In this document: one piece after another, positions 1 through 63,447 of the stretch
How the letters are laid out: the number at the start of each line of letters is the position of its first letter
Position numbering within the stretch: the stretch's first letter is position 1
Assembly: GCA_003225075.1 (NCBI GenBank)
Contig: QIAP01000040.1
Location: forward strand, 1 to 63,447
Length of the DNA stretch: 63,447 bases
Source of the DNA: Acidobacteriota bacterium
Lineage (GTDB): Bacteria; Acidobacteriota; Terriglobia; Terriglobales; Acidobacteriaceae
Direction of reading: 5' to 3'
Program-made: the position numbers and the translations under genes
Notes under the pieces: generated by a model
Seen by the model: only the letters and a program-made list of their open reading frames with translations
Databases searched by the model: none
What the model was told of the DNA's origin: nothing

Positions 1-440
1 AACTCCTGCACGCTTTGTTCGCCATGTTTCGCTCTAATCAGTCCTATGACGGGTCCAAGCTCTGCCCCATCGAGCTTACTAACAAGTTGGCGGCTGTTGC
101 TTGAACGAAAAAAGAGAGAGGGTTCTCCGCACCTCTCCTAGAGAGAAAAAAATTGAATTTCAAGAGAGAATCTATAATCATCATTGCGAAGGCTCCTTCC
201 TCCCCAGGAGCCTTAGTCCTCAAACCAACACTATCGGGTCGATCGAGCCTTCGCTCTTATCCAATCAATCCTTGCGCTCTTTGCAAGGGTGGGGATTTCA
301 GCCGCGGACACCATGGGGGTTTGCTTCGTTAGCTGTACGCGTCTGTGTACGGCAGATGGTCCGCTAGAGCGTAATGGTAGCTTGCGGATGGAGGATGACT
401 CCCGAGTCGTCGGCGATCGGGAAGTTATGTGATTCTGTCC
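1..440. other. Intergenic region downstream of rpoD
   Basis: No convincing gene is seen here; short open frames on the plus strand have no family resemblance. The only structure noted is a 9-bp inverted repeat, AAGGCTCCT at 189-197 and AGGAGCCTT at 206-214, which could fold at the 3' end of the rpoD transcript but is not followed by a T-run on either strand. Confidence 0.5.
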
Positions 441-2135
441 CTAGTCCCGCACCCCATCCAAAAAAGCGCGCAGCTTGCGCGAACGCGATGGATGACGCAG
501 CTTGCGCAAAGCCTTGGCTTCGATTTGCCGGATGCGTTCGCGAGTCACCGCAAACGATTGGCCAACTTCCTCAAGCGTGTGTTCACTGCCATCTTCAAGC
601 CCAAAACGCATCTTGATGACTTTTTCTTCTCGTGGAGTCAGACTGCGCAACACCTGGGCCGTCTGATCCTTGAGGTTGACATTGATCACCGCCTCGGCCG
701 GCGACACTACGGCGCGATCCTCGATGAAGTCGCCCAGATGCGAGTCTTCCTCTTCCCCGATCGGCGTTTCCAGAGAGATGGGCTCCTGTGCAATCTTCAG
801 CACCTTGCGCACTTTGGCGACTGGAATGTCCATGCGCTTGGCAATTTCTTCCGACGTCGGCTCGCGCCCCAATTCCTGCACCAATTGCCGCGAAGTCCGG
901 ATCAGCTTGTTGATGGTTTCGATCATGTGCACCGGAATACGGATGGTGCGCGCTTGGTCGGCAATGGCCCGCGTAATAGCCTGGCGAATCCACCACGTCG
1001 CATAGGTGGAGAACTTGTACCCGCGGCGGTACTCGAACTTATCCACGGCTTTCATCAATCCGATGTTGCCCTCCTGGATCAAATCCAGGAACTGCAAGCC
1101 TCGATTGGTGTACTTCTTGGCAATGGAAACAACCAGTCGGAGGTTTGCCTCGATCAGTTCACGCTTGGCGTACTCCGCATCCATGTCGCCCTGGATGATC
1201 TCGCGCTGCGTGCGCTTGAGCTCCTGGAACGACACTCCAGCTTCAGTCTCCAACTTTTCCAGATCACTGCGCAGTTGGCGGGCCTGGCGGCGGTATTCTT
1301 TGCGCTGGTCCTCACTGCGAGTTGCATCGGCTTTTTTTTCAAGATTCTGCGCGTGACGGTCCATCGAACGCATTCCGTCAACTGTACGGTTCACTCGTTC
1401 GATCAGCCGCTTGCGCTCCGTATTGGTGAATCCCAGTGTGCGCACCGCCAGCGACACGCGCACGATGGAGCGCGCGAATGCCAGCCGATAACGGCGATAA
1501 TCTTTCGGACGCTTTTTCTGTGAGACGGTGGCAAATTTCTCCGCCACCTGGTTGGCTTTCTTATACAGCCTGGCCAACTCATCGATTTTTCCCGTGAACT
1601 CGTTGAGACGGTTCTCCAGAATCTCATCGGTGAGCTCTTCCTCATCAAAGGTAACTACTTCCTTGATGGATCGCACACCCTTCTTGAGATCCTCGCCCAT
1701 CGCCAGCAACTCACGGATGACGATCGGTGATCGGGATAGCGCCTTGAGCACGCGAAGCTGCCCGCGCTCGATGCGTTTGGCAATCTCCACCTCACCCTCG
1801 CGGGTGAGCAACGGCACAGTCCCCATCTCCCTCAGATACATTCGGACGGGGTCGTTGGTTTTTTCCAGGGCGCCGGGGGTGAGATCCAGCTCGACGTCTT
1901 CGGAGCCTTCTTCTACTTCTTCGAATTTTTTATCGAGCGCGGAGGAAGGTAGCTTCGGTCCCTCCAGCACATCGATGCCTTGCGTACCAATCGTAGTCAG
2001 CAGATCATCCAGGTCTTCGGGAGAGTGCACATCGTGCGGGATAAGGTCATTGACCTCACTATAAGTGAGATATCCCTTCTCCTTGCCTGCATCAATCAGC
2101 TTTTTAATGTCGTCGTACTTGTCTTCTAGAGCCAA
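441..2135 (-). CDS. rpoD: RNA polymerase primary sigma factor (RpoD/sigma-70)
   Basis: Housekeeping sigma factor that directs RNA polymerase to -35/-10 promoters. The protein shows the region 1.1 acidic N-terminus, region 1.2 ([11 protein letters not shown]), a long charged non-conserved segment, region 2 ([20 protein letters not shown], then [17 protein letters not shown]), region 3 and region 4 with the helix-turn-helix ([20 protein letters not shown]) near the C-terminus. The frame is open to 2177 but holds no ATG. I favour the TTG at 2135 (product begins MALEDKYDD), which has GAGGA just upstream and matches the usual N-terminus of acidobacterial homologues as I recall it; TTG codons at 2153 and 2177 are alternatives. 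It lies downstream of dnaG on the same strand with a 226-bp gap, so it may also have its own promoter. Confidence 0.96.
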
Positions 2136-2361
2136 GGATTCCTCGATAACAAGATCGTCCCTACAGAAGGACGGCAAACTTAGTCAGGGTGGGAACTTTG
2201 AGGTGCGGAGTTGCGAGTCGGCACAAACCCAAAAAGTATAGCATGGAAGCTAGTGCCCTGCATACCGAGTTGCCTGCCGCCCACGGTCCCGAATCCCACG
2301 CAACATGCCACCCATCCCACACAACACTAATAACTTAGATGACATTCCGCCCGGTTTTGTT

Positions 2362-4320
2362 TCAAGATACTTCGCCGTGAGGCTGGGTGGGGCCGCTCTC
2401 TTCGACAAGCCCTGGATCCATCAACGCCCGCTTGATTCTGATTTTCTCGGTCAGCAAGGCCTGTAGTTTTGCCGCATCTTTGCCACGCGTCGCCTGCAAC
2501 TCGCGCTGTACCTGCTCAAGTTTGCGGCGTAAGCCGATGCGTCGCAGAGCTCGAACGGCACCGTCCAGTCGCTCGGCTGTTTGTTCTTCCTCCTCCTTCA
2601 TCAGAATTGAAGCCAGCAGCCGCCGATCCGGGTCGGAAAGCGGTATCTCCAACACATCGGCAATATTGGAGCCGGAGTGCAGCAGCGCTTCCACCAGAGG
2701 CTCGGTCGCCAAACCTTCATGCAGACGTTCATTTTGAAGCACGAATCGTGCCTGGCGGGCAGGATCGAACTGTTCTTCGGCGCCATCACGGGCAGACAAA
2801 TGGGTCTCCGCGGTTTGCATTTCGGTCGCGGAGGTGAGCGCCCGAATAAGAATTCGTTCAGCGTCGGTTGCCTGCACCTCCACGGGAGCCTTCAGGGCTG
2901 CTGATGACCGATTTGCGACGGCATGCTTCAACTCTTGTCGCAGCACGGCTGAATCAATGCCCAGCTTCTGCGCTATCTCCTGGGAAAGTTCGTCGCGCAC
3001 GATCCGGCTGGGCACGCGCTGAATATGCGGCAGGAGATAGTTGACCGCTTTGACCTTTGCTTCGGCGCTGCGGACGGGGAATTGGATGCGGGCACGCTCG
3101 ATCAGGTAGTCAAAGTATCGTTGCGAGTTTTTGAGGGCGCCCGCATATGCGTCTTTACCCTTACGCCGGATGTACAAGTCAGGATCAAACCCGGCTTCGA
3201 GGGTGAGCACCTTGATCTGAAATTCTTCTTCGACCAGCAGCCCAAGGGTGCGTTCGGTGGCCTTTGCTCCCGCCGCGTCAGGATCGAAGTTGACCACCAC
3301 ATTCTTGCTGAAACGACCGAGCAGCCTGGCCTGCGGCTCGGTAAACGCGGTTCCGGAACTAGCGACCACATTGTGAAACCCAGCGGCCGAAACTGAAATG
3401 CAATCCATCTGGCCTTCGACCACGATGGCATAGTCCAGTTTGCGAATGGCTTCTTTGGCCTGCTCAAAATTGAACAAAACCCTCGACTTGGAATAGATGG
3501 GGGTCTCGGGCGAATTCAGATATTTGGGACCGGCTTTTTCGTCGGTGGACAAAGTGCGACCAGTGAAAGCGATTACCCGTCCGGCCTCATTTGCGATGGG
3601 AAAGATCACCCGGTTGCGGAACTTGGAGTACATTACCGCCGCGGAGACCGGTGTGGCCTTGGTACTCTCAGGTCGCTCAGAATTATCAGGCTGTTTGGGA
3701 ATGTTCTTTTGCTGAGGGCGGACGGCTGAGGGCTGACGGCTATCCTCCTGCTTCCATGAAAGCAGTCCGCTTTCCTTGAGAATGTCGTCGCCGAATTCCG
3801 CGCGCAACCGGTCGCGCAAGACGAAGCCCGAGTCGGGGGCGTAACCAATGCGGAAGCGCGCAATGGTTTCCTCGTCTAACCCGCGTCCAGCAAGGTATTC
3901 GCGGGCGCGCGCGCCTTCCGGTCGCTTTAATTGTTCCTGAAAGAAAGCGCAGGCGCGCTCGTGAATTTCGAGCAACGCCGTGCGCTGCTTCGCCTGCTGA
4001 GCTTCAGCAGGACTGCTGAAGTTGACCTTAGGCAGCGCAACGCCCAACTTCTGCGCGACGGCTCTTACCGCCTCCGGAAAAGTAATATTCTCGATCTTCT
4101 GGACGAAGCTGAACACATCTCCGGAAGCTCCACAACCGAAACAGTGATAGAACTGGCGTGAAGCATGCACTGAAAACGACGGCGTCGTCTCGCTGTGAAA
4201 TGGACACAGCCCGGAATAGTTCTGAGCTCCAGCCTTCTTCAGCTTGACGTAGTCTCCGACGATGCGGACGATGTCCGCCTGCTGCTTGAGGGTGTCTTTG
4301 AAGTCAGAGGACTGGGTCAT
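2362..4320 (-). CDS. dnaG: DNA primase DnaG
   Basis: Synthesises RNA primers for replication. Domains in order: an N-terminal CHC2 zinc finger (C39, H42, C60, C63), the RNA polymerase catalytic core, a Toprim fold around residues 295-380 (VVEGQMD and VNFDPDAAG supply the acidic metal ligands) and a C-terminal DnaB-interacting region. At 652 aa it is slightly long. About 40 low-complexity residues sit near residues 195-235, between the zinc/RNAP-basic region and the core motif FRNRVIFP; part of this insert is encoded by a four-unit 7-bp repeat (see 3712-3739). The ATG start is unambiguous. Gene order mutS2-dnaG-rpoD recalls the macromolecular synthesis operon without rpsU. Confidence 0.96.
   Translation of the reverse strand: MTQSSDFKDTLKQQADIVRIVGDYVKLKKAGAQNYSGLCPFHSETTPSFSVHASRQFYHCFGCGASGDVFSFVQKIENITFPEAVRAVAQKLGVALPKVNFSSPAEAQQAKQRTALLEIHERACAFFQEQLKRPEGARAREYLAGRGLDEETIARFRIGYAPDSGFVLRDRLRAEFGDDILKESGLLSWKQEDSRQPSAVRPQQKNIPKQPDNSERPESTKATPVSAAVMYSKFRNRVIFPIANEAGRVIAFTGRTLSTDEKAGPKYLNSPETPIYSKSRVLFNFEQAKEAIRKLDYAIVVEGQMDCISVSAAGFHNVVASSGTAFTEPQARLLGRFSKNVVVNFDPDAAGAKATERTLGLLVEEEFQIKVLTLEAGFDPDLYIRRKGKDAYAGALKNSQRYFDYLIERARIQFPVRSAEAKVKAVNYLLPHIQRVPSRIVRDELSQEIAQKLGIDSAVLRQELKHAVANRSSAALKAPVEVQATDAERILIRALTSATEMQTAETHLSARDGAEEQFDPARQARFVLQNERLHEGLATEPLVEALLHSGSNIADVLEIPLSDPDRRLLASILMKEEEEQTAERLDGAVRALRRIGLRRKLEQVQRELQATRGKDAAKLQALLTEKIRIKRALMDPGLVEESGPTQPHGEVS
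3712..3739. repeat. Four 7-bp repeat units inside dnaG
   Basis: Plus-strand units CTGAGGG, CGGACGG, CTGAGGG, CTGACGG run head to tail. They encode (minus strand) the RQPSAVRPQ part of a low-complexity linker in primase. Short-period degenerate repeats of this sort are more usual between genes. Confidence 0.7.
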
Positions 4321-4500
4321 GTAAGTAGCAATTCAAAACGGAAAACATACAAAGGTTCCATTGGAAGGGCCTCATAAGCAAGAGGTCTTTGTCCGAGGAC
4401 TCTTGGAATTGCTGTTGGAATTAAAACTTACCTGTGGATGAGTGTGCAAAACAAGATCAAAACTTCTGCTTATCGAGAGCTCTTGACTCCAGAGCTTGAT

Positions 4501-6939
4501 TCACACTCTCAACTCCACCACCGTCGCCCCGGCCCCGCCTTCATTCTGGGGCGGCTCCGAGACCGATTCTACATGCGGATGCTTCTGCAAGTATTGGCGC
4601 AAGGCCTTGCGCAGGATGCCCATGCCGCTGCCATGCACCACGCGCACGCGCGGTAATCCGGCAAGGAAGGCGCGGTCCACAAACTTTTCGACTTCGCGGG
4701 TGGCGTCGTCTACAGTGCGCCCGATCACGTTGATTTCGGACGGCACGTTCCGGTCTTCACTCTCCAGCGAAACGGAGATGCCGCGCGCTCGCGCAGCTTT
4801 TACCGGGAACGCTGCCGCGCGCACCAGCACCTCGGCAATGTCATCGCGCGCGATCTTCATTTTCATGGCGCCGATTTCCACATCGAAGTGATTGTCGTCG
4901 ATGCGCCGCGCCACCAGCGCCGGGCGTCCTAGAGATTTCAATTTGACCGTGTCTCCTTCAGACACGTGCTTGACCAGTTGCGGCTGGGCGTGAGGATCGC
5001 CCTGATCGGCGCCAGTGGAATGCGCGACGATAGTGGAATCGAACTGCTCGCGGAATTCGCGCCGAAGTTTGGCAATGCGCCGTTCAGAGTCCTTGGAAAG
5101 TTTCTGTGCCGCCGCGCGGTCCTGAATCGCGGTGACGGCTTCTCGCGCGTGATATTCGAAGTCGCGCAATAGACTTTCCAGTTTTTTCTCCATTTCTTTA
5201 ATTTTTGCCTGCTGTTCTTTTTTGCCCTCGGTGGCAAGGCGAGCCTTCTCGCGTTCCAGTTCTTGCTCGCGAGTCCGCAGTGTGAAGCGTTCGGCTTCGG
5301 CTGCATGCAATTCGGAATGCAGGCGGTCGAGAAACCGGGCGACACCCTGCGTCTGTGTGCCCAGCCGTGAGCGGGCAGATTCGATAATCTGCGGATTCAA
5401 TCCCAGCCGCTGCGCGATGTTAATTCCCGCGGACGCGCCGGGGACGCCAATCTTGAGCTCATAGGTGGGCTGCAAAGTGGCCTCGTCGAAGCCAACCGCG
5501 GCGTTCACTACTCCTGCGGTGTTGGCGCCATAAATTTTCAGAGAGGTGTGGTGCGTAGAAATCACCAGCATGCAACCGATTCTCCGAAAGTGATCGGCGA
5601 TGGCGACGGCCAGAGCCGCACCTTCCTCAGGATCGGTCGCGGAGCCTAGCTCGTCGAGCAATACCAGAGACTGTGGTGTGGCGGTGCGCGAAATGAAATC
5701 AATGTTGGTGATGTGCGCAGAGAATGTCGAAAGATTCTGCTCGATGGATTGGTAATCGCCGATGTCCGCGAGAACGGAATCGAACACCGGTAATTCAGCG
5801 CGGTCCGCGGGGACGGGAATTCCCGCCTGCGCCATGAGCGCGAGCAGACCAAGCGTCTTAAGGGCGACAGTCTTGCCGCCGGTGTTTGGGCCCGTGATGA
5901 TCAGTTGCCGGCGCTCGCCCTCGAGTTCGATGCTGACGGGGACAACGCGTCCGCCCTTCGCTCTCAGATTTCTTTCAAGCAACGGATGGCGCGCATTATG
6001 AAGAACAAGTCGAGCTCCGCTCGGTTCTACTAGAACGGCCGCCACACAGTTGTATTTCTCGGCGAAGCGTGCTTTGGAAAACTGCAATTCCAGTTCTGCA
6101 AGCGTCTGATTGGCGGCAAGGATGGCATCGCTGCTCTGCCCGATGCGCCGCGTCATTTCCAGCAGGATGCGATGGATCTCCGCGAGTTCTTCATCGAGCA
6201 TCCGTACCAGTTCGTTGTTTTGCTCGATGGTTTCAAGAGGTTCGACAAATACAGTCTGTCCGCTCGAACTGGCGCCGTGCACCACGCCCTGTACACGCCG
6301 TTTCTGTTCCACCTTGACCGGAATTACAAAGCGCTCGCCGCGGATGGTAACCAGATCATCTTGCACCGCGCCGCCTTCGGCAAGTTTTCGGAGGTAGCCG
6401 CGGAGCGAGTCCTGGATAAGGCGCTTCTGCTTTTCCATGTCGCGACGGATTCTTGCCAGTTCCGGAGAGGCGCGGTCGTCCAATGTGCCATCCGGCAGAA
6501 TCTTGTTGCGGAAGGCGCGGAGGAAATCAGTAAAGTCCATAATCGCGGTGGACAGCACAGCCACCGCATTCCATTCCCCTTTCATGGCCGCAGGAGGATG
6601 CAAAGCGATCTCGCGCCACTCCGCAGCTCGATCCACGACCAGCACGATGTCGCGAATCTCAGTTGTCTCCAGGGCCGCGCCTTCTATGCGGGACTTTTCA
6701 ATAAGAGTCGCAATCTGCAGCAATCCTGAAAAATCAAATCTACCGCCCGCCCGGCGGAATTCCCGAATCTCGTCGGTGAGTCGCTGCTGGTTTTCGATCC
6801 AATTGCTATCGGACGACGGGGCAAGAGCCGAGACGCGATCATGGCCGAGAGGAGAAGATGAATAGCCACGCAATAGCTCGCGCAGGGATTCAAATTCCAG
6901 AACCGGGGCACTGTTGTGGATGAGGGGCGGGGGCAACAT
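4501..6939 (-). CDS. mutS2: MutS2 family endonuclease/ATPase
   Basis: MutS2 proteins are MutS-like ATPases without the mismatch-recognition domain; known roles are suppression of recombination and ribosome-collision rescue. Seen here: a lever/clamp region, Walker A GPNTGGKT (about residue 350 from the chosen start), the IEQNLSTFSAH motif, Walker B LVLLDELGSATDP, a long charged coiled coil and a C-terminal Smr nuclease domain (VHGSGMGILRKAL, with the HGxG motif). About 812 aa, normal for the family. The frame extends to a TTG at 6984; the ATG at 6939 (MLPPPLIHN) is preferred because family similarity starts soon after, though no clear Shine-Dalgarno is visible for either. It precedes dnaG by 180 bp. 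Confidence 0.94.
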   Translation of the reverse strand: MLPPPLIHNSAPVLEFESLRELLRGYSSSPLGHDRVSALAPSSDSNWIENQQRLTDEIREFRRAGGRFDFSGLLQIATLIEKSRIEGAALETTEIRDIVLVVDRAAEWREIALHPPAAMKGEWNAVAVLSTAIMDFTDFLRAFRNKILPDGTLDDRASPELARIRRDMEKQKRLIQDSLRGYLRKLAEGGAVQDDLVTIRGERFVIPVKVEQKRRVQGVVHGASSSGQTVFVEPLETIEQNNELVRMLDEELAEIHRILLEMTRRIGQSSDAILAANQTLAELELQFSKARFAEKYNCVAAVLVEPSGARLVLHNARHPLLERNLRAKGGRVVPVSIELEGERRQLIITGPNTGGKTVALKTLGLLALMAQAGIPVPADRAELPVFDSVLADIGDYQSIEQNLSTFSAHITNIDFISRTATPQSLVLLDELGSATDPEEGAALAVAIADHFRRIGCMLVISTHHTSLKIYGANTAGVVNAAVGFDEATLQPTYELKIGVPGASAGINIAQRLGLNPQIIESARSRLGTQTQGVARFLDRLHSELHAAEAERFTLRTREQELEREKARLATEGKKEQQAKIKEMEKKLESLLRDFEYHAREAVTAIQDRAAAQKLSKDSERRIAKLRREFREQFDSTIVAHSTGADQGDPHAQPQLVKHVSEGDTVKLKSLGRPALVARRIDDNHFDVEIGAMKMKIARDDIAEVLVRAAAFPVKAARARGISVSLESEDRNVPSEINVIGRTVDDATREVEKFVDRAFLAGLPRVRVVHGSGMGILRKALRQYLQKHPHVESVSEPPQNEGGAGATVVELRV

Positions 6940-7073
6940 CGAAAATAATGTTACACCGCCGACCCAGGGGCGGTTTAGGGACAAGACGGTGGCGTCTGAT
7001 CATCTGAAGGCAACTGAGAAAGGGCTGCCAGGTAGCCGAAATCCGACGCTACCAAATCACGAATCGATATGCT

Positions 7074-8834
7074 TTAGCCTGGCGCCGCACCCAAAGCCAC
7101 AGCCGGTTTCTGAACCACTGGTAAGCGCAGCACGAAAACCGCACCGCCCTCGGGCCGGTTGTAACAGGTAACCTGGCCTTGATGGTCTTGTACTACGCCG
7201 TAAGTTGCGCTGAGGCCTAGCCCTGTTCCTTTGCCAATCGGCTTAGTGGTATAGAAGGGATCGAACACTCGCTGCGGATCTCGAATACCCGGGCCGGTAT
7301 CGGAAAATCGCGCCACCAATTCATTTTCCTCGCGCCCAAGTGTGATCTCCAATCGACCACCTCCCACCTCTTCAAGCGCGTCGATGGCATTCTCAATAAT
7401 TTGCAGGGCGACTTGGAAGAGTTGGTTGACATCACCCCAGATACGCGGGAGGTTGGGTTCAATTTTGATATCGATGGTGATTTTCTTACTCTCCGCTTGC
7501 AAAGCTTCCATCTTGCGGGCGCGCTGCAGCAGCGAGCCAAGGTCAACCAGGGATTTTTCGGCTGGCGCTTGCCGCGCAAAACTGAGCAGGTCAGAAACCA
7601 GATCACGAGTGCGGCGGGCCTGTTGTCCGATTTTGCGCGCCATCGAAAGCTGATCGGTGTCCAGCGAAACGTTCGACGTCAGGAGCTCGGAATATCCCAG
7701 AATGGCAGCGAGGGGATTGTTGATCTCGTGCGCCGCGCCGGCCACTAACTGACCCAATGATGCGAGTTTCTCTCTTTGCACAAGCTGGCTTTGCAACCGC
7801 TCCAGGTTTTCATAACTGCGTTGCGACTCTTGCAACAAACGGATTAGCTCTCGATCCAGCCGGTATTGCTTGATGAACACGAAGAATCCCAGGGCAAGCA
7901 TTGCTGCTAGAGTTACCAGAAGACGAAATTGCCTCAGTTGTGGAGGCGCGGTGTCGAAGAACAGAGCCCAAAATCCCATGCCCGGCAAGGATAGAATTGC
8001 CAGCATAGCCAGCCGCGGGGCCAATCCGATCCATCGCCCGGGCGTGGCCTTGACCGGATCACACTCAGGCCGCAAACGCAGCGCTAACAGCCCAGCCCAA
8101 CAGTACCAGCATACGCACGCAATGAACGGCACATCGTACAAACTCCCGGTGTAGTACTGGTTCTTTGCAATCGACGCATTTATGGCTTCGGATGCCAAGG
8201 TATACAGCGCGGCGGCAATAAATAAGTTGCGATAAATTCTTCGCCATGCCCCGCTGGCGCTGGCCAGAGCTAAACCGAGAGATAACAGCAATAGACAATT
8301 TTCCACCAAATAAAGCCGATCCCAACTGCGGCTGTACACCGGCAAGTTCAGCAAGACGTACTCGTCGGGGAACACGATGAACATGTATAGAAAAACCCAC
8401 CATAGCAACAGCATCAGGAAGTTCAACGTACTGAAGTAGAGCTTCTTCTCTTCTGAAGGATGATGGGGACGAATCGCAATGGCAGCCATGAATGGGACAA
8501 TATGGATGAAAAGGACGATGTCGCCGACGAAGGGAGCCGGTATCGGCCGCCGGAGAACAACTTCGATCCAGGTCCAACCGGCCTGATTCAAGAACCAAAG
8601 AACAAACCCGGCGCTAATCAGAGCCCAGAAAGCACGCGTCTGCCCCTGCGTTTGCCAAGCGTTTAGCAACATGATGCCGGTGGCAAACCCCAGCAGGAGC
8701 AGAGCAGTCACATCTCCCAAAACAGTGAGCCCGAAACCCGAGCGCATCATAATCGAGAGTGCGGCCAGCAACAGGAGGAGACCGATGCTACAGCCGACCC
8801 ACCAGTTACGCCACAGGGAAATTTCTCCAGACAT
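7074..8834 (-). CDS. Membrane-bound sensor histidine kinase
   Basis: Two-component sensor. The N-terminal half has about ten hydrophobic segments (an integral membrane sensor of unrecognised type, residues about 10-320), followed by a short coiled linker, a HisKA dimerisation domain with H-box AAHEINNPLAAI, and a HATPase_c domain (N-box NAIDAL, G1 DTGPGI, G2 GKGTGLGL). The start at the ATG 8834 is chosen because AAGG lies about 7 nt upstream; the longer frame to 8894 would begin with TTG. No response regulator gene is adjacent, so it is an orphan kinase here. Its signal cannot be deduced. Confidence 0.9.
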   Translation of the reverse strand: MSGEISLWRNWWVGCSIGLLLLLAALSIMMRSGFGLTVLGDVTALLLLGFATGIMLLNAWQTQGQTRAFWALISAGFVLWFLNQAGWTWIEVVLRRPIPAPFVGDIVLFIHIVPFMAAIAIRPHHPSEEKKLYFSTLNFLMLLLWWVFLYMFIVFPDEYVLLNLPVYSRSWDRLYLVENCLLLLSLGLALASASGAWRRIYRNLFIAAALYTLASEAINASIAKNQYYTGSLYDVPFIACVCWYCWAGLLALRLRPECDPVKATPGRWIGLAPRLAMLAILSLPGMGFWALFFDTAPPQLRQFRLLVTLAAMLALGFFVFIKQYRLDRELIRLLQESQRSYENLERLQSQLVQREKLASLGQLVAGAAHEINNPLAAILGYSELLTSNVSLDTDQLSMARKIGQQARRTRDLVSDLLSFARQAPAEKSLVDLGSLLQRARKMEALQAESKKITIDIKIEPNLPRIWGDVNQLFQVALQIIENAIDALEEVGGGRLEITLGREENELVARFSDTGPGIRDPQRVFDPFYTTKPIGKGTGLGLSATYGVVQDHQGQVTCYNRPEGGAVFVLRLPVVQKPAVALGAAPG

Positions 8835-9078
8835 AGTTTGCCTTAGGCAAATTTTAGTCGCCCTGAGGGACTGCCTGAAGGTAAACAGGGACAAACGGTA
8901 TTACTTCAGTACCCTCCTGGCTGGGTACTGACCGTGCAGGATTCCCTGCGGCACCACTGCGCTTGTGCTAGTCGAGGGTTATCACAGGTGCTGAACTGCA
9001 CGCTGCTGACCGCGCAGGAATGCCTGTCAGACGGAGACCAACCCATCGCGGAGTGTCCCTGTCTGCTAGAATCGGCCC
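8835..9078. other. Divergent promoter region, histidine kinase / hemB
   Basis: The 244-bp gap between divergent genes contains an 8-bp inverted repeat CAGTACCC (8907-8914) / GGGTACTG (8923-8930) with an 8-nt loop and no T-run. It could be a leader hairpin or a protein-binding site. Nothing else was recognised. Confidence 0.4.
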
Positions 9079-10104
9079 ATGGCGTTCCCACTCACACGCC
9101 TGCGCAGACTTCGCCGTACCGAGCCGTTGCGATCGCTGGTGCGTGAAACCCGCTTAACCCCGGAGTCGCTGGTGTATCCCATGTTCGTTTGCCCGGGGAA
9201 AGCGACGCGCAAAGCAGTCCGCTCCATGCCGGGTGTCTTCAATCTTTCCGTGGATGAAGCAGTTAAAGAGGCCCGTGAGGCTCACTCGGCGGGTGTGTCC
9301 TCGGTCATTCTATTTGGTCTCCCGGAAAACAAAGATGAAGTCGCCAGCGGCGCATGGGCCGAGGACGGAATCGTGCAGCGGGCGACTCGCGCTCTTAAGC
9401 GTGAACTCCCCGATTTAATTGTGATGGGCGATGTCTGTCTTTGCGAATACATGTCACACGGGCATTGTGGTGTTGTCCGCGCGACTCCCCAATCGTTAGG
9501 CGCTGCCGTAGCCGCTCCCCGGACGACTACGACCGATTTTGAAATCGTGAATGACGCCACACTGGAACTGCTAGCTCGAACCTCTGTTTCCCTGGCCCGC
9601 GCCGGAGTGGACGTCATCGCTCCGTCCGACATGATGGACGGGCGAGTAGCGGCTATCCGCAAGGCTTTGGACGAAGCCGGTTTCATCAATACGCCCATCC
9701 TTTCTTACGCGGCCAAGTTCGCCTCTGGCTTCTACGGTCCTTTTCGCGAGGCTGCCGATTCGTCGCCCCAGTTTGGTGATCGTCGCTCCTATCAGATGGA
9801 CCCGGCAAACATTCGCGAAGCGATGCGCGAGATTGAACTCGATCTGGAGGAAGGCGCAGACATGATCATGATCAAGCCGGCGATGCCGTACCTCGACGTC
9901 ATCGCGGCCGCGCGCGAAAGATTCGATGTTCCACTTGCCGCCTATCAAGTCTCGGGCGAATATGCCATGATCGAGGCTGCCGCGCACAATAATTGGATCG
10001 ATCGTGACCGCGTGATGATGGAATCGCTGCTTTCGATCCGCCGCGCCGGAGCAAGTATCATTCTCACCTATTTCGCGAAAGATGCGGCGAGGCTGCTGGC
10101 ATAA
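9079..10104 (+). CDS. hemB: Delta-aminolevulinic acid dehydratase (porphobilinogen synthase)
   Basis: Condenses two 5-aminolevulinate molecules to porphobilinogen in haem and corrin synthesis. The catalytic lysines are K213 (in [15 protein letters not shown]) and the Schiff-base K266 (in [12 protein letters not shown]). The metal site is cysteine-rich (C120, C122, C130 in [13 protein letters not shown]), which predicts the zinc-dependent class rather than the Mg-only class. At 341 aa it is close to the usual family length, and it starts at an ATG. It is followed 89 bp later by lipB on the same strand. Confidence 0.97.
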
Positions 10105-10193
10105 GATCTTTTCGCATTCTCGATCACTTAGCACTTCTTCCCGAATCTTCTGACCTTGCCATAGAATGATTGTTTGTAGTTGCCGGGGGCAAT

Positions 10194-11048
10194 GTGATCT
10201 CTCTCCTCCAACTCGGCATAATCGACTACGCCACAGGCCTTCGCCTGCAGCAGAAACTGGTGGACCTTCGTAAAGAGGATCGTATCGGCGATGTCCTCTT
10301 GCTGCAGGAGCACACGCCGGTGATTACGCTGGGGCGAAACGCCAAGTCCAGGAATGTACTCGCCTCGCCTGAGCAGCTCACGGAGCGGGGCGTCGAAGTA
10401 TTCGAATGCGATCGTGGTGGCGACGTGACTTATCACGGCCCGGGGCAACTGGTAGGCTATCCGATTTTTGATCTCCGCAGTTTCGCTTCACACGGTGGGA
10501 AGCGAAAAACGTTAGGAGCGGTGGAATTTGTGCGCCACTTGGAGGAGGTTTTGATCCGCACCTGTGTCGACTTTGGCGTTGCTACCGGGCGAATCGCGGG
10601 CCTGACCGGCGTTTGGACGAATCCGCCGCGAAGTGGGGAACGGTCGCGTTTAGCCGTCGACATCGAGAAAACCCCGACCGTCAGCGAGGCGCACATGACC
10701 TTGGGAGAAGCTGCCAAGATCGCCGCCATCGGCATCCACGTCTCACGGGGTATCACCTCGCACGGCTTCGCTCTGAACGTGAATACAGATTTAGATCAAT
10801 TCCAGTTGATTATCCCCTGTGGAATTACTTCGAAGCCGGTGACGTCCCTGGCCAAAGAACTCGGGCATCCACTTTTGTTGAAAGAAGTCGCGAATTCGGC
10901 CTCTCACAATTTCGGCATGGTCTTCAATAGCGGAGTCATGACGATCGAATCTTTGGACGCTCTTCTGGGTCACTCCGTCGGAGTCCCTCTGAAGCCGCCG
11001 AGCGAGCTACGAAATCTGCATAAAGAAGAAGATATATTTTGGGCGTGA
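10194..11048 (+). CDS. lipB: Octanoyl-[acyl carrier protein] transferase LipB
   Basis: Transfers octanoate from ACP to lipoyl domains, the first step of protein lipoylation. Motifs: RGGDVTYHGPGQLVGYP, the lysine in KIAAIGIHVSRGITSHGFALNV, and the nucleophilic cysteine in IIPCGI. A GTG start at 10194 preceded by a GGGGG stretch fits the family N-terminus; the frame is open upstream to a TTG at 10170. At 284 aa it is longer than most LipB proteins (about 210-240), owing to an insert after GVWTN (PPRSGERSRLAVDIEK and following) and a C-terminal tail. Its position just before the E1 genes and close to an E2 makes functional sense, because E2 needs lipoylation. Confidence 0.95.
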   Translation: MISLLQLGIIDYATGLRLQQKLVDLRKEDRIGDVLLLQEHTPVITLGRNAKSRNVLASPEQLTERGVEVFECDRGGDVTYHGPGQLVGYPIFDLRSFASHGGKRKTLGAVEFVRHLEEVLIRTCVDFGVATGRIAGLTGVWTNPPRSGERSRLAVDIEKTPTVSEAHMTLGEAAKIAAIGIHVSRGITSHGFALNVNTDLDQFQLIIPCGITSKPVTSLAKELGHPLLLKEVANSASHNFGMVFNSGVMTIESLDALLGHSVGVPLKPPSELRNLHKEEDIFWA

Positions 11049-11150
11049 AGCTCGTAGCATGGACTCCTGGATCGCGAGGAACGTCCTTGGGTTGGTGAAA
11101 TACGCCCGCAAGCGTTAGCATTCTTCTAAGTTCTAAACCGATCAATCGCG

Positions 11151-12461
11151 ATGGCAAAAAAGCGTAAGTCTTCAAAAACTCAGCAACGAGGCAGTTCAAA
11201 CGGCCGGGGCCAACGCGCACAGTCAATTTCAAACTCGCTCACGAATCAGCGCACCTACACCATTTCCGACTACCGCCTGGAAAAGCCTGCCTTCCAGGTG
11301 CGACAGGTTCGTGTCGGAGACGAACTCCAATATGAAGTCACTGGCGATCTGAGCGCCCCCGTACCGCCGATTCGAGACTCGAAATATCTTTCACAGAAGC
11401 AATGCATAGAGATCTACCGCTGGATGCTCCTCAATCGCAAGATGGAGCAGGCTCTCGAGAATCTTTACAAGCAGGGAAAAGTTGTTGGTGGGGTGTATTT
11501 CGGACTCGGTCAGGAAGCGTGCTCCTGCGCTTCTGCCTATGCGCTCACCCCCGACGACTGGATGGCGCCGATGATCCGCAATCAGGGTTCGCTCCTGGTT
11601 CGCGGCTTCTCCGCCCGCGACGTCATGATGCAGTACATGGCAAAGGCCGGCTCTCCCACCAAAGGGCGGGATGCCTCCTCTCATTTCGGCGACATTCAAA
11701 AGCGCAACGTGGTCGCGCCCACTTCGACGCTCGGCGATTTGATTCCGGTGCTGGCTGGGGTGGCTCTGGGCGCCCGCCTTCAGGGACGCGACCTCGCCGT
11801 CATGACTTACATCGGTGATGCTGGACAGTCTACTGGGGTGACCTATGAGGGCGTGAACTTCGCAGCAGTACAGAAGCTTGGCCTCGTACTGTTTGTCGAA
11901 AATAATCTTTGGGGATACTCCACGCCCTGTGACCTGCAGTTCTGCGTGAAGGATCTGGCCGAACGTGCGATCGCGTACGGCATTCCCGGCGTGATTGTTG
12001 ATGGCACGGACGCGTGCCAGGTCTACGACGCTGCCCATGAAGCCTGTGAGCGTGCCCGGCACGGCCAAGGCCCCACACTTATCGAAGCCAAGATGATGCG
12101 CATGAAAGGACACGCTATCCACGACGCCGCAGACTATGTCCCCAAGCCCCTTTTCGAATACTGGCGCAAGCGCGATCCCGTCGCTCGTTTCGAAAATTAT
12201 CTTGTGGATGTAAAGAAGTGGCTGACGTCAGACGAGAACCGCGCGCTTATCGCGGACGTGGACCGCGAACTCGAGGCCGATCGCAACTTTGCAGTTGAGT
12301 CGCCAATGCCCACACCCGAATCCGCCGCCGGCGGGGTGTACTGCGAAGAGGGGTGCCACGAGATAAAACCAAAGTACGGAATGCCCAAGTTTCGTGTAAC
12401 CAAATCCGCAGCCGGCACTCCGAATCCGAAAGAGAAAGAAGCGGTAGTACATTTGAAGTAG
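11151..12461 (+). CDS. 2-oxoacid dehydrogenase E1 component, alpha subunit
   Basis: Thiamine-diphosphate-dependent decarboxylase subunit of a pyruvate or branched-chain 2-oxoacid dehydrogenase complex. The TPP-binding segment is GDAGQSTG...ENN; the family motif GxGQEA appears as GLGQEA, and the substrate/phosphorylation-loop region MKGHAIHDAADY is present. At 436 aa it carries about 65 extra N-terminal residues, basic and low-complexity, before the conserved core. The substrate (pyruvate versus branched-chain) cannot be settled from sequence by eye. The beta subunit follows after 20 bp. Confidence 0.93.
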   Translation: MAKKRKSSKTQQRGSSNGRGQRAQSISNSLTNQRTYTISDYRLEKPAFQVRQVRVGDELQYEVTGDLSAPVPPIRDSKYLSQKQCIEIYRWMLLNRKMEQALENLYKQGKVVGGVYFGLGQEACSCASAYALTPDDWMAPMIRNQGSLLVRGFSARDVMMQYMAKAGSPTKGRDASSHFGDIQKRNVVAPTSTLGDLIPVLAGVALGARLQGRDLAVMTYIGDAGQSTGVTYEGVNFAAVQKLGLVLFVENNLWGYSTPCDLQFCVKDLAERAIAYGIPGVIVDGTDACQVYDAAHEACERARHGQGPTLIEAKMMRMKGHAIHDAADYVPKPLFEYWRKRDPVARFENYLVDVKKWLTSDENRALIADVDRELEADRNFAVESPMPTPESAAGGVYCEEGCHEIKPKYGMPKFRVTKSAAGTPNPKEKEAVVHLK

Positions 12462-12481
12462 TTAGCAACCGCACAATTTCA

Positions 12482-13456
12482 ATGCCTCAACTCACCTATC
12501 TCGAAGCCATCCGCCAGGGCATTTGGGAAGAAATGGAACGCGATCCCAGCGTCTTCTGCATTGGCGAGGACATCGGTATCTACGGCGGGGCATTCAAAGT
12601 CACCGACGGCTTCATCGGCCGCTTCGGTCCCGAGCGCGTCATTGACACGCCTATTGCGGAATCCGCGATTGTCGGCGCGGCGTTCGGGGCGGCGCTTACC
12701 GGAATGCGTCCGGTAGCCGAGTTCCAGTTTATGGACTTCATTGGGTGCGCCTTCAACCAGATTACCAACATGGTCGCCAAGGCTCACTACCGCTGGGGAG
12801 CGCCTGCCCCACTGGTGATTCGCGGGCCGAGCGGGGGCAATGTTCACGGCGGACCATTTCATTCTCAAAACCCCGAAATGTATTTTGTCCACACACCTGG
12901 TTTGAAAGTTGTCTGTCCAGCCAGTGCCTATGACGCTAAGGGACTCATCAAAGCCTCAATTCGTGACAACAATCCGGTAATCTTCTTCGAGCACAAATAT
13001 CTCTACCGGCGCATCAAAGAAGAGGTGCCCGCCGAGGATTACACTGTTCCCCTCAGCAAAGCTCGTATCGCCCGAGGAGGCTGCGACCTCAGCATCATTA
13101 CTTATGCGGCCATGGTCTATGTCGCACTCGAAGCTGCCGAGATTCTGGCAAAGGAAGGAATCGAAACAGAAGTGATTGACCTGCGCACGGTATCGCCGCT
13201 CGATCGCGAAGCCATTATTGGAACCGTTCGGAAGACCAACAAAGTGGTACTGCTGCACGAAGATGTTCGCACTGGAGGCATAGCAGGAGAAATCGCCGCG
13301 ATTATCAATGAAGAAGCTTTCGATGACCTTGACGGGCCCATCGTCCGGATCACCGCGCTGGATACGCCGGTACCGTTCTCGCCGCCGCAAGAAGAATACT
13401 TTCTTCCCAAGGTGAGCGATGTGGTGCGGGAGGCGCGCAGGCTGAAAGCCTATTAG
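12482..13456 (+). CDS. 2-oxoacid dehydrogenase E1 component, beta subunit
   Basis: Partner of the upstream alpha subunit. Starts at the ATG 12482 (MPQLTYLEAIRQG), giving 324 aa, the normal length; the frame is open upstream inside the alpha gene in another reading, which is spurious. Conserved features include GEDIGIYGGAFKVTDG, FQFMDFIGCAFNQI, RGPSGGNVHGGPFHSQNPE and the C-terminal transketolase domain with DLRTVSPLD. The 20-bp spacing indicates co-transcription with E1-alpha. Confidence 0.95.
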   Translation: MPQLTYLEAIRQGIWEEMERDPSVFCIGEDIGIYGGAFKVTDGFIGRFGPERVIDTPIAESAIVGAAFGAALTGMRPVAEFQFMDFIGCAFNQITNMVAKAHYRWGAPAPLVIRGPSGGNVHGGPFHSQNPEMYFVHTPGLKVVCPASAYDAKGLIKASIRDNNPVIFFEHKYLYRRIKEEVPAEDYTVPLSKARIARGGCDLSIITYAAMVYVALEAAEILAKEGIETEVIDLRTVSPLDREAIIGTVRKTNKVVLLHEDVRTGGIAGEIAAIINEEAFDDLDGPIVRITALDTPVPFSPPQEEYFLPKVSDVVREARRLKAY

Positions 13457-13477
13457 GTAAGGAAAAACCACTCCCTT

Positions 13478-13714
13478 GTGATGATTGAAGAGAAGCTCAT
13501 TACCGTCGCAACATTCCATAACCAACCGGAATTTCTGTTAGCCCGTTCTCGTTTGGACTCCGCCGATATCGAGTGCTTCGCCTTGGATGAAAACATGTTG
13601 CGCGTCGGCGGCTGGCATTCCCATATGGGTGGCATCAAGTTGCAAGTTCGGGAATCTGATGCGCAAGATGCGATTGCTATTCTGCAGCATACGGCTGCCA
13701 TAGATAATGAATAG
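13478..13714 (+). CDS. DUF2007-type small protein
   Basis: 78 aa. It resembles the DUF2007 (putative signal-transducing protein) fold: a ferredoxin-like beta-alpha-beta pattern beginning TVATFHNQPEFLLARSRLDSA, with the typical 'substituted residue' region IECFALDENMLRVGG and ending QDAIAILQH. It starts at GTG 13478 or ATG 13481, 21-24 bp after the E1-beta stop, and precedes a cytochrome gene, so it is probably read in the same transcript. Biochemical role unknown. Confidence 0.8.
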   Translation: MMIEEKLITVATFHNQPEFLLARSRLDSADIECFALDENMLRVGGWHSHMGGIKLQVRESDAQDAIAILQHTAAIDNE

Positions 13715-13752
13715 CTCGTCGCCGGACGGGTTCCCCAAAAACAGGAGGCTAC

Positions 13753-14310
13753 GTGCGTAATTTCATTCTTGGGATTATCATCGCCCTGCTCGTGCTGGTC
13801 CTATGTGGCTTGGCTTACGCGTATTTAGGTTTCTTCTCAACCAATGCAGATGCGACGCCACCTCGAATTGAAATCCGCATCGCCAACAAGGCCCTGGACG
13901 CCTCCATGGAACGCCACGCCCCGCGCGTCAATAACCCCGTGCCACCCACCGACGAAAATCTGATCGACGGGATCAAGATCTACACCATGAATTGTGCTCT
14001 TTGCCACGGCGGATTGGACGAGAAACCATCTCAACTGGCGCATGCCTTCTACCCGCCGGTTCCTCAGCTCATCCTCCACCCGATGGATGATCCGGAATGG
14101 CACATCAACTACGCCATCCGCACCGGTGTGCGTTACAGCGGCATGCCGGCATGGAGCAAGGCTCTCAGCGAGCAAGACATCTGGAAGCTCACTGGCTTCC
14201 TTTCACGCGTGGAGAAGCTGCCGCCCGGAGTAAAGGATTACTGGAAAAAGACTTCTGGAGTTGATGCGCCGTCGGAAGGCTCGCACAAAGAGGGAATGGA
14301 CGAAGATTGA
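13753..14310 (+). CDS. Membrane-anchored c-type cytochrome
   Basis: 185 aa with one N-terminal membrane helix (residues about 4-27) and a periplasmic mono-haem domain: the haem-binding site is CALCH near residue 81, and the probable distal ligand methionine is in YSGMPAW. The start is GTG 13753, supported by a strong AGGAGG at 13743-13748. Likely an electron carrier or a small subunit of a larger oxidase; no partner oxidase gene is adjacent. It sits between E1-beta and E2 genes, an arrangement with no obvious pathway logic. Confidence 0.88.
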   Translation: MRNFILGIIIALLVLVLCGLAYAYLGFFSTNADATPPRIEIRIANKALDASMERHAPRVNNPVPPTDENLIDGIKIYTMNCALCHGGLDEKPSQLAHAFYPPVPQLILHPMDDPEWHINYAIRTGVRYSGMPAWSKALSEQDIWKLTGFLSRVEKLPPGVKDYWKKTSGVDAPSEGSHKEGMDED

Positions 14311-14429
14311 TTGGCTGGTTGACAGGATGAACGCCAGTTAGCTCGAACGAGTAGCTGCTGCCACGCATATATAATCTAAGGTTGCATCTGGCCCGATATT
14401 GGGATCCGTGGGCCGCCGGAAAGGGAATT

Positions 14430-15761
14430 ATGCCGACCGACATCGTCATGCCGCAAATGGGCGAGTCCATTTTTGAGGGCACGATCACCAAGTGGCTGAA
14501 GAAGCCGGGCGAGAAGGTGCAGCGCGATGAGCCGCTGTTTGAGATTTCCACCGATAAGGTGGACGCCGAGATTCCCGCGCCTGCCTCAGGCGTTCTTCAG
14601 GAAATCAAAGTTTCCGAAGGCAGCACGGTCCAGGTAAATACCGTCGTAGGGACGATCTCCGCTGATGGCGAAGCGGCTGCGCCAGCTCCGTCGAAACCTG
14701 CGGCGTCAGCCAAGCCCGCCGCTTCATCGTCCGCTCCGGCTGCTCCTGAGCGTAAAGAGCCCGCTGAGTCAAAAGGTGCCCAGGCGCCGCCGCAGACCAA
14801 GCAGGTTACCGAAGTCCCGCATCACGCCGAAGACGAACATGTTCGCTCATCTCCCCTGGTGCGCAAGATCGCTCGCGAGCACGACGTCGATCTGGCTCAG
14901 GTTACGGGTAGTGGCCTAGGTGGCCGCATCACCAAACAGGACATAACGGCATTCCTTGAGAAGCAGGGGCCAACTGCTTCTGCTCCGTCTGCGTCGCGCG
15001 CGTCGGCGGTTGCAGCCGCGCCGGCAACCGGGACAAAAACCGCTCCCGCAACAATCCCCGCCGAACTGGTTCCGATGACCCAGATGCGCAAGATCATTGC
15101 GCAGCGCATGATCGAGTCCCGCCGCACCAGCGCGCACGTGCATGCCATGTTCGAAGTGGATATCACCAACATCGTTCGCTTGCGCAATAGGACGAAATCC
15201 ACGTTCGAACAGCGCCACGGTGCGCGTCTGACCTTCATGCCATTCTTCGTACGCGCTGCCATCATCGGCTTGCAGCAGTTTCCCATCGTCAATGCTTCAA
15301 TAGAAGGCGAGAACATCCACTACCACCGTCACGTCAACGTGGGGATCGCCGTCGCGCTCGACTGGGGATTGATTGTCCCGGTGCTTAAGAATGCCGACGA
15401 GCTCAACTTCCTCGGCCTGCAACGCGGCATCACCGATCTGGGCGAGCGTGCACGCAACAAGAAGCTCAAGCCCGAGGAGGTCGAAGGTTCAACTTTCACC
15501 GTCACCAATCCCGGCCAGTTCGGCGCTGTTTTCGGTCTGCCCATCATCAACCAGCCGAACTCAGCCATCATGGGTGTAGGAGGAATCGCCAAGACTCCAG
15601 TCGTCGTGACCGACGCAGATGGCAACGATTCCATCGCCATCCGTTCGCTGGTGCATCTCACGCTCGGCTACGACCATCGCATCATCGACGGCGCCGTCGC
15701 CGATCAATTCATGGCGCTGGTGAAGAAGACTCTTGAGAATTGGAGCGAAGAGGTTGGATAG
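14430..15761 (+). CDS. 2-oxoacid dehydrogenase E2 component (dihydrolipoamide acyltransferase)
   Basis: Core acyltransferase of the complex whose E1 is encoded upstream. Order of domains: one lipoyl domain (lipoylated lysine in EISTDKVDAEIPAP), an Ala/Pro-rich linker, a peripheral-subunit-binding domain (SPLVRKIAREHDVDL...GRITKQDI), a second Ala-rich linker and the catalytic domain with the HRIIDG motif near the C-terminus. ATG 14430 is preferred, with AAAGGGA just upstream; the longer frame from 14382 adds 16 unrelated residues. No lipoamide dehydrogenase (E3) gene is in the window. Confidence 0.94.
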   Translation: MPTDIVMPQMGESIFEGTITKWLKKPGEKVQRDEPLFEISTDKVDAEIPAPASGVLQEIKVSEGSTVQVNTVVGTISADGEAAAPAPSKPAASAKPAASSSAPAAPERKEPAESKGAQAPPQTKQVTEVPHHAEDEHVRSSPLVRKIAREHDVDLAQVTGSGLGGRITKQDITAFLEKQGPTASAPSASRASAVAAAPATGTKTAPATIPAELVPMTQMRKIIAQRMIESRRTSAHVHAMFEVDITNIVRLRNRTKSTFEQRHGARLTFMPFFVRAAIIGLQQFPIVNASIEGENIHYHRHVNVGIAVALDWGLIVPVLKNADELNFLGLQRGITDLGERARNKKLKPEEVEGSTFTVTNPGQFGAVFGLPIINQPNSAIMGVGGIAKTPVVVTDADGNDSIAIRSLVHLTLGYDHRIIDGAVADQFMALVKKTLENWSEEVG

Positions 15762-15795
15762 CATCCAGGCATCTTCGCCCTCAATTTGTCCGACC

Positions 15796-16023
15796 CTAGA
15801 CTCCCATGCGCTGTTTCCATGCCTCCACAGCCGCGATCGTCTGGGCATCCGTGGCCAGTCCAGCGCTGATCGCAGCCGAAACATTGGCCTGCTCGTCTGG
15901 GCCGAGGTTGAGCAGTAGTTGCAGTTTCAGGTAGAGTTCGATTGCAGCCGGACCCGCAGCCGCAATGTCAGCCAGAAGCTGTTCGATTAGTAACGCGATA
16001 CCTTCTGCGTCCAGTTTTGCCAC
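15796..16023 (-). CDS. Small Ala/Leu-rich hypothetical protein
   Basis: 75 aa, predicted all-helical, acidic, with no signal peptide. It begins 2 bp after the stop of the frameshifted lipoprotein gene upstream (16025-16485), so the two were probably co-translated. Family not recognised. The tight coupling suggests it forms a unit with the lipoprotein. Confidence 0.6.
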   Translation of the reverse strand: MAKLDAEGIALLIEQLLADIAAAGPAAIELYLKLQLLLNLGPDEQANVSAAISAGLATDAQTIAAVEAWKQRMGV

Positions 16024-16024
16024 G

Positions 16025-16485
16025 TTATTTTCCCTCCGCCAGTTGGTAATCGGCCAGAACTACTTCGGCTAGGTTGATGATTCCCTGCAAGTCTTGAGTA
16101 AACGTCTGTTGGCTTTTGGGATTCTTGATCCCGAGTCCGCCCGATTGAATCAGCGCCGTGCCTTGATCTTTGATTTCGTTGAGTAGCGCTTGAATCTGAG
16201 CCGACTGGCTCGCCGCTTGAGAAGAACCACTCGCGAAAATATTCTCGAGCGCCGTATGATCTTTCGCGACCGCTTCTTGATAATTTAGAAGTGGTGCCGC
16301 CTGCTGGACCGTAATCGTCCCGGCCTGCTGCACAGCGATAATTCTTTTGGCGACGTCTTCATTAATTTGCGCCAACGCCGCTGTATTGACATTACCCGTT
16401 CCCACGCTGAGACTGGCCCAGATGATTTGTGAATGCAACCGCCGCTGATCGCCGTCAAAAGGACTACCAAAACTCGCCTTCTCAT
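16025..16485 (-). pseudogene. Frameshifted small lipoprotein gene
   Basis: An ATG at 16485 with a strong GGAGGAG ribosome site opens a lipoprotein signal (MRRRVLVVLLTAISGGC). The reading frame then has to shift by one base at about 16428-16440 to continue as HSQIIWASLSVGTGNVN and a helical domain that stays open to 16025. The shift needs one added base near TTGCATTCACA. Each half alone is implausible: the first lacks a body, the second lacks a start. This is either a natural lesion or a sequencing error. The helical body (about 135 aa) resembles uncharacterised acidobacterial proteins; function unknown. Confidence 0.7.
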
Positions 16486-16521
16486 TTCTCCTCCGTGTTT
16501 TGCGAATATTTTCCAACACAC

Positions 16522-17208
16522 CTAAGGCTGGTTTGCCTTGGCCCAGATCGAGGCGTTCAAACACTCCACAGTTCCGTCGATCACCTTCGCCAGGCCTTCC
16601 TTGAACTTTTCTTCGTCGGCAATGTCGCGGCTGGCAATCGATTCCGTCATTGACGCCAGCGCGGGTGCGGGTACGCTGGGAGGAGTCGAAAATTGTTTGG
16701 TGCCGCTGATTGCCTCGACACCCGCTTTTTGTGCACGACAGCCGTATCCGTCGCTTTGCTTCCAACCACGCTGTCCACGTATTGCCTGGAAGCCATCTGT
16801 GCTGCCGACCCCGTACCCAGGGTCGTGCGAACTGCTGCAATAGTTGTCGGAGAAGTTGTTCCGACGGTCCAGAATTCGGTCTTTACCGTATCGCTGAGTT
16901 GGTACACCACGGTGTAGTACGTGGCCGCAGGAGTTGCTCCAGCGTTCGGCGCCAGCGATACTGACAGCGCCCCTTGTGCTCCCAGCGTGACGTTTTTCGT
17001 GCCGGATGCGACTGGGTTTGCCGTCGGACGTGCTAAATGCCGGCCAGGAGATCAATAAAACGCCTGAAGCTGGCGTGCCATCCGCTCGGTAGACGACGTC
17101 TGAGATGTTCGTCATTGCCAGCGCCTGCGCATGCGACATGGTGGCTGACGCGAGCACCGACAGCAGCAAGCAAAAAAGGGGCCACAAGTGGCGGCGACGA
17201 GCCAACAT
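16522..17208 (-). pseudogene. Secreted hypothetical protein with two frameshifts
   Basis: The ATG at 17208 has GGAGGAG upstream and starts a clear signal peptide (LFCLLLSVLASATMSHAQA). The coding sequence then shifts frame twice. After ASGVLLISWPAFSTSDGKP, an extra base in a C-run (17014-17016) moves it to VASGTKNVTLGAQGALSV and onward. After ATDTAVVHK, a 5-A run (16726-16730) moves it to AGVEAISGTKQFSTPPS. The joined protein is about 230 aa with beta-rich, tail-fibre-like low-complexity character and ends KANQP. Function not recognised. The two lesions lie at homopolymers. Confidence 0.72.
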
Positions 17209-17423
17209 AACTCCTCCATTACCGTTCATGCGCCTTCCAACCTCCAGGGACTCGAGCAACTTATCTGCGCTGCCAATTTTAAGCGCTATGCGGCGCTCTC
17301 CCATTCGCAACTTCTTGCTGGGACCATGATGACAATCAGGTGTTCAGAATTATTCCCGCGACAAGAAATGTCCCGGACGCTTGCTTTTAAACATTAGAGT
17401 CCAGGCAGCCTGCGGCCTGCTGT

Positions 17424-17876
17424 CTATTTTCGAGCGGCCACGTAATCCTGCAGGAACTTCACCACGCTTTGCACATACACGTCAGCGAAATCCACCACTG
17501 GACGGCGCGCCTCGATCAATTGCATGGCCTCGGCAAGGTTCCAACTTAACGCGCACAAAATTGCCAAGATCATCATCGGCGCCCGGTGAACCCCCGCAGC
17601 GCAGTGCACGTACAGCTTCGTTCCCGGTTCATCCAGCACGGCCAGCGCGAACTCCACGCCTCGTCGGAAAACTTCGGGAGACTTTGGCTGAAAATCATCG
17701 TCTACGGCATTCCACAACACCTCGATGCCAAAGGGCGCGGCTAACGAAGTATCGTCAAACTCGATCTGCATGTCGATGATGTGGGTCACGCCTGCGCGTG
17801 CCACCGCCGCCATGTTCTCCTGATTCCAGATCCCGCCACCGACCGCGATCCGGCCGGTCACCCATGTCATATCCAT
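17424..17876 (-). CDS. Cysteine-dependent (dual-specificity-like) phosphatase
   Basis: About 150 aa. The signature VHCAAGVHRAP (HCxxGxxR) is the P-loop of the DSP/PTP superfamily, with the catalytic cysteine and arginine present; the upstream DDDFQPKSPE segment occupies the place of the general-acid loop. The start is uncertain: ATG 17876 (MDMTWVTGR) or ATG 17870, the latter with AGGA at suitable spacing. The frame is open to 18011 but that extension has low-quality composition and overlaps a repeat. Cytoplasmic by sequence; the substrate (protein, RNA or phosphoinositide-like) is unknown. Confidence 0.85.
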   Translation of the reverse strand: MDMTWVTGRIAVGGGIWNQENMAAVARAGVTHIIDMQIEFDDTSLAAPFGIEVLWNAVDDDFQPKSPEVFRRGVEFALAVLDEPGTKLYVHCAAGVHRAPMMILAILCALSWNLAEAMQLIEARRPVVDFADVYVQSVVKFLQDYVAARK

Positions 17877-17975
17877 CCTGCGAGTCCCACGTGCAAATGG
17901 GCCTTTGACCCGGTTCGCCCGATTGATGCCCGGCTGATCGAAGCCGCCGTTGTACCCTGCGTAGCGCCGCCTCAC

Positions 17976-18004
17976 GGCTGACCATCGACTAACCATCAAC
18001 GACC
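17976..18004. repeat. Short degenerate direct repeats (GACCATC/GACTAACCATC)
   Basis: GGCTGACCATCGACTAACC followed by ATCAACGACC holds three related GAC(TA)ACCATC-type units between the phosphatase gene and the stop of the next gene. It resembles the repeat arrays seen at 3712 and 42135. Confidence 0.45.
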
Positions 18005-18007
18005 AAT

Positions 18008-18446
18008 TCATTCTACGGCATCGGTTGCGGATGACAGGGGCTCGGGCTTGCTGTCTTCAGTGCCCTTGCCGGCATCCTGACTCGCACCTTCACTTTTAAC
18101 CTCGGTTTCGAGAATGGGGTCTTCGGGAAGTCCCAAACGCCGCAACAAAGTTTTTCGCCAGTGAGTCCTCTTCCAGGTCTTCCTGGTCCAATGCCGCTGC
18201 AGGGTACAGTCCTATCATTTCAAACAAATATTTCGCATGTCCGCAGCTGCCCTTGGCGGTCGCATCAATCAGGCTGGTCACGATTTTCGGGGCGTCATTC
18301 CCAACTTGGTTTTTCAGTTCTTCCCGCAGTTCCGGCAACGCGATAGCGCGCAGCTTTTCTGCTTGTGTTGAACTTTTCTTTGTTGGTTCTGCCGATGACG
18401 CCTTGGCGGCCTTTTTTACCTTGGAGTTTGACGATGCTCGTGCCAT
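18008..18446 (-). pseudogene. Small basic/acidic cytoplasmic protein gene with late frameshift
   Basis: Starts at ATG 18446 behind GAGG. The N-terminus is Lys/Ser/Ala-rich (MARASSNSKVKKAAK), then a helical core (LRAIALPELREELKNQVG...GSCGHAKYLFEMIGLYP). The annotated frame runs out after SLAKNF into nonsense. Dropping one base of the 5-A run at 18151-18155 gives KTLLRRLGLPEDPILETEV and an acidic tail ending DAVE at the TGA 18008-18010, a much more protein-like end. Hence about 145 aa originally. Family unknown. Its leader carries a terminator hairpin (18454-18484). Confidence 0.65.
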
Positions 18447-18453
18447 AAGCCTC

Positions 18454-18484
18454 AAAAAAGAAGGGCGCGCCTTTCGGCGCGCCC
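18454..18484 (-). terminator. Intrinsic terminator inside the leader of the 18446 gene
   Basis: On the minus strand a 9-bp GC-only stem, GGGCGCGCC/GGCGCGCCC with a GAAA loop, is followed by TTCTTTTTT and then, within a few bases, by the GAGG ribosome site and ATG of the gene. No minus-strand gene lies upstream, so this looks like a leader attenuator or the end of a short RNA. Confidence 0.7.
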
Positions 18485-18525
18485 GCAGTGAGATTATTTT
18501 CTGCCTTATTCAGAATCACTTACAA

Positions 18526-18554
18526 GTTTTAGATCGCTCGTACCCCCTTGACAA
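18526..18554 (-). promoter_or_regulatory. Predicted sigma-70 promoter for the 18446 gene leader
   Basis: Minus-strand -35 TTGTCA (18549-18554), 17-bp spacer, -10 TAAAAC (18526-18531). Transcription would begin near 18519, giving a leader of about 73 nt that contains the terminator at 18454-18484. Confidence 0.5.
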
Positions 18555-18789
18555 GATTTTTTGGGCTATTTTTCCCTGTCGCCAAAAATCCCGTGGTCCG
18601 CCGAGGGCAACATCCCAAACAACCCTCCGAGCGGCAGCAACGTCCAACCGAAGTAGCTATCTTGTCATCCCGGCGCTAAACCGGTCGGGGTGAGGTTTCG
18701 CATTTCCGAACCGTCCGGTGCGCAATTTCGTAGGCTCGTAGTTTGTAGAGCTCCCAAATGGTACAGGTAACGCTCCTGAGGAGGAGAAA

Positions 18790-19158
18790 ATGAAAATAAG
18801 CAAAGTCCTGCTATTTCTGGTTCTTGCCGCTCTCTGTACGTCCTCGGCATTCGCTAAATCGAAGGGTGACGTGAGAGATGTCACCGGTTGCCTATCAAAA
18901 GGCGACAGTGCCAATGAATTCCTGTTGACTGCCAACGATGGGAGCACTTGGGAAATCCGCAGCAGTCGAACACCTCTCGCCGATCACGTCGGTCACACAG
19001 TTACGGTAACCGGTGTTGTTTCACATGCCAAGATGCACAACATGAAAGAAGACGCAAAAGAGGCAGCCAAAGATAGTGGCATGAAGAAAAGTGACGCCGA
19101 GCACGGACATTTGAAAGTCACAGACGTGAAGATGGTTAGCGACTCCTGCCAGAAATAG
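18790..19158 (+). CDS. Secreted small hypothetical protein (DUF5818-like)
   Basis: 122 aa with a clear signal peptide cleaved after SSAFA (about residue 22). The mature part has VTGCLSKGDSANEFLLTANDGSTWEI, an OB-like beta pattern, two cysteines and a His/Lys/Met-rich segment (HAKMHNMKEDAKEAAKDSGMKK), which might bind metal. A strong GAGGAGG precedes the ATG, and a good intrinsic terminator follows at 19184. Similar small secreted proteins are common in Acidobacteriota; no function is established. A stand-alone transcription unit. Confidence 0.8.
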   Translation: MKISKVLLFLVLAALCTSSAFAKSKGDVRDVTGCLSKGDSANEFLLTANDGSTWEIRSSRTPLADHVGHTVTVTGVVSHAKMHNMKEDAKEAAKDSGMKKSDAEHGHLKVTDVKMVSDSCQK

Positions 19159-19183
19159 TTGAATCAGCGAAGAGTATGAACAG

Positions 19184-19214
19184 GGTGGGATTGCTAATCC
19201 CACCTTCGTTTCTT
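19184..19214 (+). terminator. Intrinsic terminator after the 18790 gene
   Basis: Nine-bp stem GGTGGGATT (19184-19192) / AATCCCACC (19196-19204), 3-nt loop, then TTCGTTTCTT. Confidence 0.85.
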
Positions 19215-19236
19215 GCAACGCGCCGATTCCAGGCAC

Positions 19237-19824
19237 TCAGTTGGTCGATGCAACATAGCCCTCGTCTTTGTCTGCGGGCTCCGATTCCGGGTCCACGATC
19301 AGCTCCAGCAACCCGCCGTGCAGGAAGATTTCACTGAGGTGATCCACCGCCTCTGGATAGAGCCGGCCCACAGTTCGGCGGCGGCAGCCCAGCAAATCCG
19401 CCGCCTCGTCGTGGCTGTAATCCAACAGGACAACCCTCGCGATTAACTGTTGTGAAAAGTGGCCCAGCTTCTCCAGGCTGTTCTCTACGTCGTGCACAAA
19501 GATTACAGTGTCTTCAAATGTGGTCACGGTGTAAGAGGGGACGTGAGTGCGGAAGAACTCTCGCCCCAGTAGCGACGGTAGCCTGCCAACCTCTACCGAC
19601 AGCCGCGCGCATCGCTTCAGCATTCCCACGGTACGTGCACGGTAAAGCCAAAGATCGGGGTTTTCCCCCGGGGACCAGTCATGCGGTTGTGAGTGAGCGG
19701 GACCATTCTCCGCCGTCACCCAGGGAAGGATTGTCGCCAGCGTGCCGGCAATAAGGGTTTTGGTGATGGCATCTGTAGCAACGCTGCGAATCGTATTCCT
19801 GGCGGTGGCGTCTCTGGGCATCAT
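19237..19824 (-). CDS. Sigma-70 region-4-like DNA-binding protein
   Basis: 195 aa. The central and C-terminal part is well-formed: VGRLPSLLGREFF, FEDTVIFVHDVENSLEKL, then a predicted helix-turn-helix, QQLIARVVLLDYSHDEAADLLGC with RRRTVGRLYPEAVDHLSEIF, which resembles sigma region 4. There is no region 2, so it is not a complete ECF sigma factor. Proteins of this kind recur in Acidobacteriota as I recall them. The N-terminal 65 residues are poorly conserved in character and the start (ATG 19824 or 19821, or an internal ATG at about 19623) is uncertain, with no ribosome site visible. Confidence 0.7.
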   Translation of the reverse strand: MMPRDATARNTIRSVATDAITKTLIAGTLATILPWVTAENGPAHSQPHDWSPGENPDLWLYRARTVGMLKRCARLSVEVGRLPSLLGREFFRTHVPSYTVTTFEDTVIFVHDVENSLEKLGHFSQQLIARVVLLDYSHDEAADLLGCRRRTVGRLYPEAVDHLSEIFLHGGLLELIVDPESEPADKDEGYVASTN

Positions 19825-20259
19825 GGTTACACAAATTCGAACCGGTCGGCCACGGGCAAACGCGGTTGGCTAATGGTTCTTTGCGGCGCGCAGAACTCCG
19901 CCATTTTGGGAACGCAGGATGCGCAGTACACCTGTTGCATCCCTCGCTGGCGTAACCACAATCCGCCACACCGCTAGCAATACTTCAGTTCTAACTGCAA
20001 ATAGTTTTCATGTTTCAGTTCTGTTTCCATGAGTGCCTCCGTATGAATTGGGGAGTCAAGCTATTAGCGACCGGCAAAAGCTCTTAATTGCAGAGGCATA
20101 AGGATTCGCAGAGTCGACGAAGTTGATCTCCGGAAGCCCAACTGCCGAAACAAAAAAAGCCCTATAGGATGGGCCTCTCCTATAATTCTATTTCCTTCCA
20201 GATGTGAGACTTAAGCTTGGTATAGCGAAATGCTATAACGTCGATGTTATACTTCCTCG
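19825..20259. other. Intergenic region before the S24 repressor gene
   Basis: No gene recognised in 435 bp. It holds a minus-strand terminator-like hairpin (GCCC-N8-GGGC followed by seven Ts, about 20153-20175) with no minus-strand gene feeding it, and the operator palindromes at 20221-20251. Confidence 0.5.
20221..20251 (+). promoter_or_regulatory. Two overlapping operator-like palindromes
   Basis: TATAGC-GAAAT-GCTATA (20221-20237) and TATAAC-GTCGAT-GTTATA (20234-20251) share their central TATA. Both fit TATARC-N5/6-GYTATA. They end 8 bp before the start codon of the repressor gene, ideally placed for autoregulation. Confidence 0.75.
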
Positions 20260-20976
20260 ATGAAATTCCGAGCTTTGCAAGAAAATTTGCGCAAACAGTT
20301 ATGGGAGCGCATTGAAGAAGGCGACCTGACCGGCCTTCGTCTGGCGGAGCAGACCGGCTTCAAGCAGGCTCACATTTCCAACTTCCTCAACCGCAAGCGT
20401 GGTCTAAGCCTGGAAGGCATGGACAAGGTGCTCAACGTGCAGCATCTCTCTGTGCTCGACCTGCTGGATCCCAGCGAGATCAATAAACGTGCCAGCATCG
20501 TGCCTCCGGGCGAAGACGAGTTCGATAATGTGCTGCTGGCCGAGGCCAGGGTGGCCGCCACGGAGCCACTTATCATGAGCATGAACGTGCGGGAGATCCT
20601 GAAATTCAAGAAAAGCTTTTTGCGCCGGTTGCGCGCGGAAATGGAAGGGAATCGCGATAACTGGGAACGCTTCGTGCTGATCAAACTCGACGCCCGTGAG
20701 GGTATGAGCATGTATCCCCGACTGCTGCCTGGGGCCACGGTGTTAATTGATCGGCACTACAATTCGCTCAAGCCCTATCGCAAGGGCGAATTCAACATGT
20801 ACGCTGTCTTAAAGGACGGCACCTGCACCGTGAAGTATGTAGAAGTCGCCGGCAACCACCTGATTCTACGGCCGCATAACCAGGCTTATCCCATTGAGGT
20901 CATGACCATCGAGGAGGGGGAGACCTCGGCGGACTACATTGTCGGGCGGATTTGTTATGTGGGGATTGAGACCTAG
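20260..20976 (+). CDS. XRE-family repressor with S24/LexA-like C-terminal domain
   Basis: 238 aa. The N-terminal helix-turn-helix is visible at residues about 22-60 (RLAEQTGFKQAHISNFLNRKRGLSLEGMDKVL). The C-terminal half matches the S24 peptidase fold of LexA/CI repressors, with the serine in EGMSMYP (S150) and the lysine in CTVKYVEV (K192) both kept. No obvious Ala-Gly or Cys-Gly self-cleavage site is seen in the linker, so autoproteolysis is doubtful. No ribosome site precedes the ATG; a TATACT at 20248-20253 could give a leaderless mRNA. It is not flanked by prophage genes. Controls itself and possibly distant genes. Confidence 0.88.
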   Translation: MKFRALQENLRKQLWERIEEGDLTGLRLAEQTGFKQAHISNFLNRKRGLSLEGMDKVLNVQHLSVLDLLDPSEINKRASIVPPGEDEFDNVLLAEARVAATEPLIMSMNVREILKFKKSFLRRLRAEMEGNRDNWERFVLIKLDAREGMSMYPRLLPGATVLIDRHYNSLKPYRKGEFNMYAVLKDGTCTVKYVEVAGNHLILRPHNQAYPIEVMTIEEGETSADYIVGRICYVGIET

Positions 20977-21021
20977 CCTGCTCAAATCATAAACCACATT
21001 TGGCCTGGGCCACCCAAGATT

Positions 21022-21480
21022 CTAGCGCCAGTCTCTGATTGTCTTCTCCAGGACCTCAACGGCTTTGGCCAGAGCCCGCAGATCCTCACTCCTTAACCGC
21101 CCAAGTTGCTTCGCCAGATGGGCAATCCGCCGCTGCCGCGCTTTCTGGACTAGCCGCACGCCTTTGGCAGTGGCAGCAATCTGGACCCGCCGCGCGTCGC
21201 GCATGTCAGCCTCAATATGGACCAGTCCGCTATGTTTTAACCCCGCCACGATACGGCTCATGGTAGGAGGCTTCACCTGCTCCGCCGCAGCCAGCCGTCC
21301 CAGAGTCGTCTGGCCGCCGAACACCAGCACTGACAATGCAGATAGTCGCGCCGGACCCTCACCTGTCGCCGTGTCTTGTTTACGGGCCCTGCGCAGCAGA
21401 TGGATCGCCGCCGAGTGCAGACCATCAGCGACGTCTCTGGCCCCGCGCTCGGTGCTGGTCCTATTTCTCATTCTCCTCAT
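21022..21480 (-). CDS. MarR-family transcriptional regulator
   Basis: 152 aa, the usual MarR size. The winged helix is visible: LGRLAAAEQVKPPTMSRIV (recognition helices), LKHSGLVHIEADMRDARRVQI (the wing with the DxRR signature), followed by the C-terminal dimerisation helix. It is transcribed divergently from the ankyrin-repeat gene, and a 15-bp palindrome lies just downstream of that gene's predicted -10 box, so repression of the ankyrin gene is the simplest guess. Ligand unknown. Confidence 0.9.
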   Translation of the reverse strand: MRRMRNRTSTERGARDVADGLHSAAIHLLRRARKQDTATGEGPARLSALSVLVFGGQTTLGRLAAAEQVKPPTMSRIVAGLKHSGLVHIEADMRDARRVQIAATAKGVRLVQKARQRRIAHLAKQLGRLRSEDLRALAKAVEVLEKTIRDWR

Positions 21481-21592
21481 TTCGCGGATCCTGGCGCCGA
21501 TCTATCCATAATCCCATCCAACATCCTGTTACGCCGACCGAATGGGATCAGAATAATAATGCCCTCGGGAGGAAGGCCACAATCCTGCGCGG

Positions 21593-21637
21593 TTGACCAC
21601 CCGATTGTCATTAGTATAATTCGTTAGCATGGCTAAC
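21593..21637 (+). promoter_or_regulatory. Promoter and probable MarR operator for the ankyrin gene
   Basis: -35 TTGACC (21593-21598), 16-bp spacer, -10 TATAAT (21615-21620), then the perfect palindrome GTTAGC-ATG-GCTAAC (21623-21637) covering the expected transcription start near 21627. Confidence 0.75.
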
Positions 21638-21662
21638 TAACGTACCGAGTCGGAGAAGAAAC

Positions 21663-22319
21663 ATGGACGACAAACAAGAAATTATTACCTCGATCCAATC
21701 GGGGGACCTGGAGAAAACCCGGCAACTGTTGGCCAAAGATGCAAAGCTCGCCTTAGCCCGCGACAGCAGCGGGGTTTCTGCGGTCATGCACGCACTCTAT
21801 CGCCAACGCAAAGACATGCTTAACGTACTGCTTTCCATCAAGCCTGATCTCGATATTTTTGAATCGGCAAGTCTGGGTCACACCGATCGAATTTCCGAGT
21901 TGATCGGCAACGACCCCGCGCTGGTGAACGCCTGGTCCGGTGACGGGTTCACGCCCCTCCACCTGGCCTGTTACTTCGCAAAGGAAGACGCCGCGAGACT
22001 CTTATTACAACACGGTGCCGCAGTTGAGGCAGTGGCCAAGAATCCGATGAAGGTCATGCCGCTGCATTCGGCGGTTGCGGGACGTAATCTCGCGATCGTG
22101 AGGCTTCTGCTCGAACACGGAGCTCCGTCCAACGCGCGGCAGCAGCAAGGATGGACCGCCTTGCATGAAGCGGCCCAGCAGGGAAATGCCGCCATGCTCG
22201 CTCTACTGCTCGAGCATGGGGCAGATCCAAGCGCAAAAAATGACGCTGGCGTTACGCCGCTGAAACTAGCCAATGAAAAAGGCCATACCGAAATCGCGCG
22301 GGCACTGGGAGCGGCCTAG
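21663..22319 (+). CDS. Ankyrin-repeat protein
   Basis: 218 aa, no signal peptide or membrane segment. About five to six ankyrin repeats are visible, with the classic G-TPLHLA / GADP-A pattern (GFTPLHLACYFAKEDAARLL, MPLHSAVAGRNLAIVRLLLE, GWTALHEAAQQGNAAMLALL, GVTPLKLANEKGHTEIARAL). A protein-protein interaction module with unknown partner. A ribosome site (GGAGAAG) precedes the ATG. Divergent from marR and probably under its control. Confidence 0.9.
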   Translation: MDDKQEIITSIQSGDLEKTRQLLAKDAKLALARDSSGVSAVMHALYRQRKDMLNVLLSIKPDLDIFESASLGHTDRISELIGNDPALVNAWSGDGFTPLHLACYFAKEDAARLLLQHGAAVEAVAKNPMKVMPLHSAVAGRNLAIVRLLLEHGAPSNARQQQGWTALHEAAQQGNAAMLALLLEHGADPSAKNDAGVTPLKLANEKGHTEIARALGAA

Positions 22320-22639
22320 CTCGCGGATTCCGCTGGAGGCAATCCCAGCTGCCCGGCATGCACCAACTATTTGTTTTATTCAAAGTTGTGTCTTGATTTC
22401 TGCTCCGACCTTACCTAAGATGCCCGCACATCGCAGATAAGAAATCAGGCCAATTTCAGGTTTTTACCTGTCTATTCTCTCAGGTTTTTACCTGTTGTTC
22501 GTTGTTTGCAGTGCAAGTCTCTTCGTCTACGCCATGGCGTCGGTTTAATCCAAGGTAATAATCTGTGCGGATTAAGCGGGCTCGCGCTCAGCGTTCGTGA
22601 TGCCTTTCTAAATTCCTAAAGAGGAAAAGGAGAATCTCC
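22320..22639 (+). promoter_or_regulatory. Leader region with paired small palindromes
   Basis: The 320-bp gap before the beta-helix gene contains two identical hairpins CAGGT-TTTT-ACCTG (22457-22470 and 22481-22494, exactly 24 bp apart) and a further inverted repeat TTAATCC (22545-22551) / GGATTAA (22569-22575). The 24-bp phasing suggests two binding sites for one dimeric regulator. No promoter was identified with confidence. Confidence 0.5.
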
Positions 22640-24751
22640 GTGCTCACCAGAACTGCTTTTATTCTGACATTTCTTCTCGCAGTAATCGTGAACTGTAACG
22701 CAGTCGCACCCTCAATCGTCAATAGTTCGCCTTTGTACAACGGCTCTATCGGGGTCACTTATAACTTACAGTTGCTAGCCATTGGGGGGGCGGGCGGTCC
22801 TTACCGCTGGGCGCTCGCTTCCGGCAGTTTGCCGTCAGGACTGACGCTCACCAGTTCAGGGTTGCTTTGGGGTACGCCGACCGGCGGCAAGACGTATGCG
22901 TTTTCGCTAAAAGCCAGTGATGTGGCTGGCAACTCCCAGACAAAACCAGTCTCCATCACAGTTTTTTCCACGGCTGCAGACAATCGTTATTGCAACCGGG
23001 GAAACTTCACAAACTTTGCGGGAATGAAGACGGACCGCACCGCGAATTTGCCAACCTCATGCTTCTTCACCGCTCGCTTTGCAACTCCCTCGCCAGGGAG
23101 AGTCATAACAGTTCCGGCGGGAGCAAAGCTGCAAGGCTTTATTGACAGCGCGGTTTGCGGAGAGACGCTGATGCTGGCCGCGGGCGCCACTTATGAAAAT
23201 GTCAGTGGCTTTACCTTACCTGCAAAGCATTGCGACGACAATCACTGGATCACCATCCGCAGTAACACGGTGGATGCTAATTTACCGGCGGAGGGCGTGC
23301 GCATGACGCCGTGTTGGGCGAAAGTCGCCTCACTTCCCGGCCGTCCGCGATTTGCGTGTCCGGCGGGCGGGGTTCCTTCCAGCACCCGGTTGGCAAAGCT
23401 CCTGGTCAGACCCAGCGAAACGCCAATTACGATTTCCGGCGATCATTACCGGCTGATCGGTTTGGAGATTACGCGTCCCACCGGAAGCGGAGCTGTAGTT
23501 GATTTCGTGCAGACTCCGAGAGCCACAAAGATCATTCTGGATCGTATTTGGATGCACGGTACGGCGAGGGATGAGACGACCCACGGCGTGCAATTGGGCG
23601 ACGGGCACAGCATCGCAGTAATTGATTCGTATCTGAACGACTTTCACTGCATTGCCGGATCGTCCGGAAAATGCTCCGACGCGCAGGCGATCCTGGGAGG
23701 GAATGACACGGTGGGGGGTGGGACTTATAAGATTGTGAATAACTTTTTGGAGGCCGCTGCCGAGAATATCCTATTTGGAGGCGGCGCCTCGGTGGACATC
23801 CCGGGAGATATTGAAGTACGCCGCAACCATCTGTATAAGCCGATGTTATGGAACCCGGCCGACCCCAGCTTCTTCGGCACAACCTTTACCGTGAAGAACC
23901 ATTATGAGATGAAGAACGGAACCCGGGCCCTGGTGGAAGGAAATATTATGGAGAATACCTGGGGCGGCTTCTCGCAAATCGGCGCCCACATTCTGTTGAC
24001 GCCTAAGAACCAGACGCAGGGAAGGGTGAATTTGTGTCCCAATTGCTACGTCACCCATGTAACGGTTCGCTACAACCACATGATCAGTGGCGGGCAGGGA
24101 GTGCAGATTGCGGACGCCCCTAACGACAATGGTGCTTATGCCACCGCTGGCAACAGCGATTCGGTGCATGACAACCTGTTCGAAAATCTGGTTTACAAGA
24201 ACTGCTATAAGTGCACCAATTATTACAACCAGATTGCGACCGGAATAAGCGCGCCATCCTCGGACATCCTGAAAGGTGTAACCCTGCAGCACAACACGTT
24301 TGTGGTCGCGACCACAGTCGAGGGCACACCAACCAACGCGGGAATGCTGGAATTGGGAGGCCCGACCAGGACTAAACAGACCGGTATCACCGTCAGGGAC
24401 AACATCATCGTGGCGGGCTACTACGGACCGTGGACGACGGGGGGAACATCCAATTGCGCCACCAATCAACCCAACGGCCCACTGGGAAAGTTTAACGCGT
24501 GCTGGACCTACACTTTTATAGGGAACCTGATTCCCGGAGGAATGCTCATGCACGGCCAGAACCCCACATGGCCGGGCGGAAACATTTTCACGGCTAATCA
24601 GACGGCGGTTGAATACGTCAACCTGAAGAATGGTTTTGGCGGCGACTATCACCTCTCCCTCACCAGTCCGTACAAGCGCACGGCCAGTGATGGCAGGGAT
24701 CCGGGTGCCGACATCGATTCGTTGAACTCGTATATCAGGAACGTGAATTAA
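22640..24751 (+). CDS. Secreted Ig-like plus parallel beta-helix protein
   Basis: 703 aa. Signal peptide at residues 1-22, then a putative-Ig (He_PIG) domain (about 23-110; YRWALASGSLPSGLTLTSSGLLWGTP is its hallmark, here split across two strands), then a long region with repeated short beta-strands ending in N/G turns (EVRRNHLYKP, VRYNHMISGG, VHDNLFENL, LQHNTFVV, VRDNIIVAG) typical of right-handed beta-helix proteins such as polysaccharide lyases. No catalytic residues can be assigned by eye. The start is GTG 22640 behind AAAAGGAGA. A strong terminator follows at 24777. Extracellular carbohydrate binding or cleavage is an inference. Confidence 0.82.
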   Translation: MLTRTAFILTFLLAVIVNCNAVAPSIVNSSPLYNGSIGVTYNLQLLAIGGAGGPYRWALASGSLPSGLTLTSSGLLWGTPTGGKTYAFSLKASDVAGNSQTKPVSITVFSTAADNRYCNRGNFTNFAGMKTDRTANLPTSCFFTARFATPSPGRVITVPAGAKLQGFIDSAVCGETLMLAAGATYENVSGFTLPAKHCDDNHWITIRSNTVDANLPAEGVRMTPCWAKVASLPGRPRFACPAGGVPSSTRLAKLLVRPSETPITISGDHYRLIGLEITRPTGSGAVVDFVQTPRATKIILDRIWMHGTARDETTHGVQLGDGHSIAVIDSYLNDFHCIAGSSGKCSDAQAILGGNDTVGGGTYKIVNNFLEAAAENILFGGGASVDIPGDIEVRRNHLYKPMLWNPADPSFFGTTFTVKNHYEMKNGTRALVEGNIMENTWGGFSQIGAHILLTPKNQTQGRVNLCPNCYVTHVTVRYNHMISGGQGVQIADAPNDNGAYATAGNSDSVHDNLFENLVYKNCYKCTNYYNQIATGISAPSSDILKGVTLQHNTFVVATTVEGTPTNAGMLELGGPTRTKQTGITVRDNIIVAGYYGPWTTGGTSNCATNQPNGPLGKFNACWTYTFIGNLIPGGMLMHGQNPTWPGGNIFTANQTAVEYVNLKNGFGGDYHLSLTSPYKRTASDGRDPGADIDSLNSYIRNVN

Positions 24752-24776
24752 GGCAGAACGCCGATTCAGTCAAGGG

Positions 24777-24810
24777 CAGGGCCCGGTCAATAAACCGGGC
24801 CCTGTTTATT
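24777..24810 (+). terminator. Intrinsic terminator after the beta-helix gene
   Basis: Eleven-bp perfect stem CAGGGCCCGGT (24777-24787) / ACCGGGCCCTG (24794-24804), loop CAATAA, then TTTATT. Confidence 0.92.
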
Positions 24811-25008
24811 CTTAGCAGCACATTCTTCAGCAGACGATATCCATCGACAATTGTTTTTATAAATGCTCGAGCGCACAGCGAAAGAACAATCCCGCAGGCA
24901 ACTTACCTCTTTCAGTTCACGTCGAAAATATATCGACTCTCTGCCAAGCTGGCGTCCCTAGCTGTTTCAGGATCTGCCCAGGCAGGGTGCGACGAAAGGG
25001 AGTGTTCG

Positions 25009-25908
25009 ATGCGTTACATGGTAATTACAATGCGAAGTTTAGCGCTGTCCGGCCTTTTGCTTCTGTTCGGATGTGGAGGGCTTTCGTCCAGGGGGACACC
25101 CACGCCTCCTCCAAACGGAACTCCACAATTCGGGCATGTTTTTCTGGTGGTGGAGGAGAACCATAGCTATTCGGATGTGATTGGCAATTCACAGATGCCC
25201 TATCTTAATAACCTCGCCTCGCAATACGGTCTGGCCACCCAGTATTTTGCGAACATTCATCCTTCACTCGGCAATTACTTCATGTTGACGACAGGATTAG
25301 ACACCCCCAGCGATGATTTATTTAATGGGACCGTGAGCGCTGACAACGTAGTTCGCGAATTAGTCAAGGCGGGCAAAAGCTGGAAGTGTTATGCGGAGAA
25401 TCTCCCCTCGGTCGGCTACACGGGGAATGATCTTGTGTTTTATCCTTATGTGAAATGGCACAATCCTTTCGCGTATTTTACAGACGTGACCGGCACCAGC
25501 GAGGCGAACAATCTGGTCTCCTTCGATCAATTCAAATCCGATCTTGCAGCCGGCCATCTACCGAATTATTCCTTCATCGTCCCTAATATGCTGGACGACG
25601 CTCACGATGGCCCACTGGCAGTGGCCGACCTGTGGCTGAGAGTGAACATTGATCCGCTGATCTCGAACCCTGTTTTCCAGAAGGATGGATTGCTGGTGAT
25701 TTTGTTTGACGAATCTGATGGCAACGATACTGCCAATGGCGGCGGGCACGTGGCTGCGGTGGTGGTCAGCGCGCAAGCAAAGAAAGGATTTCAGTCCACC
25801 ACGATGTACCAGCATCAGAGCACGCTGCGACTTCTTCTCCAGGGACTGGGAGTGACAAGCCTTCCTGGCGCCGCGGCCAGCGCACCGAGCATGGGTGAAT
25901 TTTTCTAA
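25009..25908 (+). CDS. Lipoprotein phosphoesterase (AcpA/phospholipase C-like family)
   Basis: 299 aa. A lipobox (LLLLFGCGG) gives a predicted lipid-anchored protein. The body matches the PF04185 phosphoesterase superfamily: the metal/nucleophile motif FGHVFLVVEENHSYSDVIG, an ANIHPSLGNYFMLTTG segment, NMLDDAHDGP and LLVILFDESDGND (metal ligands). Family members act as acid phosphatases or phospholipases C on extracytoplasmic substrates; which one applies here is unknown. The 200-bp leader has several small inverted repeats but no recognised riboswitch. Confidence 0.85.
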   Translation: MRYMVITMRSLALSGLLLLFGCGGLSSRGTPTPPPNGTPQFGHVFLVVEENHSYSDVIGNSQMPYLNNLASQYGLATQYFANIHPSLGNYFMLTTGLDTPSDDLFNGTVSADNVVRELVKAGKSWKCYAENLPSVGYTGNDLVFYPYVKWHNPFAYFTDVTGTSEANNLVSFDQFKSDLAAGHLPNYSFIVPNMLDDAHDGPLAVADLWLRVNIDPLISNPVFQKDGLLVILFDESDGNDTANGGGHVAAVVVSAQAKKGFQSTTMYQHQSTLRLLLQGLGVTSLPGAAASAPSMGEFF

Positions 25909-25946
25909 TTCTGCTTCCCTGAAGGAGAGCGCCACGCGGGGAGAAA

Positions 25947-26909
25947 TCATGCGGGCGTCCGCTGTCTTGCCCTGTTCAGGCGCTCTTTCAGTGACGTCGG
26001 CTTGTAGTTGAACTCTGTCCTGAAACGATCCGAGCTGATTTGTCTGGGGAACCCGGTCACCCTGAGGTCGCCAAAAGTTATGCGGATGTTGTTGTTCAAA
26101 ACCTGGATTTCTTTACCTAAGTCACTCAACTGCCAGATTTCAGAGGGAACGTTATACGCCGAAAAAGCCACCTGTTTGGCGTCGAGGAGGATTGCAAACA
26201 CGTCCGCCAAGTCTTCGACGTGGACCATGGAAAGAATCTCATCCGGCCTGTAGGGAATCGATATTTCGCAACTCCGCTGGTCGCCGAGAAAATCAAAGAG
26301 TTGACTACGCCAAGGCGAGGCAGTGCCCGTTGCGCCCGGGCCAAGGACGGTTGAAATTCTTAAGGCCGTGAACTGGATTCCATGGTTGCAAGCGTAAGCT
26401 TCACCCAACGCCTCAGCATACTTCTTGGCTGCTCCATAGAGGTCTTCCGGCGCCGTTGGAGAGATCTCAGAAACCGTGTCGGATGCGCCGCTTGATCCGT
26501 AGACGCTGAGCGAACTCGCATAGACAATCCTGGGAACCTGGAAGTTGCGCGCGGCTTCCAAAATATTCAGTGTGCCCGCGATATTAACCTGCGTTGCTGC
26601 CTGGGGGTTCTGTTTTGAGGCGGTAGGCAGGAGTGATGCCAAATGAACAATACTATTGAACTTATGTGCCCTGAATATCTCCTGGAGTTGCCGGGGGTCG
26701 GTGACGTCACAGGCGTAAAAGATGCCAGGAGTAGTGCTGTTAGATTTTTGGTCTAGCGAGATTACATTTCTTCCCGCGCTGAGAAGTCGTGAGCGCACCC
26801 AGCGCCCGATGAAACCTTCTGCGCCAGTGACCAGGGTGTGATGGGGTCCGAGCACGCCATTGATTATGCAATGGTTCGGGGCGGTCAGTACAAACTTTGG
26901 CGTTGTCAT
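25947..26909 (-). CDS. NAD-dependent epimerase/dehydratase (extended SDR)
   Basis: About 320 aa from ATG 26909 (MTTPKFVLTAPNH); the longer frame to 27020 is unsupported. The Rossmann motif is TLVTGAEGFIGRWV (GxxGxxG), the acidic residue after beta-2 is in ISLDQKSN, and the catalytic triad is YASSLSVYG (Ser) and YGAAKKYAE (YxxxK). Similar to sugar-nucleotide 4-epimerases/dehydratases and to reductases such as nucleoside-diphosphate-sugar epimerases. Substrate unknown. It is a lone gene facing away from the secreted-protein gene at 27080. Confidence 0.9.
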   Translation of the reverse strand: MTTPKFVLTAPNHCIINGVLGPHHTLVTGAEGFIGRWVRSRLLSAGRNVISLDQKSNSTTPGIFYACDVTDPRQLQEIFRAHKFNSIVHLASLLPTASKQNPQAATQVNIAGTLNILEAARNFQVPRIVYASSLSVYGSSGASDTVSEISPTAPEDLYGAAKKYAEALGEAYACNHGIQFTALRISTVLGPGATGTASPWRSQLFDFLGDQRSCEISIPYRPDEILSMVHVEDLADVFAILLDAKQVAFSAYNVPSEIWQLSDLGKEIQVLNNNIRITFGDLRVTGFPRQISSDRFRTEFNYKPTSLKERLNRARQRTPA

Positions 26910-27079
26910 TTGTTCGGTGTTGCGCCCCGATGGAATCTCGTGGAGAATACATTCAGCACGATTCTCTTGAGAACAAGTGGAGACGCCCGGGCGTTTCAGA
27001 TTTTGATGCCAGTTGGGCAAGAGTTTTCTCGTTGCCGTCCCCAGGCAGCGTAATCAGGCGGCGTTCGTAAGAGTCAATT

Positions 27080-27751
27080 TTGTTGAGGTGTGAGTTGAGT
27101 AAGCGAGCGTTACCGGCATTTTTGTTTCTTGCCTGCAGCCTGGTCGCGGCCCAAAGTAGCGCGACGCTGGAAGGCAAGAGCACGCGGTTGACCCTGCTTT
27201 CCGCACTGAGTTCGAAGTCTCCAAAGGCGAGTGAGTTCCGCGCGCGTTTGGAGGAATCTGTACAAGTAGACGGCGAAGTGCTGCTGCCGCAAGGTACTCT
27301 GTTTGAAGGTCACGTCGAGCCCAGGCCCGCCCGCAGGATGATTCGATCTGGCGCTTTGCGACTGGTGTTTGACCGCATGGTTCTGCCCGATGGAACCGTG
27401 CGCTTCACCAACACGTCACTCACGTCAATCGATTACAAAGGTGTGAAGACCGATTCGGAAGGTACCGTGCGTCCCCGACTTTCTAAGAAACGTCTGTTGG
27501 TGCAGGTGGGCGGCGCTTTGCTCATCGCCAAAGTAGGCGACGATCTCTCCGAAGTGGCCATCGCCACGGTCACCAAAAACGGCGCGCGGTTTTTTGGCTT
27601 GGGGGCCGCCGTGGCATTCGTGCTATTGCAGAAAGGCGGAGAGGTTAAGGTTCCCCAAGGGACTGGCATTGAAATAACCTTCGGCAGAGAGGGTGAGGTG
27701 CTTCCCATGGGCCTATCCCCCGAACCTCCGTTCTCACCGTCCAGGCAATAG
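27080..27751 (+). CDS. Secreted hypothetical protein (paralogue of the 38816 lipoprotein)
   Basis: Up to 223 aa; start uncertain (TTG 27080 or TTG 27095). A hydrophobic N-terminal segment (LPAFLFLACSLVAAQSSA) looks like a signal peptide. The mature part repeats the architecture of the lipoprotein at 38816: a strand-rich core with 'VDGEVLLPQGTLFEGHVE' and 'GALRLVFDRMVLPDGT', followed by a Gly/Ala hydrophobic segment (GARFFGLGAAVAFVLLQKGGE) and a final 'VKVPQGTGIEITF' strand. Such proteins resemble TrbI/VirB10-like beta domains. No function is known. Confidence 0.7.
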   Translation: MLRCELSKRALPAFLFLACSLVAAQSSATLEGKSTRLTLLSALSSKSPKASEFRARLEESVQVDGEVLLPQGTLFEGHVEPRPARRMIRSGALRLVFDRMVLPDGTVRFTNTSLTSIDYKGVKTDSEGTVRPRLSKKRLLVQVGGALLIAKVGDDLSEVAIATVTKNGARFFGLGAAVAFVLLQKGGEVKVPQGTGIEITFGREGEVLPMGLSPEPPFSPSRQ

Positions 27752-27952
27752 ACACCACAAAAGTCAACGTCAGTAGCCCCTAACCAAAGCTATTCTCCCC
27801 GCGATATAACTTGCGTTCCTCACGCTTCCTGATGTAAAAACCAGCGGTACTCATCCCAGAATAGTGTGGTCGTTCCTCTGGAACCTCTCTCCGGCTACCG
27901 AGCTTGTTTCATCCGCCCGCGTGTCCGCTCGCGGAGCGAGTTTAGGAGATTT

Positions 27953-30900
27953 ATGAACCCGACTTGCAAAGTATTTTTCATCGCGTTTGCGATTGTGGTG
28001 CTCACGACGTTCGCCTTCGCGCAGGGCGCCGCCACCGGTGACCTGCACGTCACCGTAAGAGACCAGAAAGGCGGTGCGGTTACCAATGCGACGGTCACCG
28101 CGCGGGAGCAAGCGAAGGGCTTCGAGCGTTCGACCACGGAAAATGTCGATGGTGAATATCCGCTACTGGCGTTGCCGCCGGGAAAATACACGGTTAGCGT
28201 TAGCGCTCCGGGCTTTGCAGACGTGGATGCCAAGAATCAGGACGTCACCGTCGGGCAGATGCGGGATCTGCCGATTACTCTGCTGGTCGCCGGCACACAG
28301 GAAACCGTAACCGTCAATTCCCAGACTGAATTAGTGGAGACACAACGCAGCTCTTCGACGGATACCATCGAGCAGCGTCGCATCGATAACCTGCCCATCA
28401 ACGGGCGTAACTACATCAACTTTGCCCTTACCGATTCGCGGCTTGCCCGTGATGATGCGCCCTCAATCGGAGCTGCTCCTACATCCGGGCTGAATATGAG
28501 CGGGCAACGCGCTCGCGCCAACCTGGTAAACGTGGATGGGGCCGACGCGGTGGATAATTCGGTCAACGGTATCCGCTCTACCGTGTCGCAAGAGGCCGTT
28601 CAAGAATTCCAGATCATCACTAACGGGTACGCAGCGGAATACGGACGGGCATCGGGCGGGGTGGTGAATATCATCACGCGCTCCGGCGCCAATGATTTTC
28701 ATGGTTCCCTCTTCGGTTATGTTCGCAACCGTAATTTCCAGGCGGTAAACCCGTTCAGTACGGTGTCAAATCCGGCTTATACGCGGGTACAGTCCGGTGC
28801 GGCGGTTGGCGGGCCCATCAAGAAGAATAAGACTTTCTTCTATTTCGCTTACGAAGGAACTTGGCGGCAGGAAACCGGCTTCTCCAGCATTGGGGCTAAT
28901 AACTTTCAACTTGTGCCATTCGATGTATCAGCTTACTTCGGGGCTCCCCCAGGAACGTTTCCAATTCAAGCCACCGCCGAGCAGGCAGCCTTTCTGGCCA
29001 GCCCGCCGCCGGTCCCTCTGCTAAGTCTGCAGCAATACATCTTTCTGGTGGGGGCATCTTCCGGGATTGCAGTGAACGGGAGCCAGCCGCAATCGTTTGC
29101 CCTGCTGCCCTTTGCACCACCAGGCTCGGGCTCGCAGCAGTTTCCAACGTCTTGCAGCTTATTGAATCCAATCTGCGCCGGGTTGCCGGCTTCCTTCGTG
29201 CGCCTGAGTTCGCTGGTTGGAAATTTCCCGGTGTCTGAACACACGGACCTCTATTCGCTGCGTCTGGATCACAACCTATCTGCGAGTAACCGGTTGATGT
29301 TGCGCGGGGGTGTGAGCCCCAGCGATGTGACTGGCATCCAGGTACAGGCTCAAGGTCCGCAGAATTTCGGTCAGAACGCTTTTTCCCGCACCTCCAACCA
29401 GAACTACCACGATTGGAGCATCACGGCCCAGGATCAGTGGACCATTGGCAACGACAAGATCAACGAATTTCGCTTCCAGTATGCTCGCCGCGGCCTGCTC
29501 TACGGCTTCTCGCGAGGTGCTGGGGGAAGCAACGTGGCGGTGAATATTCCGGGCTTCGCATTCTTTGGGCGTGAGCCTTTTTCGTTCGTGAAGCGCATCG
29601 AGCAGCGCTACCAGGCCACCGACAACTTCTCCTTTGTCAAGGGCACACACGACATCAAGTTCGGTGTGGACGGGAACTACATACCCCTGACTGCGGACTT
29701 CACCGTCAATTTCGGCGGCGTCTACAACTTCGGACAGCAGGGTCTTTTCCCATCGCCATTCCCGGCCTTAAGTCCGGTACAGTCCTATGGCGCCGGCATT
29801 CCTTCTAATTTCATTCAGGGAGTAGGCAATCCGCACGACGCGTTCTCCAATACCACTGCGGCTGCGTTTGTAGAGGATTCCTGGCGCATTAAGTCTAACC
29901 TCACGCTGAACTACGGCGTGCGCTACGATGTGGAATTCACGCCCACATTCAGGGCGGTCAATGCGCTTGCACAAAATGCCCAAAATGCGCTGGGCATCAG
30001 TCAAGGAATTCCGCGCGATTTCAATAACGTTGCCCCGCGTATCGGAGTCGCCTGGGACCCATGGAAGGACGGCAAGGGCGTCTTCCGAGCGTCCTATGGG
30101 ATGTTCTATGACCACCCGCTGCTGGCGCTGGCTTTCGACTCCGATGTCGCCGATGCCACGCAAGCGCCGCAGATCATACTTTTCCCCGGGGCGCCATGTG
30201 GCAGCAATCCCCTTCTTCCTCCCAACCCGCTAAACGTAAACGCCTCCAACGCGTTCCAAGGGCTGATTCCGAACGCGCTTTGCACACCTCCCGGACTCTC
30301 GCAGGCGCTTGACTATCTCCCAGACCAGCAACGCTTTAATCCCACGCCAAATGCCCCTTCGGCGTTTGTCAACCAAGCTTATCTGCAGGCAGGGGTGCCG
30401 CTGTCACTGCAACCCTTCGGATTCCCGACTGCCAGAAACTTCCAGTACGCCTACTCCCAGCAAGCAAACTTCAGCTTCGAGCGTGATCTGGGACACGACT
30501 TCTCCCTCGGGCTGGAATGGAACTTTAATGGCGGTCGTCATTTGAACCGGCCCACCAACGCGAACGCGGTGAAGTCACAATTTTTGGTCGCGAACTGGCA
30601 GGCTGCGCTAAGCGACCCACTCTCGAGCGCCAGCCTCGGCCCCCTGGCGGTAGGCTCAAGTAATCCGTGCAATCCCTTGAATCCGACCTGGGTCTCAGCC
30701 GCACTGGTGAGTTTTTTCCGCCCCTCGGGGCTGAATCCCTCGCTGGCGAACTTCTTGAGCGCTATTGGAGCGGGTGGCTGTGTAACCCTAGCGCAATCAA
30801 TTCTCGCTGCCGATGGACTGAACGCCAGCTGCGATCCCACCACGCTGGCGGTGTGCATCCCTTTCAGTGATATGCCGGCTAACTTTTCGACCGGGAGTTC

Positions 30901-31603
30901 CGTCTACCACGCTCTAACCGCCAACCTGCGCAAGCGTTTTGGGCAACACTACGAATTTCTCGCCTCCTACACCTGGTCACACGCCATTGATGACTCAACC
31001 GATTTGCAATCACCACTCTCGCCTCAGGACAATTACAATCCCAGCGCGGAGCGCTCCAACTCTGTGTTTGACCAGCGACACAGATTTGTGTTCAGCGCGG
31101 TTTACCAGAGCGGTCACCTGGGAGACGGTTTCGCCAAGAAATTATTCAGTGACTGGACAGTGGCGCCCATTATCGAGGCAGTTTCGGGACGCCCATTCAA
31201 TATCATCACCGGCGACGACCGAAACTTCGATTTCGGAACTACTACGGATCGTCCCGTTATCGTTCCTGCGGGAACGCCGCCCAATCTTTGTGGGGACACT
31301 CCAGCTCCTTCGCGCTTCTCGCCCACGGGTTTCCTGCAGCCAGCCTGCTTCCTTAACGGCACCCTGGTGGGGAACCTCGGCCGCAATGCCGGGACTAAGC
31401 CCAGTGACGTGTTCACCGACCTTCGAATCTCAAGACGAATCGCCTTCGGCGAGCGCTTTGCCTTGGAAGGTATTGTCGATGCCTTCAACCTCATCAACCG
31501 TTTTAACGTCGCAGACGTAAATCCGTTGTGGGACAGCGGCCAGAAACGGACCGCGGCATTTGATCCGCGCCAGCTGCAGTTTGCGCTGAAACTGACGTGG
31601 TAG
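27953..31603 (+). CDS. Oar-like TonB-dependent outer-membrane receptor
   Basis: About 1216 aa from ATG 27953 (TTTAGGAG upstream). Signal peptide ending AFAQG, a carboxypeptidase-regulatory-like Ig domain (about residues 28-110, beginning GDLHVTVRDQKGGAVTNATV), a plug domain with NLPINGRNYINFALTDSRL, and a long beta-barrel whose last residue is a tryptophan (FALKLTW), the outer-membrane signature. Acidobacteriota have many such receptors, believed to import glycans or other large substrates. No classical TonB-box was pinpointed. Followed by a terminator and then a CocE-like hydrolase gene. Confidence 0.93.
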   Translation: MNPTCKVFFIAFAIVVLTTFAFAQGAATGDLHVTVRDQKGGAVTNATVTAREQAKGFERSTTENVDGEYPLLALPPGKYTVSVSAPGFADVDAKNQDVTVGQMRDLPITLLVAGTQETVTVNSQTELVETQRSSSTDTIEQRRIDNLPINGRNYINFALTDSRLARDDAPSIGAAPTSGLNMSGQRARANLVNVDGADAVDNSVNGIRSTVSQEAVQEFQIITNGYAAEYGRASGGVVNIITRSGANDFHGSLFGYVRNRNFQAVNPFSTVSNPAYTRVQSGAAVGGPIKKNKTFFYFAYEGTWRQETGFSSIGANNFQLVPFDVSAYFGAPPGTFPIQATAEQAAFLASPPPVPLLSLQQYIFLVGASSGIAVNGSQPQSFALLPFAPPGSGSQQFPTSCSLLNPICAGLPASFVRLSSLVGNFPVSEHTDLYSLRLDHNLSASNRLMLRGGVSPSDVTGIQVQAQGPQNFGQNAFSRTSNQNYHDWSITAQDQWTIGNDKINEFRFQYARRGLLYGFSRGAGGSNVAVNIPGFAFFGREPFSFVKRIEQRYQATDNFSFVKGTHDIKFGVDGNYIPLTADFTVNFGGVYNFGQQGLFPSPFPALSPVQSYGAGIPSNFIQGVGNPHDAFSNTTAAAFVEDSWRIKSNLTLNYGVRYDVEFTPTFRAVNALAQNAQNALGISQGIPRDFNNVAPRIGVAWDPWKDGKGVFRASYGMFYDHPLLALAFDSDVADATQAPQIILFPGAPCGSNPLLPPNPLNVNASNAFQGLIPNALCTPPGLSQALDYLPDQQRFNPTPNAPSAFVNQAYLQAGVPLSLQPFGFPTARNFQYAYSQQANFSFERDLGHDFSLGLEWNFNGGRHLNRPTNANAVKSQFLVANWQAALSDPLSSASLGPLAVGSSNPCNPLNPTWVSAALVSFFRPSGLNPSLANFLSAIGAGGCVTLAQSILAADGLNASCDPTTLAVCIPFSDMPANFSTGSSVYHALTANLRKRFGQHYEFLASYTWSHAIDDSTDLQSPLSPQDNYNPSAERSNSVFDQRHRFVFSAVYQSGHLGDGFAKKLFSDWTVAPIIEAVSGRPFNIITGDDRNFDFGTTTDRPVIVPAGTPPNLCGDTPAPSRFSPTGFLQPACFLNGTLVGNLGRNAGTKPSDVFTDLRISRRIAFGERFALEGIVDAFNLINRFNVADVNPLWDSGQKRTAAFDPRQLQFALKLTW

Positions 31604-31634
31604 CGGCAAATCGACATTGTACGATTTTGATTCA

Positions 31635-31670
31635 AGTTGGGCCGCCGCCAAGGCGGCCTCAACTGTTTAT
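31635..31670 (+). terminator. Probable terminator after the TonB receptor gene
   Basis: Stem AGTTG-GGCCGCC (31635-31646) with GGCGGCC-TCAACT (31652-31664), then GTTTAT. The T-run is weak. Confidence 0.7.
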
Positions 31671-31729
31671 AGATCCATTCGCCCTTCCCTGATCCTTGGG
31701 TTCGGAAGTTCAGGTTGGAGAAAAAATTA

Positions 31730-33487
31730 ATGAAACGCCGTGCGAAATGGGTGTTTAGGTTCACCGCATTGGCAGTGCTGGTTACGGTTGCTTACGCTGC
31801 CGATCAGTATGAAATCACGGTCGAGCGTGGTGTCTCCGCAAAAATGCGCGACGGGGTCACTCTACATGCCGACATTTATCGCCCCAAGGCGGAGGGCAAG
31901 TTCCCACTCTTGCTTCAGCGGACTCCCTACAACAAAGATGGCAGCGTCGAGTTCGGAGTGAAAGCGGCAGCCCGCGGGTACGTTGCTATTATCCAGGACG
32001 TCCGCGGCCGGTTTTCTTCCGAGGGCGAATGGTACACCTTCAAACATGAGGGGGAGGATGGCTACGACACAGTAGAGTGGGCGGCTGCTTTGCCCTATTC
32101 AAATGGCAAAGTGGGAATGTTTGGAGGCTCCTACGTGGGAGCAACCCAGATGCTCGCTGCCATGGCGCAGCCGCCGCATCTGGCGGGCATCTTCCCGGTA
32201 GTGACTGCTTCAAATTATCACGACGGATGGACTTATCAGGGAGGCGCCTTTGAACAGTGGTTCGGCGAATCATGGACCTCGGGGCTGGCCGAAAACACGC
32301 TCCAGCGGAGGGTGGAGAAAAACACGAACGCAATGAGCTGGATAAAAACGATTCCATTCGCCAGCTATCCGCTGCTTGAACCGGGTACGGCTGAGGGCCT
32401 CGCGCCGTACTTTCTCGACTGGCTGCAACATCCTACTTACGATAATTATTGGAAGACCTGGTCCATTGAAGATCACTATGCGCAGATCCAGGTGCCGGCT
32501 TACCACATGGGAGGCTGGTACGACATCTTCATGGGCGGGACATTGCGAAACTACGGAGCCATCAAAGCTGGTGCTGGCAGCGAGGCCGCGCGGCGCGGCC
32601 AACGCCTGATGATTGGGCCTTGGTACCACGGGCCATTTAATGGCAAGACGGGAGACGTAGATTTCGGACCCGAGTCTCGCATCGAGGAGTCGGATGATTT
32701 AATCCTCCGCTGGTACGACTATCTGTTGAAGGGTATCCCGAACGGAATGGAGAAAGAGAAGCCGGTCAAGATTTTCGTGATGGGGAAAAATGTGTGGCGC
32801 GACGAAGACGATTGGCCACTGGCTCGGGCCAAGAGTACGCGCTTCTACCTGCATTCCGGCGGCAAGGCTAATACTTCGACAGGTGATGGCGCTTTAAACA
32901 CGACTGCGCCGCGGCCGGAAGCAAGCGACGTGTTCACTTATGATCCTGCTGATCCCGTGCCCACGCGAGGTGGAGGCCTTTGTTGCGACAACGAACACCT
33001 GGCTTCCGGGGCATTCGACCAGCGTCCCAACGAGCAACGCAGCGATGTGCTGGTATTTTCGTCGCCGATTCTTCAGGAAGAAATGGAAGTCACGGGACCA
33101 ATCAGCGTAGAACTCTACGCGAGTTCGTCAGCAGTTGATACTGACTTCACTGCCAAACTGATTGACGTTCGTCCCGATGGATATGCGCAAAATCTGACCG
33201 ATGGTATCCTGCGGGCGCGTTACCGCAACTCGCAGGAAAAGCCGGAACTCCTGGAACCCGGGCACATTTATAAATTCACCATCGATCTATGGGCCACTAG
33301 CAATGTTTTCCTCGCTGGACACCGGCTGCGGCTGGAAGTTTCCAGCAGCAACTTCCCGCGTTTCGACCGCAACCTGAACACCGCCGAGGACCCCGAACGC
33401 GGCACTCGCTGGGTGAAAGCCAGTAACACCATCTACCACGATGGCAAGCATCCGTCGGTGGTCGTGCTACCCGTGGTGGCCCGGTAA
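31730..33487 (+). CDS. CocE/NonD-family hydrolase (X-Pro dipeptidyl-peptidase type)
   Basis: About 585 aa. Signal peptide (residues about 1-23), then an alpha/beta-hydrolase domain of the S15/CocE type: RDGVTLHADIYRP, RTPYNKDG, VIIQDVRGR-like IIQDVRGRF, the nucleophile elbow GGSYVGATQ, and the histidine/aspartate region later (PWYHGPF); the C-terminal jelly roll starts near VFSSPILQEEMEVTGPISVELYASS. Predicted to hydrolyse amide or ester bonds in an extracytoplasmic location. The frame starts with TTG at 31715, but ATG 31730 lies 10 bp after GGAG and is preferred. 126 bp downstream of the TonB receptor, across a terminator. Confidence 0.9.
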   Translation: MKRRAKWVFRFTALAVLVTVAYAADQYEITVERGVSAKMRDGVTLHADIYRPKAEGKFPLLLQRTPYNKDGSVEFGVKAAARGYVAIIQDVRGRFSSEGEWYTFKHEGEDGYDTVEWAAALPYSNGKVGMFGGSYVGATQMLAAMAQPPHLAGIFPVVTASNYHDGWTYQGGAFEQWFGESWTSGLAENTLQRRVEKNTNAMSWIKTIPFASYPLLEPGTAEGLAPYFLDWLQHPTYDNYWKTWSIEDHYAQIQVPAYHMGGWYDIFMGGTLRNYGAIKAGAGSEAARRGQRLMIGPWYHGPFNGKTGDVDFGPESRIEESDDLILRWYDYLLKGIPNGMEKEKPVKIFVMGKNVWRDEDDWPLARAKSTRFYLHSGGKANTSTGDGALNTTAPRPEASDVFTYDPADPVPTRGGGLCCDNEHLASGAFDQRPNEQRSDVLVFSSPILQEEMEVTGPISVELYASSSAVDTDFTAKLIDVRPDGYAQNLTDGILRARYRNSQEKPELLEPGHIYKFTIDLWATSNVFLAGHRLRLEVSSSNFPRFDRNLNTAEDPERGTRWVKASNTIYHDGKHPSVVVLPVVAR

Positions 33488-33632
33488 GCGAGGGCCTCCC
33501 ATGCCGTGCGGTCCGGCTACGGATCACGGCGAAGCAACGGGGATCTCGCGACTACATCGGTCGTTCTCGTGGGTAACAATTCGCTCCTGCTACACTTCTT
33601 CATCCTTCGCGATTGCCAGGAGATTGCTTTCG

Positions 33633-34292
33633 ATGCCCGAATCCCACCCTCCAACCGCGCGCACACGCGTCGTCCGCGAATCCCACCGTGGGGTATACGA
33701 CCGCGAGACTGCGTACCAAATCCTGGATGAAGGTTTTATCTGCCACGTCGGTTTCGTTCTGGACAACCAGCCCTTCGTTATCCCGACGGGCTACGGGCGC
33801 GCGGGAGACAACCTTTACATTCATGGCTCCGCCGCCAGTCGCATGTTGCGCCGTATGGATCAGGGCATCCCGGTTTGCGTGACGGTCACCCTGCTGGATG
33901 GACTCGTGCTCGCCCGCTCGATTTTCAATCAGTCGATGAATTACCGCTCGGTGGTCGTGCTGGGTACGGCAGTGGCAGTGCACGACCCGAAAGAGAAGTT
34001 GGCAGCATTGCACGCCTTGTCAGAGCACATGCTGCCGGGCCGCTGGGCTGATGTCCGCCTGCCCAATGAGAAGGAACTTAAGGCAACCCTGGTCATGCGC
34101 TTGCCGATTACGGAGTTTTCGGCAAAAGTGCGCCAGGGTCCGCCGATTGACGACGAAGAGGATTACTCATTTCCGACTTGGGCAGGCGTGGTGCCGCTGG
34201 AGATGGTGGCGAGTGGGCCGATCAGTGATGCGCGACTCGATCCCAAACAAGAAGCTCCGCTGTATGCGCGACACTATTCGAGGAAAAAGTAG
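33633..34292 (+). CDS. Pyridoxamine 5'-phosphate oxidase-like flavin-binding protein
   Basis: 219 aa from ATG 33633 (CAGGAGA 10 bp upstream); the longer frame from 33441 overlaps the previous gene and is rejected. It matches the PNPOx-like split-barrel flavin-binding family: AYQILDEGFICHVGFVLDNQPFVIPT, LYIHGSAASRMLR, then VCVTVTLLDGLVLARSIFNQSMNYRSVVVLG, where the Arg/Ser residues usually line the flavin. Proteins of this type bind FMN, F420 or haem; which one is unknown. Cytoplasmic. Confidence 0.87.
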   Translation: MPESHPPTARTRVVRESHRGVYDRETAYQILDEGFICHVGFVLDNQPFVIPTGYGRAGDNLYIHGSAASRMLRRMDQGIPVCVTVTLLDGLVLARSIFNQSMNYRSVVVLGTAVAVHDPKEKLAALHALSEHMLPGRWADVRLPNEKELKATLVMRLPITEFSAKVRQGPPIDDEEDYSFPTWAGVVPLEMVASGPISDARLDPKQEAPLYARHYSRKK

Positions 34293-34345
34293 CGGGCCTG
34301 GAAGTGGTCGCAGGAATTGCCTGGATTTACGCCTTACACTGATCC

Positions 34346-36124
34346 TCATCGTTTTGTATTCGCCCCCGGCGGAAGTACTCCCGCCGGGACGAAAATCGGC
34401 TCAATGTCGGTAGGAATACCCTCCAGACGACTCAGGGCCTTGCTCAAATCTGGACGCATCACGCCCAAGTCATCCAGCATCTTCCTGGCCCCGGCGTAAT
34501 CCCCCTCGGCTTCGAGCGTAAGCAAATCGTGATCCAGGTCGCGTACTGCAGATTTCATCTTTTCCACATCCACAGAGAATGTCCCGTCTGCATGTTCGAC
34601 AAACGCACCTTTAACACTGAAGTAGTTGAATTGCATCGCCATCCCTTTGCCGTGGGCATCGTTCAACCCGAAACGAAGGCTGCGAAACGAGGAAGCCAGG
34701 TAGGTCACGTAAAGCTGACGTTGCGCAGCCTCATCGGACTTCAGAATATTGTCCACACCCATCCGCTTCGCATGATCCATCATGTACTGCAGCGCGAAGA
34801 GCCCGGTGACGTCCGCCTTGGCCTCTTCAATTGCGCTGTAAAGCTCCTTTAATTCCAGCCTTGGATTGGTATCCCGTCCCTGCACCTTGATTTGATGCGG
34901 ACCCAGTCCGTGCATGAGTTCATGCGCCAGGATGTGAGTAAAAAACGAATCAAAATTCACGTCGCCCAAGGAGGTTGTCACCAGTGTCCGTCGGGCAATG
35001 GGCAGTAGCACGCTGCGAAATTTGGCCTCCTGCACGTTCTTCAGCATTACCCGCTTGCTGCCTTTCTGCTGTACTACTCGATCATCATTAGGCAGGTTGT
35101 ACGCCGCGGTCTGTACTCCGTGAGCGCCATCACCGGCACTGATAATCTCGTCAACCACCCGGATCGGTGCCGCCGCACCCAGCTTGGGACTACGATACTG
35201 GGGATCAATGGGCAGATTGTTTTCGATCTCCTGAAGATGCTGGGTGAAAGCGGTCAGCTTGGAAGTTTCCGCATCATCGCGCAAATTCACATAGGCTTCG
35301 AATGCCGCCTTGTACCCGAACAACTCGTCGTTGTAGGTTTCGTAGGGCCCAATCGTGACGTCCAGGGGAGCATCCAGATCCATCCACGCCAGGTCGCTTT
35401 CGTAATAATCATTGGATAGGAACGCATCGGCGCGTAAAGTGAGGAACTTCTTCAACGATGGATTATCCGTGAGGTTAGCTGCCTGGCGAAGTAGGTCCGC
35501 AACCCTCGTCGACTCGCTTTTGTATTCTTCGTTGTAAGGGATTATCTCCATTTGATCACGTAACTTGTCTGGCGGTCCTACCATGCCTTTAGGTTTTCGC
35601 GGCTTGGCCTTCCGGCGAATGACAGTGAAGAATCCCTTGGCTTGTTCCTGCTCCTGTGGGGACAAGGCCGCAACCCAGCGCTCGAAATCTTCTTTGGTCA
35701 TATCCGCTGGATAGAAATTGGCCCCAGGCAATTTTCTTGGGGGCACGCCGGGAAGAAATGCCTTGTAATCATCGATGTCAGACCACGGCCCCTTGTTGAT
35801 CCAGAAATAATGCAGCCGCGCTTTGCCCAATGGACTTGTATCTTTCTGGAGCTTGGCATAAAGCGCCAGATCCCCACTCCACAACTGCTTCATGAAGATT
35901 TCGTCGAAAATTCGCGCAGCTTCAACGATCTTAGTCATTGCCTGTCGATCGCCAGCAGAAAGCCGGGATGTATCCGCACGCAGAGGCGTTGGGGCAAACC
36001 GGTGAATCATTTTTTGCAGTTGGGCAAGATCGGGAATAGTTGCTGGCGACCTCTTTTTGGCTGCTGCTGGAATATTCGATTGGCTAACAAGTAATAGGAC
36101 TAGAAGAATACTAAACGCTCTCAT
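34346..36124 (-). CDS. Secreted M49-like zinc metallopeptidase
   Basis: 592 aa with an N-terminal signal peptide (LLVLLLVSQSNIPAAAKK). The active site is HILAHELMHGLGPH (HExxH, near residue 405) with a further ligand/catalytic glutamate in the segment YSAIEEAKADVTGLFAL. This pairing of HELxHGxGPH and EEAKAD resembles the M49-like domain fused to plant NUDT3 proteins more than classical dipeptidyl-peptidase III, whose motif has an extra residue (HELLGH). Predicted exported peptidase or hydrolase. Single gene, divergent from the SurA-like gene. Confidence 0.85.
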   Translation of the reverse strand: MRAFSILLVLLLVSQSNIPAAAKKRSPATIPDLAQLQKMIHRFAPTPLRADTSRLSAGDRQAMTKIVEAARIFDEIFMKQLWSGDLALYAKLQKDTSPLGKARLHYFWINKGPWSDIDDYKAFLPGVPPRKLPGANFYPADMTKEDFERWVAALSPQEQEQAKGFFTVIRRKAKPRKPKGMVGPPDKLRDQMEIIPYNEEYKSESTRVADLLRQAANLTDNPSLKKFLTLRADAFLSNDYYESDLAWMDLDAPLDVTIGPYETYNDELFGYKAAFEAYVNLRDDAETSKLTAFTQHLQEIENNLPIDPQYRSPKLGAAAPIRVVDEIISAGDGAHGVQTAAYNLPNDDRVVQQKGSKRVMLKNVQEAKFRSVLLPIARRTLVTTSLGDVNFDSFFTHILAHELMHGLGPHQIKVQGRDTNPRLELKELYSAIEEAKADVTGLFALQYMMDHAKRMGVDNILKSDEAAQRQLYVTYLASSFRSLRFGLNDAHGKGMAMQFNYFSVKGAFVEHADGTFSVDVEKMKSAVRDLDHDLLTLEAEGDYAGARKMLDDLGVMRPDLSKALSRLEGIPTDIEPIFVPAGVLPPGANTKR

Positions 36125-36282
36125 TTCTATGCCTCCGGTCTGGCAACCAACTGTGAAAAGCGGACAATCATAACAGCAAGCACACTGGCATCGTCCGATG
36201 CTCAGAGTTACAATCTAATGAGACCAATTCACCACATTTTTGGACGATTTAGGCCTCGTAAACGTAATCTGGAATCTCGACC

Positions 36283-37419
36283 ATGAAAAAGGTTTTCTTA
36301 ATATTTTCGCTGGTTGCTTGTTTTCTCCCCCTCTCTGTAATCCTGAGAGCAGATACCGTAGTTGAGGAGATCATCGCTCGCGTAAACAATCAGATCGTCT
36401 CTCGCTCCGAATACCTGCGAAGCCGGGAGCAGCTCAAACAGGAGTTGCAGCAACAGGATGCAGCACAAGCGGACAAGGTGTTCACTGTAAAGCAGAAAGA
36501 TGTGTTGCGCGATCTCATCGATCAGCAACTGTTGCTTGACAAGGGCAAAGACCTGGGCATAACGGCCGACACAGAACTGGTGAAGCGACTGGACGAGATG
36601 CGCAAGCAGATGAACTTGGACTCGATGGAGGACTTGGAAAAAGCGGCCACGTCCCAAGGCATCTCCTACGAAGACTTCAAACAGAACCTGCGCAACCAGA
36701 TTATTACCCAGCAGGTTATCGGAAAAGAAGTAGGCTCCCATATGTCGATCACCAAGGAAGAGGAGCAGAAGTTCTATGAAGAGCACAAAGACGAGATGCA
36801 ACAGCCGGAGCAGATTAAGCTGAGCGAGATCCTGGTCTCGACCCAGAAGCCCAATCCGCCTGCAGACCAGAAAGCCGCGAGCACAACTCCTGCCACCTCA
36901 ACTCCTGCCACCGAGGACCCACAACAGCTGGCTGCGGCCGAGGCTAAAGCTCAAGACCTTCTGGCGCAAATCCGCAAAGGGGCGAGTTTCGAAGAAATTG
37001 CCAAAAAGAATTCGGATGGTCCCAGCGCGCCGCAAGGCGGTGACCTTGGCTTGTTCAAACGCGGTATGCTCGCCAAGGAACTCGAGGACAAGACTTTCGC
37101 CATGAAACCGGGCGAGGTTACTGATGTGATTCGCACTAAACAGGGATTTGTGATCCTCAAGGTGAGTGAGCACCAGCAGGCCGGCGTTCCTGGCCTTAAA
37201 GAGATGGAGCCTCGTATCCAGGACGCAATTTACATGCAGAAGTTGCAGCCGTCTCTTCGTGCCTATCTCACTAAGTTGCGCGAGGAAGCCTTCATTGATG
37301 TTAAGCCTGGCTATGTGGATACCGGTGCCAGCGCCAACCAGACCAAACCAGTCGAGACCACTACCAAAGAAGCCAACGCCAGGAAGCTCAAAAAGAAGAA
37401 GAAGTTCGGGATTATTTAG
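36283..37419 (+). CDS. SurA-like periplasmic chaperone / parvulin peptidyl-prolyl isomerase
   Basis: 378 aa. Signal peptide (residues about 1-23), SurA N-terminal domain (IIARVNNQIVSRSEY...RDLIDQQLLLDKGKDLGI), then a PpiC/parvulin domain (IKLSEILV...AQDLLAQIRKGASFEEIAKKNSDGPSAPQGGDLGLF...MLAKELEDKTFAMKPGEVTDVIRTKQGFVILKV). An 'Ala-Thr-Pro' insert of about 25 residues sits inside the parvulin domain after STQKPNP. The C-terminus is very basic (RKLKKKKKFGII). Predicted role: folding of outer-membrane proteins, such as the TonB receptor type. Followed at 90 bp by the YhaM-like gene. Confidence 0.93.
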   Translation: MKKVFLIFSLVACFLPLSVILRADTVVEEIIARVNNQIVSRSEYLRSREQLKQELQQQDAAQADKVFTVKQKDVLRDLIDQQLLLDKGKDLGITADTELVKRLDEMRKQMNLDSMEDLEKAATSQGISYEDFKQNLRNQIITQQVIGKEVGSHMSITKEEEQKFYEEHKDEMQQPEQIKLSEILVSTQKPNPPADQKAASTTPATSTPATEDPQQLAAAEAKAQDLLAQIRKGASFEEIAKKNSDGPSAPQGGDLGLFKRGMLAKELEDKTFAMKPGEVTDVIRTKQGFVILKVSEHQQAGVPGLKEMEPRIQDAIYMQKLQPSLRAYLTKLREEAFIDVKPGYVDTGASANQTKPVETTTKEANARKLKKKKKFGII

Positions 37420-37509
37420 TTTAAGCTGAAGCTGCTCGGCCCGAGCGCAGGCCCTATACGGAGCCTGCCGGGGCGTCATGCTCTATTTGTTCCCGGAGTT
37501 CCAGGCCCT

Positions 37510-38706
37510 ATGAAGGACTTCTTCATCTGCGACTGTTCGCAACACGAAAACAAGGTCATCACATCCAGCTTCGTCGTCGTTTCCAAGCAGGTCAAACCCA
37601 AGAAAACCGGTGAGCCCTACCTCGCCCTCACGCTTGGCGACCGCACTGGCCAGATCGAAGCCAAGATGTGGGATAACGTCGAAGAAGCCATCGACGTGTT
37701 TGATCAGGATGATTTCCTGAAGGTCAAAGGGTTACTCAACAAATACAAGAATCGCTTTCAGTTGACGATGCACAAGGTACGCCGGCTGGATGAAGCGGAC
37801 GTTGATTTCTGCGATTACCTGCCGAAGTCTACGAAGAACCTTGATGAGCTGTGGCAGGTGCTGGTCGATTTCGTGTTGACGTTCCAGAATCCTTACCTGA
37901 AAGCGCTTTTGCAGGCTTTTATGGCTGATGAGGAAATCGCCACGGCTTACCGTTCTGCGCCAGCCGCCAAGACTCTGCATCATGCCTTTATCGGTGGCCT
38001 GCTGGATCACGTGGTCTCGCTCTTTTATTCGTGCGATCTGGTCTGTCGTAATTATCCGCAGGTGGACCGCGACCTGCTCCTCACCGGAGCCTTTCTGCAT
38101 GACATCGGCAAGATCCATGAACTGGCGTACACGCGCTCATTTTCCTACACCACTCGCGGGCAATTGCTCGGACATATGATCATCGAGTTGGAAATGTTAC
38201 ATGCCAAGGCTGCTCGAGTTCCGGAATTTCCAGAACAGCTTGTGACCCTGCTCGAGCACCTGATCATCAGTCATCATGGGCACTACGAATTCGGCTCACC
38301 CAAACTTCCGATGTTTCCCGAGGCCCTTATGCTCCATTACCTGGATGACTTGGATTCGAAGATGGAAAGCATGCGCGCTCACTTCGAACGCGAGGTCGAT
38401 CTGGAGAGCCCTTGGACCACCTACAACCCGTCCCTCGGACGTCCTTTGTTAAACCGGGCCAAATTCCTGGATAAGAAAGCACCCGCGGTTACAGCCCCGG
38501 CAACGGCTGCGGATTTAGCCACGGGTACAGCTTCCGCGGCAGTTGCGGCGTCAGTTCCCTCTTCGGCCCCGGTTCCGATGACTGCGAATTCAGAATCTGA
38601 GGGGATTCCTCAAAATCAAACGCCCACGCTTCCGGGATTGGGCGCTCCAGACGACAAAAAGGAACACTCACAGGTGGTTACAGCAGCATGCGGAGTAAAG
38701 TTCTGA
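37510..38706 (+). CDS. OB-fold plus HD-domain 3'-5' exoribonuclease (YhaM-like)
   Basis: 398 aa. An N-terminal OB-fold (SSFVVVSKQVKPKKTGEPYLALTLGD...AKMWD) is followed by an HD phosphohydrolase domain with the metal residues in HHAFIGGLLDHV, LHDIGK and HLIISHHG. The first OB-HD unit matches YhaM, a 3'-5' exoribonuclease known in Bacillus. The C-terminal about 75 residues are Ala/Pro-rich and unlike YhaM. Cytoplasmic. Confidence 0.88.
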   Translation: MKDFFICDCSQHENKVITSSFVVVSKQVKPKKTGEPYLALTLGDRTGQIEAKMWDNVEEAIDVFDQDDFLKVKGLLNKYKNRFQLTMHKVRRLDEADVDFCDYLPKSTKNLDELWQVLVDFVLTFQNPYLKALLQAFMADEEIATAYRSAPAAKTLHHAFIGGLLDHVVSLFYSCDLVCRNYPQVDRDLLLTGAFLHDIGKIHELAYTRSFSYTTRGQLLGHMIIELEMLHAKAARVPEFPEQLVTLLEHLIISHHGHYEFGSPKLPMFPEALMLHYLDDLDSKMESMRAHFEREVDLESPWTTYNPSLGRPLLNRAKFLDKKAPAVTAPATAADLATGTASAAVAASVPSSAPVPMTANSESEGIPQNQTPTLPGLGAPDDKKEHSQVVTAACGVKF

Positions 38707-38815
38707 GAACTAAAGCTGCCGAACGTCACTCACGGGTCGAAGTTTCATGCGCTCTGGTGTTGCCAGAGTCGCTGCGGCCCAAGCATTTCACAAATTCTCT
38801 GAGATGGAGGTGATC

Positions 38816-39502
38816 ATGCGATCACGCCTGTTGATACTTAGTTTCGGGTTTTGTCTCGTAATTTCACTTGCCGGGTGCACCAATAAGCCAACTCCTGCCA
38901 CTACTGAACCTGAGCAGAGTAACCAGTCAGCCTCGCAAGCTGCGAATAGCACGACGGGAAACAAAGAAGCCCGCAAGCCTGAAGCCGCTAAACCGATTGT
39001 AGTCCCCACGGGTACGATCTTGACCGTTCGCTTAGGCGAGGCTGTCGGAACCAAAATCAGCCAATCGGGCCAGACGTTCAGCGCCACCTTGGCCGAACCG
39101 GTTCAGATTGCCGGCGAAACCGTTATCCCAGCCGGTGCCAGTGCTTCCGGCACAGTCGTCGAAGCCATTCCAGCAGGGCGATTTAAAGGTGGTTCTGTCC
39201 TGCGGCTGAAATTGGATTCTGTCACCATTAACGGCACGCAGCACACGATTCAAACGTCAGCATTGCTGCGCTCACAAAAAGGTAAAGGCAAGCGCACGGC
39301 GACCTTCATCGGCGGCGGTGCAGGCGTGGGCGCTCTCATTGGAGGGCTAGCCGGAGGGGGTAAAGGCGCTGCTATCGGTGCTTTGGCTGGGGCCGGTGCC
39401 GGAACTGCTGGCTCGGCGTTCACTGGCAATCGCGACGTGGTGCTACCAGCGGAATCAGCGGTGAGTTTTAAGCTGGAGGAGCCGTTGGAAATCAGGAAGT
39501 AG
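38816..39502 (+). CDS. Lipoprotein with TrbI-like beta domain and glycine zipper
   Basis: 229 aa from ATG 38816 (ATGGAGGTGATC upstream); the longer frame from 38747 is unsupported. The lipobox is SLAGC (lipidated cysteine at about residue 21). A Ser/Ala/Thr/Glu-rich linker leads to a beta domain (PTGTILTVRLGEAVGTKI...SGTVVEAIPAGRFKGGSVLRL) then a glycine-zipper membrane-like stretch (GGGAGVGALIGGLAGGGKGAAIGALAG). Paralogue of the protein at 27080. Role unknown; likely envelope-associated. Confidence 0.82.
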   Translation: MRSRLLILSFGFCLVISLAGCTNKPTPATTEPEQSNQSASQAANSTTGNKEARKPEAAKPIVVPTGTILTVRLGEAVGTKISQSGQTFSATLAEPVQIAGETVIPAGASASGTVVEAIPAGRFKGGSVLRLKLDSVTINGTQHTIQTSALLRSQKGKGKRTATFIGGGAGVGALIGGLAGGGKGAAIGALAGAGAGTAGSAFTGNRDVVLPAESAVSFKLEEPLEIRK

Positions 39503-39538
39503 ACTGATTCCGCTTGTTTTAACGGCGAATCGCCCTGC

Positions 39539-40243
39539 CTAGGCGGGCATCGGCATCTTTAAAATCTTCTTCTGGATGGCGCAGGTGACCAACTGCGCCT
39601 TGTTGTGAATATCAAGTTTCCGCATCAGGTTGAATTTGTGCGCCTCAATGGTCTTGATGCTCACCCCTAGCATGCCAGCGATACTGCGCACCGTGTTCCC
39701 CTCAGCCAGCAGCTTCATAACTTCCCGTTCACGGGGCGTCAGGGTGGAGTGACGAGCGCGGATGCGCCCATCGTCCCGGGAGCGGAAGTCGTCTACCAGC
39801 TTCCCCAGTAGCTCCGGACTGAGACATTTTCCTCCGTGATACACCTCACGCAGGGAGGTGATCAATTTCGGGGCAGGAGTGTCTTTCAACAGATACCCCG
39901 CTGCTCCAGCTTGCAACGCTTGCACGACGTACTCTTCATCCTCGTGCATGGTTAGAAACACGAGCTTGGTTTCCGGACAACTCTTCGCGATGATCTTCGC
40001 AGTATCGAACGACGATGGCCCAGGCATTCCGATGTCCATCAGCACCAGATCGGGCCGATGCTGTAGCACCATCTTTAACGCCTCTGTCCCGTTGCCGGCT
40101 TCATCGACGACATCGAAATCCGGCTCGTCTTGCAGCAAGCGGCGCACTCCTTGACGCAGCAGGGCGTGATCGTCCACCACTACGCAGCGGATTAGGGTGG
40201 TGCCAGTTCCTGTTCGAGCAGGAAATCCCTGGTTTGAATACAC
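39539..40243 (-). CDS. NarL/LuxR-family response regulator
   Basis: 234 aa. Receiver domain with phosphoacceptor D70 (LVLMDIGMPG), acidic pair DDH at the start and K in LLKDTP; C-terminal LuxR-type helix-turn-helix (LTPREREVMKLLAEGNTVRSIAGMLGVSIKTIEAHKFNLMRKL). The first about 15 residues precede the conserved VVVDDH and the exact start is uncertain. No kinase gene is adjacent; the orphan kinase at 7074 is 30 kb away, so pairing cannot be claimed. Confidence 0.92.
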   Translation of the reverse strand: MYSNQGFPARTGTGTTLIRCVVVDDHALLRQGVRRLLQDEPDFDVVDEAGNGTEALKMVLQHRPDLVLMDIGMPGPSSFDTAKIIAKSCPETKLVFLTMHEDEEYVVQALQAGAAGYLLKDTPAPKLITSLREVYHGGKCLSPELLGKLVDDFRSRDDGRIRARHSTLTPREREVMKLLAEGNTVRSIAGMLGVSIKTIEAHKFNLMRKLDIHNKAQLVTCAIQKKILKMPMPA

Positions 40244-40450
40244 GACTCCTCCTGATTTTGGCCAGAGAGACTACGGACAGGCACTACACGGATCAGACGA
40301 AGCTTGTGGCGAGCTTGGAAATTCCCTGTAATTAAAGGGTTATTCTACAGGTTCTGAGGCCAACTGGCTACCAAAATGCATATTTCTTGGCAAAGGTTCT
40401 GTCGGCCTCATGGTTCCAGGTAGCTCCTCATCGGATACAATCCAAAATTC

Positions 40451-41617
40451 ATGTTGCGCTATTTCACCGCCGGCGAGTCTCATGGTGAAGCCCTGGTCGC
40501 TTTCATTTCGGGCCTGCCCGCTGGCCTGAAAGTAAATCAGGCGTTCCTCGATCGCGACCTGTGGCGCCGGCAGCAGGGCTACGGTCGCGGCGGTCGCATG
40601 AAGATCGAGCGCGACACGGCCCACATTCTTTCTGGAGTTCGGCAGGCGCAGACTATCGGATCGCCCGTCGCCATCTTATTGGAAAATAAAGACTGGAAGA
40701 ACTGGCAGGAGTCGCTGCCCGTGGCCGAAGGTGATCCGGCGAAACATAAACGGGTTGGCTCTCCCCGCCCAGGTCATGCCGATTTGGCGGGAGCTCTGAA
40801 GTACAACTTTCCTGAAGCCCGTTATGTTCTCGAACGCGCCTCCGCACGGGAGTCAGCGGCGAGGGTTGCGATCGGCGCGCTGGCTAAGCTTTTCCTGCGA
40901 GAATTGGGAATTGAAGTCGCTAGCCATGTGATCGGCGTTGGTGGAGTATTGATCTCTGAAAAAGAAATTCCCTGGGAACAGATCCATCGGTTGGGCGAAA
41001 AACAGGAGATACTCCTGAATTGCGCCGACGAAGAGGTCGAGCAGCGCATGAAAGAAGAAGTAGACAAAGTTCTAAAAACGGGCGATTCCGTCGGAGGTGT
41101 TTTCGAAGTGGTCGCTCACAACGTACCTCCGGGCCTGGGAACTTACGCCCAATGGGACGAGCGCCTCGACGCCCTGCTCGCCGGCGCGGTTATGTCACTG
41201 CAGGCAGTGAAAGCCGTCGAGATCGGTACCGGCATCGTCGCCGCTGGTTCCCCGGGCTCATCCGTACATGATGAAATAGGCTATGGGGCGGCGACTGGCT
41301 TTACCCGAACTCGCAACAATGCCGGCGGCATCGAAGGAGGAGTCTCGAACGGCCAGGACATTCGCGTGCGGGGATACCTGAAGCCGATCTCCACCTTGCG
41401 CCGTCCTCTTCAATCGGTGGATTTCGCCACCCGCGAATCCGTTAAGGCGGCCTACGAACGTTCCGACGTTTGTGTTGTTCCAGCCGCCGGAGTAGGGGCC
41501 GAGGCTATGGTCGCACTCACCCTGGCTCGTTGCGCGCTGGAAAAATTCGGCGGAGATTCCATGACTGAAACCCTGCGCAATTTTCAAGGCTACTGCCAAC
41601 AACTGAAAAACTACTGA
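40451..41617 (+). CDS. aroC: Chorismate synthase
   Basis: 388 aa. Converts 5-enolpyruvylshikimate-3-phosphate to chorismate, using reduced FMN. Conserved: RYFTAGESHG at the N-terminus, RRQQGYGRGGRMKIERD, SPRPGHADLAGALKY, and GIEGGVSNGQDI. Start ATG 40451. Its TGA stop is immediately followed by the def ATG (TGAATG), indicating translational coupling. Confidence 0.97.
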   Translation: MLRYFTAGESHGEALVAFISGLPAGLKVNQAFLDRDLWRRQQGYGRGGRMKIERDTAHILSGVRQAQTIGSPVAILLENKDWKNWQESLPVAEGDPAKHKRVGSPRPGHADLAGALKYNFPEARYVLERASARESAARVAIGALAKLFLRELGIEVASHVIGVGGVLISEKEIPWEQIHRLGEKQEILLNCADEEVEQRMKEEVDKVLKTGDSVGGVFEVVAHNVPPGLGTYAQWDERLDALLAGAVMSLQAVKAVEIGTGIVAAGSPGSSVHDEIGYGAATGFTRTRNNAGGIEGGVSNGQDIRVRGYLKPISTLRRPLQSVDFATRESVKAAYERSDVCVVPAAGVGAEAMVALTLARCALEKFGGDSMTETLRNFQGYCQQLKNY

Positions 41618-42127
41618 ATGATCTATCCCATCGTGAAATTTGGTAATCCAGTTCTGGAGAAGCCCGCAGAACGGGTAAGCAACTTCGACGGCGAATTGAA
41701 AAAGCTCGTCGAAGATATGTTCGAATCCATGTACGCCGCCCATGGCGTAGGCTTGGCGGCTCCACAGGTCGGCATTGCCAAGCGATTAGCCGTGATTGAT
41801 ATCACTTTTAAAGAAGACCCGGACGCCAAACTCGTTCTCATAAATCCGGAGATCATTCACACCGAAGGCCGTCACACCCAGAACGAAGGCTGTTTGAGCA
41901 TCCCCGAATTTCGCGAGCCGGTGATGCGCCCACGCAAAGTCACCGTTCGCGCCCAGGATATACACGGCAAATTCTTCGAGAAGACTGGCGAAGAATTGCT
42001 GGCGCGCGCTTTCGTACATGAGACTGATCATCTGAATGGCAAACTTTACATTCACCACCTAAGCGCGCTGAAACGCGACATGATCAAACGTAAAATCCGC
42101 AAACTGATGAAAGCGGGAGAGTGGTAA
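41618..42127 (+). CDS. def: Peptide deformylase
   Basis: 169 aa. Removes the N-formyl group from nascent proteins. All three signature motifs are present: GVGLAAPQVG, EGCLSIP (metal cysteine) and HETDHLNG (HExxH). Begins directly after the aroC stop codon. The next gene, fmt, puts the formyl group on initiator Met-tRNA, so the two form a functional pair. Confidence 0.97.
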   Translation: MIYPIVKFGNPVLEKPAERVSNFDGELKKLVEDMFESMYAAHGVGLAAPQVGIAKRLAVIDITFKEDPDAKLVLINPEIIHTEGRHTQNEGCLSIPEFREPVMRPRKVTVRAQDIHGKFFEKTGEELLARAFVHETDHLNGKLYIHHLSALKRDMIKRKIRKLMKAGEW

Positions 42128-42134
42128 GAATCTG

Positions 42135-42240
42135 GATTGAATCATTGAGTCATTGAGCGATTGATTCATTTGTCGGTCGATGGCCCGAGTGGTTTTAATG
42201 ATGCAATGACTTAATGACTCAATGACTCAAGATTCAATTG
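42135..42240. repeat. Degenerate 8-bp repeats in inverted arms between def and fmt
   Basis: The left arm (42135-42171) is built of ATTGAATC/ATTGAGTC/ATTGAGCG/ATTGATTC-type 8-mers; the right arm (about 42196-42240) has AATGATGC, AATGACTT, AATGACTC, AATGACTC. The arms are largely complementary, so the transcript could form a long imperfect hairpin with a loop of about 24 nt. Confidence 0.75.
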
Positions 42241-42250
42241 CTTCATCTCA

Positions 42251-43195
42251 ATGTCTCGGTCGTTAAACCTCGTTTTCTGCGGCACTCCGCGCTTCGCCGT
42301 TCCCACGCTGAATAGCTTGGTGGAAGCCGGATTCCGCATCTCTTTGGTGGTTACCCAGCCTGACAAGCCTCGTGGACGCGGGTTGGAATTGTCGGCATCT
42401 CCCGTCAAGCAGCGCGCCATCGAGCTTGCTCTACCCTCGACCCAGCCCGACGTAATTAAAAACAACGAAGCCTTCCGTGTTCAACTTGCCGCACTGCATC
42501 CTGATGCCATCGTGGTAGTCGGTTACGGACGCATCATCCCGCGATGGATGATCGATCTTCCGCCGTTGGGCAACATCAACCTGCACGCTTCTCTCCTGCC
42601 CAATTACCGCGGCGCCGCCCCCATCCAGTGGGCGATCGCCTGCGGTGAAACCTTTACCGGCGTGACCACAATGCGCATCGATTCCGGTCTGGACACCGGT
42701 GACATTCTGCAGCAACGAGAATTGACGATTGCGCCTGAGGACACGACGCCAAGTCTGGCACCCCGGCTGGCCGCGCTCGGCGCCGACCTCATAGTTGAGA
42801 GTCTTCTCGGATTACAGGCCGGAACTATTAACCCTCGCCCCCAGGATCATTCAAAAGCTACTCTGGCGCCTTTACTGAAAAAAGAAGATGGTCAAATTGA
42901 CTTCCATCGTCCGGCGGCGGAAATTTGTAATCGGCTGCGCGGTTTTCAACCTTGGCCGGGTGCCTTTACAACTTTTCGCGGCAAGAACCTGCACGTTTGG
43001 GCGGCAAGACCCGTAACAATCGTGCTCCCATTCGGTGAGTTGAACGTAGATGGCGATCGAATATTCGCAGGATGTGGTCAAGTCACTTCGCTCGAGCTGC
43101 TGGAAGTCCAACCTGAGGGCAAGAAGCGCATGCCAGCCCGCGACTTCATACATGGGTATCACCCAAGTACCGCCGACAAACTCGGCGAGTCCTGA
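42251..43195 (+). CDS. fmt: Methionyl-tRNA formyltransferase
   Basis: 314 aa. Formylates initiator Met-tRNA with 10-formyl-THF. The catalytic asparagine, histidine and aspartate lie in NINLHASLLPNYRGAAPIQWAI and MRIDSGLDTGDIL; the N-terminus VFCGTPRFAVPTL is typical. 123 bp after def, across the repeat at 42135. Followed by rsmB after 8 bp. Confidence 0.97.
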   Translation: MSRSLNLVFCGTPRFAVPTLNSLVEAGFRISLVVTQPDKPRGRGLELSASPVKQRAIELALPSTQPDVIKNNEAFRVQLAALHPDAIVVVGYGRIIPRWMIDLPPLGNINLHASLLPNYRGAAPIQWAIACGETFTGVTTMRIDSGLDTGDILQQRELTIAPEDTTPSLAPRLAALGADLIVESLLGLQAGTINPRPQDHSKATLAPLLKKEDGQIDFHRPAAEICNRLRGFQPWPGAFTTFRGKNLHVWAARPVTIVLPFGELNVDGDRIFAGCGQVTSLELLEVQPEGKKRMPARDFIHGYHPSTADKLGES

Positions 43196-43203
43196 TATTC
43201 ACG

Positions 43204-44544
43204 ATGCCTATCTCTCCTGCCCGCGCCGCCGCTTTCGACATCCTCCTTCGCGTTGAGCAGCAAGACGCATACGCATCCGAACTTCTGCACGCGGAACATT
43301 ACGCCAAGCTTTCGCCTGCCGATCACGCCCTCGCAACCGAGTTGACGATGGGTGTTCTACGCTGGCGTTCGTTGCTTGATCGGGATATCGCAGCTGCATC
43401 CTCCCAGTCTGTGCGGAAGTTGGATACCGAAGTTCTGGCCGCGCTGCGTCTCGCCACCTACCAGATGCAGCACCTTGATCGCATTCCCGCACGCGCGGCA
43501 ATCCACGAGAGTGTGGAGTTGGTCAAGCGCGCCCGCAAACGTTCAGCGGCCCCATTCGTAAATGCAATCCTGCGCAAGCTTTCGCAAGTTCCGCGGCCGT
43601 CGAACGGCCACTTGGCGGCCCTTCACGCCGCTTCAACCCCGGAAGCGGTGGCCGAAACATCCGCACAACCGCTGTGGATGGTAGAACGATGGTTTCGCGA
43701 GTTCGGGGTGGAAACGACAAAACTCATTTGCGCCCATGACCAGTCCGTTCCCACGACCACAATTCGGCTCGGTAGTGGCGGCAGTGAAGAGGAACTTCGT
43801 AGCAACAAAATCGAGCTCGCACCCGGGATCTTGCTCGCTTCCGCCAGGAGCGTCCGTTCCGGAGATGTCACCAGAACTCGAGCGTTTCGCGAGGGCCATA
43901 TTGCCATTCAGGACGAAGCATCGCAACTTGTGGCCCGGCTGGTTGGCAAAGGCTCGCATATTCTCGATTGCTGCGCCGCCCCCGGCGGTAAGACGGCATC
44001 CATCGCGGATCGAAATCCAACATCAACCATCATTGCCGTCGAATTGCACCCTCATCGGGCGCGCCTGTTACGCAGGCTCGTGAGGGCCGGCAACGTACGT
44101 GTGCTCGCGGCGGATGCCGTCAGGCTTCCCTTGGTTTCGCAATTCGATCGCGTGCTGGTGGATGTGCCTTGTTCCGGCACCGGAACTCTCGCGCGCAATC
44201 CTGAAATTAAGTGGCGGTTGAAACATGAAGATTTGGCCGACCTGCAGTCCCGCCAACTCTCGATCTTGCAATCTGCAATGTCACATGTCGCATCGGGTGG
44301 CAGGGTGCTGTATTCCACATGCTCTCTCGAACGCGAGGAAAACTCCGATGTCGTAGAGAAGGCACTTGCCAGTGACAAATCATTTCGCTTGCTGGATTGT
44401 CGCCATGAGTTGGAAATCCTGCAAAAAGAAGGGGAGCTCGTTTGGAAAGATATTGACTCCCTGATCAGCGGACCGTTTGTCCGCACAATCCCGGGGCTGC
44501 ATCCCTGTGACGGCTTCTTCGTCGCGATACTGGAGAAGATCTAG
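43204..44544 (+). CDS. rsmB: 16S rRNA m5C967 methyltransferase RsmB
   Basis: 446 aa. NusB-like N-terminal domain (residues about 1-140), then an AdoMet-dependent methyltransferase: motif I LDCCAAPGGKTASIA, the catalytic cysteine motif DVPCSGTGTLARNPEIKWR, and the partner-cysteine motif YSTCSLEREEN. Overall length and order match Sun/RsmB. Last gene of the aroC-def-fmt-rsmB cluster. Confidence 0.95.
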   Translation: MPISPARAAAFDILLRVEQQDAYASELLHAEHYAKLSPADHALATELTMGVLRWRSLLDRDIAAASSQSVRKLDTEVLAALRLATYQMQHLDRIPARAAIHESVELVKRARKRSAAPFVNAILRKLSQVPRPSNGHLAALHAASTPEAVAETSAQPLWMVERWFREFGVETTKLICAHDQSVPTTTIRLGSGGSEEELRSNKIELAPGILLASARSVRSGDVTRTRAFREGHIAIQDEASQLVARLVGKGSHILDCCAAPGGKTASIADRNPTSTIIAVELHPHRARLLRRLVRAGNVRVLAADAVRLPLVSQFDRVLVDVPCSGTGTLARNPEIKWRLKHEDLADLQSRQLSILQSAMSHVASGGRVLYSTCSLEREENSDVVEKALASDKSFRLLDCRHELEILQKEGELVWKDIDSLISGPFVRTIPGLHPCDGFFVAILEKI

Positions 44545-44608
44545 CCAAAGAGGCACAGCGATTATCCAATCAGGGATTGTGATGACAGAAGGGTTTGTCG
44601 CGCGCACT

Positions 44609-45388
44609 CTACGGCTTCACTTCAAAATCCACCGTACTTCCCGCCATCACTTTTTGCCCAGCCGCGGGAGTCTGCGTGACGATAATGCTCGCCGGAGAAG
44701 CCGAAGGCACGGCTTGCGCGGGCTCAATGCCCGGTGTACGTGCGCTCGGTGTACCCCCGCTCTGATCGGCCGCGGCGGTGACCGTAATCGATCCTAGCCG
44801 TAATCCGGCATCGCGCAAAGCCAGTGTCACGCTCCCCAACGGCTGCCCACCAAAGTTAGGCATGACAAATGCCTGTGCCGGCGCGGAGGTCGTCACCAGC
44901 AGCCCGATCTTCGGTGCGGAAACGCCACTTGCCTTCGCCGGTGGACTCTGTGAGATCACCTGATTCGCGGGCATTCCCAGCATATCAATCTGCGCAATCG
45001 CGCCCACATCCAGCCCGCGACGACTGATATTCAATTCGGCGGCATGCTCGCTTTCTCCCACCACATCCGGAATCTCCACCCGCTGCGGCCCCAGGCTCTG
45101 TGCCACCCTCACCTGCCATCCGCGGCGTACTTGTGTATCCGCTTGCGGAAGTTGCGACATGATTTTGCCTTCCGCAATATTCGGGCTGTAGTACTGCCTC
45201 TCCACCACGATTTGTAATCCCAATGCGGAAGCCACCTTTTCTGCCTCCGTAGGCGTGAGCCCTACCAGCTTTGGAACCGATACCTCGCGGCCATGAATTG
45301 CCAGCCGCATCGCGGTGAGCGCCGATACCAGCGCAACTGTCACCAGTACCAACGCCAGTAGCACGAGACGAATGAACGACTTCATCAT
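44609..45388 (-). CDS. Single-pass membrane protein with PASTA domains
   Basis: 259 aa. One N-terminal membrane helix (residues about 5-27), then three PASTA repeats (VPKLVGLTPTEAEKVASALGL..., IPDVVGESEHAAELNISRRGL..., MPNFGGQPLGSVTLALRDAGL...). PASTA domains bind peptidoglycan muropeptides. There is no kinase domain here, unlike PrkC/PknB. Likely a cell-wall-associated sensor or structural protein. Convergent with rsmB; the recQ gene diverges on the other side. Confidence 0.9.
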   Translation of the reverse strand: MMKSFIRLVLLALVLVTVALVSALTAMRLAIHGREVSVPKLVGLTPTEAEKVASALGLQIVVERQYYSPNIAEGKIMSQLPQADTQVRRGWQVRVAQSLGPQRVEIPDVVGESEHAAELNISRRGLDVGAIAQIDMLGMPANQVISQSPPAKASGVSAPKIGLLVTTSAPAQAFVMPNFGGQPLGSVTLALRDAGLRLGSITVTAAADQSGGTPSARTPGIEPAQAVPSASPASIIVTQTPAAGQKVMAGSTVDFEVKP

Positions 45389-45486
45389 GCGAGATTATAG
45401 TCTGGCAATCAGTAACCACGTCCCACTTCGGGAACCGACCCCGCACAAGCAAACTCGCGACCTTGCCCACCACCTATACTGTCCAT

Positions 45487-47394
45487 ATGGCCCCCGAAAC
45501 CGACCTGCTGGCTCCGCTCCGTCTTTACTGGGGTTACGATTCGTTCCGTCCATTGCAGGAGCGCATTGTTCGCAGCCTGGTGGCCGGGCACGATGCCTGT
45601 GTAGTCATGCCAACTGGCGGAGGAAAATCACTTTGCTATCAGCTACCCGCAATAGTCCTGGGTCAAACCGCCGTCGTCATCTCCCCATTGATTGCCCTGA
45701 TGCAGGACCAGGCCGCGCAGTTGGCGCAAATGGGAATCCCCGCCGCGGTCTTGAACAGTTCTCTGTCCGAAAGCCAGCAGGTGACAGCGATGCGCGAAGC
45801 TCAGGCGGGCGAGTACCGGCTCCTGTATCTTTCGCCTGAACGGCTGGCGCGCCCCGATACTATCGGCTGGCTTCAGCGCGTTCCAATCGCATTCTTCGCC
45901 ATTGATGAGGCCCATTGCATCTCCGAGTGGGGCCACGAATTTCGTCCGGAATACCGCCAATTGAGCCGTCTGCGCGCTCATTTCCCCGGCCGCCCGATCG
46001 CGGCTTTCACCGCCAGCGCCACTCGCCGGGTGCGTCAGGACATTCTTACCCAACTCCAATTGCACAATCCGCACAAATACATCGCCAGCTTCCATCGTCC
46101 CAACTTGCGGTACATCGTCAAGCAATGTGAAGGCGATACGCAGCCTGATCTGCTTCTTAGCGGATTGCGCAAGTATCCGGACGGCAACATCATCGTTTAC
46201 GCTCCGACGATCGCTAAAGTCGAAGAGACGGTGGACTTTCTCGAGGAACAGGGCATTCCCGCTGTTTCCTATCACGGCAAGATGGAGACCAAAACTCGAA
46301 GAACCAACCAAGAGCGCTGGATGTCAGACGAAGTGCGTGTACTGGTGGGCACCATCGCGTTCGGGTTGGGTATCAACAAGGCGTCCGTCCGCTCCGTGAT
46401 TCACCTCTCGCTCCCAAAATCAATCGAGCAGTACTACCAGGAGGCCGGACGAGCTGGTCGCGACGGTCATCCCGCGGAGTGCCTGTTGCTCTGGCAAAAG
46501 CGGGACACGGCCCTGCTGGCCTACTTCATTGAGCAGGTGACCGATGCGGCGGAAAAGGAACGGGCCTGGGAGCGCTATCGCACTATCCGCCGCTTCGCCG
46601 AATCGAGTAGCTGCCGCCACCGCCAGATTTGTGTGCACTTCGGCGAAACTCCCAAGTGGACATCATGCGCCGCTTGCGATGTTTGCAGCGGCACGCCCGA
46701 GTGGCTGGCGACACCCGAAACAGAGCAGCCAAGTCACACGGAGACGGTCCGAGTCAACCGCCTGCATCAGTTCGAGCCCGAAGAAAAGCCTGCCCTTGCG
46801 GATGTGGATCCCGAATTGCGGGACTATCTCCGCGAGTGGCGGCGCATCGCAGCCCGGCAACAGAATGTTCCTGCCTTCGTCGTGATGCACGATACATCGC
46901 TCGACGAGGTTTGCCGCAAACGCCCGGCAACGATCCCCGAACTTCTGGGTGTCTCCGGCTTCGGCGAGCACAAAGCTGAGATGTATGGCCTGCAGATCTT
47001 CGGCGCCTTGAGACGATATCGCGAAGGCGCCCGAATGACGCGGACGCCAGTAAAGAAATCGACGCCGGCTTACGAAACCATGCGCCTGCTCGCCGCCGGG
47101 AACACTTTCGAGGAAATAGCGAAAATTCGCGGACGCCAACTCACCACCATCGTCAGCCTGGTGGCCGAACTCATAGAAAGCGGGCAACTGCAATTTCAAC
47201 CCACGTGGATCGACGACAATAAACGCTCGGTCATAGAAGCCGCATGCGCTCGTCTCGGTGTCCAGCGCCTCAGACCGCTAAAAGACGTCCTGCCGCCAGA
47301 AGTCACCTTTGATGAAATCCGATTGGTAGTCGCGCGACTGCGCTGCGAACAGACGAATCAAGAGAAGTTAGCTCAGCAAAAAATGCCGGCTTAA
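45487..47394 (+). CDS. recQ: ATP-dependent DNA helicase RecQ
   Basis: 635 aa from ATG 45487. 3'-5' helicase used in recombination and repair. Walker A MPTGGGKS, box DEAHCISEWGHEFRPEY, helicase C-terminal domain (QYYQEAGRAGRDGHP), zinc-binding cysteines (CRHRQIC...CAACDVC), an HRDC domain (about residues 440-520) and a C-terminal HTH_40-like domain. The stop codon overlaps by 3 bp the stop of the convergent PBP1A gene. Confidence 0.95.
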   Translation: MAPETDLLAPLRLYWGYDSFRPLQERIVRSLVAGHDACVVMPTGGGKSLCYQLPAIVLGQTAVVISPLIALMQDQAAQLAQMGIPAAVLNSSLSESQQVTAMREAQAGEYRLLYLSPERLARPDTIGWLQRVPIAFFAIDEAHCISEWGHEFRPEYRQLSRLRAHFPGRPIAAFTASATRRVRQDILTQLQLHNPHKYIASFHRPNLRYIVKQCEGDTQPDLLLSGLRKYPDGNIIVYAPTIAKVEETVDFLEEQGIPAVSYHGKMETKTRRTNQERWMSDEVRVLVGTIAFGLGINKASVRSVIHLSLPKSIEQYYQEAGRAGRDGHPAECLLLWQKRDTALLAYFIEQVTDAAEKERAWERYRTIRRFAESSSCRHRQICVHFGETPKWTSCAACDVCSGTPEWLATPETEQPSHTETVRVNRLHQFEPEEKPALADVDPELRDYLREWRRIAARQQNVPAFVVMHDTSLDEVCRKRPATIPELLGVSGFGEHKAEMYGLQIFGALRRYREGARMTRTPVKKSTPAYETMRLLAAGNTFEEIAKIRGRQLTTIVSLVAELIESGQLQFQPTWIDDNKRSVIEAACARLGVQRLRPLKDVLPPEVTFDEIRLVVARLRCEQTNQEKLAQQKMPA

Positions 47395-49619
47395 TGCGTC
47401 TCTCCGTCCCCGGGGGCCACATCCGGAGTATCCAACTTGTGCGCCACCGCGTTGCCCTGCAACTCCGGCGGCGGCTGAAATTCTCCTGGATCGCCAGCAG
47501 CAAGTGCGACTTTCATGAAATCTATCCAGATCGGCAAGGCAGCCCGCGCCCCGGTTTCCTTGTTACCCAGGGATTTCTTCTCATCAAAGCCTACCCAAAC
47601 TCCGCATGTCATCCCAGGAGAAAACCCCACAAACCAGGCATCGGTAAAGTCATTCGTGGTTCCGGTTTTTCCTCCCAGCGGATATTTCATGCTTGCAGCC
47701 GCAATACCCGTGCCGTGCAATACAACCTCCCGCAGCATGGAAGTCATAATGCGCGCGGTTCGCGCGCTGATCACGTCTTTCACGTCGGGAAAATCCTCTT
47801 CCAGCACGCGCCCTTCATAATCCGTCACTTTCGTGATGTAGCGTGGCGTAAGACGCACGCCGTCATCGGGGAATACGCTAAATGCAGACGTCTGCTCGAA
47901 CAATGTAATGTCCGCGGCCCCTACAGCCACAGGCAAATACGCAGGAATATTTGACGTGATACCGAAGCGATGCGCGTAATCGATGACTGTCTTGATACCG
48001 ATGCGATCGGCCAATTTCAGCGCTGGAATGTTCCGCGACTGTGCCAATGACCGTCTCAGCGTGATGATGCCTTCAAACTTTTCGTCGTAATTGTGCGGTG
48101 AGTAGGGGCCTGAAGCGGTCTCGAAAGTCACCGCAGCATCGAGGACTGTGTCATCCGGGGTTGCGCCTTGATCGATCGCTGCCGTGTATACATAGGGCTT
48201 GAACGACGAGCCTACCTGGCGCAGCGCTTGGGTAGCGCGGTTGAACTTGGAATCATTGAAATCGCGACCACCCACCATGGCCTTAATTTCGCCGCTGGCG
48301 TTATCAATCGCGACCAGGGCGCCCTGCACGCCCGAGTCTTGTTCCAGGCTCACGCGAGCCTTTCCATCCGGCGAGAGTGCCAGCACCTTCACATAAATAA
48401 TGTCCCCCAACGCCAGGCTGTCGCGAATCTTTTTCTGTGTCCACGCAGCCTCGGATTGGGCCAGGGTGGCGGCGTAACGCCCGAACTTCACCATCGCGGA
48501 TTCCGGCGAGACTGCCGTTACTAAAGCATGAACGTAGCTGCCGCTTGCGGGTTCGTCATCCCAATCCGGATGTTGGTACTTATCTAATGCGACGCCCAAC
48601 GCCACTAGATTCTGCAAATGTCCGCGCCAACTGTACCGCCGTTCGTACGCCGCCAATCCATCGAGAACTGCTTTATTCGCTGCTTTCTGTAAATCCATAT
48701 CCAGCGAGGTGAAGACGCGCAGTCCCCCCTCGTGCACCTGGTCGCTGCCGTATTTGTTCTCCAGATAACGCCGGATCTCCTCGACAAAATACGGAGCCAG
48801 CGAATTGGAATCGTGTTGCAGATTCAAGCGCACCGGTTGCGACTTCGCTTCGCCGGCTTGCTGGGCGGTGACTTTGCCATCTTCCAACATCGCGTTAATC
48901 ACCAGGTTGCGACGCTTGATCGCGCGATCCATATGGTTTATAGGCGAGTAAAAGCCGGGAGCTTTCGGTAAGCCAGACAGCAGCGCGGCTTCATCCAGGG
49001 TAAGTTTCTTCGCTGGCTTGCTGAAGTAAAACTCCGACGCGGCTTCAAATCCATATACGCCGTGGCCAAGGAAAATCTGGTTGGCGTAAAGCGTGAATAT
49101 TTGAGGCTTGGTAAAGCGACGCTCGATTTGGATTGCCAGCAGGGCCTCCTGAATCTTGCGATGAAAGGCGCGATCAGGAGAAAGAAATAAATTGCGTGCC
49201 AACTGCATCGTCAGCGTGGACGCCCCCTGCACCTTTCCGCCAGACTCGATATCGCGATAGGCTGCCCCCGCGATCCGCCATACGTTGACTCCCCAGTGCC
49301 GGTAGAAGTCCTTATCTTCGATAGAAATCAGAGCGTCCCGCAGCACTTCCGGATAGTCGTCATAGGACGCGACAACTCTCCGCTGCAGCGCGAACGACCC
49401 GATTACCCGACCGTGATCATCATAGAGTTCGGTAATCGAGCTGGGACGATAATGCTCCAGCTCTTCGACCTGAGGGAGATCGGTGGAATAGACCAGCAAC
49501 AGGCCGATTGTCGCGCCCAGCAATGCTGCGACCAGCACGAGCAGGACGAATAGGACACGCCCCACCAGCCTCCTGCCCACGATTTCCGCCGCAGGACCAT
49601 CCTCGAACAAAGTTGTCAT
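47391..49619 (-). CDS. Penicillin-binding protein 1A (bifunctional transglycosylase/transpeptidase)
   Basis: 742 aa. Type II membrane protein: one N-terminal helix (VLFVLLVLVAALLGATIGLLL), a GT51 transglycosylase domain with the catalytic glutamate in IEDKDFYRHWGVN and the motif GASTLTMQLARNLFL, and a transpeptidase domain with SSFK (catalytic serine), SRN and KTGTTN. Polymerises and cross-links peptidoglycan. Separated from the S41-family gene upstream by a terminator. Confidence 0.95.
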   Translation of the reverse strand: MTTLFEDGPAAEIVGRRLVGRVLFVLLVLVAALLGATIGLLLVYSTDLPQVEELEHYRPSSITELYDDHGRVIGSFALQRRVVASYDDYPEVLRDALISIEDKDFYRHWGVNVWRIAGAAYRDIESGGKVQGASTLTMQLARNLFLSPDRAFHRKIQEALLAIQIERRFTKPQIFTLYANQIFLGHGVYGFEAASEFYFSKPAKKLTLDEAALLSGLPKAPGFYSPINHMDRAIKRRNLVINAMLEDGKVTAQQAGEAKSQPVRLNLQHDSNSLAPYFVEEIRRYLENKYGSDQVHEGGLRVFTSLDMDLQKAANKAVLDGLAAYERRYSWRGHLQNLVALGVALDKYQHPDWDDEPASGSYVHALVTAVSPESAMVKFGRYAATLAQSEAAWTQKKIRDSLALGDIIYVKVLALSPDGKARVSLEQDSGVQGALVAIDNASGEIKAMVGGRDFNDSKFNRATQALRQVGSSFKPYVYTAAIDQGATPDDTVLDAAVTFETASGPYSPHNYDEKFEGIITLRRSLAQSRNIPALKLADRIGIKTVIDYAHRFGITSNIPAYLPVAVGAADITLFEQTSAFSVFPDDGVRLTPRYITKVTDYEGRVLEEDFPDVKDVISARTARIMTSMLREVVLHGTGIAAASMKYPLGGKTGTTNDFTDAWFVGFSPGMTCGVWVGFDEKKSLGNKETGARAALPIWIDFMKVALAAGDPGEFQPPPELQGNAVAHKLDTPDVAPGDGETH

Positions 49620-49682
49620 CGGAACCTGGCCTCAGAATAGCAAGTGTGTGTTCTCAGTTGCCAGCCCTCATATTCCAATCGC

Positions 49683-49710
49683 AAAAAAAACGCGCGCCCT
49701 AAGGCGCGCG
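49683..49710 (-). terminator. Intrinsic terminator for the S41-family gene
   Basis: On the minus strand: stem CGCGCGCC / GGCGCGCG (49710-49703 with 49698-49691), 4-nt loop, then eight Ts (49690-49683). It separates the S41 gene from PBP1A. Confidence 0.93.
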
Positions 49711-49735
49711 CGATATGAAATACGAGAACTGTTCT

Positions 49736-50947
49736 TTACCCTTGGCGATTCTTCAGTACCTGAATGGCTTTCTGTAACTGGTCGTCCTGCTGCGAGTGCT
49801 GCTTCTTTGGCTCGCTCTGGGGTGCGTTCGCTTGATCCTCATCCGGTAGGCCGGCTTCATCCTCATCCGCGACCAGCACGTTCGGGGTGACGGCTGCGTC
49901 CTGAATAGCCTTGCCGCTGGGCGTGTAATACTTTGCCACCGATAAAATCAGCGCGGATCCATCCGGCAAATCAATGGTCTTCTGGATCGATCCATCACCA
50001 AAAGTCTTGTCCCCCACCACGTCTCCACGCGCGTTTTCAAGCACCGCCGCGGCCACAATCTCCGCCGGACCGGCCGTGCCCCGGTTCACCATCACCACCA
50101 CCGGCAGGGTCGTAATGTCTTTGGCTGGATCAGCATTGAAAGCTTCCCGCGGAACCTTCTGCCCTTGCAGGTAAGTAATCGTCCCATGATTCAGGAAAAG
50201 ATTCGCGGTGGCGATGCCTTCCGACTCGTCACCTTCGGAAGCGTTCCGCAAATCCAGTATCAGCTTCTTGACGCCCTGCTTCTGCAAAGATTTGATCTTG
50301 TTCGCGATCTCCTGCGATTTCCCCTTGTTGAACGCGTCCGCTTTGATGTAGCCAATTCCCTCATCTACAATCTTGTCGGTCGCGGCAGGAATGCTCACCA
50401 CATCGCGTGTAATCACAACTTTCTGTGGCTCCGCCCGGCGGGCGCGCACCACCGACACCGTGACGTTTGAGCCAGGCTGCCCGGCCAGCATGTTACGGAT
50501 TTCCGCAAGCGACAAATCCCGAGTGCTCTTGCCTTCGACGGCCTCAAAGATATCGGACCCTTCGACCCCCGCCTTGTCCGCGGGGCCTCCCGGAATCACC
50601 GAAACCACCGCAGCGTAGCCAAATCGTTTGGAAACGGTCGCGCCGATGTCGCCTTTCCCATCCGTCTTAAGGGACTTGTATTCCTTGTACTCCGACGCAG
50701 TCAGATAACTGGAGTTGGCATCGAGGGACTCCAGCAATCCGTGCAGAGCGCCCACTGTTACCGCCGGGATGTTGGGATCCTCGACGTATTCACTGCGTAC
50801 CCGCGACAGCACTTCACTATAGACCTGCAGTTGCCGGTAGGCGCCGTCGTTTGAGGAAGCGCTTACGCCTCCCCACTCGCCCGCCAACATGAATAGGAGT
50901 ATCGCAAAAGATGAAACCAGAACCATCGCTTTAATTTTCATAGACAT
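49736..50947 (-). CDS. S41-family (CtpA-like) protein lacking catalytic residues
   Basis: 403 aa. Signal peptide (residues about 1-30), the S41 helical region, a PDZ domain (about 95-165; ATVSKRFGYAAVV...SDIFEAVEGK) and the S41 core (IGYIKADAFNKGKSQEI, LILDLRNASEGD, VVVMVNRGTAGPAEI, VGDKTFGDGSIQ). In active C-terminal-processing proteases the SASAS motif carries the catalytic serine and TFGKG the lysine, 25 residues apart. Here those positions are G293 (in TAGPAE) and D318 (in TFGDG), at exactly the same spacing, so the protein is predicted to be inactive as a Ser/Lys protease. The C-terminal 40 residues are acidic/Gln-rich. Strong terminator follows. Confidence 0.9.
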   Translation of the reverse strand: MSMKIKAMVLVSSFAILLFMLAGEWGGVSASSNDGAYRQLQVYSEVLSRVRSEYVEDPNIPAVTVGALHGLLESLDANSSYLTASEYKEYKSLKTDGKGDIGATVSKRFGYAAVVSVIPGGPADKAGVEGSDIFEAVEGKSTRDLSLAEIRNMLAGQPGSNVTVSVVRARRAEPQKVVITRDVVSIPAATDKIVDEGIGYIKADAFNKGKSQEIANKIKSLQKQGVKKLILDLRNASEGDESEGIATANLFLNHGTITYLQGQKVPREAFNADPAKDITTLPVVVMVNRGTAGPAEIVAAAVLENARGDVVGDKTFGDGSIQKTIDLPDGSALILSVAKYYTPSGKAIQDAAVTPNVLVADEDEAGLPDEDQANAPQSEPKKQHSQQDDQLQKAIQVLKNRQG

Positions 50948-51349
50948 CGGATCGTTTTCTCTTTAGATGATGATCTCTTCGCAAGGAAGGTCACTTCCAG
51001 AGGAACTCCTTACATTATATCTCTATAATGTAATTTTCCCCCAGGAAGCTTCTGCAAAAAAGTAACCTCCGCGCGTCTGCGCCAGACCTTCGCCCAATGT
51101 GGCGGCCAGTTTGCCTTGCGCGGGTACGAAAAAGACCTACAGAACAGTGCGAAACTGTTCTTCGAGATTCATCTGGCATCGTCAACTCGGCGCTGATGCC
51201 AATGTGCTTGGGTGTATTCTATACATGATAAAGGACTTAACCGCCGCCAGTTTTAGTGTAATATTCCTCGTCCCGGCAAATGCGAAAGATCAGTTGTCTT
51301 GGACAAAGGTTCTCTCGTGTATAAATTCCTTGGGCAAAAAGGTGATCTG
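50948..51349. other. Divergent intergenic region with 10-bp palindrome
   Basis: About 400 bp. It holds a perfect inverted repeat TTACATTATA (51010-51019) / TATAATGTAA (51024-51033) with a TCTC loop, AT-rich and without a T-run, suited to an operator for the S41 gene. The rest has no recognised gene. Confidence 0.5.
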
Positions 51350-52015
51350 ATGAATCGCGTCATCTTCCTGTTCCCACTATTCCTGTTGCTGATTCTTTCC
51401 GCCCAATCCCAAACCCCACAGGACGACTGGAAACAACTCTTTGACGGCAAAGACCTCACCGGCTGGAAACACGTCGGCCCCGGCAGCATGACCGTCGAAG
51501 ATGGCTTGATCCGCACCCACGGTGGCATGGGCCTTCTTTATTGGACTGGAGGCAAAGTGGGCAACTGCGTGATCCGCGTGGTTTTTAAAATGCGCGATTA
51601 CAACGATAACTCCGGTGTCTATATTCGCATTCCAATCGAGCCACGCGAGCCCTGGATGCCAGTACATTACGGTTACGAAGTTCAAATCGACAACCAACCG
51701 GAAGATTCAAATGAAAATGAATATCACGTCACTGGCACACTCTACTCATTAACCAAGCCACTGGCTCGGCCCGGAAAACCCGGCCCGCAATGGAACACCA
51801 TGGAAATTACTCTCGACGGTCCGCATACCATCGTTTTTGTGAATGGTGTGAAAGTGACCGACTACACCGAAGGCCAAGACGTGCCACCTAAGGAAGCTGA
51901 CTACGAACCCGAGCACGGCCCTCGACCGAATGATGGTTACTTCGGGCTACAGAACCACAGCAAGGACGACGTAGTGTTTTTTAAGGAAGTCGCCTACAAG
52001 CCGCTCAAGAAATAA
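51350..52015 (+). CDS. Secreted DUF1080 protein (3-keto-disaccharide hydrolase family)
   Basis: 221 aa from ATG 51350 (AAAGGTGATC upstream). Signal peptide (residues about 1-20), then a concanavalin-like jelly roll: LFDGKDLTGWKHVG, TVEDGLIRT, IRVVFKMRDYNDNSGVYIRIP, YGYEVQIDN, GYFGLQNHSKDDVVFFKEV. DUF1080 domains are found in 3-keto-glycoside hydrolases/lyases acting on oxidised disaccharides. The next gene is a Tat-exported Gfo/Idh/MocA oxidoreductase, which fits the oxidising partner. Confidence 0.9.
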   Translation: MNRVIFLFPLFLLLILSAQSQTPQDDWKQLFDGKDLTGWKHVGPGSMTVEDGLIRTHGGMGLLYWTGGKVGNCVIRVVFKMRDYNDNSGVYIRIPIEPREPWMPVHYGYEVQIDNQPEDSNENEYHVTGTLYSLTKPLARPGKPGPQWNTMEITLDGPHTIVFVNGVKVTDYTEGQDVPPKEADYEPEHGPRPNDGYFGLQNHSKDDVVFFKEVAYKPLKK

Positions 52016-52098
52016 TCATTCGGCGTACACCTCGATCAAATCAGCGCCGGTATTTCCTTAACCCATGGAGTGTGATACAAACTGCACCCGAGGTCATC

Positions 52099-53442
52099 AT
52101 GAAAAAAACTCGCCGCCAATTCTTGCAAACCACCACCGGAGCCGCCGGCGCATTACTCGCCGCTCGTACTGTTTTTCTCGACCCCGGCCCGCTATGGGCG
52201 TATCAGCAACCAGTGGCGCCGAGCGATCGTGTCCGTTTCGGCATGGTCGGCGTGGGCATGCAAGGCTCGGGCTTGCTGGCGGCTTCTATCGAGTTGCCTG
52301 GCGTCGAATGCGCCGCTGCCTGTGATCTTTACGACGGCCGGCACACCCTGGCGAAAGAAATCGTCAGGCCCGACCTGCCCACTACGCGCCGCTACCAAGA
52401 GTTACTCAACAACAAGGACATCGACTGCATCGTCGCCGCCGTTCCCGACCACTGGCACAAGCAGGTCGTCGTCGACGCGGTGAGCGCCGGCAAGGACATC
52501 TACTGCGAGAAGCCGATGTCGCACTCCGCCACCGACGGTGTCGAGATGGTCGCCGCCGCGCAGAAAACCGGCCGTATTGTGCAAATCGGCTCGCAGCGCG
52601 TCAGCTCGGTGATTTGCGCCAAAGCCAAAGAGTTGGTCGCCAAAGGCGTCCTCGGCGACATCACACTGATCGAAGGCTCGCTTGGGCGCAACGATCCCAC
52701 CGGCGCGTGGGAGTATCCGCCGCCTCCAGACCTTTCTCCGCAAAATCTCGACTGGGACACGTGGCAAGGCACCGTTCCCAAGCGGCCGTTCAACCCGTTG
52801 ATTTTTGCGCGCTGGCGCTGCTGGAAGGAATACGGCACCGGCGTCGCCGGAGACCTGCTCGTCCACCTCGTCAGCGGCATGATGCACGTCATGGGCATCA
52901 ACGAGCCGCCCAAGCGCGCCCTGGCCACCGGCGGCATTCTGCGGTTCAAAGACGGACGCAACATGCCAGACGTGCACCCCACGCTATACGAGTACGGCAG
53001 CCTGCCCGTCTACATGCGCCTCAACCTGGGCGGCGAGACGCCGGAAACTTACCGCTTTATGGGCTCGAAGGGCATTATCGAACTCACCGAGTACGCCTGC
53101 ACATACATTCCGCAGCCTGGCGTGGACACCTCGCCCAGTTACTATGCGGTGAGTTTCCCCAAGGCGATGCGCGAGGCCTATATCAAGCAATGGCACCAGG
53201 AGCACGATCCGGTTCCGGGAAAAGAACCAGCACTCGAAGGCATCACCTATCGCAGCGTTTCCTGGGACGAGGAGAAACCGCACCTTTGGAACTTCTTCCA
53301 GGCCGTGCGCACGCGTAAGCCGGTGGTGGAGGATGCTGTCTTCGGCCACAACGCCGCGCTAGCCTGCCACATGGCCAATGAATCCTATTTCCGAAAGAGC
53401 GCCGTAACGTGGGATGCGAACTCGAAGACCATCAAGAGTTAG
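52099..53442 (+). CDS. Tat-exported Gfo/Idh/MocA-family oxidoreductase
   Basis: 447 aa from ATG 52099. A twin-arginine signal (MKKTRRQFLQTTTGAAGALL) precedes a Rossmann domain (RFGMVGVGMQGSGLL, then AACDLYDGR) and the catalytic EKPMSHS motif (lysine), followed by the C-terminal dehydrogenase domain with GDITLIEGSLGRN and a histidine-containing HLVSGMMHVMG. Predicted to be folded with NAD(P) in the cytoplasm and exported by Tat. Probably oxidises a glycoside to its 3-keto form in cooperation with the DUF1080 protein 84 bp upstream. Confidence 0.92.
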   Translation: MKKTRRQFLQTTTGAAGALLAARTVFLDPGPLWAYQQPVAPSDRVRFGMVGVGMQGSGLLAASIELPGVECAAACDLYDGRHTLAKEIVRPDLPTTRRYQELLNNKDIDCIVAAVPDHWHKQVVVDAVSAGKDIYCEKPMSHSATDGVEMVAAAQKTGRIVQIGSQRVSSVICAKAKELVAKGVLGDITLIEGSLGRNDPTGAWEYPPPPDLSPQNLDWDTWQGTVPKRPFNPLIFARWRCWKEYGTGVAGDLLVHLVSGMMHVMGINEPPKRALATGGILRFKDGRNMPDVHPTLYEYGSLPVYMRLNLGGETPETYRFMGSKGIIELTEYACTYIPQPGVDTSPSYYAVSFPKAMREAYIKQWHQEHDPVPGKEPALEGITYRSVSWDEEKPHLWNFFQAVRTRKPVVEDAVFGHNAALACHMANESYFRKSAVTWDANSKTIKS

Positions 53443-53486
53443 TCGTCCCATGTAATCGAGGCCGTCCGGGGCTTTAGCCCCGCCGC

Positions 53487-54305
53487 CTACGCCGCCTTCT
53501 TCGCCTGTTCTAAATACGCCCTCAAAGATCGCTTCAGCGACGTTTGCAAGCTATCGTTGACTACCCTTAAGTCGGAAACAAGGCGGCTCACATCGATTGC
53601 CATCAAGTTCTCCTGTACGACTCTATAAATGACCATATCCAGACATCGCGTTTCTTCAACGACCATCGGAATTGAGTAGCCTTGCTTGTACCGCGTCTTT
53701 CCATGTTCAGCGGCGGCTTGCAGCGTCTTTTCGCTCATTTCTGATCCCCTGTCCACCCGCTGGGCAATGTCTCGAATCATCAACGGGACATGATCGATGC
53801 GCTGGTCATCTGAGAGCCGCACCCGTTTCAGATCTACGCTGGATTTCATGGCGCGCAACACTTCGCGCGTGATCTCCTCCACAGTTTCCACCAGTACCGC
53901 AGAAACGGGTTTGAGCTGTACTGGCAATCTCGGTCTGGGATTTTTTACTTTCTCTTCAATGTTTGACACCAGCTTGTCTAGATCGGCCGGTTTCACCAGA
54001 TAATCGTCAACGTGCTTGCGAATGGCCTGAAGGGCGGTCTCAAAGGCTGGATAACCCGTCAAAATGAAATTTACACACTTCGGTTGGGTGCGCCTCATGG
54101 CGCTGACCACAGTGAAACCGTCGGCAGGTTCCCCGATATTAAGGTCTGAGATCAGGACATCGAAGGGTTCTGCGCTGATAATGGCGAGAGCTTCGGGCAC
54201 AGTGGCCGCAGTCGTAACTCTGAAGCCCTTGTTTTCAAGAATGGCCGGAAGCATCAAGCGAATGCTGGGCTCATCATCCACGAACAAAATACGGTACGGA
54301 GGCAT
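53487..54305 (-). CDS. Response regulator with RsbRD-like output domain
   Basis: 272 aa from ATG 54305 (MPPYRILFVDDE). Receiver domain (residues 1-120) with D10, D11, phosphoacceptor D54 (FDVLISDLN) and K in YLVKPAD. The C-terminal half resembles the RsbRD N-terminal domain: EEITREVLRAMKSSVDLKRVRLSDDQRIDHVP...HGKTRYKQGYSIPMVVEETR, an all-helical globin-like fold used in stress-signalling proteins. There is no DNA-binding domain, so signalling by protein interaction is likely. No kinase gene is adjacent, only the broken Ser/Thr kinase gene. Confidence 0.85.
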   Translation of the reverse strand: MPPYRILFVDDEPSIRLMLPAILENKGFRVTTAATVPEALAIISAEPFDVLISDLNIGEPADGFTVVSAMRRTQPKCVNFILTGYPAFETALQAIRKHVDDYLVKPADLDKLVSNIEEKVKNPRPRLPVQLKPVSAVLVETVEEITREVLRAMKSSVDLKRVRLSDDQRIDHVPLMIRDIAQRVDRGSEMSEKTLQAAAEHGKTRYKQGYSIPMVVEETRCLDMVIYRVVQENLMAIDVSRLVSDLRVVNDSLQTSLKRSLRAYLEQAKKAA

Positions 54306-54453
54306 CGCCCTCACCTCCTGACTATTCACGCCCGCTAGCCGTTCGAGCTACGGACTTAATTCCGATGATCGCCCCAGAAGCGTGGTTGCAAGGGCAGAAC
54401 CCGCGAGAGGTTGGAGAAAACCCTGTATGGGACCGTCGTTGTGCGATGTGAAA

Positions 54454-56423
54454 CTACCATGCCTGTGGAAATCTTCCCTTTTGGCCGGCAATGGCATACG
54501 CGTGCGCCAAAGAAGCCATGGTGTTGGGATCCGCAGAGAGGGCGGCTGCTTTTTCCAGCTGTGCAACAGCTTCTGCCGGCATACCCTTCTGTTCATAGAT
54601 GAGACCTAATCCCCAGTAACCAGTATCAAATTTTGGATCGTCCCTCAAAACCTCGTTCAATGGCTTTATCGCAGAATCGTATTGGCGCGCGAAGTAATAA
54701 ATCACTCCCACGTTCGCCTTGGCAATCTGCGAAAGTGGATCCAGTTCCTGTGCCCGCCTGATTTCGCGGACTGCGTCATCGATCCTTCCTACGGTCGAAA
54801 GATACCGGCTATAGCGGTGCCGCACCGCGGCATCATTCGGATTGATTTGGAGAGAACGCTGGAATTCCTGTTCGCCCGCAGCCCAGTCCCACTCGTAGTA
54901 AGTGTGGATATATGCCAGCGAGGCATGTGCTTCGGCAAGGGAGTCGTCGAGTTCCAATGCCCTGGCCACCGCAGCTTTGGCTTTGGGGAACACCTCATCA
55001 GGCCTTGCATTCGTGTAGAACGGAAGCACGCTGTAGTAGTCGGCGAGCGCGGCATAGGCAGGAGCATAGAGTGGATCGCTGTCCAGGGCTTGCTCGAAAT
55101 ATTGCCGGGCTTTCCCGAGGTTCTCAAGACCGCCCTTGCGCCTGTAATAGCGGCCACGGAGATAGGCATCGTGCGCATCGGCGTTCACGGGACGCGCTTT
55201 CTGCAAACGCGATTCTTCCTGGGCTGTCAGCTTGACGCGGATCTCCCCCGCCACCGACCGCGCCACCTGGCTCTGAATCGCCATTACGTCGCGCAGATCA
55301 CCATCGTAGCTCTTGGCCCACAGGTGCCGTTCGGGTACTGCCTGGATCAATTGCGCCGTGATTCGCACTTTTTCTCCCGAGCGCAGCACCGAGCCTTCAA
55401 TAACGCTATCCACACGCAGCTCGCGGGCAATCTCCGGCAGCGATTTCTTGCCACCTTTGTATTGCATCACCGAAGTGCGCGAGATCACGCGCAGAGCGCT
55501 GATTTGGGCAAGCTCTGTAATCATGGCTTCCGTCATACCATCTGCGAAATAATCCTGCGCAGGATCACCTGATAGATTTGCGAGAGGGAGATCTGCTAAC
55601 GATTGAATTTGGCCTCTGCTCCATAAGAGACTTCGTACGCCTCCGACGTTGGCTGCGACGAGCAGACCTAAAACTGCTACGAACGCTAGTGCCGCAAGCG
55701 AGAGAGCTCGCTTGGTGGCCATTCGCCGCGAAAGAGCGACACCGGTGGCCTGGTCCGAATCAGCACGAACTGAACCTAGCGCATCCGACAGTGCCTTGAG
55801 CGCAAAGCCCACTTCCTTGGCGGACTGAAAGCGCTCTTTGGGATCTTTTTCCAGACAACGGCGGATGGTTCGGTCCAGTGGAGGCGTTACGTTCGGGTTT
55901 GTTCCGGTGAGCGACGGCGGATCGTGCATCAGGATGGCGGTTAAGGTATCCACTGGGGTGTTGCCCTGAAATGCGCGCCTGGCCGACAGCATTTCGAAAA
56001 GGATCGCGCCCAGAGCAAAAATATCGGACCGGTGATCGACTTGCAGTCCACGCACCTGCTCAGGCGACATGTAGCCAATAGTTCCCATAACGATGCCCGG
56101 CACTGTGCCGCTGCCCTGTGTCATGGCTTCCGGCGATCCAAACTCTTCGGGGCGGCTCAATTTCGCCAGCCCGAAGTCGAGAATCTTGACCAAACCATTG
56201 CTCGCGAGAAAGACATTTTCGGGCTTCAGATCGCGGTGAACGATGCCTCTCAGGAAAGTGCCGCCAGCATGCTCATGCGCGGCAAGCAGGGATTCGACTT
56301 CCTTTTAAGCAGGTCTGGGTCCGAGGCACAGGCCTTTGCGAGAAAGGCCGGACGCGCATCGGGCGCAAGTTCGAGGACAGCATCCAGAAGCTTGTGAATT
56401 TCGTGCCAGGGTTCCGGCTTCAC
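54454..56423 (-). pseudogene. Degraded Ser/Thr protein kinase-TPR gene
   Basis: From GTG 56423 the frame gives the usual start of acidobacterial kinases (EPWHEIHKLLDAVLELAPDARPAF...DPDLLKR). It then breaks: a missing G at about 56301 would be needed to read on as [17 protein letters not shown]. That segment runs straight into [12 protein letters not shown], with the whole N-lobe (Gly-rich loop, VAxK lysine) absent. From there the C-lobe ([17 protein letters not shown]), a membrane helix ([19 protein letters not shown]), a FlgO-like domain ([20 protein letters not shown]) and TPR repeats are intact, ending prematurely at GRFPQAW. It cannot be an active kinase. Next to a truncated ECF sigma gene and an IS110 remnant. 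Confidence 0.85.
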
Positions 56424-56433
56424 GGGCAAGACC

Positions 56434-56819
56434 TCAGCGGTGCATTTGCCGGTACAAGTAGGCTTTGGCGATGGCCCACTGGCGCTTCAAGGTGGCAGGC
56501 GAAATCTCCAGGACTTCAGACGCCTCGTCAATCGACAAGCCCCCAAAGAAACGCAGTTCGACCAGGCGGCTTTGTTGCGGATCAGCCTCTTGGAGGCTGG
56601 TCAATGCGTCGTCGAGCGCCAGCAGGTCTACATCCTGTTGTTGGGGAATAGCCAGCCGCTCATCGAGTTGCAACTTGAACGCACCAGCCCCGCGTTTCCC
56701 TGAGCGATGACTTCTCGCGTAGTCCACGAGGATGTAACGCATGAGTTGCGCTGCGACAGCAATGAAATGATTGCGATCTTGTAGATGCCTCGGTCGCTGC
56801 CGGACCAGCCGCAGGTACA
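56434..56819 (-). pseudogene. Truncated ECF sigma factor gene
   Basis: Recognisable sigma sequence starts at about 56819 (YLRLVRQRPRHLQDRNHFIAV), includes the end of region 2 and all of region 4 (SLIDEAS-type helix-turn-helix GLSIDEASEVLEISPATLKRQW) and stops at 56434, 10 bp before the kinase start. The N-terminal about 60 residues of region 2 are missing and replaced by the IS110-type sequence at 56820-57130. In Acidobacteriota such sigma factors typically sit just before a kinase-TPR gene, as here. Confidence 0.85.
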
Positions 56820-57130
56820 CGCAATATAAAAAGGCGCCCACTTTTACGGTAGGTTGTGATTCTTCGCACCACCACTTACCGAAAAGGAGCGCCGTCATGA
56901 ACCACGCGAAGTATATCGGCATGGATGTTCACCAGGCAACGATCTCGGTTGCCGTCATAGATGGTACCGGCAAGCTGAGCATGGAATGCATTCTGGAAAC
57001 CAGAGCGGTGACCATTCTGGAGTTCATCCAAGGGCTACACGGAAGTCTCTCGCTAACTTTCGAAGAAGGAACCTCCGCCGCCTGGTTACATGACCTGCTG
57101 AAACCTCACGTCAGGGAGCTACAATTGTAA
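56820..57130 (+). mobile_element. IS110-family element remnant (5' part of transposase)
   Basis: A GAAAAGGAGC ribosome site and ATG 56897 open a 77-residue segment with the IS110 DEDD-transposase start: YIGMDVHQATISVAVID (first catalytic Asp) and LSLTFEEGTSAAW (Glu). It stops at 57130 shortly after LLKPHVREL, where full-length transposases continue for more than 250 residues. The 77-bp upstream segment is probably the element's left end. No right end or target duplication was found. Confidence 0.85.
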
Positions 57131-57234
57131 AATACTGTGCGAATACGGTTTCGGTCTCTATATGAGGCTTGCGTGATCTCCGTTTCGCATTGATTAATCG
57201 CAATGGGAATCTTGATTCTTGTGTTTAACGAACG

Positions 57235-57654
57235 ATGAGAATGAAGCGTTCTTCCACAGTCCTGGTCTTGCTCATATTGATGGTGGTGAATCCGTCAGCC
57301 TGGAGCGTCGACCGAGAAATTGTCCAGTTGGAAAGCCAACTGGAAGCACTCCAGGATCAGATGACGCGAATGCAGCAAGCCTTCGATGACCGTGTGGGGA
57401 GTATGCATGGCCTGACCAAGAAAAGCGCCGATGCCATAAACAATCTTTCGACAACCATAATGAGATTTCAGACCGCTCTCGATCGTGAACGGGTCGATTC
57501 TGCGCGTCGTGGGGAGCAGGTATCAGGGCAGATTCAAGGGCTCAACGATAACCTGGACGAGCTTAAGGCACGCTTGGCAAAGGTAAGCAAACAACTGGAA
57601 GACATAGACGCGAGGCGGCAAGACTTGAACATGCGCACCCAAAAGTCACGCTGA
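57235..57654 (+). CDS. Secreted coiled-coil protein (YbgF/CpoB N-terminal-like)
   Basis: 139 aa. Signal peptide (residues about 1-24, cut near WSVDRE), then an almost continuous coiled coil (IVQLESQLEALQDQMTRMQQAFDDRVG... and LDELKARLAKVSKQLEDIDARRQ). It resembles the trimerising N-terminal part of CpoB/YbgF but lacks the TPR domain, so it may be a truncated copy. Start ATG 57235; no strong ribosome site. Upstream of the PKD protein, possibly co-transcribed. Confidence 0.7.
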   Translation: MRMKRSSTVLVLLILMVVNPSAWSVDREIVQLESQLEALQDQMTRMQQAFDDRVGSMHGLTKKSADAINNLSTTIMRFQTALDRERVDSARRGEQVSGQIQGLNDNLDELKARLAKVSKQLEDIDARRQDLNMRTQKSR

Positions 57655-57819
57655 TCATCACGGCCGAAACCATCCTCTTAAGCCATGGCTAATGTTGGGG
57701 ATATCCCTTGTAAAGGCTATGGACTTACGAATCTGCCCACACAAATGGAGCTAGCATTAGATAACCCTACAAACCTTTGTTCCCATCTCATAAATCCAGC
57801 AAGTCAGTCTTGAACGCTC

Positions 57820-60585
57820 ATGAAGCTGCTCCGGCTCTCGAGTGATGTGATGGGCGGGCACGCGAAGAATCGTATTCGGTTCTTCACGTTTGTTCTTTTT
57901 TGGGTAGCTTCCGCAACATTCTTATACGCCGACAACCCTACTTGCTCACTCAGCGTGACGCCCCCGGGCGGCAGCGCCCCTCTAAACGTGACAGCCTCAG
58001 GCGGCTGCACCGATCTGGAGAACGACATAGTCACTGAGGTTATCGATTGGGGAGACGGAACGAACACCCCCATTCCTCCAGCATCGTTTGCGTCGTTTTC
58101 GGTTGGCCATACCTTTTCTGCAGCAGGCACCTTTAACGTTGTTTTGACAGCTACTGACAGCTTCGGGAATCAAGGGACATCTTCTCAGCAAATCGTCGTC
58201 ACTCCACCGAACGCACCGCCCTCATGCACGCTCCAGGTAGCACCCAGCAGCGGCCCTGCTCCGCTTGCAGTGACTGCGACCGGCAGCTGTACCGACCCTG
58301 AGAATGACATCATCAGCGAAGTGATCACTTGGGGTGACGGAACGAGCACGGTCGGGACAAGTGGGACCCACACTTTCATCAATCCAGGTTCGTTCACGGT
58401 TACGTTAACCGCGACAGACTCAGCGGGAAATACCGGCTCCGCGTCCCAGACGGTTACTGTAGGTAGCCCGAACGTACCGCCCTCATGCACGCTCCAGGTA
58501 GCTCCGAATAGCGGTCCTGCCCCGCTTGCAGTGACTGCGACCGGGAGTTGTACCGATCCCGAAAATGACATCGTCAGCGAAGTAATCACTTGGGGTGACG
58601 GGACGAGCACTAACGGGACAAGTGGAGCACACACCTTTACCAATGCAGGTTCATTCACAGTTACATTAAAGGCCACAGACTCGGGCGGACTTACCGGGTC
58701 CGCGTCCCAGACGGTTACTGTAAGTAATCCAAACGTGCCTCCCACTTGCGCGCTGACTGTAGCGCCGGCGAGTGGCCCTGTGCCTCTTAACGTAACTGCC
58801 AATGGTAACTGCACCGGTCATGAGAATGACATTGTGAGTACGGTAATTAACTGGGGCGATGGAACCAGTACGCAGGGGACGAACGGCCCGCACACATATT
58901 CCAGCGCGGGCACGTTTCACGTCGTGTTGACCGCCACCGATTCCGCCGGCGGCACCGGATCTGCAAGCCAGACTGTCGTCGTCGGACCTGCCAACAATGT
59001 GCCGCCCACTTGTTCCATGCAACTCTCGAGCACGAGCGGGAAAGTACCCCTTACGGTTACCGTCCAGGCAAACTGCACGGATCCTGAAAATGACATAAAG
59101 AGTACAGTGGTGGACTTCGGCGACGGATTTTACGCTGCGGGAACCACTAGCCATACGTTCGTGCGCGCAGGAACTTTCTCTGTCACCGTAGTCGCTACAG
59201 ATAGTGCGGGCAATGTTTCCAACACTGCCTCAGGCTCGGTATCGATTAGCGATGATCCGACGCTTTTTGTGGGAGTCAACAGCGGGCAAATCAAGAACTT
59301 TGACCAATCTGGAAAGGCGATTAACACGCTAAATACAGCTCGAGGCGGATCAGTCACTGGAATGGCATTCGATTGGGTGGACAACCTTTACGTTACCGAT
59401 TTCACCGCCAACGGTGTGACCAAGTTTGCCCCGAGCGGTGACGTGATCGGAGACTTCGGTGCCGGCTACAGCTGCAAACCTGAATCTATTGTCTTTGACC
59501 GCGCGGGGAACGCTTACGTTGGTGAAACCGGATGCAGTCACGCTCTCCTCAAATTCGATGCTTATGGAAATCTGCTCGCAAGCTTCGTGGTGGCCACTGA
59601 AGTCGAGGGCAGTGACTGGATCGACTTGGCTGAAGACCAATGCACAATCCTCTACACCTCTCAGGGAACGTCCGTTTTCAGCTTCAACGTCTGTACCAAT
59701 CAGCAAGGGCCTACCCTAAGCACCGGCCTGAATACCGGACTTGGTCTCCGAATACTTCCAGATGGCGGCGCCCTAATTGCAGACAAACAGGATATCGTTC
59801 GTATCGACTCGGCGGGGCGAATTATTACGCGCTATAACCCGTCCGGCGAGAGTTGCTGGGTCTCACTGACACTCGATCCGGACGGAAAGTCGTTTTGGGC
59901 GGTGGACTATTGCAGTTCGGATATTATTCGCTTCGACATCACGTCGGGCAATCAATTAACGAAATTCAATTCGGGAACCCCAACGCAGACTGTATTCGGA
60001 ATCGCCATGCGAGGCGCCACGGCTGAGACCACACCTGCGGGACCACTCATCGCTTCGCCTCCGACCGCGTCTGTGGCCGCTGGGCAGAGTGCCTCCTTGC
60101 AGCTTACGTTCTCGCCGTCCAGTGCGGCGATGAATCAGACCTTCACGTTTGCATGCGCAAACCTTCCCATAGGATCAAGTTGTTCTTTTTCTCCCGCCAC
60201 GGTAACGACCACGTCGCCCGCAACCGTAAACCTAACCATCAGCACCACAGGAAGAAGCGCGGGCCTCATGCCGTCGTCCGCTTCGCGCGTGCCCGTCTAC
60301 GCAATATGGTTGCTCGTCCCTAACTTGATCCTGCGATGCAATGCCCACAGGACCAAGAAAAACAAAAAGTTACAATTCTTCTTCTGTGCCATCGTTGTTG
60401 GCGCGCTTACAGCGTCGCTACTCGCGTGCGGTTCGTCCTCTCGAGGTGGTACTGGCTCGAGCGCCGGCCCGCCGCCTCCTACGCCAAGTAGCATGACCAC
60501 GCCGGCGGCTACCTATCCCATCATAATTCAAGCGAAATCGAACTCCTTCGCGAGTTCGACTGTAGTGAATCTCAGCGTACAGTAG
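57820..60585 (+). CDS. Secreted five-PKD-repeat / beta-propeller protein with unusual C-terminus
   Basis: 921 aa. Signal-like segment (FFTFVLFWVASATFLYA), then five PKD-type repeats of about 87 aa, each with the pattern PTCxLxVxPxSGxxPLxVTAxGxCTDxENDI...WGDGT...HTF...GTFxVxLTATDSAG. Next, an NHL/SMP-like beta-propeller region (about 480-745; GMAFDWVDNLYVTDFTANG, IVFDRAGNAYVGETG). The C-terminal region has Ig-like strands, then a hydrophobic segment (YAIWLLVPNLIL), a basic patch, a second helix (FCAIVVGALTASLLACG) and, after a Gly/Pro linker, two final beta-strands. Start ATG 57820 has no ribosome site; ATG 57850 is an alternative. Surface adhesion is an inference. Confidence 0.82.
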   Translation: MKLLRLSSDVMGGHAKNRIRFFTFVLFWVASATFLYADNPTCSLSVTPPGGSAPLNVTASGGCTDLENDIVTEVIDWGDGTNTPIPPASFASFSVGHTFSAAGTFNVVLTATDSFGNQGTSSQQIVVTPPNAPPSCTLQVAPSSGPAPLAVTATGSCTDPENDIISEVITWGDGTSTVGTSGTHTFINPGSFTVTLTATDSAGNTGSASQTVTVGSPNVPPSCTLQVAPNSGPAPLAVTATGSCTDPENDIVSEVITWGDGTSTNGTSGAHTFTNAGSFTVTLKATDSGGLTGSASQTVTVSNPNVPPTCALTVAPASGPVPLNVTANGNCTGHENDIVSTVINWGDGTSTQGTNGPHTYSSAGTFHVVLTATDSAGGTGSASQTVVVGPANNVPPTCSMQLSSTSGKVPLTVTVQANCTDPENDIKSTVVDFGDGFYAAGTTSHTFVRAGTFSVTVVATDSAGNVSNTASGSVSISDDPTLFVGVNSGQIKNFDQSGKAINTLNTARGGSVTGMAFDWVDNLYVTDFTANGVTKFAPSGDVIGDFGAGYSCKPESIVFDRAGNAYVGETGCSHALLKFDAYGNLLASFVVATEVEGSDWIDLAEDQCTILYTSQGTSVFSFNVCTNQQGPTLSTGLNTGLGLRILPDGGALIADKQDIVRIDSAGRIITRYNPSGESCWVSLTLDPDGKSFWAVDYCSSDIIRFDITSGNQLTKFNSGTPTQTVFGIAMRGATAETTPAGPLIASPPTASVAAGQSASLQLTFSPSSAAMNQTFTFACANLPIGSSCSFSPATVTTTSPATVNLTISTTGRSAGLMPSSASRVPVYAIWLLVPNLILRCNAHRTKKNKKLQFFFCAIVVGALTASLLACGSSSRGGTGSSAGPPPPTPSSMTTPAATYPIIIQAKSNSFASSTVVNLSVQ
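58215..58737 (+). repeat. Two nearly identical 261-bp repeats within the PKD gene
   Basis: The DNA for PKD repeats 2 and 3 (starting at about 58215 and 58476) is far more similar than that for the others, including synonymous sites (for example CCGCCCTCATGCACGCTCC in both). This implies a recent duplication or gene conversion of one 87-codon unit. Confidence 0.75.
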
Positions 60586-60608
60586 ATGGAACTCGAACTG
60601 GAGAAGTC

Positions 60609-61457
60609 ATGAAGATCAAAGTTAGTTTTCAACCATTGCAGCGTTCTATTGCGGTGTTGCTTTGCTTTCTTCTGTCTCCTCTCTCGGCTCCCACATTCGC
60701 GGATGACAACAACTCCAGCTTCGACGAGCCGGTAGGTAAAATCACGGGCCTGGTTTCAATCGCAACCCGAAACCGAACCAATTCGAATATTAGAGACGTA
60801 GTACGTGCCAAGGACAATCTCAGTACCAATACATCCGGCCGCATGCGCATCGAGTTACACGACGGCTCAATTTTAAGTGTCGGATCAGAAAGTGAATTGA
60901 AGATCGTTAAGCATAATCCCGCGACCGGGGAGACCCGTGTGGAGTTAACCGATGGGCGCCTTCGCAGTCGGGTGGTAAAGGTCCGAAAATCAGGTAGTAA
61001 TTTTGAAGTAACTACTCCCCATGCGACTATTACAGCGATAGGAACAGACTTTTTCCTGGACACCAGCCGTTCTCGGACGCATGTGATTGTATATTCCGGC
61101 GTAGTGGTAGTTACCGCGGGCCGGGGAACAGGCAACTCACCCGCGAGATTCGCGCTCGATGTTGCCGCCGGACAGAACGTATGGGTGGATGCAAATGGTA
61201 TCAGCCGTTTGCAACTTACGCCTGACGACGTAGAGCAGGAAACAATTGCCGAAACCGTGATACCTAACGAAGTTGGCAGCTCCATCGCGGGGAATGCCTC
61301 GACTGTCACTAAGCATTCTCATCTTCGACGAAATGCGCTGGTTGGAGTGATTGTTGGCGGGGCGATCGTGGGTGCATTAGCAGCGCGTGGTGGATCAAAA
61401 TCGCCCTCGTCCCCGCCTGCAAATACGACATCGCCCCCCACAATTCCGCCACAATAG
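60609..61457 (+). CDS. FecR-domain secreted protein with C-terminal membrane segment
   Basis: 282 aa. Signal peptide (residues about 1-31), then a FecR-type beta domain (VRAKDNLSTNTSGRMRIELHDGSILSVGSESELKIVKH, then TTPHATITAIGTDFFLD, VYSGVVVVTA and AAGQNVWVD), a linker, a membrane helix (NALVGVIVGGAIVGALAA) and a Pro/Ser-rich tail. Not linked to a FecI sigma factor or FecA receptor here. The ATG is 23 bp after the PKD gene's stop, behind CTGGAG, so the two are likely one operon. Confidence 0.87.
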   Translation: MKIKVSFQPLQRSIAVLLCFLLSPLSAPTFADDNNSSFDEPVGKITGLVSIATRNRTNSNIRDVVRAKDNLSTNTSGRMRIELHDGSILSVGSESELKIVKHNPATGETRVELTDGRLRSRVVKVRKSGSNFEVTTPHATITAIGTDFFLDTSRSRTHVIVYSGVVVVTAGRGTGNSPARFALDVAAGQNVWVDANGISRLQLTPDDVEQETIAETVIPNEVGSSIAGNASTVTKHSHLRRNALVGVIVGGAIVGALAARGGSKSPSSPPANTTSPPTIPPQ

Positions 61458-61538
61458 GGAATACTCGCGTGCCTTGCCTCGAAGCGTCGCGATGCAGTGT
61501 TTGTCGGAGCGGAGAATACAGTCTTGGTCGCGCTGCCG

Positions 61539-61925
61539 TCAGGTACAGGTGAGCGTAGCGGTCCCGTTGACCGACGATGAAGTATTTTGAACTCCGGTCC
61601 CGAGTGTTAGCACCAGATTCGCCGGGGCGCTTGCCGTGATTGTCACTGCTCCGGGAGCAATGCAAGTCGCAGTACCACCGGTATCGATAGTTGCTATTGC
61701 GGTGTTCGACGACTTCCAGGTGAGACCATCTGCTATCGTGAGCATCCGACTGGTCTTGTTGTCGAATGTTCCCGTTGCGGTATAACCCACGGTAGTTTGC
61801 GGGCTACTAGTAGCAGTCGCAGTCGTGGGAGCTACGGCGATGCTCACCAACTTGGGGTGACCAGCTCCGCAACCAACAAGCAGCGCAATCACGATGAAAA
61901 TAGCGGCCAAGTGAGGAGATTTCAT
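61539..61925 (-). CDS. Small Ig-like (BIG2) lipoprotein
   Basis: 128 aa. Lipobox ALLVGC (lipidated cysteine at about residue 19), then one bacterial Ig-like domain (VSIAVAPTTATATSSPQTTVGYTATGTFDN...LTWKSSNTAIATIDTGGTATCIAPGAVTITASA). Transcribed toward the FecR gene (convergent). Function unknown. Confidence 0.82.
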   Translation of the reverse strand: MKSPHLAAIFIVIALLVGCGAGHPKLVSIAVAPTTATATSSPQTTVGYTATGTFDNKTSRMLTIADGLTWKSSNTAIATIDTGGTATCIAPGAVTITASAPANLVLTLGTGVQNTSSSVNGTATLTCT

Positions 61926-62183
61926 AATGCCTCCAGAACCGTTAGATGCAAAGAGATGCGCCCCCTTCGTTGTGTTCTTCAGAATTTGAGGCGAAATATG
62001 GCGGCACCCCGCGTCATGACCGCGTCATTAGCGAAAAAGCAGCAAAGGTTCGGACCTAGGGGGCATGAGACACTTAATCCGTGTTCATCTACTAATCGCA
62101 GAATTTTGAAGTGAGAGAGGAGGGGTAACTTATGATTCAGAGCTTCTCATTCCTGAGCAGCCAATTGTTTTTGGCCCATGACA

Positions 62184-63406
62184 CTACCCGGCTTGTACGA
62201 GACGGTAAACAATTCCGTTAGTATAATCAAGAAGGTACAACTCTCCTGACGCGTCCTGTCCGAAAGCACTAATGATCTTTCCTGAGGAAAGCAGCAAGAC
62301 CCGCTGCCACGTTCCAGGTAAGACTTCCCGCAGACCCCACACCTTTCCGCTGCCACGTTCCAGGTAAGACTTCCCGCAGACCCCACACCTTTCCGCTCAG
62401 GTAATCACCGAAAACATAAACGCCTTGAAGGGCTGGCATGGCCGAGCCTCGATACACGTAACCGCCAATAACGGCCTCTCCCAGCGAGTGCGAATATTCG
62501 GCGATCGGCGTTGTCAAGCCCATCATGTCGCAGTTTGCAGTGGGCGGGGGATAACAATGGAATCCCTCCATGATGTTCCAGCCATAGTTGCGACCGCGCC
62601 GGATGATGTCCACCTCTTCATAATTATCTTGCCCAACATCCCCCGCGAACAGCCGATGCGTGCCGCCACGATCGAATGAAAAGCGCCACGGGTTTCGCAG
62701 ACCATACGCCCAGATTTCGCCACGGGCTGAAGGATTACCGACAAATGGATTGTCTGGGAGAATCACGTAAGGCGTTCCTGAGTCTACATTGATGCGCAGC
62801 AATTTGCCCAAAAGCGTGCCTAATTTCTGTCCGTTGCCCAGCAGATCGCCTACTGAACCTCCATCACCCAGCGCGATGAAGAGAAACTTATCCGGGACGA
62901 AAGCCAATTGGCCGCCATTGTGGTTATCGAATGGTTGATCTATTACCAGGATCTTCTTCCTCCTGGGATCAGCTTTATTCGGATCGGTTGAAGAGACGTG
63001 GTATTCAGCGATCACGGTTTGCAGTTGACCGTTCACCCTCCTCGTATAGTTGACGAAAAAGCGGCCATTTGTCTTGTACAACGGATGAAACACCAGCCCC
63101 AACAACCCCTCTTCCCCGCCCCACTCCACGAGGTTGGTGATATTGAGGAAAGGGCCGGGAAGCAGCGCTCCTCTCTGAATGATGCGGATCGTGCCGCCCT
63201 GTTCGACGATAAAAAGCCGTCCCGTGCCATCTTTGGCAGTCGCGAAGTCCAAGGGGTTTGTGAGTCCCGCGACCAACATTTTCAACGCCAATATTGGCGG
63301 TGCACTCGAAGAATCGGCTGCCACGCACGTTGATGATGCGAGTGTGATTCCCAGAAAGAAACAGAAAAACTACAGCCTTGGTTCTGACGTCACCGGAATT
63401 TGGCAT
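62184..63406 (-). pseudogene. Broken PQQ-type glucose/sorbosone dehydrogenase gene
   Basis: From ATG 63406 (GGGAG upstream) a signal peptide begins, but one extra T in TTTCTTTCTGG (about 63355-63360) breaks it; without it the frame reads FLFLLGITLASSTCVAADSSS and enters the intact propeller body. The body (about 330 residues) has the family landmarks LDFATAKDGTGRLFIVEQ, EEGLLGLVFHP, HNGGQLAFVPD and GLRNPWRFSFD. A 46-bp tandem duplication (62303-62394) then shifts frame at the end: GKVWGLREVLPGTWQR should continue VLLLSSGKIISAFGQDASG and LYLLDYTNGIVYRLVQAG to the TAG at 62184. A periplasmic aldose dehydrogenase inactivated at both ends. Confidence 0.85.
62303..62394. repeat. Perfect 46-bp tandem duplication in the PQQ dehydrogenase gene
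   Basis: Copies 62303-62348 and 62349-62394 are identical, starting GCTGCCACGTTCCAGGTAAG and ending CACACCTTTCC. Because 46 is not a multiple of 3, it shifts the frame; deletion of one copy restores the family-typical C-terminus. Confidence 0.95.
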
Positions 63407-63447
63407 TAGGACTCCCATCCGCGATTCACGATTCTCGTTCCCTGTTC

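Follow-up and report, generated by a model that had tools for sequence, protein, structure and literature searches.

A CtpA-family protein of Acidobacteriota without its catalytic dyad, and the class of putative pseudoproteases to which it belongs

Gene locus and protein architecture

The stretch of DNA analysed here (the window, 63,447 nucleotides from the draft genome of a soil-dwelling member of the Acidobacteriota) carries a pseudo-CtpA gene at positions 49736–50947 of the minus strand, on which all window features described below also lie. The open reading frame is intact, begins with ATG and encodes 403 amino acids, the stop codon being included in the coordinates; location, strand and the integrity of the rest of the gene agree with an earlier note that had been made from this DNA alone. 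The product has the arrangement of S41A peptidases (Prc/CtpA/CtpB), with a PDZ domain preceding an S41 core. Pfam assigns the core to residues 198–358 (Peptidase_S41, E = 3.7e-40; 49874–50356) and PDZ_6 to residues 114–168; Pfam and a structural match of the predicted model together place the PDZ domain at approximately residues 98–185 (50393–50656). In phmmer searches, residues 41–387 align to H. pylori CtpA (E = 8.7e-54) and residues 39–359 to P. aeruginosa CtpA (E = 6.3e-52). The protein also passes the NCBIfam model TIGR00225 ('prc'), by 0.1 bit (218.7 versus a cut-off of 218.6). The hydrophobic N-terminus (residues 1–31, 50855–50947) is a probable export signal. The earlier note had called the fold complete: Pfam bears this out for the PDZ domain and S41 core, and the signal peptide is an assignment by eye. 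The downstream neighbour (47391–49619) is a class A penicillin-binding protein, PBP1A-like according to Pfam.

Loss of the catalytic residues

We placed the active-site residues by alignment, with P. aeruginosa CtpA as reference. Ser-302 of CtpA aligns with G293 (codon GGT, 50069–50071) and Lys-327 with D318 (codon GAT, 49994–49996). Alignment and codons thus both confirm the proposal that Gly and Asp occupy the dyad positions, and the proposed spacing of 25 residues is correct. The column of the helper histidine, His-84, is occupied by N78 (50714–50716), and the substrate strand DLRxNPGGx has degraded to DLRNASEGD (50228–50254), where A236 aligns with Asn-244 and E238 with Gly-246. Two residues are retained: Q322, equivalent to Gln-331, and E296, equivalent to Glu-305. 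The window protein therefore lacks both the Ser-Lys dyad and the DLRxNPGG substrate strand by which S41A enzymes are recognized. According to the excerpts of the CtpA study that we consulted (PMC11021448), the S302A and K327A mutations abolished CtpA activity in vivo and H84A reduced it, whereas for Q331A the effect on the principal test substrate was minor. By these mutant data, the residues missing from the window protein include the two that matter most. It is very probable, judging from the alignment, that the protein has no catalytic apparatus.

To compare columns we used a main alignment of 105 rows of the window's class, 27 normal Acidobacteriota paralogues retrieved with a separate query, and 10 outside S41 proteins; rows were assigned to a class by the query that found them, which makes this the fair comparison. 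Six rows had been dropped. Two were the separate pieces of the frame-broken normal copy in the own genome; the others were a normal row that after trimming ended before the active site (L107), a row covering the PDZ domain alone (L102), the fragmentary L094, and L176. The outside set comprised nine plasmid-collection records, L176 being the one dropped, and two PDB sequences. Serine occupies the Ser column in 2/105 class rows, 27/27 normal paralogues and 10/10 outside S41s, and lysine the Lys column in 0/105, 27/27 and 10/10, respectively. Histidine is found at the His-84 column in 1/105 class rows, 27/27 normal rows and 6/10 outside S41s. The substrate strand follows the same pattern: Asn-244 is present in 4/105 class rows versus 26/27 normal paralogues, and Gly-246 in 19/105 versus 27/27. 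Val-248 is a substrate contact of CtpA; its column holds Asp or Glu in 71/105 class rows. Gln-331 is kept in 98/105 class rows, yet in only 38/61 family representatives, so even this column erodes. In an earlier set of loci, Lys was likewise absent from the best S41 protein of every locus whose row covered the site; the rows not covering it were L002 and L004 (fragments of the own genome's normal copy) and L094.

A possible objection was that the catalytic Ser and Lys lie elsewhere in this subfamily. The alignment gave no such positions, and the column statistics revealed no new conserved Ser, Cys, His or Lys in the class. Within columns 36–360, only four are conserved in more than 75% of the class and in less than 20% of the normal rows: Y37, L71, Y111 and G293. 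An alternative active site was rejected on these statistics.

Distribution in Acidobacteriota

Our census of Acidobacteriota comprises 149 genomes or loci, each represented by a single row; 61 family codes account for 127 of them, and the other 22 are named contigs that lie near the window's family. Matches shorter than 250 amino acids were removed, as were rows gapped at the Ser or the Lys position, and one row was kept per genome. All but one of the cores are distinct (148/149), and 65 of the 149 rows come from the window's family group. The census rests on fetched loci, with lower-scoring genomes taken on purpose, and most of the class was collected with profiles built from it, so that its own members are favoured. 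In 146 rows, the window included, one or both dyad residues are missing, and in 138 both are; Ser is kept in eight rows, Lys in six and both in three. The suggestion that acidobacterial genomes hold an inactive subfamily is borne out on a broader scale than proposed, across 61 family codes.

All three rows with both residues belong to family f26. These loci (L195, L197 and L200) adjoin EnvC and carry Phe at the His-84 column; from their sequences, they are possibly active remnants or cases of regain. The other rows with Lys combine it with Gly (the fourth f26 genome and one f41 genome) or with Asn (one f15 genome).

Within the window's family group, Gly occupies the Ser column in 65/65 rows, so G293 is not an error in one genome. 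The Lys column is filled by Glu (29), Asp (27), Val (5), Ile (2), Gln (1) and Ser (1). Outside this group it is highly variable (R, L, M, A, W and others), which identifies the loss of Lys, rather than the gain of Asp, as the shared trait. Conservation of a Gly/Asp pair, which the earlier note had asked about, consequently holds in part: Gly is constant in the family group, whereas Asp or Glu accounts for 56/65 rows there and the position varies strongly elsewhere.

A longer paralogue with His, Ser and Lys was found in 56 genomes, and the census shares 36 of these. In the census, PDZ and entropy counts, 'normal' is defined by these three residues, which are therefore at 100% by construction. 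With one open frame per family, the median length is 557 amino acids for the normal paralogue versus 413 for the class, and the shortest normal frame has 497. None of the 56 normal rows has EnvC within 600 bases; a short EnvC-linked S41 protein retaining all three residues would have entered the normal set, and none was overlooked among the loci fetched. The class profile matches 395 of 396 genomes ranked, a figure that does not measure prevalence since the weaker best matches include normal paralogues. For some of 60 lower-scoring genomes (for example G001, G004 and G034), the long normal paralogue was fetched and the short form was not seen.

The own genome's long normal Ctp, with Ser and Lys (contig C107, approximately 2405–3831; L104), is split over two frames, apparently by one frameshift, and is whole in a relative (L105). 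The split is probably a sequence error in the draft genome. If it were real, the window's genome may have no active S41A protease.

Phylogenetic analysis

The window's class separates from the normal Ser/Lys paralogues in quick, unrooted trees. A branch with SH-aLRT support of 100 sets the class rows apart in the first tree (67 rows versus 27) and in the wider tree (66 versus 21); in the third the support is 93 (44 versus 27). These trees have a weak backbone and many distant rows on long branches with uncertain alignment; L176 is absent from the wider tree. In the wider tree, family f26 nests inside the dead class (99), and the Lys label requires at least three changes, indicating that catalysis was either lost more than once or regained. 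A single ancestral loss is not established, since three of the four genomes in this nested family have Ser and Lys. The class does not group with P. aeruginosa CtpA in the wider tree, where CtpA sides with the normal paralogues and the outside S41s. The case for orthology with that enzyme comes from gene order only. We read the class as an ancient, phylum-wide pseudo-CtpA.

Gene neighbourhood

Gene order hints at the ancestry of the class more strongly than the trees do. In 44 of the 149 census loci (32 family codes), the gene is preceded on its own strand, at a distance of at most 600 bases, by an EnvC-like M23 gene, and 41 of these 44 lack at least one dyad residue. Downstream, a YibQ-type divergent polysaccharide deacetylase is found in 25/149 loci (21 families). 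Both neighbours flank the gene in 21/149 (17 families), at least one dyad residue being absent in 19 of the 21. Because only short sequence (less than 2500 bases) was fetched for 16 of the 149 loci, neighbours are undercounted. Pfam detected M23 or Polysacc_deac_2 in 12 of 13 spot-checked neighbours, two of them from a Sinorhizobium record; a fragment at L163 gave no match. The coiled coil of the EnvC-like proteins was judged by eye. The same slot is known with an active enzyme: P. aeruginosa has the order envC-ctpA-PA5135, where CtpA is active and PA5135 is the yibQ/sddA orthologue (PMC12569750, excerpts). The Sinorhizobium record (L175) has the order envC-ctpA-yibQ with Ser and Lys intact, and in E. 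coli envC adjoins yibQ with no ctpA between them.

The window gene does not adjoin EnvC and has PBP1A in its place; M23 proteins of its own genome are encoded on other contigs, the best on C147 (E = 4e-24). Adjacency to envC is a frequent, not a defining, trait of the class. In 42/65 loci of the window's family group, PBP1A lies downstream in the same orientation and no more than 600 bases away; for 11 of the 65, less than 2500 bases were fetched. The PBP1A neighbour named in the earlier note is accordingly confirmed by Pfam at the window, but was seen only in this family group, the neighbour elsewhere often being EnvC.

An intrinsic terminator separates the gene from PBP1A (49690–49712), with a 9-bp stem containing eight G-C pairs and a T run, as had been claimed. 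A scan found three terminator-like sites versus 2.1 expected in shuffled sequence, two of the three being the same hairpin in two registers; this count is no evidence, but as a structure the hairpin is strong. Thirteen relatives were checked, two of which (L081 and L096) have no listed PBP1A, and 11 carry a comparable hairpin 3' of the gene. Its stem sequence is altered in these relatives, so that the hairpin looks like a kept feature. With a terminator between them, co-transcription of the gene with PBP1A is not implied.

RuvX or MltG genes occur within 2500 bases in 23/149 loci (17 families), their identities having been checked with Pfam in L140. In L140, L146, L150, L154, L157, L162–L164, L167, L169 and L170, the gene lies near divergent RuvX and MltG, and a nearby block resembles ThrS, RplT, PheS and PheT by sequence.

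Selection

Nei-Gojobori comparisons were made in the window's family surroundings. Against ten relatives, the window gene gave dN/dS values of 0.056–0.081 in seven cases and 0.141 in one, with saturated synonymous sites in the remaining two. Among the eight closest pairs, all of them between genes other than that of the window, the values were 0.046–0.088. Fifteen of the 16 listed comparisons that yielded a value thus lie within 0.046–0.088 and the other at 0.141; synonymous distances are near saturation, which makes the values rough but leaves them far below 1. Purifying selection around the window, with dN/dS of about 0.06, agrees with the description of the gene as maintained.

PDZ domain and structural model

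The carboxylate-binding loop of B. subtilis CtpB is formed by Gly113-Ile114-Gly115-Ala116 (PMC3808539, excerpts). Residues 100–103 of the window protein read D-I-G-A, with I101-G102-A103 (50639–50647) aligning with Ile114-Gly115-Ala116. G102 is kept in 143/146 members of the class, whereas the first Gly of the loop is found in 24/146 class rows versus 56/56 normal rows. Arg168 of CtpB couples the PDZ ligand to catalysis, as stated in the same excerpts; its column, placed by hand on the CtpB sequence, is occupied by A155 in the window protein (50483–50485) and holds Arg or Lys in 56/56 normal rows versus 40/146 class rows (28/61 with one row per family). The excerpts further report that the dead CtpB S309A variant still bound PDZ ligands at 2–10 uM and kept its conformational switch (PMC3808539). 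A dead Ctp can hence remain a tail-binding switch. The retained carboxylate loop and a dN/dS of about 0.06 argue for a maintained binding role.

Class-typical PDZ residues cluster at positions 107–111 (50615–50629). Position 111 is Tyr or Phe in 45/61 class family representatives versus 1/39 normal ones, and position 107 is Lys or Arg in 53/61 versus 15/39; Arg at 108 does not discriminate (30/61 versus 18/39). Residues 107–111 could, on this pattern, form a new contact surface. Over the whole PDZ domain the class is not better conserved, with a mean column entropy of 2.05 bits versus 1.70 for normal rows, two sets that differ in diversity.

An AlphaFold model of the window protein, computed with 22 relatives, reached a pLDDT of 55.7 and a pTM of 0.39, too poor to judge the pocket. 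Its residues 96–186 match a solved Ctp PDZ domain (Z 14.7, rmsd 2.1). VIA-align searches with the model found CtpB, CtpA and Prc, mainly over residues 94–320, with an rmsd of 9–11 Å for whole CtpA and CtpB. These matches add only that the fold is as expected.

Discussion

We think it somewhat probable that the window protein is a non-cutting pseudoprotease of the CtpA family that stems from the envC-ctpA-yibQ slot and is kept for binding tails through its PDZ domain. In many Acidobacteriota families its lineage occupies the middle slot of this division operon, and the genes of the remaining families may descend from it. Catalysis has very probably gone along with Ser, Lys, the helper His, the substrate strand and often the coupling Arg, the fold and the PDZ carboxylate loop having been retained. 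In the simplest model, the protein may then act as an exported, dimeric scaffold whose PDZ groove would hold the C-terminal tails of cell-wall enzymes or regulators without cutting them. A tail-binding or adaptor role, as the sequence stands, is plausible. Candidate roles include a non-cutting adaptor, a sequestering factor or a decoy for the active long Ctp. As candidate partners we would put EnvC/amidase factors first for most families and for the ancestral state; in the window's family, the long Ctp or factors linked to PBP1A may take this part.

A further-reaching version of this reading can be offered only tentatively. Acidobacteriota may have turned the protease of the envC-ctpA-yibQ division operon into a non-cutting regulator that captures the tails of amidase activators or other wall enzymes and then holds or presents them, and the Acidobacteriaceae lineage may have moved it to the PBP1A locus. 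If this were true, septal or sidewall hydrolysis would be controlled via binding instead of degradation.

Could the dead protein instead, like other pseudoproteases, be a regulatory subunit that pairs with the active long Ctp of its cell via the dimer regions at both termini, altering the activity or substrates of that enzyme? The two coexist in the genomes with a Ser/Lys paralogue (56, with 36 among the 149), CtpA and CtpB assemble through their N- and C-terminal regions according to the excerpts of PMC11021448, and a consensus of 33 class members retains the C-terminal motif DxQLxKALExL. The dead gene and the long Ctp gene, however, were not seen as neighbours, and the normal paralogue is both longer and far diverged, which leaves such a partnership doubtful in our estimate. 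That the class still cuts, using another nucleophile or base, appears quite unlikely. Thr291 (102/105), Glu296 (105/105) and Gln322 (conserved to the extent given above for its column) persist in the old active-site segments, and three f26 members retain Ser and Lys; but the same columns are conserved in normal enzymes (as Ser or Thr, Glu and Gln), so the fold explains them, the class-specific columns offer no new Ser, Cys, His or Lys, and the substrate strand has degenerated too. A decaying or nearly neutral gene without present function, as the widely variable Lys column outside the window's family group might suggest, is highly improbable given open frames in 61 family codes and the low dN/dS around the window.

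Comparison with known systems

One of the closest points of reference for the tail-binding pseudoprotease that we favour is P. aeruginosa CtpA (PDB 7rpq, 8sxe), with LbcA. It shares the PDZ and S41 fold with the window protein over residues 39–359 of the latter, and its slot between EnvC and a YibQ-type deacetylase is common to many Acidobacteriota families, though not to the window gene. CtpA has Ser-302, Lys-327 and His-84 and degrades cell-wall hydrolases, whereas the window protein has Gly, Asp and Asn at these positions. B. subtilis CtpB (PDB 4c2c–4c2h) is the best match of the partial model (Z 16.7, rmsd 9.1) and shares the I-G-A loop. CtpB couples ligand binding to cutting, which a protein without the dyad and Arg168 cannot do. 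E. coli Prc/Tsp shares the PDZ-S41 core with a weaker sequence match (E = 1.2e-20); it differs in being larger and active, with the adaptor NlpI.

Another non-proteolytic user of the S41-type fold is the interphotoreceptor retinoid-binding protein RBP3. It differs from the window protein in being a vertebrate protein of repeated modules that binds retinoids. The normal acidobacterial paralogue matches RBP3 (E = 1.4e-13), which is not among the 24 phmmer matches of the window protein at E 0.001.

Listings from searches of the open-access literature contained no description of an inactive CtpA/S41 lineage, Acidobacteria included. Pseudoproteases are already known, and an inactive CtpA lineage, as it appears here, would be the undescribed element. 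For annotation, a protein over the curated cut-off of a peptidase model such as TIGR00225 cannot be assumed to be a peptidase. The principle proposed here, a dead protease kept for client binding, is that of iRhoms and other pseudoproteases, which are unrelated in fold and pathway. Degradation of cell-wall hydrolases is what CtpA and Prc are known for; if a phylum has kept such a gene, often in the same operon slot, yet disarmed the protease, this would show that the scaffold has a binding function separable from cutting.
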